From positions 1-36,765 of the forward strand of contig JAIRMC010000117.1 in the NCBI GenBank assembly GCA_031258965.1: a stretch of 36,765 bases of DNA, given 5' to 3'. Numbering within the stretch: position 1 is the first letter of the stretch; each line of letters starts with the position of its first letter. This DNA comes from Azoarcus sp. Its GTDB lineage: Bacteria > Pseudomonadota > Gammaproteobacteria > Burkholderiales > Rhodocyclaceae. Below the pieces are notes generated by a model. That model saw only the letters and a program-made list of their open reading frames with translations. It searched no databases and had not been told where the DNA came from. The position numbers were made by a program, and so were the translations under genes. Of this stretch, positions 1 through 36,765 are shown in pieces.

Positions 1-1286
1 TCAATTCCGGCGCGGATTCCTACATGGCCGACTTCGAGGATTCCAACAGTCCGAAGTGGGAAAACCAGATCCAGGGCCAGATCAATCTCTACAAAGCCAT
101 TCGCCGCACGCTCGATTTCTGTAACGAAGCGGGCAAGCAATACCGCCTGGACGAGCAGACCGCCACCCTGCAAATCCGCGCGCGCGGCTGGCATCTGGAC
201 GAAAAACATGTGCGGATCGACGGCGAGCGCGTCTCCGGCGGCATTTTCGACTTTGCCCTCGCCTTTTTCCACAACGCGCGGGAGCAGATCGCGCGCGGGG
301 CAGGGCCGTTCTACTACCTGCCCAAGCTCGAAAGCCATCTCGAAGCGCGCCTGTGGAACGACATCTTCAACATGGCACAGGATCACATCGGCCTGCCGCG
401 CGGCACGATCAAGGCCACCGTCCTGATCGAAACCATCCTAGCCACTTTCGAGATGGAAGAAATCCTCTTCGAGCTGCGCGAGCATTCCGCCGGGCTGAAC
501 GCCGGGCGCTGGGACTACATCTTTTCCTGCATCAAGAAGTTCCGCAAGAACAATGGCTTCTGTCTTGCAAACCGGAGCGCGATCACGATGGAAGTTCCCT
601 TCATGCGCGCCTACGCCCTCGCACTGGTGCAGGCCTGCCATAAGCGCGGCGCACCCGCCATCGGCGGCATGAGCGCCTTGATTCCCATCAAGAACGATCC
701 CGTCGCCAACGAAAGGGCATTGGAAGGCGTTCGCCGCGACAAACGTCGCGACGCGGACGACGGCTTCGACGGCGGCTGGGTTGCCCATCCGGGGCTGGTC
801 GACATCGCCCGCGAAGAATTCGCCAGGGTACTGGGCGACAGACCCAACCAATGGGAAAAACAGGTTTCCGGCACATTCGGCCCCAAGGACTGGCTCGACT
901 TCCGCCCCTCGCAGCCCATTACCGAAGCGGGATTGCGCAACAACATCAACGTTGGCATCCACTACCTTGGCTCATGGCTCGCCGGTAACGGCTGCGTGCC
1001 CATCCACAACCTGATGGAAGATGCCGCTACCGCCGAAATCTCGCGTTCGCAAGTCTGGCAATGGGTCATCTCCCCCAAGGGCGTGCTGGACGATGGCCGC
1101 AAGATCGCGCCGGACATGGTGCGCGCCATGATCGACGAGGAACTCGAAGCCGTCAAAGTCACCGTCACTGCCCAAGGCGAGGATGTCGGCACTTACGAAC
1201 AGGCTGCGAAAATCTTCGCCGACATGTCGCTCACGCCGGACTACCCGGAATTCCTCACTCTGCCCTTGTACGAAGCAATGGCGTAG
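1..1286 (+). CDS. aceB: Malate synthase A, 5'-truncated by the window edge
   Basis: Condenses glyoxylate with acetyl-CoA to give malate, the second step of the glyoxylate shunt, in the cytoplasm. The reading frame is open from base 3 (Asn-Ser-Gly-Ala...) with no start codon that fits the family. An ATG at base 24 is internal, because the MADFEDSNSP segment it begins lies well inside malate synthase A proteins. About 427 C-terminal residues of the usual roughly 530 are visible. Family signatures are MEVPFMRAYALALVQACHKR, the AIGGM segment, DDGFDGGWVAHPG, and GNGCVPIHNLMEDAATAEIS, the last holding the catalytic aspartate region. The length and the absence of the long glcB insertions point to the A isoform. 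No isocitrate lyase gene is visible, but it could lie outside the window. Confidence 0.95.
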   Translation, partial: NSGADSYMADFEDSNSPKWENQIQGQINLYKAIRRTLDFCNEAGKQYRLDEQTATLQIRARGWHLDEKHVRIDGERVSGGIFDFALAFFHNAREQIARGAGPFYYLPKLESHLEARLWNDIFNMAQDHIGLPRGTIKATVLIETILATFEMEEILFELREHSAGLNAGRWDYIFSCIKKFRKNNGFCLANRSAITMEVPFMRAYALALVQACHKRGAPAIGGMSALIPIKNDPVANERALEGVRRDKRRDADDGFDGGWVAHPGLVDIAREEFARVLGDRPNQWEKQVSGTFGPKDWLDFRPSQPITEAGLRNNINVGIHYLGSWLAGNGCVPIHNLMEDAATAEISRSQVWQWVISPKGVLDDGRKIAPDMVRAMIDEELEAVKVTVTAQGEDVGTYEQAAKIFADMSLTPDYPEFLTLPLYEAMA

Positions 1287-1584
1287 AAAGGAAAGTCTAC
1301 CCTGGACAATCCCAATCCATTGTTTCAGATTACCTCCGGTCGTAACCGTCCCGCGCTGCTGCTGCTGCAATCAGCAGCCTGTCGGCCCTATCTGCGCTTT
1401 CGGCAGGTGTTCTTGAATTAAAAACAGGATTGTTCAGGGCGGACGATATAATCGCCAGACTTGTTCCCGCCACTGCCCGGATAGCCTAGCATGACGGCAG
1501 ATGCCAGAAATGTCATGCGCGGCAGTCTCTCCCCGATGTGCGGGAAGAAAAAACGCTGTATGATAGAGCCATTCTTCCGGCGGT
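1287..1584. other. Intergenic gap after malate synthase
   Basis: About 300 bases with no convincing gene. A short inverted repeat (GCTGCTG with CAGCAGC) lies near 1359-1378 but has no T-run, so it is not a clear terminator. A TATAAT hexamer occurs at 1447-1452 without a convincing -35 partner. Promoter signals for the downstream prenyltransferase gene are presumably here, but I cannot place them. The base composition looks more AT-rich than the flanking malate synthase gene. Confidence 0.4.
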
Positions 1585-2625
1585 ATGCTGATGCAAACCA
1601 CTCTTGATAAAAACCATTCCAAGCCATATATTTGCTTCAAGCATATTTGTTCCTGGTATAGGAACGCGCGTCCGCACGCGTTGCCGCAAAGCGTCATACC
1701 CGCCGTTCTTGCCGTCTGTTTCGCCTTCGGCTCGCCCGGGTTTTGCTGGTGGTTGGCCGCGCTGGCCGTCCTTGGCGTCGCCTGCGCGCATCTCGCGACC
1801 AATCTTTTCGACGATTATTTCGATTACCGCCTTTGCGGGGCGGACTACCGCGACACGCTCCGGCATGAAGGCTTTCGCGCCCGCATCGGCAAATGCCTGT
1901 ATCTGACTTCCGGCGAAGCCACGCCTAGGCAATTGCTCTTTGTCGCGCTGCTGTTTGCCGCTGCCGCCTTCGCTATCGGAGTGCTTGTGTTTTATTATCG
2001 CGATAAAACCATTCTCCATATCGCCGCCATTACCGCACTACTGGCGCTCTCGTATTCCGGCCCGCCCCTGCGGCTCAGCTATCATGGCCTCGGCGAATTG
2101 ACGATCGGCGTTATTTTCGGCCCGCTGAACATGCTTGGCACTTATTATGCCGCCTGCGGCGAAATAAGCCAGCCGCTCATTCTTGTTTCCGTGCCCATCG
2201 GTTTGTTGGTGCTGAACATCGTTTATGTACACTCCATCCTTGATTTCATCCCCGACAAGAAAATCGGCAAGCAGACGCTCGCCGTCCTGCTGGGCCGCAA
2301 AACCGCCATGCTCGGAGTGCTTTTCCTCGTGCTTTTCCTGCCCTACGGTCTTATCGCCTGGGGCATTCTCGCAGCCCGTCTGCCGCCCGCTTGGTGGCTG
2401 TTGCTGCTCACCTTGCCCATGGCCGCCGCCCTTTTTCGCATGATGTTGGTCTATACCCGCCAACCTGACCGCAAATTCGCGCCCAGGCTCTGGATGGGGC
2501 CGATGGACAGTTGGCGGCAAATCGAAGCCATCGGCATTGACTGGTTCATGATCCGCTGGCTGCTGGCGAGAAATCTGCTCGCCACGCTTTGTCTCATTGG
2601 TATGGCGCTGGCCTTCGCTGCCTAG
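1585..2625 (+). CDS. UbiA-family (MenA-like) membrane prenyltransferase
   Basis: A 346-residue polytopic membrane protein of the UbiA superfamily, whose members move a polyprenyl chain onto an aromatic or quinone-precursor acceptor. The first aspartate-rich motif is NLFDDYFDY (Asn73, Asp76, Asp77, Asp80). The second is DFIPDKKIGKQTLAVLLG (Asp220, Asp224), which resembles the D-x3-D...GK-x-TL-AV form of MenA and its relatives. WYRNARPHALPQSVIPAVLA near residue 24 matches the usual start of the family, so about 20 N-terminal residues are extra. The start is uncertain because the ribosome binding site is weak. A radical SAM gene begins 10 bases after the stop, so the two are probably co-transcribed. 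The acceptor substrate cannot be told from sequence. No men or ubi genes lie nearby, which argues against a simple menA or ubiA call. Confidence 0.85.
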   Translation: MLMQTTLDKNHSKPYICFKHICSWYRNARPHALPQSVIPAVLAVCFAFGSPGFCWWLAALAVLGVACAHLATNLFDDYFDYRLCGADYRDTLRHEGFRARIGKCLYLTSGEATPRQLLFVALLFAAAAFAIGVLVFYYRDKTILHIAAITALLALSYSGPPLRLSYHGLGELTIGVIFGPLNMLGTYYAACGEISQPLILVSVPIGLLVLNIVYVHSILDFIPDKKIGKQTLAVLLGRKTAMLGVLFLVLFLPYGLIAWGILAARLPPAWWLLLLTLPMAAALFRMMLVYTRQPDRKFAPRLWMGPMDSWRQIEAIGIDWFMIRWLLARNLLATLCLIGMALAFAA

Positions 2626-2635
2626 CCGCGCGCCC

Positions 2636-3535
2636 ATGAAGCCTTTTCTTTATTTGCCGCTCTGGTTTCTCAAGACGCGAATTTTCGGCAAGAAGATTCC
2701 CTTGCAATCAGTCGTGTTCATTTCCAACAAATGCAATCTCAAATGCCGCCATTGCAGCATTTACGCCAAGAAGGATCCTATCGTCAAAACCCGCGACGAA
2801 GTCCGCGCCGATCTCGAATACTGTTACCAGCTTGGTTCGCGTTTCGTCGATATCGAGGGCGGGGAGCCGACCTTGTGGCGGGATGGCGAGCACGATCTCA
2901 ATAGCCTTGTCCGCCTTGCGCGCGAGACCGGTTTTTATTCCGTGACGGTCACGACCAACGCCGCCAGGCCTTTCTCCGGCTTGGCGGCGGATTCCATTTG
3001 GGTGAGCATGGATGGCGTCGGGTCGGCGCACGACGCCATTCGCGGCGAGGGCGCTTTCGCCCGTCTTGTCCAGCACATCGAGGGGTGCAGCCATTCCAGG
3101 GTGAGTGTCAACATGGTGGTCAACGCGCTCAACCACACCGGCGTGGAAGAGGCCATCCAGTTTGTCGCCGATCATCCGCGCATCGAGTCCATCGCCATCA
3201 ATTTGCACACGCCGTTTCCGGGCACGGAGGAACTCGAACTCGACGGCGATACCCGCCGCGCCGTAATCGACAAAGTGATCGACCGCAAGAAAAAAGGCTA
3301 CCCGATCATGAATTCGGTTGCTGGTCTGAAGCTCATGCGGCAGCGGGATTTTCGCAAATATTGCTGGATGACGAACTTCGTCATGCCCGATGGACGGCGG
3401 CTACCGGAATGCAACGGCAAGACGGCGGGGCTGTGCGAGCGTTGCGGGTTTTGCATGGCGGGCGAGATGGCGGCGGTGATGACGCTGAAGCCGGAGACTT
3501 TGGTGGCGGGGCTGAAGTTGCGGGTGACGGGGTAG
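2636..3535 (+). CDS. Radical SAM protein paired with the UbiA-like prenyltransferase
   Basis: A 299-residue radical SAM enzyme. The [4Fe-4S]/SAM motif is NKCNLKCRHC with Cys33, Cys37 and Cys40 (C-x3-C-x2-C). The DIEGGEPTLW segment is the GGEP strand that contacts SAM. Five further cysteines in the C-terminal part (Cys243, 259, 267, 270, 273; the last three form C-x2-C-x2-C) suggest an auxiliary iron-sulfur cluster, as in SPASM or twitch-type enzymes. The N-terminus (PFLYLPLWFLKTRIFG) is hydrophobic and may sit at the membrane. The ATG at 2636 is chosen because it places the SAM motif near residue 33 and lies just after the upstream stop. An earlier in-frame start would overlap the UbiA-like gene. 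The reaction is unknown; a modification of the prenylated product or its precursor is an inference from the pairing alone. Confidence 0.82.
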   Translation: MKPFLYLPLWFLKTRIFGKKIPLQSVVFISNKCNLKCRHCSIYAKKDPIVKTRDEVRADLEYCYQLGSRFVDIEGGEPTLWRDGEHDLNSLVRLARETGFYSVTVTTNAARPFSGLAADSIWVSMDGVGSAHDAIRGEGAFARLVQHIEGCSHSRVSVNMVVNALNHTGVEEAIQFVADHPRIESIAINLHTPFPGTEELELDGDTRRAVIDKVIDRKKKGYPIMNSVAGLKLMRQRDFRKYCWMTNFVMPDGRRLPECNGKTAGLCERCGFCMAGEMAAVMTLKPETLVAGLKLRVTG

Positions 3536-3537
3536 CG

Positions 3538-3651
3538 CCCCGGATGTATTTCCAGCGGCGCGGCGACACGACCATCGCCCTGCTGTGCGGCGGCAACAAG
3601 GCATCGCAGGCGTAAGACATCAAGGCCGCGCTGCGCGCGCGGGTCGGGAAA
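3538..3651 (+). pseudogene. Remnant of a RelE/HigB-like addiction-module toxin gene
   Basis: Directly after the radical SAM stop codon, one frame reads PRMYFQRRGDTTIALLCGG, then NKASQA, a TAA stop at 3613-3615, and DIKAALRAR. This resembles the C-terminal half of the RelE/ParE-superfamily addiction-module killer proteins, which have a pattern like YRVYF-x-RRGDT...LLLCGGDK-x-xQ-x-DI. The N-terminal half is absent, an in-frame stop interrupts the motif, and no antitoxin gene follows. The next gene is the oppositely oriented Lon-like gene. I read it as a decayed toxin fragment. Chance resemblance is possible because the match covers only about 35 codons. Confidence 0.5.
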
Positions 3652-6096
3652 TCAGCGATGCTCTCCCGACCCGCGTCGCGGCGCGCGGCCTTCCGTGTAG
3701 GCATGGCGCGCAAAAGCCATTCCAGCCAGCGCGCGGGCGATCTTGTCGTTGACAGAACCTTTCGGCATGATCCCTCTGGCATCGGCTTCACCGGCGGGCA
3801 CGCCGGTCATCACGGACATCGCCTCATCGACGGTACGTACCGGGTAGATGTGGAAACGCCCGGCGCGCGCCGCCTCGACGACATCTTCGCGTAACATCAG
3901 GTGGCGCACGCTGGCGGCGGGAATGACGACGCCGTGGCTGCCATCAAGGCCGCGCGCGGCGCAAAGGTCGAAGAAGCCTTCAATCTTCTCATTGACGCCG
4001 CCGATCACCTGTACTTCGCCGAACTGGTTAACCGAGCCGGTAATCGCCAGCCGCTGCTCAATGGGCAGGCGCGTCAGCGCGGAAAGCAGGGCACACAATT
4101 CGGCGAGCGAGGCGGAATCGCCCTCGACCGGCGCATAGGATTGCTCGAAGACCAGGCTTGCCGACAACGACAAAGGCTGCTGGCGGGCATAGCGTGCGGC
4201 GAGAAAGGCGGAAAGAATCATCACGCCCTTGGAATGGATTGCGCCGCCGAGATCGGATTCGCGCTCGATGTCAACCACATCGCCATCGCCCAGGCGCACA
4301 GTAGCGGAAATGCGTGTTGGATAACCAAAACGCTCGCCCGCGAGTTCGACTACCACCAGGCCGTTGATCTGTCCGGCGCGTGTGCCGCTGGTAGCGATCA
4401 AGGTAGTACCGTCGAGCATGCCTTCGCGCACCAGCAAAGGGTAGCGGTCGGTACGGCGCGCGCGCGCGGCCAGCGCGGCCTCGATATCGGCGCGGCTGAT
4501 GCATTCAAGATTTTCCTGGCGCGCGTGATGATCGGCTTCCCGCATCAGATCGGAAAGGCGGCGGGTATGCAAGGTGAGACGTTCGGTATCTTCCGCGATG
4601 CGCGCGCCTTCCTCCACCATGCGCCCGACTGCCGCGCGGTCGAGTGGCAAAAGACCCGCCGTGCGCGCGAGCATCGCCAGCAGGCGCGTGTATTCACGCT
4701 CATTTTCCAGCGTGCGCGGCAAATCGTCGTCGAAATCGGCGGCAACTTTGAACAACTCGCTGAATTCGGGGTCGTTCTCCATCAAAGTGTAATAAATCTC
4801 GCGGTCGCCGATCATCACCACCTTGAGCGAACAAGGCACCGGCTGCGGCTCCAGCGTCAGCGCTCCGCTCCAGCTCTGCGCTTCGGCGGGCGGCTCGATG
4901 CGAATCTCGCCGCTGCGCAGCGTGCGCTTCAGTCCTTCCCAGGCATAGGGGTGAGTGAAAAGGCGCTCGGCGTCAATCACCAGATAACCACCGTTGGCGC
5001 GGTGCAGCGCACCAGAACGAATGAGATTGAAGTGGCTCACCTGTACGCCCTGTTGCATGACATGTTCGATGCGCCCGATCAGGTTGCCATAGCCGGGATT
5101 GTCCTCGAAGATGACCGGCGCGCCGCTCGCCGTGGCGTGATCGACGAGCAACTTGACCTGATAACGCGGAAAACGCGCGCCTTCCTCGATGTCGCCGTCC
5201 TCTTCCTCCTCGTCGAGCGCGATGCCGGAAACCGCCATGTCGAGCACATCCTTTTCGACTGCGCAGAGAAATGCCAGCACATCGGGCAGATCGGCATAAC
5301 GTTCGCGCGGCTCGCGCAGCAAATGCGCGATTGCCGGGGCGAGCGCCTCGCGCGCGGCTTTCGCCAGCGATTTGCGCAGACTCGCACGCCAGCCGGGGAA
5401 TTCATCGAGCAGCGCGGCCAAGCGGTCGCTCCAGGTTTCGATGGCGGCGTCAATCCGTTCATGTTCGGCAGTGGGCAAGGCCGCGAAAGCTTCCGCATCC
5501 AGGGCTTCGGGGCGCGGCACGTCGCTTTTGGCGGGCATGAACACGAAACCGTCCGCCGTTTGCAACAACACCAGCCCGTCGCTTGCGCATTGCTCGCTCA
5601 CCCCGCGCAGGGCTGCGTCCTCGCGCGCCTTGTGCGCATCCTGCAAAGCTTCGATGCGTTCGCTGTACGGCGCGCTGCCGAGCGCGGCTTCGATAGCCGG
5701 TTTCAATTCGCGGATGAACGCCTGCATTCCGGCCCGGAATGCCGCGCCGCGCCCGGCGGGTAGCATCAGGAGGCGCGGATGCAGCGGTTCGTCGAAATTA
5801 TGCAGATAACACAAGTCGGGCGGCACGGGCCGGGATGCCGCGCGCTCGCGCAACAGGCGAAACGCCGTGGCATGTTTGCCGCAACCGGCCTCGCCAAGCA
5901 CGAATACATGATAATCGTCGTGGCCGATGCCCAGTCCAAAGCGCAGGGCTTCCATTGCCCGTCGCTGGCCGAGGTCGCCAGGGTGATCTTCCAACGTCGC
6001 GGTCGTCTCGAAGCCGAAGTGTGCGGTATCGCAATATGAACGCAGGCGCTCCGCCGGTAGCGCAACGGGAAAGGCGGATGATGGCGCGTCGGCCAT
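3652..6096 (-). CDS. Lon-like ATP-dependent protease (AAA domain plus Lon proteolytic domain)
   Basis: An 814-residue cytoplasmic protease that probably degrades misfolded or regulatory proteins using ATP. It belongs to the Lon-related family that lacks the classical Lon N-terminal domain (the YcbZ/LonB-like group), and the length fits. The Walker A motif is GEAGCGKHA at about residues 68-76. The segment FNLIRSGALHRANGGYLVID lies in the ATPase core, as is usual in this family. The C-terminal Lon domain has the catalytic dyad Ser661 (in EGDSASLAE) and Lys704 (in GGVNEKIEGFF). The start ATG at 6096 has a GGAG about 8 bases upstream. The gene stands alone, convergent with the radical SAM gene and divergent from rplM. 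A 620-codon open frame on the opposite strand is a shadow of its GC-rich codons. Confidence 0.9.
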   Translation of the reverse strand: MADAPSSAFPVALPAERLRSYCDTAHFGFETTATLEDHPGDLGQRRAMEALRFGLGIGHDDYHVFVLGEAGCGKHATAFRLLRERAASRPVPPDLCYLHNFDEPLHPRLLMLPAGRGAAFRAGMQAFIRELKPAIEAALGSAPYSERIEALQDAHKAREDAALRGVSEQCASDGLVLLQTADGFVFMPAKSDVPRPEALDAEAFAALPTAEHERIDAAIETWSDRLAALLDEFPGWRASLRKSLAKAAREALAPAIAHLLREPRERYADLPDVLAFLCAVEKDVLDMAVSGIALDEEEEDGDIEEGARFPRYQVKLLVDHATASGAPVIFEDNPGYGNLIGRIEHVMQQGVQVSHFNLIRSGALHRANGGYLVIDAERLFTHPYAWEGLKRTLRSGEIRIEPPAEAQSWSGALTLEPQPVPCSLKVVMIGDREIYYTLMENDPEFSELFKVAADFDDDLPRTLENEREYTRLLAMLARTAGLLPLDRAAVGRMVEEGARIAEDTERLTLHTRRLSDLMREADHHARQENLECISRADIEAALAARARRTDRYPLLVREGMLDGTTLIATSGTRAGQINGLVVVELAGERFGYPTRISATVRLGDGDVVDIERESDLGGAIHSKGVMILSAFLAARYARQQPLSLSASLVFEQSYAPVEGDSASLAELCALLSALTRLPIEQRLAITGSVNQFGEVQVIGGVNEKIEGFFDLCAARGLDGSHGVVIPAASVRHLMLREDVVEAARAGRFHIYPVRTVDEAMSVMTGVPAGEADARGIMPKGSVNDKIARALAGMAFARHAYTEGRAPRRGSGEHR

Positions 6097-6265
6097 GTCT
6101 CGTTCTCCACGCGCCGCGAGCTTGGCGCGACGGGCAAAAGTGTGTACCTATACCCTGAAGCCCTGCCTGCGGGCAAGCCTGTTTTTCGGGATGATCTCGG
6201 AAGGCGAAAACAACAGCTCATACCTCGCCGCCGTCAAAAGCTCATTCACACACTACCGATCCCCA

Positions 6266-6295
6266 TTGACAGGGCGCTGGCCGGACGTTTAGAAT
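6266..6295 (+). promoter_or_regulatory. Sigma-70-type promoter of rplM-rpsI
   Basis: A perfect -35 hexamer TTGACA (6266-6271) and a near-consensus -10 TAGAAT (6290-6295) are separated by 18 bases. They lie about 60 bases upstream of the rplM start. This is the clearest promoter in the window and fits a strongly expressed ribosomal protein operon. Confidence 0.75.
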
Positions 6296-6313
6296 CATCG
6301 GCTTTTCCGTCTG

Positions 6314-6332
6314 GGGCCGGGTTTTGCGGCCC
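6314..6332 (+). promoter_or_regulatory. Short hairpin in the rplM leader
   Basis: GGGCCG (6314-6319) and CGGCCC (6327-6332) form a 6-bp stem with a 7-base loop inside the 5' untranslated leader. An A-run follows on the plus strand. L13 is known to repress its own mRNA through the leader in E. coli, so a regulatory role is possible. The stem is short and the role is inference. Confidence 0.3.
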
Positions 6333-6353
6333 AAAAAGTCCCGAGGTTTCCCA

Positions 6354-6782
6354 ATGAAAACGTTTTCCGCCAAGCCGCACGAAGTACAGCGCGACTGGTA
6401 TGTCGTCGACGGTGCGGACAAAGTGCTTGGCCGCCTCGCCGCCGAGGTGGCCCGCCGCCTGCGCGGCAAGCACAAGCCCATCTATACCCCGCACGTCGAT
6501 ACCGGCGACTATATCGTTGTCGTCAACGTCGATAAACTCCGCGTGACCGGCAACAAGGCGCTCGACAAAAAATATTATCGCCACTCCGGCTATCCTGGTG
6601 GCATCTACGAAACCAACTTCGCCAAGTTGCAACAGCGTTTCCCCGCGCGCGTGCTGGAAAAAGCCGTCAAGGGCATGCTGCCGAAGGGGCCGCTCGGCTA
6701 CGCGATGCTGAAAAAACTGAAATGCTATGCGGGCGCCGCACATCCCCACGCCGCCCAGCAACCGAAAATTCTTGAAATCTGA
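6354..6782 (+). CDS. rplM: 50S ribosomal protein L13
   Basis: A 142-residue protein of the large ribosomal subunit, the usual length for the family. It begins [20 protein letters not shown] and contains the conserved segments [28 protein letters not shown], and [19 protein letters not shown]. The ATG at 6354 follows a GAGG ribosome binding site. An earlier in-frame start at 6324 would add residues with no counterpart in L13. It is co-transcribed with rpsI, 11 bases downstream, the order found across proteobacteria. Confidence 0.98.
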
Positions 6783-6793
6783 GGAGTCCGCGG

Positions 6794-7186
6794 ATGGCTG
6801 TCACCTACAACTACGGAACCGGACGGCGCAAGACTGCCGTCGCCCGCGTGTTCATCAAATCGGGTACGGGCAATATCATCGTAAATGGCAAGCCGCTCGA
6901 TGAATTTTTCTCCCGCGAAACCGGGCGGATGATCGTGCGCCAGCCCCTCGTGCTCACCAGCAACGAAGATCGGTTCGACATTCTGGTCAACGTCACTGGC
7001 GGCGGCGAATCCGGTCAAGCGGGCGCCGTTCGCCACGGAATCACCCGCGCGCTGATCGACTACGACAGCGAACTCAAAACCAGCCTGCGCGCCGCAGGCT
7101 TCGTGACGCGCGATGCGCGCGAAGTCGAGCGCAAGAAAGTCGGTCTGCACAAAGCCCGTCGCGCCAAGCAGTTCTCGAAACGCTGA
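6794..7186 (+). CDS. rpsI: 30S ribosomal protein S9
   Basis: A 130-residue small-subunit protein of normal length. It contains [20 protein letters not shown] near the start, [19 protein letters not shown] in the middle and a basic C-terminus ending in KQFSKR. That tail reaches the ribosomal P site and normally ends in Lys-Arg. A strong GAGGAG ribosome binding site precedes the ATG. It forms an operon with rplM and is followed at once by a Rho-independent terminator. Confidence 0.98.
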
Positions 7187-7205
7187 ACATCCGCGCAATC
7201 GAGCC

Positions 7206-7237
7206 AAAAGCCGTCCCGTTTCTTGGGTCGGCTTTTT
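7206..7237 (+). terminator. Rho-independent terminator of rplM-rpsI
   Basis: AAAAGCCGTCCC (7206-7217) pairs with GGGTCGGCTTTT (7225-7236) with one mismatch across a 7-base loop. The stem ends in a T-run (7233-7237). It begins 20 bases after the rpsI stop codon. Confidence 0.85.
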
Positions 7238-7295
7238 GTTGTGCGCTCAGCATGGGCGATGAGAAACAGCAAGCTTGCCTGGGAAGAATCTGGAA

Positions 7296-7340
7296 GTGCC
7301 GTTAGTCACGATTACAATAATAATCGTGACTAACGGGCAC
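7296..7340. repeat. Near-perfect intergenic inverted repeat (stem of about 19 bp)
   Basis: GTTAGTCACGATTA (7301-7314) and TAATCGTGACTAAC (7321-7334) are perfect inverted copies around a 6-base AT-rich spacer. The flanks GTGCC (7296-7300) and GGGCAC (7335-7340) extend the pairing with one bulged base. It sits between the rpsI terminator and the end of the Nudix gene, so it is 3' of both transcription units. No T-run follows on the plus strand. It could be a small mobile palindromic element, a bidirectional terminator or a protein-binding site. Confidence 0.75.
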
Positions 7341-7386
7341 AATTGAGCGAAATCGTCGTCCCGTCGTCCATCTACGCGCCGCCTTG

Positions 7387-7848
7387 CTACGCTGGCGCCT
7401 GATCCCCGCCGATCTCTGATCCCCACCCTATCTCGCGCAACCAACCGCCCGTTCCGCTTCCCAGCGCCGCCCTGATATACGGCGTCATGCCATCCGGCAG
7501 AGCATCACGGGTAAACCAGCCAAGGACGTCGCATTTGTTCGGCTCGCACAGCCGGGGTTCGCCTTGCCATCGGCGGGCGCGCAGGAAGAAGTCAATGCGG
7601 TTGGTGTCCGAACGACGGTGCGTCACACCAAACCAGTCGAGGTCGCCAGGAGCGAGCCGCAAGCCAGTTTCTTCTTCCAGTTCTCGCGCCGCCGCCTGGT
7701 GGATGGATTCGCCTTCTTCCACATGCCCGCCCGGCAGGCTGTAGAGTCCATCGAAAAAGCCGGTTCCAGCACGACGTAGGAGCAGGATGCACCCTTGGCG
7801 CTCGCACACTATGTGTACGCCGGTAGGAATGCCCGCGCGTTCCATCAT
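7387..7848 (-). CDS. Nudix hydrolase
   Basis: A 153-residue Nudix-fold pyrophosphohydrolase. The Nudix box spans residues 41-63 and fits G-x5-E-x7-REU-x-EE-x-GU exactly (Gly41, Glu47, Arg55-Glu56-Leu57, Glu59-Glu60, Gly62-Leu63). These glutamates bind the catalytic magnesium ions. LPGGHVEEGES just before it is typical. The substrate is some nucleoside diphosphate linked to another group and cannot be told from sequence. It lies 21 bases downstream of dut, so the two probably form a nucleotide-sanitising pair with coaBC upstream. Two adjacent ATG codons (7848 and 7845) could each be the start. Confidence 0.88.
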   Translation of the reverse strand: MMERAGIPTGVHIVCERQGCILLLRRAGTGFFDGLYSLPGGHVEEGESIHQAAARELEEETGLRLAPGDLDWFGVTHRRSDTNRIDFFLRARRWQGEPRLCEPNKCDVLGWFTRDALPDGMTPYIRAALGSGTGGWLREIGWGSEIGGDQAPA

Positions 7849-7869
7849 TGCCCGCTACGCTGGTTCGCC

Positions 7870-8319
7870 TCAGTGCTTGCCGGTGCTGCCGAAGCCGCCT
7901 TCGCCGCGCGTGCTGGCAGTGAAATCGTCAACCACGTTGAACGCGGCCTGTACAACCGGCACGACCACGAGTTGGGCAATCCGTTCCATCGGCGCGATGG
8001 TGAAGGCTTCGCCGCCGCGATTCCACGCCGACACCATGATTTGCCCCTGGTAGTCCGAGTCGATCAGCCCGACGAGATTGCCGAGCACGATGCCATGTTT
8101 ATGCCCAAGCCCGGAGCGCGGCAGGACGATGGCCGCCAGTCCGGAATCGGCGAGGTGGATGGCAATGCCGCTCGGAATCAGCGCCGTCTGGCCCGGATGC
8201 AGGGTCAACGCCTCGTCGAGGCAGGCGCGCAGGTCCAGCCCGGCGGAACCGGCGGTGGCATAGGCCAGAGGCTGTGTACGCAGGCGAGGGTCGAGCAGTT
8301 TGATGTCGATGCGGTGCAT
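7870..8319 (-). CDS. dut: Deoxyuridine 5'-triphosphate nucleotidohydrolase (dUTPase)
   Basis: Hydrolyses dUTP to dUMP and pyrophosphate, keeping uracil out of DNA and supplying dUMP for dTMP synthesis. The 149-residue length is typical of the homotrimeric family. The five motifs are present in order: SAGLDLRA (motif 1), [11 protein letters not shown] (motif 2), [11 protein letters not shown] (motif 3), RIAQLVV (motif 4) and the glycine-rich [10 protein letters not shown] near the C-terminus (motif 5). A GAGGGAAA ribosome binding site precedes the ATG. It follows coaBC by 27 bases; coaBC-dut is a common proteobacterial order. Confidence 0.97.
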
Positions 8320-8346
8320 GGTTTGTGTTTCCCTCGATATTCCAGT

Positions 8347-9561
8347 TCAGCCCGCTGGCAGCAGGCAGGCGAGATGTTCGACGATCTGGCGCGCGATGAA
8401 TGTTTTGGGCGCTCTTGGCAAGGGGTGCCGCCCCTCGTCGTCGTAGATGACAACCGTGTTGTCGTCCCCGCACAGACCGTCGACGAGCAGGTTGCCAACC
8501 AGCATGGGCAGGCGTTTGGCGCGGCGCTTGCCTTCGGCGTAGGTGTCCAGATCCTGGCTTTCGGCGGCGAAGCCGACGCAGAACGGCGCATCGGGCCGCG
8601 CCGCAACTTCGGCGAGGATGTCCGGATTGGGAACGAGTTCGAGTTGCATGGGTGCGCCTGATTTCTTGAGCTTGTGCCACGCTGTTTCCGCCGGGCGGTA
8701 ATCGGCGACCGCCGCTACGGCAATGAACACATCCGCTCCTGGCAAGGCCGCCAACACTTCGTCGCGCATCCGTAGGGCGCTGGCCGCCTCGACCCGCCGC
8801 ACTCCAACGGGCGCGGGCAAGACCGTCGGCCCGCTCACCAGCACGACTTCGGCGCCACTGCGCACACAGGCCGCCGCAATCGCGTAGCCCATCTTGCCGG
8901 AACTGGAATTGGTGATGCCACGCACCGGGTCGATGGCCTCAAAGGTCGGCCCGGCGGTCATCACCACCTTGCGCCCGGCCAGCCGCTTCGGGGTGAAGAA
9001 GGCCAGCAGCGCCTCGCACAGCGCCTCGGGTTCCAGCATCCGTCCGGGGCCGGTTTCGCCGCACGCCTGCCCGCCCTCGTCCGGGCCGAGGAGGATGGCG
9101 CCGTCACCCCTGAGCGTCGCCACGTTGCGTTGCGTGGCCGGATTTTCCCACATCTGTCGGTTCATCGCCGGGGCGATAAAGAGCGGACAGTCACGCGCCA
9201 GACACAGCGCAGAGAGCAGATCGCCCGCCAGACCGTTGGCAAGGCGGGCAATGATGCCGGCGCTCGCGGGCGCGACGAGAACAGCATCGGCCCCGCGCAC
9301 GAGGGCGATATGCGGAATGCCGTTTTCCGCCCCCCCGTCCCAAAAGGACGTCCACACGCGATTCCCCGACAGGGCGTGGAAAGTGAGCGCGGAGACGAAA
9401 CGCGAACCCGCCTCGGTCAGCGCCACATGGACATCCGCCCCCAATCGCCTCAGTTCGCGCGTGAGCGCGGCGGCCTTGTACGCCGCGACGCCGCCGCTCA
9501 CACCAAGCACGATTTTTCGCCCGTGCAAACTTTCGATGACGCCTATATAATCCCCCATCAT
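8347..9561 (-). CDS. coaBC: Bifunctional phosphopantothenoylcysteine decarboxylase/synthetase
   Basis: A 404-residue fusion enzyme that joins cysteine to 4'-phosphopantothenate (CoaB, CTP-dependent) and decarboxylates the product (CoaC, FMN-dependent) in coenzyme A synthesis. The N-terminal CoaC half has [13 protein letters not shown] at the flavin site, the [12 protein letters not shown] motif and the [10 protein letters not shown] loop with the active-site cysteine. The C-terminal CoaB half has [14 protein letters not shown] and the WHKLKKSG lysine segment. Two adjacent ATG codons (9561 and 9558) are possible starts; a GAGGGA lies just upstream. Only about 20 bases separate it from divergent radC. 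Confidence 0.97.
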
Positions 9562-9581
9562 TCCCTCTCGTTCATGCCCTC
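9544..9581. promoter_or_regulatory. Divergent coaBC/radC start region with a candidate radC -10
   Basis: The two start codons are only 20 bases apart, so each promoter must overlap the other gene. A TATAAT hexamer on the plus strand at 9546-9551, inside the first codons of coaBC, could be the radC -10 element. No clear -35 was seen at 16-18 bases. The ribosome binding site for coaBC on the minus strand (GAGGGA) also lies here. Confidence 0.3.
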
Positions 9582-10259
9582 ATGGCGATTACCGACTGGC
9601 CCGAAAACGAGCGTCCGCGCGAGAAACTCCTCGCTCATGGCCCCCGGATGCTGACCGATTCCGAACTGCTCGCGCTGTTCCTGCGCGTCGGCACGCGCGG
9701 GCAAAGCGCGGTGGATCTCGCCCGCACCCTGCTTGCGCGCTTCGGCTCCTTGAGTCAACTGTGCAACGCCCCCATCGACGAATTTGCCGCAGTGCCAGGC
9801 ATGGGGCTGGCGAAGTATGCCCAACTCCAGGCGGTGATGGAACTGGCTCGCCGCGCGCTCGCCGAACGCCTGGGCGATGGCGCACTATTCGACTCGCCCA
9901 TGGCCGTGCGGGACTGGCTGCAACTGCATCTTGCCCACCTTCCCCACGAAACTTTCTGCGTCCTGCTGCTCGACACGCGCAACCGCCTGATCGAAGCCGT
10001 CGACCTTTTTCGCGGCACCCTGAACCAGACCAGCGTCTATCCGCGCGAAGTGGTCAAGCTCGCACTCAGGCGCAACGCCGCCGCCGTCATCCTCGCGCAC
10101 AACCACCCGTCGGGCGAGATGGAACCCAGCCACGCCGACGAAATGCTCACGCGCGATCTGGGCAAGGCGCTGGCACTGGTCGACATCAAAGTGCTGGATC
10201 ATTTCATCGTTCCGGCGCACGGCTCGCCGACCTCGTTCGCGGAGCGCGGGCTGCTGTAA
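9582..10259 (+). CDS. radC: RadC family protein (JAB/MPN metalloprotein)
   Basis: A 225-residue protein, the usual RadC length. An N-terminal helix-hairpin-helix region (about residues 40-90, with [15 protein letters not shown]) is followed by a JAMM/MPN domain. Its metal motif is [15 protein letters not shown], with His173, His175 and Asp186. The family was once linked to DNA repair, but its biochemical role is not settled. The segment [15 protein letters not shown] is typical. It precedes rpmB-rpmG in many proteobacteria, as here, with a 101-base gap. Confidence 0.95.
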
Positions 10260-10360
10260 ATGGGCGGCGGGCAAGCCGACGCCGCTACCGGGACTTGCGC
10301 ACCGGGCGGTTTTTGCAATATCCTCTGCCGTTTCATAAAAACGATCGCTAGGAGCATCCA

Positions 10361-10597
10361 ATGGCTCGCGTCTGTCAAGTTACCGGCAAGGCCCCCATGG
10401 TGGGATACAACATCTCCCACGCCCACAACAAAACCAAACGCCGCTTTCTCCCCAACCTGCAAAACCGCCGGTTCTGGAGCGAAACCGAAAATCGCTGGAT
10501 TCGCCTGCGCGTCACCAATGCCGCGCTGCGCACCATCGATAAGAAAGGCATCGACACCGTCGTCGCCGAGCTTCGCGCCCGCGGCGAAAAAGTCTAA
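10361..10597 (+). CDS. rpmB: 50S ribosomal protein L28
   Basis: A 78-residue large-subunit protein of normal length, with [12 protein letters not shown] at the start, [17 protein letters not shown] in the middle and a C-terminus ending ARGEKV. An AGGAG ribosome binding site (10350-10354) precedes the ATG. It begins an operon with rpmG, 15 bases downstream. A weak promoter candidate (TTGCAA at 10313, CATAAA at 10334, 15-base spacer) lies in the gap after radC. Confidence 0.97.
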
Positions 10598-10612
10598 CCA
10601 CGGAGAACGATT

Positions 10613-10780
10613 ATGGCCAAAGGCGCCCGCGAAAAAATCAAGCTCGAATCGACCGCCGGAACGGGGCATTTCTACACCACCTCGAAAAACAAGCGCACCA
10701 CGCCCGAAAAGCTTGAATTCAACAAATACGATCCCGTTGCCCGCAAACATGTGCTGTACAAGGAAATCAAACTGAGGTAA
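10613..10780 (+). CDS. rpmG: 50S ribosomal protein L33
   Basis: A 55-residue large-subunit protein, read directly from the sequence. It begins [16 protein letters not shown] and contains [18 protein letters not shown] and YKEIKLR at the end. The zinc-binding cysteines of the C+ form of L33 are absent, so this is the zinc-independent form. A GGAGAA ribosome binding site precedes the ATG. It follows rpmB in the usual order. Confidence 0.97.
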
Positions 10781-10900
10781 GCAGTCCTCCCCCGGACGAT
10801 TCGCGGGGACTTCAGATTTTCGCCCGAGGAACCTCTGCGCTCCATCCCGGTCTGAGGCGACATGCCGGTACTGAAACCGGCACGCCGATGGAGACTGGAA

Positions 10901-11296
10901 ATGCGGATCGACTTACGTTGCGACGATGCGGAATCGCCGGGAAATTACGACTACATAATGCGTCGGATGAATGCGGCCATGGCGCGTTTTGACAGGCACG
11001 TCCGTTGCGCCCGGATCAAGGTGGCCAATGCCGTCAGTGCCCACGGCCATGAAGGGCCAAGCGGCAGGCAAGGCAAACGCTGCGTAGTGCAATTGCGGCT
11101 GCACAACCTGCCCGGCATCATGTTCGCCATCACCCGTCTTGACGTGCGCGCCGCCGTCGACGAAGCCGCGGCGCGAACCGCCCGGATGCTGGCACGGCGT
11201 TTGCGTGGCGCGGCGAAGAATATCGCACACCCCGGCATGGCATTATCCCGGCAGGCTTGGTATAGTCCGCAAACCGAAGCCTGCACGGGTTCGTAG
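10901..11296 (+). CDS. HPF/RaiA-like ribosome-associated protein (probable)
   Basis: A 131-residue protein resembling the sigma-54 modulation/HPF/RaiA family, whose members bind the 30S subunit and silence ribosomes under stress. The clues are a conserved-looking core (YIMRRMNAAMARFDRHVRCA, then GKRCVVQLRL, then AAVDEAAARTARMLARRL) and its size. The ATG at 10901 has GGAG seven bases upstream. An earlier in-frame ATG at 10862 has a GAGG only four bases away and adds 13 unlike residues. It lies about 120 bases after rpmG, so co-transcription with ribosomal protein genes is possible. The C-terminal 30 residues are not recognised. The family call is by eye and moderately sure. Confidence 0.6.
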   Translation: MRIDLRCDDAESPGNYDYIMRRMNAAMARFDRHVRCARIKVANAVSAHGHEGPSGRQGKRCVVQLRLHNLPGIMFAITRLDVRAAVDEAAARTARMLARRLRGAAKNIAHPGMALSRQAWYSPQTEACTGS

Positions 11297-11330
11297 TTTT
11301 TTTCCCCGCAGAAATCAAGGAGATTCCCAA

Positions 11331-12002
11331 ATGGAAAACATCGAGGCTCAAGTACTGGGCCATGCTCAAAGTCCCACACTGGCGACAAACCGGCTCATCC
11401 GCAACACTTATATCCTGCTCGCGCTGACCCTGGCGTTTTCCGCCATGGCGGCCGGGCTGTCAATGGCGCTCAGCCTCCCGTATCTCGGCCCCTGGATAAC
11501 GCTGGCTGGTTATTTCGGGCTGCTTTTCCTGACCACCAAATGCCGCAACAGCGGTCTCGGCATCGTCTGCGTATTCGCCCTCACGGGCTTCATGGGCGCA
11601 ACGCTCGGGCCGATCCTCTCGGTCTATCTCGCCACGCCTCACGGCTCCCAACTGGTCATGCAGGCGCTTGGGGCCACGGCCTTCATCTTCTTCGCGCTGT
11701 CCGCCTACGCGCTCTACAGCCGCAAGGATTTCTCCTTCATGGCCGGTTTCTTGTTCGTGGGCATATTGGTGGCCTTCTTCGCCGGGCTGGCGGCGATCTT
11801 CTTCGACATGTCGACCCTGGCGCTGGCGGTTTCGGCAGCCTTCGTCCTGCTCGCTTCGGGCCTCATCCTCTATGAGACCAGTGCAATCGTCCACGGCGGC
11901 GAAACCAACTACATCATGGCGACCGTCACGCTGTACGTGTCGATCTACAACCTTTTCACAAGCCTGCTGCATCTCTTGAGCGCATTCAGCGGCGACGACT
12001 GA
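11331..12002 (+). CDS. Bax inhibitor-1/YccA family membrane protein
   Basis: A 223-residue protein with about seven hydrophobic segments, the usual size and layout of the BI-1/YccA family in the inner membrane. Family features include LIRNTYILLALTLAFSAMAA as the first membrane segment, GFMGATLGPILSVYL in the middle and TLYVSIYNLFTSLLHLLSAF at the end. Bacterial relatives include YccA, which modulates the FtsH protease, and YbhL; some BI-1 homologues are calcium leak channels. Which role applies here is unknown. The ATG at 11331 has an AAGGAG ribosome binding site (11317-11322). A strong terminator follows. Confidence 0.93.
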   Translation: MENIEAQVLGHAQSPTLATNRLIRNTYILLALTLAFSAMAAGLSMALSLPYLGPWITLAGYFGLLFLTTKCRNSGLGIVCVFALTGFMGATLGPILSVYLATPHGSQLVMQALGATAFIFFALSAYALYSRKDFSFMAGFLFVGILVAFFAGLAAIFFDMSTLALAVSAAFVLLASGLILYETSAIVHGGETNYIMATVTLYVSIYNLFTSLLHLLSAFSGDD

Positions 12003-12032
12003 CGGCTCGCTGGCGTTCTTGCCATGAAAAGG

Positions 12033-12070
12033 AAAGCCAGAAGCCGCCTTTGGGCGGCTTCTGGCTTTCA
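12033..12070 (+). terminator. Strong terminator hairpin after the BI-1 family gene
   Basis: A perfect 17-bp stem, GAAAGCCAGAAGCCGCC (12033-12049) with its exact inverted copy (12054-12070), closes a TTTG loop. The descending arm ends CTTTC, giving only a short T-run. It starts 31 bases after the stop codon. Confidence 0.85.
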
Positions 12071-12098
12071 GGCATCAGGTTTTCCGGGAAACGCTGAA

Positions 12099-12136
12099 CA
12101 AGCGCTATTGCAAGGCGCAAAGCGCCGCGGCAATCT
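12099..12136. repeat. Dispersed intergenic repeat, copy 1
   Basis: This 38-base stretch (ACAAGCG, six variable bases, then GCAAGG-CGCAAAGCGCCGCG and GCAATC) matches a 39-base stretch at 15568-15606 at most positions. It contains a nested palindrome: GGCGC-AAA-GCGCC inside ATTGC...GCAAT. It lies between the BI-1 terminator and the nicotinamidase-like gene. Confidence 0.7.
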
Positions 12137-12202
12137 TGAATAAACACGCCAGCAATACAATCATCATTTACGCCAAGATACATCTTCCCGGAGGGCCTCG
12201 GC

Positions 12203-13042
12203 ATGACCCGCGAAACCGTACATCTGCTCATCATTGATCCGCAAAACGATTTCTGTGACCTGCCCGGCGTCGAAAGCGGCGGCAACCGCCCTGCCCTGCC
12301 CGTGCCCGGTGCACACGCCGACATGCTGCGCCTGGCGGCGCTGATCGAACGCGCGGGCGAGAGCATCGACGCCATCACGGTCACGCTCGACTCACATCTG
12401 CGCCTCGACATCGCGCATCCTGGATTCTGGCGGCAAGGCGACGGCGCGCCCGTCGCGCCTTTCACGATTATCCGCGCCGCGGATGTTCGGGCGGGAGCCT
12501 TCCAGCCTCGCACCGCGACCGCCCTGCCGCGCGCCATTGCCTACCTCGATGCGCTGGAAGCGGCGGGCCGGTATGCCCACATGGTCTGGCCCGTGCATTG
12601 TGAACTGGGCTCCTGGGGCCACAACGTACACGAGGCGCTGCGCCGTGCATACAACCGATGGGAAGACGCGTCCGGCGGCAACGTCGAAAAATTCCTCAAG
12701 GGCCTGGATCCCGCGACAGAACACTACAGCGCCATCCGCGCCGAAGTCCCCGACCCAGCCTTGCCCGATACGCTCGTCAATGAGGCTTTGCTCAACCGTC
12801 TGGCGAGCGCCGATGAAATTCTGGTCGCGGGCGAAGCGGGCAGCCATTGCGTGAAGGCAACCGTCGAGGACATCATTACATTCCGCCCGGAGACGGCCAA
12901 ACGCCTCGTGCTGATTTCCGATTGCATGAGTCCTGTCGCGGGTTTCGCGGAACAACAAACTGCTTTCATTGAAAACCTGTCTTCGCGCGGCGCGCATATC
13001 GCCACGAGCGCGGAGATACTTTTACCTCATAATAGAGGCTGA
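12203..13042 (+). CDS. Nicotinamidase-like cysteine hydrolase (isochorismatase fold)
   Basis: A 279-residue hydrolase of the isochorismatase/nicotinamidase superfamily, probably converting nicotinamide to nicotinate. The catalytic set is visible: Asp12 in LLIIDPQNDF, a lysine probably in EKFLKGLDPATEHYSA, and Cys216 in AGEAGSHCVKATVED. Metal-site residues would be Asp63 and His65 in VTLDSH and His72 in the AHPGFW segment. VWPVHCELGSWG resembles the WP-x-HC-x-x-G-x-x-G motif of nicotinamidases. It is longer than typical PncA proteins (about 180-220 residues). A GGAGGG ribosome binding site precedes the ATG. The next gene is pncB, which uses nicotinate, and this supports the NAD-salvage role. 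Confidence 0.82.
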   Translation: MTRETVHLLIIDPQNDFCDLPGVESGGNRPALPVPGAHADMLRLAALIERAGESIDAITVTLDSHLRLDIAHPGFWRQGDGAPVAPFTIIRAADVRAGAFQPRTATALPRAIAYLDALEAAGRYAHMVWPVHCELGSWGHNVHEALRRAYNRWEDASGGNVEKFLKGLDPATEHYSAIRAEVPDPALPDTLVNEALLNRLASADEILVAGEAGSHCVKATVEDIITFRPETAKRLVLISDCMSPVAGFAEQQTAFIENLSSRGAHIATSAEILLPHNRG

Positions 13043-13325
13043 GAAAAGGTATCCATGGGGGCAAGACAATAGAGCAGCGGACTCGCAACATTGCGCTTTG
13101 ATGAGGAGCGCGGGGTCTTGCGCTAGACCGGCCCGGAAGTCGATGTAGAGGGAAATCCAGCCGCGCGGCCGCCGTTTGATAGCACATGATATAGCTTGAT
13201 CTTTCTCCATGCCCGCGTAGTAGTGAATCGTCCAGCCAGGCGTTGCGAACGTCGAAATTGCGTTTTCGTGAACGCCTCCCATTTCCTTAATGTAAGATAC
13301 ACCAAACGCCTGAAAGGACAATTCC
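13043..13325. other. Intergenic gap upstream of pncB
   Basis: About 280 bases without a recognised gene. Base composition is mixed and less GC-rich than the neighbours. A 106-codon open frame on the minus strand spans the gap but has no family resemblance that I can see and overlaps both flanking genes. A possible -10 (TAAGAT, 13293-13298) for pncB lacks a clear -35. The gap suggests that pncB has its own promoter. Confidence 0.35.
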
Positions 13326-14534
13326 ATGCCAACCGTACCCATCGTACAAAGCCTGCTCGAAACCGATCTTTATAAATTCACTATGTGGCAGGCATTGCTT
13401 CACAGCTACCCCGGCATCGAGGCCGAATACGCTTTTGTCTGCCGCAGCACCCCCGTCTTTCCGCTCATCGAATTGAAGGAAGAAGTCGAAACGGAACTCG
13501 ACCGACTTTGCGCCCTGAGTTTCCGCCCCGAAGAACTCGATTACCTGCGCTCCCTGCGTTTCATCAAAAGCGATTTCGTCGATTTCCTTTCCGTTTTCCG
13601 TTTCCAACGCCGTTTCATCACCGTCGAGGCGGCAGGCGAAACACTGAAAATCACGGCGAAGGGACCAATCGTTCACGTCATGGGCTTCGAGATTTTCGTG
13701 CTCTATATCGTCAGCGAACTCTACTTTCGCCGCCTCGGCGACGTGGAGGCGGCGCTTGCCGAAGCGCGCCGCCGCCTGGACGCCAAAATTGCCATCATCG
13801 TCGAAGCCAAAGACCTGCATACCCCGGCGCCCTTCACCGGCTTCGTCTTGAGCGATTTCGGGGTGCGCCGCCGCTATTCCGGCTCATGGCACGAGGAGGC
13901 GCTCACTACCCTCATCGAAAAACTGCCGGGCAACTTCAGTGGCACTTCCAACGTCCATCTCGCTAGAAAACTCGGTGTCACCCCCATCGGCACCATGGCG
14001 CACGAATACCTGCAAGCCTATCAGGCCGTTGGCGTGCGGCTGCGGGATTTCCAGAAGGCGGCGCTCGAAGGCTGGGTACAGGAATACCGGGGCGACTTGG
14101 GCATTGCGCTCACGGATGTCATTGGAATGAATGCCTTCCTGCGCGATTTCGATCTTTATTTCGCCAAGCTTTTCGACGGTTTGCGCCACGATTCCGGCGA
14201 CCCGGTGGAATGGGGCGAAAAGGCCATCGCCCACTATGAAAAGCTGCGCATCGACCCGCGCACAAAGCAACTCATTTTCTCGGACGGACTTGATGTTCCC
14301 AAGGCCATTGCCCTCTACCGCCATTTCAAGGGCCGCATCCGCACCGCCTACGGCATCGGCACCAACCTCACCAACGACACGCCGAAGAAGGCGCTCAACA
14401 TCGTGATGAAACTTGTCGCCTGCAACGGCCAGCCCGTCGCCAAGCTCTCGGATTCACAGGGAAAAACACTGTGCGACGACGAAACCTTCCTGGGCTATCT
14501 GCGGCAGGTGTTCCAGCATCCGGAGATCGGGTGA
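13326..14534 (+). CDS. pncB: Nicotinate phosphoribosyltransferase
   Basis: A 402-residue enzyme of the Preiss-Handler pathway that makes nicotinate mononucleotide from nicotinate and PRPP, using ATP. The family start [17 protein letters not shown] is clear, followed by [20 protein letters not shown]. The phosphorylated active-site histidine should be His226 in [11 protein letters not shown]. The segments [20 protein letters not shown] and GIGTNLTND form the PRPP and nucleotide-binding region. An AAAGGAC ribosome binding site lies just upstream. It pairs functionally with the nicotinamidase-like gene before it. Confidence 0.97.
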
Positions 14535-14564
14535 GTTTGCCTGGCAGTCGCGCATCAATGAAGA

Positions 14565-15545
14565 ATGATGGTGTCCGTCATGTCCCTGCCCCTTGCCCTG
14601 CTCCTCATCGGCCCCACTGCCAGCGGCAAAACCGCCTGCGCGCTGGCGCTGGCCCGCGATCTGCCGGTGGAAATCGTCAGCGTGGATTCCGCGCTCGTCT
14701 ATCGCGGCATGGACATCGGCACGGCCAAACCCTCTGCCGCGGAACGAATGCGATGTCCGCATCATTTGATCGACATCCTCAGCCCGGAAGAAAGCTATTC
14801 GGCGGCGAAATTTTGTGACGATGCCCGCCGGCTGATGGGAGAAATCAGCGCGCGCGGGCGCATTCCCCTGCTCACCGGCGGCACCATGCTCTATTTCAAA
14901 GCGCTCCGCGAAGGGCTTTCCGCATTGCCGTCCGCCGACGCCGGCCTGCGCGCCGGCATCGAGCGACGCGCATGCACCGAAGGCTGGCCTTCCGTGCATG
15001 CCGAACTGGCCCGTCTCGACCCCGAGGCCGCGGCGCGGCTCGCGCCCGGCGATGCGCAGCGTATACAGCGCGCACTGGAAATCGTGCTCATCGCCGGGCA
15101 ACCGCTCGCGCAGGCGCAGGCCAAGCATGAAACGCCCCGCGCGACCCACCGCTTCATTCCCCTCGCGTTGGCGCCTTCAGCGCGCGGCGAACTGCACGCG
15201 CGCATCGCCGCACGTTTCGACCAGATGCTTGCCGCCGGACTGGTCGACGAACTTGCCGCCCTGCGCCGCCGCTATCGCCTCGACCCCGATATGCCTTCAA
15301 TGCGCGCGGTCGGCTATCGTCAAGCATGGGCATATCTCGACGGTACGCTTGATGCCACGGGGTTGCGCGAACAGGGCATCGCCGCAACACGGCAACTGGC
15401 GAAGCGGCAGTCAACCTGGCTGCGGCAGTTCCACGAACGCTGGCCGGACATGATCAAAATCGACTGCCTGAGGGCAGATGCGGCGGACGCGGTACGCACG
15501 GCCACGCTGGCGCAGGTCGATGCCTCCACGGCACGCGAATCGTAG
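14565..15545 (+). CDS. miaA: tRNA dimethylallyltransferase
   Basis: Transfers a dimethylallyl group to N6 of A37 in tRNAs that read codons starting with U. The protein is 326 residues, or 321 if the ATG at 14580 is used. The P-loop is GPTASGKT at residues 16-23. The [17 protein letters not shown] segment and [14 protein letters not shown] are family signatures. The C-terminal part has [10 protein letters not shown] and [15 protein letters not shown], which contact the tRNA anticodon loop. It starts about 30 bases after pncB on the same strand and may be co-transcribed with it. No hfq follows, unlike in enterobacteria. Confidence 0.97.
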
Positions 15546-15567
15546 CGCCGCTTCAAGCAGACACCGG

Positions 15568-15606
15568 ACAAGCGTCCTCCGCAAGGGGCGAAGCGCCGCG
15601 GCAGTC
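15568..15606. repeat. Dispersed intergenic repeat, copy 2
   Basis: Second copy of the repeat at 12099-12136: ACAAGCG, a variable stretch, then GCAAGGGGCGAAGCGCCGCG and GCAGTC. It fills the short gap between convergent miaA and the Rieske oxygenase gene, whose stop codon begins within its last two bases. Confidence 0.7.
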
Positions 15607-16744
15607 AGGGAATCGGATCTGTACGCGCCTGAGCAGCCCCATCGCCAATATGCGGCCCCACGACGCGGCGGTAGAACTCGTGGAAGTGCTGCATTCCATC
15701 CTCGAATGGCGACTGGTACGGCCCCACCTCGTTACGCCCTTCCCTGAGCAGCGCCAGGCGGCCACGATCCATGCGCTCGCCGATGTCGTCATCCTCAATG
15801 GCGGTTTCCATATAGGCGGCTTGTTCGGCTTCGACGAATTCGCGCTCGAATTCGACGATTTCTTCCGGATAATAGAACTCGACCACATTGAGGGTCTTAT
15901 GCACATCGGTCGGGATCAGGGTGCTGACCACCAACACATGCGGATACCACTCAACCATGATATTAGGGTAGTAGGTGAGCCAGATCGCGCCGCGCGGCGG
16001 ATGTTTGTCGCCATAACAGGCAAGCACCGCCTTTTGCCAACGTTCATAAACCCCCGAACCCGGGCGGGCGAGCGAGGTAACACCTACCTGCTGCACCGAG
16101 TACCACTCGCCAAACTGCCATTTCAGATCATCGCAGGTCACGAAGTTGCCAAGCCCCGGATGGTAGGGCACGACATGGTAGTCCTCCAGGTAAACCTCGA
16201 TAAAGGTTTTCCAGTTGTAATTGCACGGATGAATTTCGACCCTGTCGAGCTTGAAGCCGGAGAAATCCAGATGACGCGCCGCCTCCATGCCCGCAAGGTC
16301 GCGCGCCGCCGAGCGCGGCCCGGCGAACAGGAGGCCGTTCCAGCTCTCCAAGCTGTCGCGCTTGAGGCCAAGACAGGGATTTTCCGGGAAATGGGGCGCG
16401 CCCAACAGCGACCCTTTCGCATCGTATGTCCAGCGGTGGATCGGACAGACGATATTCTCAGCCTCGCCCGCGCCTTGCAGCATGATCGCCTGGCGATGGC
16501 GACAGACGTTGGCGAGCCGGTACACTCCATCGGCATTGCGATACAACAGCCCGGCATGGTCGAGCCACTCTTGCGAGCGATAACTGCCGACCCTGGGCAC
16601 CATCAACTCATGACCAGCATACCCAGGGCCGGCATCGAAAAGGAGGCTCTTCTCCAGCTCGAAAATCCTTTCGTCGAAATACCATGACACTGGAAACTGC
16701 GAGACGCCAGGCGTCATCCGCGCGGCGGAAGCTATGTCGGACAT
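15605..16744 (-). CDS. Rieske non-heme iron oxygenase, alpha subunit
   Basis: A 379-residue oxygenase of the aromatic-ring-hydroxylating dioxygenase alpha-subunit family. The Rieske [2Fe-2S] ligands are Cys81 and His83 (NVCRHRQA) and Cys100 and His103 (IVCPIHRWTY). The mononuclear iron site uses His190 and His195 in LEDYHVVPYHPGL. The substrate is unknown; relatives include choline and carnitine monooxygenases as well as aromatic dioxygenases. No beta subunit, ferredoxin or reductase gene is next to it, so electrons must come from a partner encoded elsewhere. A GGGAGGG ribosome binding site precedes the ATG. It is divergent from xseB, an arrangement I recall from several betaproteobacteria. 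Confidence 0.9.
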   Translation of the reverse strand: MSDIASAARMTPGVSQFPVSWYFDERIFELEKSLLFDAGPGYAGHELMVPRVGSYRSQEWLDHAGLLYRNADGVYRLANVCRHRQAIMLQGAGEAENIVCPIHRWTYDAKGSLLGAPHFPENPCLGLKRDSLESWNGLLFAGPRSAARDLAGMEAARHLDFSGFKLDRVEIHPCNYNWKTFIEVYLEDYHVVPYHPGLGNFVTCDDLKWQFGEWYSVQQVGVTSLARPGSGVYERWQKAVLACYGDKHPPRGAIWLTYYPNIMVEWYPHVLVVSTLIPTDVHKTLNVVEFYYPEEIVEFEREFVEAEQAAYMETAIEDDDIGERMDRGRLALLREGRNEVGPYQSPFEDGMQHFHEFYRRVVGPHIGDGAAQARTDPIP

Positions 16745-16903
16745 CTACACCCTCCCATTCGAGTGACAAGAAACCGGAAAAAAACAACCGGGCGATTCTA
16801 AGACGGCAAGCCGTTTGACCGCCAGACGCATGATCGGTTATTTTTCCATATCCTGAGGGCGGTCGCCTTGCGCCGCGCTTCTTTCCTCTCCGCGATGCAG
16901 CCC

Positions 16904-17161
16904 ATGACCAAAACGGTGCCAGCCAGCCAGATTTCTTTCGAGACCGCCGTCTCGGAGCTTGAAACCATCGTCCGGCAAATGGAAGCGGGCAGCCTGCCGC
17001 TCGAACAGGCACTTGAACACTACCGCCGCGGCACGGCGTTGCTGCGGCAATGCCAGGACAAACTCGACGCGGCGGAACAGCAAGTCAGGGTTCTCGAAGG
17101 CGACTCGCTCGTTCCGCTCGAAGCAGCCCCCCCCGATCCGGGCAGCATTACCCGCAGTTAA
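16904..17161 (+). CDS. xseB: Exodeoxyribonuclease VII small subunit
   Basis: The small subunit of the single-strand-specific exonuclease VII, about 85 residues. It has the two-helix core: SFETAVSELETIVRQMEAGS, then LPLEQALEHYRRGTALLRQC and QDKLDAAEQQVRVLEG. The start is uncertain. An ATG at 16904 and one at 16895 both lack a good ribosome binding site, whereas a TTG at 16868 has GAGGG eight bases upstream and would give 97 residues. It begins the xseB-ispA-dxs run, a standard proteobacterial order; the large subunit xseA is not in the window. Confidence 0.93.
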   Translation: MTKTVPASQISFETAVSELETIVRQMEAGSLPLEQALEHYRRGTALLRQCQDKLDAAEQQVRVLEGDSLVPLEAAPPDPGSITRS

Positions 17162-17171
17162 GGCATGCATC

Positions 17172-18059
17172 ATGAAATTCACCGACTGGTCAACCTACAT
17201 ACAGCAGCGAACCGAAACGGCATTGCAAGCGATATTGCCCGCCGCGGATCTTGCGCCGGACAGACTGCACGAGGCCATGCGCTACGCTGCCCTGGGCGGC
17301 GGCAAGCGCGTGCGTGCGCTGCTTGTGCATGCCGCAGGCGGACTTACGCACGCCTGTCCGGAACAACTCGACCGCGCGGCCTGTGCCGTGGAACTGATCC
17401 ACGCCTATTCGCTCGTCCACGACGACATGCCCTGCATGGACAACGACAACCTGCGCCGGGGCAAGCCCACCGTCCACGTCGAATACGACGAGGCCACGGC
17501 GCTGCTCGTCGGCGACGCCTTGCAGACCCTCGCCTTCCAGGCCATGTCCGAAACATCGGTAAGCGCCACCGCCGCCGGGCAACTGGAAGCCATCCGCCTG
17601 CTGGCGACGGCGGCGGGTTCACACGGCATGGCGGGCGGCCAGGCCATCGACATCGCCTCGGCCGGGCGCGAAATGACGCGCGAAGAACTCGAATTCATGC
17701 ACCTGCGCAAAACCGGCGCGCTGATCCGTGCCGCCGTCCTCATCGGCGGCCATGCCGGAGAAGGCGTCACCGACGAACGCCAACGCTGCCTTGACCACTA
17801 CGCCAAACGCATCGGCCTGCTCTACCAAGTGGTCGACGACATCCTCGACGTCGGCGCCGACACCGTTACTCTGGGCAAGACCGCGGGCAAGGACGCCAGC
17901 CACAACAAGCCCACCTACGTGAGCCTGCTGGGTCTATCCGATGCTCGCCGCTTTGCCGAAGAACTGCTCGCGCAAGCCCATACCGCCCTCAGGCCCCTGG
18001 GCGGACGCGGCGCTCGACTGGCCGAGCTGGCCGATTTCATCGCGCACCGCGCTTTCTGA
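17172..18059 (+). CDS. ispA: Farnesyl diphosphate synthase (polyprenyl synthetase)
   Basis: Condenses isopentenyl diphosphate with dimethylallyl and geranyl diphosphates to give farnesyl diphosphate. The protein is 295 residues, normal for Isp[15 protein letters not shown] binds the diphosphate. The first aspartate-rich motif is DDMPCMDND, beginning at Asp84, and carries the two-residue insertion typical of bacterial FPP synthases. The second is DDILD (Asp222-Asp226). [10 protein letters not shown] and [20 protein letters not shown] are also typical. It starts 10 bases after xseB and is followed 19 bases later by dxs, so precursor supply and chain synthesis are coupled in one operon. Confidence 0.97.
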
Positions 18060-18078
18060 CACCCACCCGCCCCGCGCG

Positions 18079-19947
18079 ATGTCCGACTACCCCCACCTGG
18101 CCCGCATCGACTCCCCCGCCGATCTGCGCGCGCTCGACCGCAAGGAACTCCCCGCCCTGGCCGATGAACTGAGAGCCTTCCTCATCGAATCCGTGGCAAA
18201 AACCGGCGGCCACCTCTCCTCCAACCTCGGTACGGTCGAACTCAGCATTGCGCTTCATTACGTTTTCAACACGCCCGAAGACCGTATCGTTTGGGATGTC
18301 GGCCACCAGACCTATAGCCACAAGATACTCACCGGACGGCGCGAAGCCATGGCGCGGCTGCGTCGCTTTGGCGGCATTTCCGGCTTTCCGCGCCGCGCCG
18401 AGAGCGAATACGATACCTTCGGCACCGCGCATTCTTCGACCTCCATCTCCGCCGCGCTCGGCATGGCCGTGGCCGCCCGCGCCCATGACGAGGCGCGCGC
18501 CTCGGTCGCGGTCATCGGCGACGGCGCCATGTCGGCGGGCATGGCCTTTGAGGCGCTCAACAACGCCGGCAGCATGAAAGACATCAACCTGCTGGTGATC
18601 CTCAACGACAACGAAATGTCGATCTCACCGCCGGTCGGTGCGCTTTCCAACATCCTCACGCGCCTGATGACGCCCTACGATACGGCGCGACGCATCGGTA
18701 AGAAAGTGCTTGGCGTCGCCCCGCCCGTGGCGGAACTCGCCCGCAAGATCGAAGAATACGCAAAAGGCATGATCGCGCGCGGCTCGCCCGCCACGTTGTT
18801 CGAGGAACTCGGCTTTCACTACTTCGGCCCCGTCGACGGTCACGACCTCGACACCCTCATTCCCATACTGCAAAACCTGCGCGGCTTCAAAGGGCCGCAG
18901 TTCCTTCACGTCATCACCCGCAAGGGCCAGGGCTACAAACTTGCCGAAGCCGACCCTACCCTCTACCACGGCGTGGGAAAGTTCGACCACCGCACCGGCA
19001 TCCAGGACGCGTCCGGCGGCCAGCCGAGCTACACTCAGGTATTCGGCGACTGGCTGTGCGAAGCCGCCGCCAGTGATCCGCGCGTCGTCGGCATCACCCC
19101 GGCGATGTGCGAAGGCTCGGGCTTGACGCGCTTCGCGGCGGAATTCCCCAATCGCTACCACGATGTCGGCATCGCCGAACAGCACGCCCTCACCTTCGCC
19201 GCAGGGCTAGCCTGTGAAGGCTGCCGCCCCGTGGTGGCCATTTACTCCACCTTCCTGCAACGCGCCTACGATCAACTCATCCACGATATTGCCCTGCAAA
19301 ACCTGCCTGTCGTGCTCGCCATCGACCGCGGCGGCCTGGTCGGCGCAGACGGCGCCACCCACCACGGCGCGTTCGATCTCTCCTTTCTTGCCTGCGTGCC
19401 CAATCTGCTCATCATGACGCCCGCCGACGAAAACGAATGCCGCCAGATGCTCCACACCGCGCTGTGCCATGACGGCCCGAGCGCCGTGCGCTACCCGCGC
19501 GGCAAAGGCCCCGGCGTGACGCCCGAAGCGGCGCTGCGCGCCCTGCCCCTGGGCAAGGCCGAAATCCGCCGCCACGGCAAAAAGACGGCGCTGCTCGCCT
19601 TCGGCAGCATGGTATCCCCCGCGCTGGAAGCGGCTGAGGCGCTCGACGCCACCGTCGTCAACATGCGCTTCGTCAAACCGCTCGACGCGGCGCTTGTCGA
19701 GCGTCTCGCGCGGGATCACGAACGCCTCGTCGTCATTGAAGAAAACGCCGTCATCGGCGGCGCGGGCGCGGAAGTCGCCCGCATTCTCGATAACCTGCCC
19801 GCGCGGCCACGGCTCTTACGGCTCGGCCTGCCCGACCGCTTCATCGACCATGGCGAACAGCGCGAACTGCTCGCCGAAGCGGGACTCGACGCAGACGGCA
19901 TCGCCGCCGCCGTCCATCGCACCTGGGCGCTGCCCGACACAAACTGA
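18079..19947 (+). CDS. dxs: 1-deoxy-D-xylulose-5-phosphate synthase
   Basis: The first enzyme of the MEP isoprenoid pathway; it joins pyruvate and glyceraldehyde 3-phosphate using thiamine diphosphate. The 622 residues match the family. [20 protein letters not shown] is the N-terminal signature. The thiamine diphosphate/Mg motif is [18 protein letters not shown] followed by LNDNEMSIS. The catalytic glutamate is Glu367 in [17 protein letters not shown]. The ATG at 18079 is chosen because [19 protein letters not shown] matches the usual start; an upstream extension would overlap ispA. folE2 follows after 6 bases. Confidence 0.98.
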
Positions 19948-19953
19948 CAAACC

Positions 19954-20775
19954 ATGAGCGATACCCCCGCCCCCATCCCCGACGTACAAAGCGCCCTCGA
20001 CCGCCGCCGCATCGCCATCGACAAAGTCGGCATCAAACACATCCGCCACCCGATCCGCATTCGCGACAAATCAGCGGGCACCCAGCAGACCGTCGCCGTC
20101 TTCAACATGTACGTCGGGCTGCCCCACAACTTCAAGGGCACCCACATGTCGCGCTTCGTCGAAATACTCAACCGCGACGCGCGCGAACTCTCGGTGGAAT
20201 CCTTCGAGCCGATGCTGCGCACCATGGTCGAACGCCTCGAAGCCCGCAGCGGCCATCTGGAAATGCGCTTCCCCTACTTCATTGCCAAGACGGCCCCCGT
20301 CTCCGGCGTGCGCAGCCTCATGGACTACGACGTCACCTTCATCGGCGCCCTTGCCGAAAATGGCCGCCACCAATTCACCATCAAAGTCATCGTCCCCGTC
20401 ACCAGCCTGTGCCCGTGTTCCAAGGAAATCTCCGCTTACGGCGCGCACAACCAGCGTTCGCACGTCACCGTCACCGCCGTCCTCAACGGCTACCTGTGGA
20501 TAGAAGAAGTCGTGCAACTCGTCGAAAGCCAGGCATCCTGCGAGGTCTATGGCCTTCTCAAGCGCCCCGACGAGAAATACGTCACCGAGCGCGCCTACGA
20601 CAACCCCAAGTTTGTCGAAGACATGGTGCGCGATGTCGCCGCCCTCCTCGATGCCGAACCAAGAATCGCCGCCTACGTGGTCGAATCGGAAAACTTCGAG
20701 TCCATCCACAACCACTCGGCCTATGCCCTGATCGAACGGGACAAGCGAAAGACGGCGAACGGCAGACACCCCTGA
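19954..20775 (+). CDS. folE2: GTP cyclohydrolase FolE2 (type IB)
   Basis: Converts GTP to 7,8-dihydroneopterin triphosphate, the first step of folate synthesis, without the strict zinc requirement of FolE. The protein is 273 residues. Signatures are [12 protein letters not shown] near the start, [12 protein letters not shown], and [20 protein letters not shown] with Cys153 and Cys155, one of which should be the metal-ligand cysteine. [12 protein letters not shown]-type sequence near the C-terminus ([17 protein letters not shown]) is also conserved. It is the last gene of the xseB-ispA-dxs run. No Zur-type site was seen, as it has no promoter gap of its own. Confidence 0.96.
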
Positions 20776-20821
20776 AAACGGGCTTATGCATTAAGAAATC
20801 AAGGCATTATGCGAAGAAGGT

Positions 20822-20852
20822 CGGCGACGGACTTTTGTTTCGCCCGTCGCCG
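20822..20852. terminator. Hairpin between convergent folE2 and the DUF2892 gene
   Basis: CGGCGACGG (20822-20830) and CCGTCGCCG (20844-20852) form a perfect 9-bp stem with a 13-base loop. It sits between two convergent genes, where a bidirectional terminator is expected. There is no clear T-run, so Rho-independent function is uncertain. Confidence 0.45.
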
Positions 20853-20862
20853 GGAAAACGCC

Positions 20863-21075
20863 TTATTTCTTCACGAAACAAGCACAACTCCTCGCGGAGC
20901 AAGTACGAATGCCCAAGAGGGAATAGACGGTGCAATAGCCGAACAATCCCGTGGCGAGCGGCACGATTCCCAGCCATCCCCATCCGCCAATGATGCCGGT
21001 CGCGGCAAGCGCGACCAGGACGATGCCCAGGACGATCCGCAGGATGCGGTCCAGATTGCCTACGTTGTTTTGCAT
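20863..21075 (-). CDS. DUF2892 (YgaP-like) inner-membrane protein
   Basis: A 70-residue membrane protein with two hydrophobic segments (LRIVLGIVLVALAATGIIGG and GWLGIVPLATGLFGYCTVY). It begins MQNNVGNLDRILRIVLG and ends near LLGIRTCSARSCACF, as in DUF2892 proteins, which usually read CPLYSLLGI-x-TC. Here the first cysteine sits in GYC, slightly shifted. The ATG at 21075 has an AAAGGAA ribosome binding site; a longer start at 21120 would overlap the upstream gene. DUF2892 proteins often stand beside rhodanese and persulfide dioxygenase genes controlled by BigR-type repressors, which fits the ArsR regulator encoded upstream. Confidence 0.85.
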   Translation of the reverse strand: MQNNVGNLDRILRIVLGIVLVALAATGIIGGWGWLGIVPLATGLFGYCTVYSLLGIRTCSARSCACFVKK

Positions 21076-21103
21076 GATGTTCCTTTCGTGGTCAGGGGAA
21101 AAA

Positions 21104-21451
21104 TCAGGAGGCTTGTCCATGGAATTCGTCGAACGCTGTCAGGGCTTCCGTCGCCCACATGGCGGAAGGGCCACCGCCCATGAGAATGGCGACGCCCAGG
21201 GTTTCTTCGACTTCGGCGCGGGTCGCGCCAAGTTTGACGAGCGCCTGGGCATGAAAGGCGACGCAGCCTTCGCAGCGCGCCGCCACGCCAAGCGCAAGCG
21301 CGATCAGTTCCTTGGTTTTCGCTGAGAGCGCGCCGTCCGTCAAGGCGGCGGCGTGCAGGCCGTGAAAGCCCTTCATCACATCGGGGAGGCATTCCTGCAA
21401 GCCTTTCAGACGGGACGCGATTTTTCGGGCGGATTCCTGGTATTGCGTCAT
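21104..21451 (-). CDS. AhpD-like carboxymuconolactone decarboxylase family protein
   Basis: A 115-residue, mostly helical protein of the AhpD/CMD family. The redox motif is ARCEGCVAFH, with Cys60, Cys63 and His67, preceded by a conserved Glu48 (KTKELIALALGVA). This arrangement matches the disulfide-reducing site of AhpD, the reductant of the peroxidase AhpC. The C-terminal half (KLGATRAEVEETLGVAILMGG) is also typical. No ahpC lies nearby. It stands between an ArsR repressor gene and a DUF2892 gene on the same strand, so a role in thiol or sulfane-sulfur stress is an inference from context. Confidence 0.9.
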   Translation of the reverse strand: MTQYQESARKIASRLKGLQECLPDVMKGFHGLHAAALTDGALSAKTKELIALALGVAARCEGCVAFHAQALVKLGATRAEVEETLGVAILMGGGPSAMWATEALTAFDEFHGQAS

Positions 21452-21520
21452 GAAAACTCCTTTTGAAAATAGCGGCGCATGCCGCGAGGTTGAAAACGCG
21501 CCTTTGCCCGCAAGCGGGTT

Positions 21521-21853
21521 TCAGGACGCGGCACAGAAAATCCCGGCCAGCGTCTGCATGACGCGCAGGGCGTTGGCGTTGGAAAGACGGTAATAGACGT
21601 ATTTGCCTTCCTTCTCCGATGTCACCACGCCTTCCTGGCGCAGCACGGCCAGTTGTTGCGACAGGGAAGGCTGCCGGATGCCCGTCGCCGCTTCTAGTTC
21701 TCCGACATTGCGGCGTTCCGCGCCCATGCTGCATAACAGCATCAGGCGATCCGTGTTGGCCAGCGCTTTCAGGAGCGCACATGCCGAATCGGCATGTGCG
21801 CGCAGTTCTTCCGGGGAAACGTCCGGGACGGAAGCGGTGTCCATGGCAAACAT
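21521..21853 (-). CDS. ArsR-family repressor with SqrR/BigR-like cysteine pair
   Basis: A 110-residue winged-helix repressor. The recognition helix region is ELEAATGIRQPSLSQQLAVL, followed by the wing EGKYVYYRL. ALLKALANTDRLMLLC is the typical ArsR dimerisation/helix region. The metal motif of classic ArsR (ELCVCDL) is absent. Instead there are cysteines at 41 (in LMLLC) and 107 (in GIFCAAS), the positions of the pair that forms a tetrasulfide bridge in the persulfide sensor SqrR and a related bridge in BigR. I infer that it senses reactive sulfur or oxidants. It heads the minus-strand run with the AhpD-like and DUF2892 genes. The start at 21853 lacks a strong ribosome binding site; Met4 is an alternative. 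Confidence 0.88.
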   Translation of the reverse strand: MFAMDTASVPDVSPEELRAHADSACALLKALANTDRLMLLCSMGAERRNVGELEAATGIRQPSLSQQLAVLRQEGVVTSEKEGKYVYYRLSNANALRVMQTLAGIFCAAS

Positions 21854-21862
21854 TATTCAATA

Positions 21863-21892
21863 AAATATAATGTTTTTTAACATATTATATTT
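21863..21892. promoter_or_regulatory. AT-rich inverted repeat, candidate ArsR operator
   Basis: AATATAAT (21864-21871) and ATTATATT (21884-21891) are perfect inverted copies 12 bases apart, inside an AT-rich block that contrasts with its GC-rich surroundings. It ends about 10 bases upstream of the ArsR start codon, where an autoregulatory operator overlapping the promoter would be expected. ArsR-family repressors commonly bind such AT-rich palindromes. Confidence 0.55.
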
Positions 21893-22085
21893 CTATGTAT
21901 CGTGTCAACAGGGACAAAAGAAAGACTGTGCGCCGCCCCTGCCCTTGAAATCCACGATGCGCAGCTTCCAGGCGAGGTTCGGGGCGTGTGTTGGCGACCA
22001 GGGCTTGGCGGGCGGCTTGTGAAAAATCGGGTGCGAAGCTTGAGGCAGCGCCGCCAAATGGCTACATTCAGGGGCTTCCGGCAAA

Positions 22086-22119
22086 GCGGTCCGGCAAACC
22101 TTGCGCCTTGCCGGACCGC
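22086..22119. repeat. Intergenic hairpin upstream of the AI-2E permease gene
   Basis: GCGGTCCGGCAA (22086-22097) and TTGCCGGACCGC (22108-22119) form a perfect 12-bp stem around a 10-base loop. There is no T-run on the plus strand, and no plus-strand gene precedes it closely. The rest of the gap 21893-22148 shows no gene. It could be a repeat element or a leader structure of the downstream gene. Confidence 0.5.
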
Positions 22120-22148
22120 CCCAGATAACTCTCTGGTTTTAATTGAAA

Positions 22149-23306
22149 ATGTTCTCTCTCCACGCTCCGCACCTGCAAACCGCCGTCTGGGCGGGCGTCG
22201 CGCTGGCGCTGGCCGGGCTGCTCTGGCTGCTCGCCCCGGTACTGACGCCGTTCGCCACCGCCGCCGTATTCGCTTATTTGTGCGATCCCGCCGTGAATGC
22301 ACTCGCGCGCCACCGCCTTCCGCGCCCGGTAGCCGTGCTGCTGGTCATTGGTGCGTTGGGCCTGGCGCTCGCGGCGCTCGCGCTGGCGCTCTTGCCGACG
22401 CTCTACCGCGAGGCGGCAATGCTGGCGCAACGCCTGCCGGGGCTGTTCGATTTGTTCAATGCGCGCATCCCGCCCCTGCTGGCGGAATGGTTCGGCGTGG
22501 ATTTCAAGTTGGACGCCGGGCAGTTCCACAAATGGCTCGGGCAATTCCGCGACAGCGCGCAGGATTTACTCCCGGCGCTGCTTGGCCGCATCGGGCGAAG
22601 CGGCCTGGCCATCGCCGGGGCGCTCGCCAATTTGTTGTTGATTCCGATCGTGACGTTTTATCTGCTCCAGGAATGGCCGCGCCTCGTCGCAGCGGCAAAG
22701 CGCGCGTTGCCGCGCCCGTGGCTGCCGCGCACGCTGAGGATCGCCGGGGAGATTGACGGCGTGCTGGCACAGTTCTGCCGGGGGCAACTGTCGGTAATGC
22801 TGCTGCTGGCGGTGTATTACAGCGTCGGCCTATGGCTGGCGGGGATCGACTTCGCGCTGCCGGTCGGGGTATTGACCGGGCTACTGATTTTCATCCCTTA
22901 CGCCGGGTTTCTCGGCGGGCTGACGCTCGCCGTGCTGACCGCCCTGCTCCAAGGCGGCGGCTGGGAGCCGCTGATCGGCGTCGCCGTGGTCTACGGCATC
23001 GGGCAATTGATCGAGAGTTTTGCGCTCACGCCGTATCTCGTGGGCGAACGTATCGGCTTGCATCCGCTGGCGGTCATTTTCGCCCTGATGGCTTTCGGGC
23101 AATTGTTCGGGTTCATCGGCGTGCTCGTCGCCCTGCCCACGAGCGCGGCGCTGCTCGTGGGCGCGCGCGAACTTGCTTCGGCATGGTTCGCCAGTACGGT
23201 GTATCTCGGCAATGCGAAGACAGAAGAAAAAGAAAATGCCAGCGAAAGCGCGAATCCGCCGGAAACCGGCGCACAACCGCCCTCCGGCGGTGGAAACGCG
23301 GCGTGA
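22149..23306 (+). CDS. AI-2E transporter/PerM family permease
   Basis: A 385-residue inner-membrane protein of the AI-2E exporter (PerM/TqsA) superfamily. About eight hydrophobic segments flank a soluble central part (about residues 90-150), the usual layout. LIPIVTFYLLQEWPRL, LIFIPYAGFLGGLTLAVLTA and the C-terminal LMAFGQLFGFIGVLVALPTSA are characteristic. The C-terminus carries a charged and proline-rich tail (TEEKENASESANPPETG). Substrate is unknown, since family members range from autoinducer export to ion transport. The ATG at 22149 is chosen; a TTG two codons upstream is also possible. Its stop overlaps the hda start (GTGA), so translation of the two genes is probably coupled. Confidence 0.9.
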   Translation: MFSLHAPHLQTAVWAGVALALAGLLWLLAPVLTPFATAAVFAYLCDPAVNALARHRLPRPVAVLLVIGALGLALAALALALLPTLYREAAMLAQRLPGLFDLFNARIPPLLAEWFGVDFKLDAGQFHKWLGQFRDSAQDLLPALLGRIGRSGLAIAGALANLLLIPIVTFYLLQEWPRLVAAAKRALPRPWLPRTLRIAGEIDGVLAQFCRGQLSVMLLLAVYYSVGLWLAGIDFALPVGVLTGLLIFIPYAGFLGGLTLAVLTALLQGGGWEPLIGVAVVYGIGQLIESFALTPYLVGERIGLHPLAVIFALMAFGQLFGFIGVLVALPTSAALLVGARELASAWFASTVYLGNAKTEEKENASESANPPETGAQPPSGGGNAA

Positions 23307-23989
23307 AACAACTCACGCTTGATCTGCACCCGGATCGTCCGCCAACACTCGACAATTTCGTCCCCGGCGGCAATGCGGAACTGCTCGCCAGCCTTGCGCT
23401 ACTGGCCGATGCGCCCGAACGGCTGCCGGGCGCGCATATTTATTTGTGGGGCGCAAGCGGCAGCGGCCGCAGCCATTTGCTCCAGGCCGCCGCCGCCCGC
23501 GCCCACGCGCGGGGCCGCCCTGCCCGGTTTTTCGCCGCCGCCGCCGTCGGCGGTCATCTGCCGGAAGACGAACATGCCCTGCTGGCGATCGACGATGTCG
23601 ATGCGCTCCCGTCCGATGCACAGACCGCGCTTTTCAATGCGTTCAACCGCGCGCGCGGCAAGGGGCAATCCCTGCTCCTCGCGGGCGGCGCCGCACCGAG
23701 GGAACTGGCTTTGCGCGAGGATTTGCGCACCCGCATCGGCCAATGCCTGATCTTTGAAGCGCGCCCGCTCGACGACGCATCGCGCGCCGCCATCCTGCAC
23801 ACGCTCGCGGCCCGCCGCGGGCTGCGGCTTGGCGGCGAGGTGATCGGGTTCCTCCTCGCCCACGGCCGCCGCGACCTGCCGGGCATGGCGGCGGCTTTCG
23901 ACGCGCTCGACGCCGCCTCGCTCGAACACAAACGCCCCATCACGCTTCCCCTGCTGCGCCAGCTCATTCGGGAAGGACTGCAAATCTAA
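23303..23989 (+). CDS. hda: DnaA regulatory inactivator Hda
   Basis: A 228-residue AAA+ protein that, bound to the DNA sliding clamp, stimulates ATP hydrolysis by DnaA and so prevents re-initiation. The N-terminal QLTLDL (residues 3-8) resembles the clamp-binding motif QLSLPL of E. coli Hda. The Walker A region is GASGSGRSHLL, with the Arg seen in Hda in place of the P-loop lysine. Walker B is ALLAIDDVDAL. The C-terminal part (GRRDLPGMAAAFDALDAASLE) is typical of the lid. The start is a GTG overlapping the upstream stop by four bases. In related genomes the same permease-hda-HAD order occurs. Confidence 0.92.
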   Translation: MKQLTLDLHPDRPPTLDNFVPGGNAELLASLALLADAPERLPGAHIYLWGASGSGRSHLLQAAAARAHARGRPARFFAAAAVGGHLPEDEHALLAIDDVDALPSDAQTALFNAFNRARGKGQSLLLAGGAAPRELALREDLRTRIGQCLIFEARPLDDASRAAILHTLAARRGLRLGGEVIGFLLAHGRRDLPGMAAAFDALDAASLEHKRPITLPLLRQLIREGLQI

Positions 23990-24015
23990 CTCCGGCCTTA
24001 TCCGGCCCCATTTCC

Positions 24016-24687
24016 ATGGATCTCGTACTTTTCGACCTCGACAATACCTTGCTTGCCGGCGATTCCGATGTTGCGTGGACGCAATTCCTGATCGAAGAAG
24101 GCGCGCTCGACGAAGCCACGCAAAAAACGCGCAATCTCGTTTTCTATGAGCAGTACAAAGCGGGCACACTGGATATCCACGAATTCCTCGATTTCCAGCT
24201 CGCATCGTTGACGCGCCATCCGCGCGAGCGGCTGGATGCCTGGCGCCGCGCTTATATGGAACGGCACATCCGCCCGATGATCCGCCCCGCCGCCCGCGCG
24301 CTGGTCGAAGGGCATCTGCGGCGCGGCGCGCTCGCCGCTGTGGTGACGGCCACGAACAGCTTTGTCACTTGGCCCATCGCACGCGAATTCGGCATCGCCC
24401 ATCTCGTCGCCACGGTGCCCGCACAAGAAAACGGCGTATTCACGGGCAAGCCGCGCGGCATTCCCGCCTTCCAGGCGGGCAAGGTGGCCCGCGTCGAAGC
24501 TTGGCTGGAGTCGCTCGGGCTGAACTTCGCCAGTTTCGGGCAAAGCTGGTTCTACAGCGACTCGCATAACGACCTGCCGCTGTTGCAACGGGTCACGAAG
24601 CCCGTAGCGGTCGATCCGGACGAGGTACTGGCCGAATATGCGCTGGCGCGGGAATGGGAGATACTGCTATTGCGCGAAATGCCCTGA
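24016..24687 (+). CDS. HAD-family (IB, SerB-like) phosphatase
   Basis: A 223-residue haloacid dehalogenase-superfamily hydrolase of subfamily IB. Motif I is LFDLDNTLL with nucleophile Asp7 and acid/base Asp9. Motif II is the Thr in VVTATNSFV, and motif IV is YSDSHNDLPLL with the metal-binding aspartates. The helical cap between motifs I and II (about residues 15-90) fits phosphoserine-phosphatase-like enzymes. The substrate cannot be told; relatives act on phosphoserine, histidinol phosphate or similar compounds. It follows hda by 26 bases and is probably co-transcribed with it. In many betaproteobacteria pcnB comes next, but here the zinc-ribbon genes do. Confidence 0.9.
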   Translation: MDLVLFDLDNTLLAGDSDVAWTQFLIEEGALDEATQKTRNLVFYEQYKAGTLDIHEFLDFQLASLTRHPRERLDAWRRAYMERHIRPMIRPAARALVEGHLRRGALAAVVTATNSFVTWPIAREFGIAHLVATVPAQENGVFTGKPRGIPAFQAGKVARVEAWLESLGLNFASFGQSWFYSDSHNDLPLLQRVTKPVAVDPDEVLAEYALAREWEILLLREMP

Positions 24688-24796
24688 TTTTGTCCGCCGT
24701 CCGGGCCAATTCCAGAGAAAACGGCTCGAAAACGGATTTTTCCGGCGCGAGTGCGCATAATCCGTATCCGCACGCATTCAACTTCACGAATCAATC

Positions 24797-25522
24797 ATGT
24801 TTTGCACTTCCTGCGGAGCCAGTCTGGGGGCATGGCCCAACAAATCTTGCCCCCGCTGCGGCGCGCCGCTACGGTCGGCGGACGAAATGCTGGAGTCCGG
24901 CACTCCCGGAACCATGCCGGATCAGCCCCCTGCTTCCATACCTTCTTCTTCCGCGCCGCCGTCCGCGCATTACCGGAAAAACATCAACCCCGTCTGGCTG
25001 GCCATCGGGGGTGTTTTCGTGTTGATCGTGGGCGGACTGTGGTGGGGATTGGGCATGGGCGATCCGCCCGTCATCAACCCCAAAGTTGTTAACACCAAAG
25101 TTGTTAACACCACGCCGCCCACAGAACCGACACATGAGCGGACGCCCGACGTTCCGCCGCTCGTGGGGCAGACGCCCGACGATCCGCCGCTCGTGACGCC
25201 GCCGCCCGACAGTCCGCCGCTCGTGGGGCAGACGCCCGACGATCCGCCGCTCGTGATGCCGCCAACCGACGATCCGCCACTCGTGAGGCCGCCGACCAAC
25301 GATCCGCCGCTCGTGAGGCAACCGACCAACGATCCGCCACCGCGGCCACCCAGGACACGGCGACCGAAGCCCCTGCCCATCCCACCGGAATGGCTGGGCG
25401 TCATGCGCGAGGAACTCGCCAGGTGCGAAAACTTTTTTTGCCACTCGACTGTGCAGCGCACATATTGCGACGGTTACTGGAACCGGATACCCGAATGTAA
25501 AAGACGCGGCAACGGGCTATAG
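24797..25522 (+). CDS. Zinc-ribbon membrane protein with proline-rich repeats and C-terminal Cys4 motif
   Basis: A 241-residue protein of unknown function with four parts. Residues 3-21 form a zinc ribbon (Cys3, Cys6, Cys18, Cys21; C-x2-C-x11-C-x2-C). A single hydrophobic segment spans about 66-87 (VWLAIGGVFVLIVGGLWWGL). Residues 116-185 are seven 10-residue repeats around PDDPPLV. The C-terminal 45 residues hold CENFFC...YC...PEC with Cys210, 215, 224 and 234 (C-x4-C-x8-C-x9-C). The lack of a signal peptide and the internal membrane segment suggest a cytoplasmic zinc ribbon and a periplasmic tail; this is inference. The next gene encodes a paralogue with the same ends and a different linker. 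It starts about 110 bases after the HAD gene. Confidence 0.85.
   Translation: MFCTSCGASLGAWPNKSCPRCGAPLRSADEMLESGTPGTMPDQPPASIPSSSAPPSAHYRKNINPVWLAIGGVFVLIVGGLWWGLGMGDPPVINPKVVNTKVVNTTPPTEPTHERTPDVPPLVGQTPDDPPLVTPPPDSPPLVGQTPDDPPLVMPPTDDPPLVRPPTNDPPLVRQPTNDPPPRPPRTRRPKPLPIPPEWLGVMREELARCENFFCHSTVQRTYCDGYWNRIPECKRRGNGL
25082..25111 (+). repeat. Two direct 15-base repeats inside the zinc-ribbon gene
   Basis: AAAGTTGTTAACACC occurs twice in tandem (25082-25096 and 25097-25111), encoding KVVNTKVVNT just after the membrane segment. It is AT-rich compared with its surroundings and looks like a recent slippage duplication. Confidence 0.8.
25142..25351 (+). repeat. Seven tandem 30-base repeats in the proline-rich linker
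   Basis: Seven in-frame 30-base units encode TPDVPPLVGQ, TPDDPPLVTP, PPDSPPLVGQ, TPDDPPLVMP, PTDDPPLVRP, PTNDPPLVRQ and PTNDPPPRPP. The units share a CCGCCGCTCGTG core in the DNA. Units 1 and 3, and 2 and 4, are most alike, which hints at duplication of a two-unit block. Copy number may vary between strains. Confidence 0.92.
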
Positions 25523-25612
25523 CGGCGGCAAGGCCATGATCGACACAGCCCGCCGCTTTCGGCGACAATGACGGGCAATACAATGAATTTTTTTGACAGG
25601 TAACTCAAATCC

Positions 25613-27145
25613 ATGTTCTGCGATGCCTGCGGAGCCGACCTGGGAAATCGACCCATCAAGTTCTGTCCGCAATGCGGCGCGTTGCTGCAAGCCGCGCCCC
25701 CCGAGCCGGAAAAAGCCGCCGCGTCCGAAACTGCCGGCGCGCCGCTTCCGGAATCGCCGCCGCCTGCCGGGACGGCGCCCGGAGCCTTGACCGAAACGCG
25801 CATTTCGCCACTTTCGTCGATCACCCTCGATGCCATTCCGGCCTTCGATTTTGCGCCGCCGATAATGGCCCCCGCCTTTGAGGAGGATAAACCGCCAGCA
25901 GCAGCAGTGGAAACCGCACCCGGTCCGGATGCCGGGCCGTCCGGACCGGCGCAAGCGCCGCCGGACGTTCCTCCCGAGCCGGAAGAAACCGCCGCCGACG
26001 CCCGCCCGGAACCCGCCGAACCCACGACTGTTCTTCTGGAAGAAACGGCATCCGCCCTTCCCGTCCGGGAGACCGTCGAGACCGCCGCCGGGATCGAACC
26101 CGCGCCGCCAACCGTCATTCCGGACTTCGAGCCATTCCTTGCGGAAAGCGCGCCCGCCACGCCAGAAACTTCCCCGTCCAACATCGCGCCCGGCGGTAGC
26201 GCCGTCCCGCCGGGATGGGAAGAAAGATATGCCCCCGAAATCTCCACGATGACCTCCCTGGCGGAATGGGGACGCATCGAACCCACGATGTCGGGCACAA
26301 GGGCTTTTCCGCTACCCGTCGAGCCGCCGCCCCGGGCAAACGGTTCCATGTTCGCCGTAATCGGCGCCGCCGCCGTCCTGGTATTGGCGCTATCCGGCAT
26401 CTGGTGGTTTTCCGACGGGACGGCCAGCGCGCCCGAAGCTGTCCCCAAGGATACGCCGGAGCTATCTTCCGGAATGTCCTTGCCCCTGGCGGTCGGGACG
26501 ACAAACGAAACGCCGCCCGCCGAAACGCTGGCGACCCCGGCGCAAGAGACGGGCGAGCCGCTCCCGGCGTTCGACCCCGCTTCCAGCCTGGAACCGGATG
26601 CGCCATTGCTGGTCATCCCCCCCTTGCCCGCGAACCAACAGCCGGGCAAGCACAACCGCATCGACAACGTCATCGAACCGCTTCCCGATATCCCTCTTGC
26701 TTCCGAAGCTTCCGCCTCCGTGCCCCTGCCCGCCGCCGCTTCCCGCACGCGGTCTTCCCCCGCGCCATCCTCCTCCACCGTTTCCGCCGGATCATCGCCC
26801 CCTGTCAGGCCGCCTTCTCTTTCCCGCCCGCCCATCATTGCGCCCATTCCCCTGCCTCTGCCGCCCCTGCCGAGGCGGGACGCGGATATCGCCGTCTCCA
26901 AGCGGGAACCCATGCGCGCCGTCGTGCCCGAACGAAATCCGCCGCCCGCCCTCACATCGCCGTCCATCGATGAGCCTGGCCGGGAACGCCACGCCCGCCC
27001 GCGGCAGGATTCCCCGTCCTGGCGCAGCCATTTGCGCCAGGAACTGTCGAACTGCGAAGATTTTTTCTGCCGCGAACGGGCGCGCAGACAATATTGTTCG
27101 GAACGCTGGAAAACGCTGCCGGAATGCCGGGGCGCGTCGCTCTGA
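25613..27145 (+). CDS. Large zinc-ribbon membrane protein with disordered linkers and C-terminal Cys4 motif
   Basis: A 510-residue paralogue of the preceding protein, function unknown. The zinc ribbon is Cys3, Cys6, Cys18, Cys21, with the same C-x2-C-x11-C-x2-C spacing. A 220-residue Pro/Glu/Ala-rich acidic region follows, then one hydrophobic segment at about 246-266 (MFAVIGAAAVLVLALSGIWW). A second Pro/Ser-rich region leads to the C-terminal motif NCEDFFC...YC...PEC with Cys481, 486, 495 and 505, again C-x4-C-x8-C-x9-C. Conserved ends with unlike middles suggest that the ends carry the function and the linkers set the reach. A 631-codon open frame on the opposite strand is a GC-driven shadow; the matching zinc ribbons settle the strand. 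An AGGTAA precedes the ATG. Confidence 0.85.
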   Translation: MFCDACGADLGNRPIKFCPQCGALLQAAPPEPEKAAASETAGAPLPESPPPAGTAPGALTETRISPLSSITLDAIPAFDFAPPIMAPAFEEDKPPAAAVETAPGPDAGPSGPAQAPPDVPPEPEETAADARPEPAEPTTVLLEETASALPVRETVETAAGIEPAPPTVIPDFEPFLAESAPATPETSPSNIAPGGSAVPPGWEERYAPEISTMTSLAEWGRIEPTMSGTRAFPLPVEPPPRANGSMFAVIGAAAVLVLALSGIWWFSDGTASAPEAVPKDTPELSSGMSLPLAVGTTNETPPAETLATPAQETGEPLPAFDPASSLEPDAPLLVIPPLPANQQPGKHNRIDNVIEPLPDIPLASEASASVPLPAAASRTRSSPAPSSSTVSAGSSPPVRPPSLSRPPIIAPIPLPLPPLPRRDADIAVSKREPMRAVVPERNPPPALTSPSIDEPGRERHARPRQDSPSWRSHLRQELSNCEDFFCRERARRQYCSERWKTLPECRGASL

Positions 27146-27179
27146 AAAAGCCAAGGAATCGCAATCACTGGAGAACTGC

Positions 27180-28328
27180 ATGAGTCCAAACCAGCCTGTA
27201 CCGGGAGCCAGCTATGTCGGCCTGCTGCGGGCCGTCGAAGCATTGCGCAACGAAAAAGCCCTGTTCGTCCTTCTCGCCACTGGGCTGTTGCCGGGGGCGT
27301 CGATATTTCTCCTCTCCAGCCCGCGCGACTCCGGCGTTCCCGCATTGGCCGTCCTGTTTGTCGTCGCATCCCTGTTGCTGCTGCCGGTCGGCATATCCGC
27401 CGCCGGTCTGCTGCTCATGGATCAGGCCAGGGGGCAGACGCCGCGCCCGCTCGGCAGGGCCGTGGCCGGCGGGCTTTTCGCCGCCCTGCGGCTTATCGTC
27501 ATTTCCCTGGCGGGCGTTGCCGCAATGGCGGTTTTTTTCCTTTTTCTCGGCATACTGCTTTTCGCATGCAAAATTCCTTTTCTCGGCCCTGTGTTTTACG
27601 CCGTGTTTTTCCCGATCCTGACGGTGGCGGCAGGGCTGTTGTTCCTGGGGCTTTTCGCCGTCCAGTCCATGGCCGGGCCTGCCATCTGGAATGGCGCGAC
27701 CGTAAGCGAAACCCTGTCCATGCTCGCGCGGATCGCCGCCCGCCGGGGGGGGGAACTGCTGACGAGCCTTTTCCTGCTCGGCATGCTCGTAGTCCTGGCC
27801 GAATTCGTGATCTTCAGTATCGTCGCAACTGGCTGCCAGATCGTACTGGGCATGTCGGTATCCATATTGGGAAGCGGTTCAGGCGCGACGGATTTCTTCG
27901 GACATTTCCTTGGATTTACCCGTGCCATCGCGGCCAGCGAATACATGTACGCGACCGCTTTCGGTTTCATTCTCGTCATGATGCTGGCAATGACCGCCAT
28001 CATGGCCCTAGTCTTGATGGGCCTGAACCTGATCTACCTGCGGATTACCGGCGATCCGCCCCCGGCTGGCACGGATTCGCCGAGCATGCCACCGCCAATT
28101 CCCGGGAAAGCGCAAAAGGCGCCGCCGCCGCCTGAAGCGCGCGCCGCAATGTCCGCCGCCGTCGCCCCCGCGGACACGTCCATCGCCAATGACGTTCCGG
28201 ACATCCTTGCGGGGCTTTTCACCGAAACTCCGCCCGTACCGCCAGTTTCGACCTGCCCCCATTGCCAGGCGGCCATACAGCCCGGCGATCGTTTCTGCGG
28301 CGAATGCGGTCGCAAAATCCAGGGCTGA
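27180..28328 (+). CDS. Polytopic membrane protein with C-terminal zinc ribbon
   Basis: A 382-residue protein of unknown function. About six hydrophobic segments lie between residues 25 and 290, for example LLATGLLPGASIFLLSS, LAVLFVVASLLLLPVGISAA and LIVISLAGVAAMAVFFLFLG. A proline/alanine-rich stretch then leads to a C-terminal zinc ribbon with Cys359, Cys362, Cys373 and Cys376 (C-x2-C-x10-C-x2-C; CPHCQAAIQPGDRFCGECG). The ATG at 27180 lies 34 bases after the upstream stop; longer in-frame starts would overlap the previous gene. I infer that the three zinc-ribbon proteins form one membrane assembly, with this one as the membrane core. No known family name comes to mind for the membrane part. 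Confidence 0.85.
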   Translation: MSPNQPVPGASYVGLLRAVEALRNEKALFVLLATGLLPGASIFLLSSPRDSGVPALAVLFVVASLLLLPVGISAAGLLLMDQARGQTPRPLGRAVAGGLFAALRLIVISLAGVAAMAVFFLFLGILLFACKIPFLGPVFYAVFFPILTVAAGLLFLGLFAVQSMAGPAIWNGATVSETLSMLARIAARRGGELLTSLFLLGMLVVLAEFVIFSIVATGCQIVLGMSVSILGSGSGATDFFGHFLGFTRAIAASEYMYATAFGFILVMMLAMTAIMALVLMGLNLIYLRITGDPPPAGTDSPSMPPPIPGKAQKAPPPPEARAAMSAAVAPADTSIANDVPDILAGLFTETPPVPPVSTCPHCQAAIQPGDRFCGECGRKIQG

Positions 28329-28404
28329 GCGGCTTCCGGGGCAATCGCGCGGACATCGGGCATGGTAGCATTCGCGTCCAATCCTTGTTTTACCGGGACT
28401 TTCC

Positions 28405-29655
28405 ATGTTCTCCGCGCAAAATACCCTCGCCAAGACCGATTCCGAATTATGGGCCGCCGTGCAGGCGGAAAACCGCCGCCAGGAAGATCACATCGAACTG
28501 ATCGCCTCCGAAAACTACGTCTCGCCCGCAGTGCTGGAAGCCCAGGGGTCGCAGCTCACCAATAAATACGCCGAAGGTTATCCCGGCAAGCGTTACTACG
28601 GCGGCTGCGAGCATGTCGATGTCGTCGAACAACTAGCCATCGACCGCCTGAAGGCGCTTTTCGGCGCGGAAGCCGCCAATGTGCAGCCCAATTCAGGGTC
28701 GCAGGCCAACCAGGCCGTATTGATGGCTTTCGCCAAGCCGGGCGACGCCATCCTGGGCATGAACCTCGCCGAAGGCGGCCACCTCACCCACGGCATGCCG
28801 CTCAATATGTCGGGCAAGTGGTTCAACGCCATCGCCTATGGCCTCGACGCCAAGGAGGCCATCGACTACGCAGCAATGGAGCGCCTTGCCCGCGAACACA
28901 AGCCGAAGATCATCGTCGCCGGAGCGTCCGCCTACTCCCTGCGCATCGACTGGGCGCGTTTCGCCAGGGTGGCGAAGGAAACAGGCGCGATCTTCTGGGT
29001 GGACATGGCGCATTACGCGGGGCTGATCGCCGCCGGGTTCTATCCCAACCCCGTGCAGCATGCCGATGTTGTGACGACCACGACCCACAAGACCCTGCGC
29101 GGCCCGCGCGGCGGCGCGATCCTGATGAAAGCTGAACACGAGAAGGCGATCAATTCGGCGATCTTCCCCGGCTTGCAGGGCGGCCCGTTGATGCACGTCA
29201 TCGCGGGCAAGGCGGTGTGCTTCAAGGAAGCGGCCTCGCCCGCGTTCCGGCGCTATCAGGAACTGGTTATCAATAATGCCCGCGTAATGGCGCGGGTGCT
29301 TGGCGAGGAGCGCGGCCTGCGCATCGTCTCCGGACGCACGGAAAGCCATGTGTTCCTCGTCGACCTGCGCGCCAAGAAAATCACTGGCAAGGCCGCCGAG
29401 GTGGCGCTCGGACAGGCCCATATCACCATCAACAAGAATACGATTCCCAACGACCCGGAAAAGCCTTTCATCACTTCGGGCATCCGCATCGGCTCCCCGG
29501 CGATCACCACGCGCGGCTTTACCGAGATCGAGGCGGAAAAAACCGCCCATCTCATCGCCGATGTACTGGACGCGCCCGAGAGCCAGGCAACGCTCGGGAA
29601 AGTACGTAACGAAGTGAAGGCGCTTTGCGCGCGCTTCCCGGTATACGGCAAATAA
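28405..29655 (+). CDS. glyA: Serine hydroxymethyltransferase
   Basis: A PLP enzyme that interconverts serine and glycine and charges tetrahydrofolate with one-carbon units. The 416 residues match the bacterial enzyme. [18 protein letters not shown] and [18 protein letters not shown] are N-terminal signatures. The PLP lysine is Lys229 in [14 protein letters not shown], the same position as in E. coli. The C-terminal segment [14 protein letters not shown] is conserved. It has its own 76-base upstream gap after the zinc-ribbon trio, in which I see no clear promoter. Its folate partner folE2 lies elsewhere in the window. It ends convergent to the T6SS cluster. Confidence 0.98.
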
Positions 29656-29710
29656 GGAACCGTGGCGCGACGGCGCCGGAAAGGCATGGCCGCCGCGTCC
29701 CGTTTCCTTT
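29654..29710 (+). terminator. Imperfect long hairpin after glyA
   Basis: AAGGAACCGTGGCGCGACGG (29654-29673) can pair with CCGCCGCGTCCCGTTTCCTT (29690-29709), giving about 20 positions with three mismatches and one G-T pair. It overlaps the glyA stop codon and is followed by a single further T. It is a plausible glyA terminator, but the T-run is weak. Confidence 0.4.
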
Positions 29711-29742
29711 CCGCGCGCCGGGGAAGCTCCGTTGAAACCCGC

Positions 29743-29822
29743 CGTCATTACGCCAAAGAGAAGACATGCCGGAAAACAATCCCAAGGGCGCATGGATTTG
29801 CCGCGCTTCGCTCGTAATGACG
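29743..29822. repeat. Palindromic intergenic repeat, copy A
   Basis: Perfect 10-base terminal inverted repeats CGTCATTACG (29743-29752) and CGTAATGACG (29813-29822) bound an 80-base element. The right side reads GGATTTGCCGCGCTTCGCTCG, close to the right side of three other copies in the T6SS cluster. The interior is the most diverged of the four. It lies between glyA and tssE. Confidence 0.75.
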
Positions 29823-29878
29823 AGGGATTTGGGTGTTTTGCACAGCGGATTCTCGCTGTTCACTTCTCAATTGAGACC

Positions 29879-30373
29879 TCATTGCACTCCGCGTACATAA
29901 TACGCATTCGACGATAGCTGTAGCGTCGCATCGAACGAAACAGGAGGACGATGCGGATGTACCTTCAGCAAGGCATCGACCCGAAAATGCAGCAAGCGCT
30001 CGGTGTTTCCCTGCGTATCGAAATCGAAGTTCACGCGGACATGGGATAAACGCTTGTCGTAGCATTCAATGGCGCGGCGTATCTGTACGCGCAACAATTC
30101 CCTGTGATCCGGATTGAGCAGCGACAGACTGCTCAGGTCTGGAATGCCGTAATTGACAACCGAATGGGCTGCGAGGGGGTATCGCCTGGCAAGATGGCCC
30201 AATCCCATTACACGGGTATTGAGCAGGGATTCCAGATCGCGCGCGAGCGCGGCCTTGAAATCGGACAGGTTGAAAACCAGGACGGCATCCTGGCCCGGTT
30301 GATCCGGCGTATCGTCGAGCAGCCGATCGAGCACCGAAGGCAGCGTCATGGTTTTCCCGGAGCCGCGACTCAT
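29879..30373 (-). CDS. tssE: T6SS baseplate protein TssE (gp25-like)
   Basis: A 164-residue protein of the phage T4 gp25 (GPW) family, a wedge component of the T6SS baseplate. The conserved RDLESLLNTR lies at residues 45-54. VVNYGIPDLSSLSL, IRRAIECYDKRLSHVRV and LHFRVDALLKVHP are family features, and the N-terminal TLPSVLDRLLDD is typical. The ATG at 30373 is chosen because it gives normal length and starts 2 bases after the tssL stop; a longer frame would overlap tssL. It is the last gene of this cluster. tssE usually sits with tssB, tssC and hcp, so its place after tssL is less usual. Confidence 0.9.
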   Translation of the reverse strand: MSRGSGKTMTLPSVLDRLLDDTPDQPGQDAVLVFNLSDFKAALARDLESLLNTRVMGLGHLARRYPLAAHSVVNYGIPDLSSLSLLNPDHRELLRVQIRRAIECYDKRLSHVRVNFDFDTQGNTERLLHFRVDALLKVHPHRPPVSFDATLQLSSNAYYVRGVQ

Positions 30374-30375
30374 GA

Positions 30376-31104
30376 TTATCCCACCAAGATTCTGCCGACC
30401 TGCTCGTCGAGCAGTTTCCAATAGACGCCGAAAATGATCGCCAGCACGCTCGCCAACAGCGCAATGTAGGCCCACAGTGGCAATTCATAACGCATATAGT
30501 TCTGAAAGCGATGCGGCAATTTCCAGTTTGGCGCAAATCCCGGCGCGTCGCCGCGCACACGTTGAATTTCCTGTCCCACGCGATGGACGAGATAGCTGAG
30601 CTTTTCCGGGCCTTCGAGCAGGTATTTGCCATGGAAACCGAGCAGCAGGCAGGTATGGAACACTTCGAGTGCTTCGATGTTGCGGGCCGGATTGTTGCGC
30701 ATCATCTCCAGCCGGTCAAAAAAACGTTCTCCGGCGAAATTCTCGCCGAACAGGCGCAATTGCAGCGGCATCCGCGCCCATTCATCACGGAACGAAAAAT
30801 CGGGCGAGAGCATGATTTCGTCCATCAGCGCACAAAAGGCGTATTTCGCCTGTTCAATCTGTTCGACATCCTTGCCAAAATTGCGCGCCTGCTTTTCGTA
30901 GCTTGTGAAAAACAGATCGATATGCCGGTTCAATTGCTCGCAGGATTTGGGCAAATTGCCATCGCGCAGCAAAAACAACAAGTAAATCCCGTCTTCCAGC
31001 AAATCGCGCAATGTCGGCGCAATAGGCGTTTCTGCCGCAATGGCGGGAGTTTTTTTAATCTCGACAGACGGGAGACTATTCATAGTAGCGGTCGTAGCAG
31101 CCAT
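30376..31104 (-). CDS. tssL: T6SS inner-membrane protein TssL (DotU family)
   Basis: A 242-residue inner-membrane protein of the T6SS trans-envelope complex, where it binds TssM and TssK. The cytoplasmic DotU-like domain includes LRDLLEDGIYLLFLLRDG, YAFCALMDEIMLS, LFGENFAGERFFDRLE and VFHTCLLLGFHGKY. One C-terminal membrane segment (about 210-231, LWAYIALLASVLAIIFGVYW) anchors it. There is no peptidoglycan-binding OmpA-like extension, so it is the short form. The ATG at 31104 has an AGGAA upstream; a TTG at 31131 overlapping the tssK stop is the alternative. tssM does not follow, although it often does. Confidence 0.93.
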   Translation of the reverse strand: MAATTATMNSLPSVEIKKTPAIAAETPIAPTLRDLLEDGIYLLFLLRDGNLPKSCEQLNRHIDLFFTSYEKQARNFGKDVEQIEQAKYAFCALMDEIMLSPDFSFRDEWARMPLQLRLFGENFAGERFFDRLEMMRNNPARNIEALEVFHTCLLLGFHGKYLLEGPEKLSYLVHRVGQEIQRVRGDAPGFAPNWKLPHRFQNYMRYELPLWAYIALLASVLAIIFGVYWKLLDEQVGRILVG

Positions 31105-31127
31105 AATCAAAGGGTTCCTAATGAAAA

Positions 31128-32483
31128 TCAACGAAAGACGCCGATCAATTCAATCTCAAGGTTGGCGAGTGACTTCGGCGTATAAATGCAGATAGAACGC
31201 GACTGCAACATCCGTTTATAGATGTCGCCGCGCGCTTCCAACGCGAAATAATGATTGCCCGCATGAACCGGCAGGGCCGTTGGCGTCTGCTGCATAGGCT
31301 GGAGATTGACGCCCGGCATGGCGGAATGGAGGATTTTATCTACGTCGTCGGGCGAACCGACCTTATATTGGGCAGGCACTTCCTCGATGATTCGCGCCAC
31401 GGGCATATCGCCGCGTACCGACAGATAGAAATCGGCATTTTCGATCAGGTTGGTACTCTCCAGACGGCCGATGTGGAACGAGGGTTTGGGCATGGTGAGC
31501 GGGATAATGACGTAGCGTGTGGAAACCACCGTATCCAGCAACTCACGAACCATTTTGTCGAGCTTGGGAAAGGTTTTAGCAAGTTCATCGTGGCAATATG
31601 CAGGGAGATCGGACAGTTTGTAAATTGTGGAGAACGTTAGCAATTCGCCGCAAAGCCGGGCGAGCGCGAGATAGAGTTCTTCGGGATGCAGCGGTTCGGC
31701 CTTAAGCAGATGATTGAATAGCGCAAAATTGCTATTGACCGTGTGCAAGAGCCAGAATGAAGCAATATCGGAAGAACTGTACCCCATCACGTTCCTGGCG
31801 CGCTCGCGTTGTGTACCAGACAAGGTCACACTTTTGGCCATCAAGATGTCGAGCAGCCTTTGGATCGCACCGCGCAGTGGGGGGGAGGCACTGACCGTTA
31901 CCATCGGCGGTATATAGTCTTCGACCACCCGCCATTGCCCTGTGGCATCCTTTGCCAGCCTGGCGATGGGCACGGAATCATAGCCGTCGCGGTTTTCCTC
32001 TTCCAGCATCAAACGCACGTCGAGTTCTAGCACGGTGATATCCGTCTCAATGGCATTGGTATATAAATCAGTCGCTTTCCTGTGCGCGTTGCGATAGCGC
32101 GCGGGGCGGGCCGACGGGACGCTATCATTGCCGCTGACAGTGTTGCCGCCATAAGTATTGAGGTGGGGGAGGCAAGCATAAAGGGTGGTTTCGGCATTGA
32201 CCTGGGGCACATCCCTCAAATTGCGCGACAGGGGTACGGGTTCTTTGTCGGGCGCATAAAAACGGCTGCCGTCCCTGAACACGACATCCAGTGCCTCAAG
32301 GCGGATATTCCCGGTGTAGAGCGCCCCGGTGTCGAGTTCAATCCGGGCCAAGCCCCAGGCATGGCGCTGGGCGGATTGCAGTGTCTCGGCGATGGCATTA
32401 TCGATAAACAATGCCTGTTGCTGAAAATGCTGTGGGCGTAAAAACAACCCCCCACCCCACAAAACACGACGAGATTTAGACAT
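31128..32483 (-). CDS. tssK: T6SS baseplate protein TssK
   Basis: A 451-residue cytoplasmic protein, normal for TssK, that links the baseplate to the membrane complex. The N-terminus VLWGGGLFLRPQHFQQQALF is the family hallmark. Further features are LEALDVVFRDGSRFYAPD in the N-terminal domain and the C-terminal segment near FALEARGDIYKRMLQSRSIC. An AAGGAA ribosome binding site precedes the ATG. The gene starts 19 bases after tssJ and is followed 23 bases later by tssL, the core tssJKL order. Confidence 0.96.
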   Translation of the reverse strand: MSKSRRVLWGGGLFLRPQHFQQQALFIDNAIAETLQSAQRHAWGLARIELDTGALYTGNIRLEALDVVFRDGSRFYAPDKEPVPLSRNLRDVPQVNAETTLYACLPHLNTYGGNTVSGNDSVPSARPARYRNAHRKATDLYTNAIETDITVLELDVRLMLEEENRDGYDSVPIARLAKDATGQWRVVEDYIPPMVTVSASPPLRGAIQRLLDILMAKSVTLSGTQRERARNVMGYSSSDIASFWLLHTVNSNFALFNHLLKAEPLHPEELYLALARLCGELLTFSTIYKLSDLPAYCHDELAKTFPKLDKMVRELLDTVVSTRYVIIPLTMPKPSFHIGRLESTNLIENADFYLSVRGDMPVARIIEEVPAQYKVGSPDDVDKILHSAMPGVNLQPMQQTPTALPVHAGNHYFALEARGDIYKRMLQSRSICIYTPKSLANLEIELIGVFR

Positions 32484-32502
32484 ACAAGAATTCCTTTTTC
32501 AG

Positions 32503-33120
32503 TTAGCGCAGGAAAGCCCCTGCACATTCAGGGAGATTACCCTGCGTTTGACCCAAAAGCGGTTCAGGTTCGGGTTGAACTAATGTGAAATAGCAATCTT
32601 TTGCCGTGAAGTTCAGCCCTTCATTGCGCACCGTCCGCGCATCGACCAGGAAGCGCCAGCCATGCGTATCTGGCGAGCGGAAAAACGCAACACCTCCGAT
32701 GTACCGGGTCTCTGGCAAGAGCTTATCCGTGAATGCCTGCGTTGTGCCGGGAATCAGCACCACTTCATTGGTAGCCACCCATTCGCTGGGGAACAACTCG
32801 GCTTCGTTCGGGCTTCGCGCCACAGCATCGAAAGTCACGCGCGAAAATCCGTTGATGCCTTTCAACTGGTACAGACGCACCACCACCGACAAAGGCTTGC
32901 CGCTGGCGTCCCGATTGACGAGCGCGTCCGCCGAACCCTTTATTGCATATTCTTCCGGCGCGCGCACGGGCGGCGGTTCATTGACGCGCTGGATTTCGGC
33001 CACGTTGGCCTGAAGCGCCAACGCTTCGGGAATCGGCGGTTTTTTGCTGAAAAACGAACATCCCCCCGCGAACACCGCCAGCAGTACAGCGCCGCAAAGG
33101 CGGCCAGATATATTCACCAT
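32503..33120 (-). CDS. tssJ: T6SS outer-membrane lipoprotein TssJ
   Basis: A 205-residue lipoprotein that anchors the T6SS membrane complex in the outer membrane. The signal peptide ends in the lipobox FAGGC with Cys21 as the lipidated residue. The mature part has VVVRLYQLKGINGFSRVTFD, typical of the TssJ beta-sandwich, and LLPETRYIGGVAFFRSPDTHGW. A periplasmic linker of about 30 residues rich in proline precedes it. A GAGG lies upstream of the ATG. It is separated from tssA by about 170 bases that hold repeat copy B. Confidence 0.92.
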   Translation of the reverse strand: MVNISGRLCGAVLLAVFAGGCSFFSKKPPIPEALALQANVAEIQRVNEPPPVRAPEEYAIKGSADALVNRDASGKPLSVVVRLYQLKGINGFSRVTFDAVARSPNEAELFPSEWVATNEVVLIPGTTQAFTDKLLPETRYIGGVAFFRSPDTHGWRFLVDARTVRNEGLNFTAKDCYFTLVQPEPEPLLGQTQGNLPECAGAFLR

Positions 33121-33158
33121 GATTGCTTACACCTCATCGTTGTGGAACACTGATCAAG

Positions 33159-33232
33159 CGTCATTTTCGAAGCCCGAAGGGCCGTGGCGCGCCATACGGC
33201 CCGTGGATTGCCACGCCCCGCTCGCAATGACG
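33159..33232. repeat. Palindromic intergenic repeat, copy B
   Basis: Begins CGTCATTTTCGAAGC and ends CGTGGATTGCCACG, CCCCGCTCGCAATGACG. The right half matches copies C and D closely; the left arm has drifted. It fills part of the tssA-tssJ gap. Confidence 0.75.
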
Positions 33233-33291
33233 ATCAACTTGATCGACGTTTCCTTGTTTCTCACGTCCAAAGATCGCCGCCAGCCCGCGAA

Positions 33292-34419
33292 TCATTTATT
33301 CGCGGTTCCTGTCGGCATGTCGATTTTCGCATTGAGCAGTTCCTGCAATTGTTCCAGCGTGGCCTTGTCCTTGATGACATCCGACAGCCATTTCTCGAAG
33401 GGCATCTCTGCCCATTGGACGGCGCGCTCGATAAGCAGGGCCACGGGGCTGTGCGGCTCATGGGAGCGAAACCAGTATGCGACCGTGCGCAACTGTCGAA
33501 TGGCATCGTCGCGCCTGCCAAGGGTCGGGGCGGCTTCTCCGGAAGGCGTTGACAATAGCTTCGTCGAAGGGGCGGACAGCCTGGACGGCGCGCCCTCGCC
33601 GCTGGAACTAGCGGCGGACACCACCGCGCCGCCGCTGAATTCCCCGAAAAACCGCTGTGCCGCCTCGCCGCAATCATTGAGTGCCCCGCACGTTCTGCCA
33701 AAGCTAGGCGCATCAGAACCAAAACGTGCATTGAGCATGTGGACAAGATCATCGCAGGCCGCGCGCGCAATCGCAATTTCGGCGACAAGCTCCTGGAACC
33801 AGATCACACCGGAATCACGCGCGCTTTTATCGAAAGCGTCGCCCGAGAGCGCCCCCGCCGCCAGCGCAGTCTCATAGGCATCGGCATCACGCCGTTTCAG
33901 GTTTTCGGTTTCGCGCGACGCCTGCCACTGATACCAGTCATAACCGCCATATTGCGGCGACACCAACGGTAATTCACGCAAAACCCGCTCTAATTGAATA
34001 TCCAGCCATTCGAGTTTGCTTATGCGTTCATCGAGTTCTCCAGCCGAATCGGGATGGGGATAAAGCGTGTCCCAAAAACGATCCAGCAACCCGGCAATCA
34101 CGCGAAAACCGAATGCGACACCCGCATAACCATCATGATGCGTCAGTGCTTCGACATACCACGTCGCCAACTGCAAATCCTTGCTGCGCGAGGAAAGCGC
34201 CGCTTCGCATAACTGGATCACCTTGCCCCATTCAGCGGTTTTCAGCACGGTGAGCCATTCGCCCTGCGGCAAGTTTGGATCGTCCGCGCGCCGCGCTTCC
34301 TTGATGTGGCTGAATACCGGCAGGAATTGCAGATTTTCACCGCTCGGGTGTTCATCCGAAACCGGTCTCAGCAAATCCTCCAGCTTTTCCCGCAATGCCT
34401 GATCCTGGTTTTTATCCAT
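33292..34419 (-). CDS. tssA: T6SS assembly protein TssA (ImpA N-terminal domain)
   Basis: A 375-residue cytoplasmic protein that primes tail-tube and sheath polymerisation. The N-terminal ImpA domain is clear: LLRPVSDEHPSGENL, EWGKVIQLCEAALSSRSKDL, LATWYVEALTHHDGYAGVA and GLLDRFWDTLYPHPD. The C-terminal part includes a Ser/Ala-rich linker (about residues 265-300) and ends with helical segments (REHPHSPVALL-type: SHEPHSPVALLIERAVQWAE), resembling the short TssA class. A GAGG lies 11 bases before the ATG. It is bounded by gaps holding repeats on both sides. Confidence 0.92.
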   Translation of the reverse strand: MDKNQDQALREKLEDLLRPVSDEHPSGENLQFLPVFSHIKEARRADDPNLPQGEWLTVLKTAEWGKVIQLCEAALSSRSKDLQLATWYVEALTHHDGYAGVAFGFRVIAGLLDRFWDTLYPHPDSAGELDERISKLEWLDIQLERVLRELPLVSPQYGGYDWYQWQASRETENLKRRDADAYETALAAGALSGDAFDKSARDSGVIWFQELVAEIAIARAACDDLVHMLNARFGSDAPSFGRTCGALNDCGEAAQRFFGEFSGGAVVSAASSSGEGAPSRLSAPSTKLLSTPSGEAAPTLGRRDDAIRQLRTVAYWFRSHEPHSPVALLIERAVQWAEMPFEKWLSDVIKDKATLEQLQELLNAKIDMPTGTANK

Positions 34420-34516
34420 GTTTTTTACAACCTCATTCGATATGTTTCATCATCGCTGGTCGTCCCTCGCCGCGCATACGCCCACCAGCATGTTTTAGAG
34501 AAGCACCAGCATTAGG

Positions 34517-34589
34517 CGTCATTGCGAGGCCAGAAGGGTCGTGGTGTGCCCTACGGTTCGTGGATTGCCACGCTTCGCTCGCAATGACG
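34517..34589. repeat. Palindromic intergenic repeat, copy C
   Basis: A 73-base element beginning CGTCATTGCGAGGC and ending CGTGGATTGCCACG, CTTCGCTCGCAATGACG. The ends CGTCATTGCGAG and CTCGCAATGACG are perfect 12-base inverted copies. It lies between the 480-residue protein gene and tssA. Confidence 0.85.
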
Positions 34590-34635
34590 ATGGTGGAGAC
34601 AGTGTCCGCATTTCCCGCCGCACCATTTATATGCC

Positions 34636-34708
34636 CGTCATTGCGAGGCGCGTAACGACGTGGCAATCCATACGCCGCATTGGATTGCCACGCTTCGCGC
34701 GAAATGAC
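34636..34708. repeat. Palindromic intergenic repeat, copy D
   Basis: The fullest inner palindrome of the four copies: CGTGGCAATCCA (34659-34670) with TGGATTGCCACG (34681-34692), inside outer arms starting CGTCATTGCGAG and ending GCGAAATGAC. It lies 46 bases from copy C, in the same orientation. Together the two fill much of the 307-base gap 34420-34726, in which I see no gene. Confidence 0.85.
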
Positions 34709-34726
34709 AGTTGACCTGATCGGCAT

Positions 34727-36169
34727 TTATTTGGCGGATATGGGCCGTGCCAGACTGATCACGACATTATCCTTTTCACCAAACCCGGCGGCCAATACCG
34801 GCTTCTGCAATTGCGCCGCGCGGATGAGCGCCTCAGCCAGCATCAGCGCGTCGCGCGCCGCCCCCACGTCGCCGTGTTTTTCGCGCAAATTATCCGCTTC
34901 CTCCAGAGCATCTATCTCGCAGCCCGTGCCTGTCAGGCCAGCAGTGAAGCGGCTATAACGGGCCGAGATGTCTTTCTCGCTGCCTTCGCCGTCCTCATGT
35001 AGCAGCCATCCCAGATCAGGCGGTCTTGGCGTTTCGGGTTCCGGCGATTTTTTATCCGACCCGCGCTCGCCCGGCATTTCCCGCAGACCGGCGTCGATAA
35101 ACACGTTCTCTATTGCTTCCTCAAGTATCTGCACATATCCCCGTGTAGGGCAGGCCGCCAAACGCGAGCGGCACAGGGCGGCGAACGGCTTCAGGCTTTC
35201 CAGAAAAACCGGCGGCAATCTCGCAGGCATTCCTCCCCATCCCGCCGCCGGGCCTGGCGCACCCACTTCGCTGCGTTCCCAATAGGGCGTGTAGTCATCG
35301 GCCTCCTTGCGCCCGGTCGCAGCGATCTTCGCATCTTCCGGCAGAACAAGGCCCGGGCGACTCAACAGCACCGCCGCCACGGCATGGCCCGGCCCGCCCA
35401 GCTTTTGCGAATCGCCCCCCGTTTCTTCAACGTCGTCCATTTCCCTTGTCTCTTCCGCCAAGGGCGAATCCATCCCCAACAGCATCAGCGCGGGCAATTC
35501 AGGATCGCTCTCGAACAGGGCAATCACGCGCCCTGCAACGAGACCTTCGCCCGGCAATATCCCGCATTTGAGGGGGGCTTCGGCGCCGCACACCGCTGCG
35601 GCCTTCTGCCATGCCCGCCTGAGCCATTCCAAGCGCTGCATATCGTTTTCGGGGTCGTCCCCGGAAAGCAGATAGACCGGCAGCCAGGCCAGCGGCTCAG
35701 TACCCAGTATGGCCTCGAAAATCCCCTGCAATGCGCGAGACAGCGCCGCCGCGTTGCCCGTCCCCCGAACGTCCTCCGGCTGGCGCTCGATCAGCGTACA
35801 CTGCGGCGGCATGTCCTCCAGCCATTCAGGCATCCCGGTCACTTCCAGCCACAGCGCCCGGCATTCCACATGGGCACGGCGGCGGCACAGGGCTTTTTCA
35901 GCCGCCACGCGGGCGGCCTCGCTCTCCGACTGCTTTTCGGCCTCTCCGGACTTTTCCGCAGCCTTTTTCGCCCTTTCCGCATGCGAAGTCCGGATGCGCT
36001 TGAACACAAACCACGTCGCTTCCGCCAACAGCGGGGGCGCGGCATGCACCCCCAACAGGGCGGGAATGGATAAAGCGTTCAGATCCAGAGGCAGCGCATA
36101 CCAGAGCGCCGCACACCAGAGCGCCGTCATCAAACATAAACGCAGCATGCCACCAAGCATAGCCCTCAC
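34727..36169 (-). CDS. T6SS-cluster membrane protein of unknown function
   Basis: A 480-residue protein that I do not recognise. Two hydrophobic segments lie near the N-terminus (about residues 4-25 and 33-52), followed by a charged Lys/Glu/Ala-rich stretch (about 60-95) that could be a coiled coil. The soluble remainder has notable segments PEWLEDMPPQCTLIERQPED, RVIALFESDPELPALMLLGM and ALCRSRLAACPTRGYVQILE. No Walker motif or catalytic signature is evident, so it does not look like a fragment of TssM despite the two N-terminal membrane segments. The start is a GTG overlapping the tssH stop (GTGA), so its translation is probably coupled to tssH. Its place between tssH and tssA argues for a T6SS role. 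Confidence 0.75.
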   Translation of the reverse strand: MRAMLGGMLRLCLMTALWCAALWYALPLDLNALSIPALLGVHAAPPLLAEATWFVFKRIRTSHAERAKKAAEKSGEAEKQSESEAARVAAEKALCRRRAHVECRALWLEVTGMPEWLEDMPPQCTLIERQPEDVRGTGNAAALSRALQGIFEAILGTEPLAWLPVYLLSGDDPENDMQRLEWLRRAWQKAAAVCGAEAPLKCGILPGEGLVAGRVIALFESDPELPALMLLGMDSPLAEETREMDDVEETGGDSQKLGGPGHAVAAVLLSRPGLVLPEDAKIAATGRKEADDYTPYWERSEVGAPGPAAGWGGMPARLPPVFLESLKPFAALCRSRLAACPTRGYVQILEEAIENVFIDAGLREMPGERGSDKKSPEPETPRPPDLGWLLHEDGEGSEKDISARYSRFTAGLTGTGCEIDALEEADNLREKHGDVGAARDALMLAEALIRAAQLQKPVLAAGFGEKDNVVISLARPISAK

Positions 36170-36765
36170 CCTGCTTTTACTTTCAGTTCGCCGCCCTTGA
36201 CGCCCACCGCGATCTTCTTCACCACCTTGCCGCCCGTCAGGCGTTCAAGCAGCGCGTCGGAAATCTTCGCTAGCAGCGTGTGCGTGAGCAGCGCGTCGAC
36301 ATCACGCGCACCGCTATCAATGTCGTTGCAGCGCGTGGCGATGAAATCGACCAGTTCATCGGAGAAGTCGACGTCGGCCTTGTGGTTTTCCTCGATCCGC
36401 CGTTTGATCCTGCCGAGTTTCAGCACCACGATCTTGCACAGTACTTCGTCGCTGATCGGATAGAACGGCACGATGGCGAGCCGCCCAAGAAACGCCGGTT
36501 TGAAGGTCTTTTGCAGCGTCGGCCGCAGGATGTCGACCAGATCCTCCGGCGTGGGCGCGCGGCTCGGCTCGCCTTCGGCCGGGGTGACGCCGTGTTCGAC
36601 CGCGCGCATCACCAGATCGGCCCCCGCGTTGGAGGTCAGGATGATAATGGTGTTCTTGAAGTCGATCTCGTTGCCCTCGGCGTCCTCCAGCCTGCCCTTG
36701 TCGAAGACCTGGTAGAACAGTTCGAGCACATCCGGATGCGCCTTTTCCACCTCGTCGAGCAGCAC
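36166..36765 (-). CDS. tssH: T6SS ATPase TssH/ClpV, 5'-truncated by the window edge
   Basis: The C-terminal 200 residues of the AAA+ ATPase that disassembles contracted T6SS sheaths. The visible part opens in the second ATPase domain at VLLDEVEKAHPDVLELFYQV (Walker B and following). It continues through FDKGRLEDAEGNEIDFKNTI, the sensor segment IIILTSNAG and the arginine-finger region TFKPAFLGRLAIVPFYP. The Clp C-terminal domain then includes RCNDIDSGARDVDALL, which is distinctive of ClpV rather than ClpB. The coding frame runs off the right edge, so no true start is seen. It is the first visible gene of the minus-strand T6SS run. Confidence 0.95.
   Translation of the reverse strand: MLLDEVEKAHPDVLELFYQVFDKGRLEDAEGNEIDFKNTIIILTSNAGADLVMRAVEHGVTPAEGEPSRAPTPEDLVDILRPTLQKTFKPAFLGRLAIVPFYPISDEVLCKIVVLKLGRIKRRIEENHKADVDFSDELVDFIATRCNDIDSGARDVDALLTHTLLAKISDALLERLTGGKVVKKIAVGVKGGELKVKAG

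What the first reader, a model, noticed from the sequence alone, without database searches (positions are those of the whole stretch)
24797..28328. Three adjacent zinc-ribbon membrane proteins: candidate undescribed membrane system
Seen: three consecutive same-strand genes with gaps of 90 and 34 bases each encode a C-x2-C...C-x2-C zinc ribbon plus membrane segments. Two have the ribbon at the N-terminus followed by one membrane segment; the third has about six membrane segments and the ribbon at the C-terminus. Inference: all three ribbons face the cytoplasm and the proline-rich tails reach into the periplasm, so the set could be an envelope-sensing, anchoring or export complex. I know of no named system with this layout.
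Basis: partly seen in the sequence, partly recalled or inferred. Interest (0 to 1): 0.8.

Follow-up and report, generated by a model that had tools for sequence, protein, structure and literature searches.

The report
Conserved zinc-ribbon membrane gene module
Three neighbouring genes encode membrane proteins that each carry a small zinc-binding knob, and similar sets recur side by side in related bacteria, so they probably form a real but unstudied cell-envelope machine whose job is still unknown.

Summary
In detail: genes A (24797-25522), B (25613-27145) and C (27180-28328) each encode a zinc ribbon plus membrane segments, and they are the only three ORFs over the Zn_Ribbon_1 cut-off in this genome.

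The set is conserved. C occurs in 14 of 21 genus genomes, each time beside B or a B fragment. In 8 genus loci it, or B alone, lies between a histidinol-phosphatase gene and pcnB, which adjoin directly in 2 of 4 relatives examined outside the genus. Outside the genus C belongs to an uncharacterised family (15 of 300 order genomes, own included). A ribbon-TM partner lies nearby in 16 of 16 scanned loci whose C has its ribbon, and in 0 of 4 whose C lacks it. Some loci add OmpA-like or glycine-zipper-like lipoproteins and further ribbon proteins.

Best reading: an envelope-spanning complex, a six-TM hub plus periplasm-crossing arms, coupled by cytoplasmic ribbons. The gene module is well supported; topology, complex and function are inferred.

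The parts
24797..25522 (+). gene A: N-terminal zinc ribbon, one TM, Pro-rich tail (25% Pro after the TM), C-terminal 4-Cys domain; 241 aa
24803..24859 (+). zinc ribbon of A (C-x2-C-x11-C-x2-C)
24983..25039 (+). TM segment of A (residues 63-81)
   Evidence: hydropathy
25143..25338 (+). 30-bp x 6.5 tandem repeat in A's Pro-rich tail
25373..25519 (+). C-terminal 4-Cys domain of A
25613..27145 (+). gene B: paralogue of A with a long stretch before the TM, Pro-rich tail (18% Pro after the TM), 4-Cys domain; 510 aa
25619..25675 (+). zinc ribbon of B
26345..26401 (+). TM segment of B (residues 245-263)
26615..26656 (+). conserved tail motif of B, IPxLPxNQxxGxHN (L, P, Q, H, N invariant in the 15 aligned B proteins)
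26999..27142 (+). C-terminal 4-Cys domain of B (AlphaFold2 mean pLDDT 81.1, pTM 0.55, two helices)
27180..28328 (+). gene C: six-TM protein with C-terminal zinc ribbon, 382 aa
27258..28025 (+). six-TM core of C
28254..28307 (+). zinc ribbon of C, over the Pfam Zn_Ribbon_1 cut-off
24016..24687 (+). upstream neighbour: HAD-family histidinol-phosphatase, left border of the insertion site in relatives; not part of the module

Best explanation
A, B and C are one module of an undescribed envelope complex found mainly in the window's order (Burkholderiales in GTDB, recalled). C is a six-TM hub in the inner membrane with its ribbon in the cytoplasm. A and B are single-pass arms: the N-terminal ribbon is cytoplasmic, one helix crosses the inner membrane, a flexible proline-rich linker crosses the periplasm, and a small disulfide-stapled two-helix domain sits at the far end and contacts peptidoglycan or an outer-membrane partner. 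The cytoplasmic ribbons hold hub and arms together, by pairing with each other or through a shared cytoplasmic partner. Likely role: tethering the inner membrane to the wall or outer membrane, or sensing its state. Shown here: gene order, domains, conservation, block insertion, ribbon/partner co-occurrence. Inferred: topology, zinc binding, disulfides, physical complex, contact with wall or outer membrane, role.
For: In the genus B or a B fragment is beside C in 14 of 14 C-positive genomes. HAD-A-B-C-pcnB is seen in 5 loci, HAD-B-C-pcnB in 1 and HAD-B-pcnB in 2, while HAD and pcnB are 53-54 bases apart in 2 of the 4 other-genus relatives examined (B of L056). Outside the genus a second ribbon+TM ORF lies near C in 16 of 16 scanned loci where C has its ribbon and in 0 of 4 where it lacks it. 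The partner carries the same 4-Cys tail in G301 (leave-one-out E 4.1e-7 among 1487 ORFs) and, more weakly, in G070 (E 3.2e-4). An OmpA-domain lipoprotein adjoins in L108 (PF00691 E 1.5e-25) and look-alikes in L102, L104, L107 and L111. C loops carry 17 K+R on the N-terminal side of the membrane against 3 on the other. The own genome has DsbB. dN/dS between window and G018 is 0.46-0.48 for all three genes.
Against: No interaction, localisation or phenotype data. As a single sequence B matches nothing in the 39 other-genus genomes, so outside the genus the partner link rests on architecture and position, plus the tail in two loci. The lipoproteins seen elsewhere are not beside the window module. 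A is absent beside B in several genus members; G013, G015 and G016 keep B, and G014 a fragment, without a C match. In L045 and L048 neither flank of the insertion site was found. B of G003 and G013 lacks the 4-Cys tail. Tail ends differ across the order. The 4-Cys domain also caps TM proteins without ribbons. The C model has no significant structural match.
Confidence: 0.45

Rival explanations
1. C is a small-molecule or lipid transporter, and the ribbon proteins are regulatory or metal-sensing subunits that switch it.
For: C has a confidently predicted helical core (mean pLDDT 80.7); among Foldseek matches the sulfate permease CysZ has the highest probability of the 50 listed (0.87; TM-score 0.45 of target); ribbonless C homologues exist, two of them beside what I read as an efflux operon (L058, L100).
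Against: The CysZ match has E 0.66 and 200 alignment columns; no transporter family hits C or its relatives in Pfam or C in NCBIfam; no conserved substrate gene seen beside it.
Confidence: 0.2
2. A and B are wall or stress sensors like the ribbon-TM proteins TcaA/YvbJ of Gram-positives, signalling through the ribbons to a cytoplasmic partner, with C as membrane signal carrier.
For: Same order of parts (ribbon, TM, extracytoplasmic tail); a single-ribbon neighbour of C in L105 gives a weak TcaA match over residues 3-83 (15.9 bits).
Against: That score is far below the family cut-off of 550 bits; A and B give no TcaA match at E<=1; no regulator gene adjoins the module in the window.
Confidence: 0.2
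3. The arms are TonB- or GltJ-like energy or motility transducers reaching an outer-membrane partner.
For: Single TM plus Pro-rich arm; weak GltJ match of the L105 partner (19.9 bits); SjdR of Anabaena (cytosolic N-terminal domain, TM, Pro-rich periplasmic domain; PMC8262864, passages read) is an arm of similar shape that acts on intercellular septa.
Against: No TonB family in the Pfam scan of A or B; the GltJ score is far below its cut-off of 450 bits and lies over the Pro-rich part; no motor genes adjoin in the window.
Confidence: 0.1
4. The three genes are unrelated neighbours, or an accessory of the type VI secretion genes downstream.
For: TssL, TssK, TssJ and TssA genes lie at 30.4-34.4 kb on the other strand.
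Against: No TssK in 26 loci of up to 12 kb (22 of the genus, own included; 4 of other genera); B or its fragment adjoins C in 14 of 14 C-positive genus genomes.
Confidence: 0.05

Closest known systems
TcaA / YvbJ-type ribbon-TM proteins (NCBIfam NF053815 for TcaA; YvbJ recalled)
   Same: N-terminal zinc ribbon followed by one TM and an extracytoplasmic part (layout of TcaA recalled)
   Different: A and B have Pro-rich tails with a 4-Cys end and no TcaA match; a six-TM ribbon protein is encoded alongside
GltJ (Myxococcus gliding; NF033761) and SjdR (Anabaena, PMC8262864, passages read)
   Same: cytoplasmic N-terminal part, TM, Pro-rich periplasmic arm (ribbon of GltJ recalled, not from a call)
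   Different: no TonB-like end and no GltJ match of A or B; the L105 partner's GltJ score is far below cut-off
TonB-type energy transducers
   Same: one TM, Pro-rich periplasm-spanning linker, small C-terminal domain
   Different: cytoplasmic zinc ribbon; no TonB domain found
OmpA-like lipoproteins (YiaD, YfiB, Pal)
   Same: encoded beside C in some other genera (tested in L108), suggesting a wall or outer-membrane contact
   Different: not adjacent in the window
CysZ sulfate permease
   Same: weak fold resemblance of C's helical core
   Different: E 0.66, TM-score 0.45 of target
SHOCT domain (PMC3581485, passages read)
   Same: short C-terminal domain shared by many architectures, eight cases with a double zinc ribbon
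   Different: SHOCT lacks conserved Cys; the domain here has four

Membership tests
TcaA (NF053815) | score over the curated cut-off (550 bits) | tested here: not met
   A, B and C: no hit at E<=1; only the L105 neighbour, 15.9 bits
TcaA (NF053815) | N-terminal ribbon then one TM (recalled layout) | tested here: met
   A and B
GltJ (NF033761) | score over cut-off (450 bits) | tested here: not met
   A, B and C no hit at E<=1; L105 partner 19.9 bits
TonB | C-terminal TonB domain | tested here: not met
   no TonB family in the Pfam scan of A or B at E<=1 or of 21 tail domains
CysZ | same fold | tested here: inconclusive
   Foldseek prob 0.87 but E 0.66, TM 0.45 of target
Type VI secretion accessory | conserved linkage to tss genes | tested here: not met
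   no TssK in 26 loci of up to 12 kb
Zinc ribbon (Zn_Ribbon_1) | two CxxC knuckles and score over cut-off | tested here: met
   C 27.4 bits; A and B below it in the protein scan (17.5, 18.7) and over it only with neighbouring matches in frame added
Zinc ribbon (Zn_Ribbon_1) | binds zinc | not testable with these tools
   needs metal analysis

The most novel reading that the evidence does not exclude
A new class of trans-envelope complex in which several inner-membrane proteins are held together by cytoplasmic zinc ribbons, with interchangeable periplasmic arm ends (4-Cys hairpin, TPR-like, short helix) and lineage-specific lipoprotein partners: a modular tether or sensor shared across the order and matching no named system in my searches.
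Probability: 0.3. Interest if true: 0.8.

Novelty: new variant of a known kind. Interest (0 to 1): 0.55.

Why it matters
If true, it adds an unstudied envelope complex spread over many genera of one large order of Gram-negative bacteria, with a named example in Mycetohabitans rhizoxinica (a bacterium of the fungus Rhizopus), and two protein families without a curated model (the six-TM ribbon protein and the 4-Cys tail domain). The ribbon/partner correlation gives a direct, testable prediction: the ribbons are the glue or switch between subunits.

Tried and rejected
Rejected: chance cluster; T6SS accessory; membership of TcaA, GltJ or TonB; phage origin (no PHROGs hit at E<=0.01 for A, B, C). 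Led nowhere: PDB sequence search with the tail domain (0 hits) and with C (7 hits at E<=1, best E 1.7e-4 over the ribbon); tRNA and Rfam scans of the window (none); promoter/terminator scan (2 promoter-like, 3 terminator-like sites against shuffle means of 0.7 and 5.9). Ten paper searches listed no paper on such a set; five listed nothing, and apart from passages of two papers I saw listings only.

Results against my reading: the genus-only tail profile did not find G301 or G070 at E<=0.001 and scored their partners E 0.11 and 0.035 among 1487 ORFs; the wider profile, which includes G301's tail, did not list G070. Two genus genomes keep a ribboned B without C (G013, G016); in a third (G015) no ribbon is seen upstream of B in three frames. 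Dropped before counting: weak C matches in G057 (L060, used as a control) and G773 (L130); two further Mycetohabitans plasmid hits not scanned; L074 is the contig of L059 and not counted twice. In L119 the partner was missed in my first filter and found; the proline-tail partner of L106 was found with a looser TM threshold, then applied to all loci and controls. The 7-TM ribbon family was sought in 300 order genomes: 3 hits, two beside C, one fragment at a contig end.
Full report
Observation. A and B start with a C-x2-C-x11-C-x2-C ribbon and have one TM segment followed by a proline-rich tail (25% and 18% Pro); C has six TM segments and ends with a ribbon. In the protein scan only C's ribbon passes the Pfam Zn_Ribbon_1 cut-off. 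In the six-frame search of the own genome with that family the A, B and C frames are the only ones marked over the cut-off, A and B only with neighbouring matches added; four other places stay below. In the window 3 of 147 ORFs of at least 100 aa have ribbon plus TM, against 0 of 377 in 14 control stretches, or 1 of 377 with looser settings.

A and B are paralogues. Both end in a short domain with four cysteines, roughly LRxELxxCxxFFCxxxxxxxYCxxxWxxxPEC; in 21 genus tails the four Cys and one Glu are invariant. It has no convincing Pfam match (7 families at E<=1, best E 2.1e-4 to a PHD-type finger model in 4 of 21 members) and no PDB match at E<=5. AlphaFold2 gives mean pLDDT 81 and two helices. 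With a wider profile it occurs in 13 of 300 order genomes, own included. Of the 14 loci outside the own genome that I inspected, 13 printed an ORF, each with a hydrophobic segment before a C-terminal four-Cys domain (L143 printed none); only one of the 13 (L135, G301) has ribbons. Most B proteins share the tail motif IPxLPxNQxxGxHN: L, P, Q, H and N are invariant in the 15 aligned of 18 B-like proteins (two fragments and L047 were left out). A's tail holds a 30-bp tandem repeat.

Where it comes from. Contigs of its genus relatives have the same lengths as records titled Azoarcus sp. or Betaproteobacteria bacterium metagenome-assembled genomes. That these are termite-gut bacteria, and that GTDB puts them in Burkholderiales, is recalled or inferred.

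Conservation in the genus. Of 21 genus genomes (own included) C is found in 14 and B-like sequence in 17; a further B-like ORF in G003 was found by inspection. All 14 C-positive genomes have B or a B fragment beside C. A is complete beside B in 7 (own, G001, G008, G009, G010, G011, G018), a tail at a contig edge in 2 (G012, G019), undecidable in G002, not seen beside B in G003, G004, G007 and G020. G013, G015 and G016 have B, and G014 a fragment, without a C match. HAD-A-B-C-pcnB is seen in L041, L043, L044, L050 and L052; HAD-B-C-pcnB in L056; HAD-B-pcnB in L047 and L055; in L042, L046, L049, L051 and L053 only the pcnB side was matched; in L045 and L048 neither side. Four other-genus relatives were examined: in G023 and G030 the HAD and pcnB matches are 54 and 53 bases apart, the empty site; in G021 and G025 no HAD match lies in the fetched stretch. 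In the window C is followed by glyA, and pcnB lies on contig C20. dN/dS between window and G018 is 0.46 (A), 0.48 (B), 0.46 (C).

Beyond the genus. As a single sequence B has no match in the 39 other-genus genomes. C matches 15 of 300 order genomes (own included; 13 of 135 genera), 4 of 321 in the class sample, two of them outside the order, and 3 of 299 in the phylum sample, one weak. A named example is a zinc ribbon domain-containing protein of Mycetohabitans rhizoxinica HKI 454 plasmid pBRH01. I scanned 20 loci with a C homologue outside the genus. In the 16 where C ends in a ribbon (L059, L073, L101-L112, L119, L127) another ribbon+TM ORF lies nearby; in the four where it does not (L058, L100, L128, L129) none does. 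Fisher p is 3.3e-4 for 14 against 4 (without L119 and L073) and 0.0018 by genus, 13 against 3; these ignore deeper relatedness, and L058 is cut by a contig end. The main partner usually has two or three ribbons, one TM and a Pro/Ala-rich tail (12 loci tabulated). Its end varies: a 4-Cys domain in L101 and L106, what I read as a TPR-like stretch in L103, L105, L109 and L110, a short helix or other end elsewhere. Extra members, by my reading of the translations unless a test is named: an OmpA-like lipoprotein in L102, L104, L107, L108 and L111 (tested in L108); a glycine-zipper-like lipoprotein in L105, L109, L110 and L119 (tested in L105, 23.9 bits, just below the cut-off of 25); a single-ribbon protein with a longer tail in L102, L104-L108 and L110; a 7-TM ribbon protein in L059, L073, L105 and L110.

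How it most likely works. C's charges (17 K+R on the N-terminal side, 3 on the other) put both its ends, and so its ribbon, in the cytoplasm; for A and B the charge signal is weak. A reducing cytoplasm suits ribbons and an oxidising periplasm suits the 4-Cys tails; DsbB is present. Linkers of about 114 (A) and 204 (B) residues could cross the periplasm at about 0.31 nm per residue for an extended Pro-rich chain (recalled). I therefore propose an envelope-spanning complex, hub C plus arms A and B, coupled by the ribbons, as a tether or sensor. The ribbon/partner correlation is the strongest hint that the ribbons matter for the partnership. Physical association and function are inference.

Known systems. 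TcaA, GltJ and TonB share parts of the layout but fail their tests. The C model has no significant structural match: best E 0.27, with CysZ a weak one. Paper searches in the open-access library listed no description of such a set; that library misses most subscription papers, so absence from print is not established. From PMC8262864 and PMC3581485 I read passages only.

Noticed in passing
window 30379-34419: Type VI secretion genes TssL, TssK, TssJ, TssA on the minus strand; TssK not found in 26 related loci.
   Followed up: partly
window 28405-29655: glyA follows C here, whereas pcnB follows the module in many genus loci; pcnB of this genome is on another contig, so the window's right side appears rearranged.
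   Followed up: partly
L131-L134, L136-L141, L144, L077: The 4-Cys C-terminal domain also caps TM or signal-anchored proteins without ribbons in other genera of the order, several beginning MSWR.
   Followed up: partly
L058 4910-5926; L100 5984-6994: Ribbonless C homologues in one genus, each beside what I read as MarR-like, outer-membrane-factor-like, membrane-fusion-like and MFS-like genes.
   Followed up: no
L119 7976-9226: In M. rhizoxinica pBRH01 most of the ribbon-TM partner ORF is not in the PLSDB gene table, which lists only 8975-9226 there.
   Followed up: no
L051 2-2047: Genome G009 carries repeated A-like genes and tail-domain fragments before B, suggesting tandem duplication.
   Followed up: no
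G016:C87, G019:C13, G020:C278: Further short A/B-like matches on other contigs of three genus genomes, possible extra copies of the arm gene.
   Followed up: no
L177: A fragment of the 7-TM ribbon family with internal stops at a contig end in G315, a genome not among the C hits.
   Followed up: no
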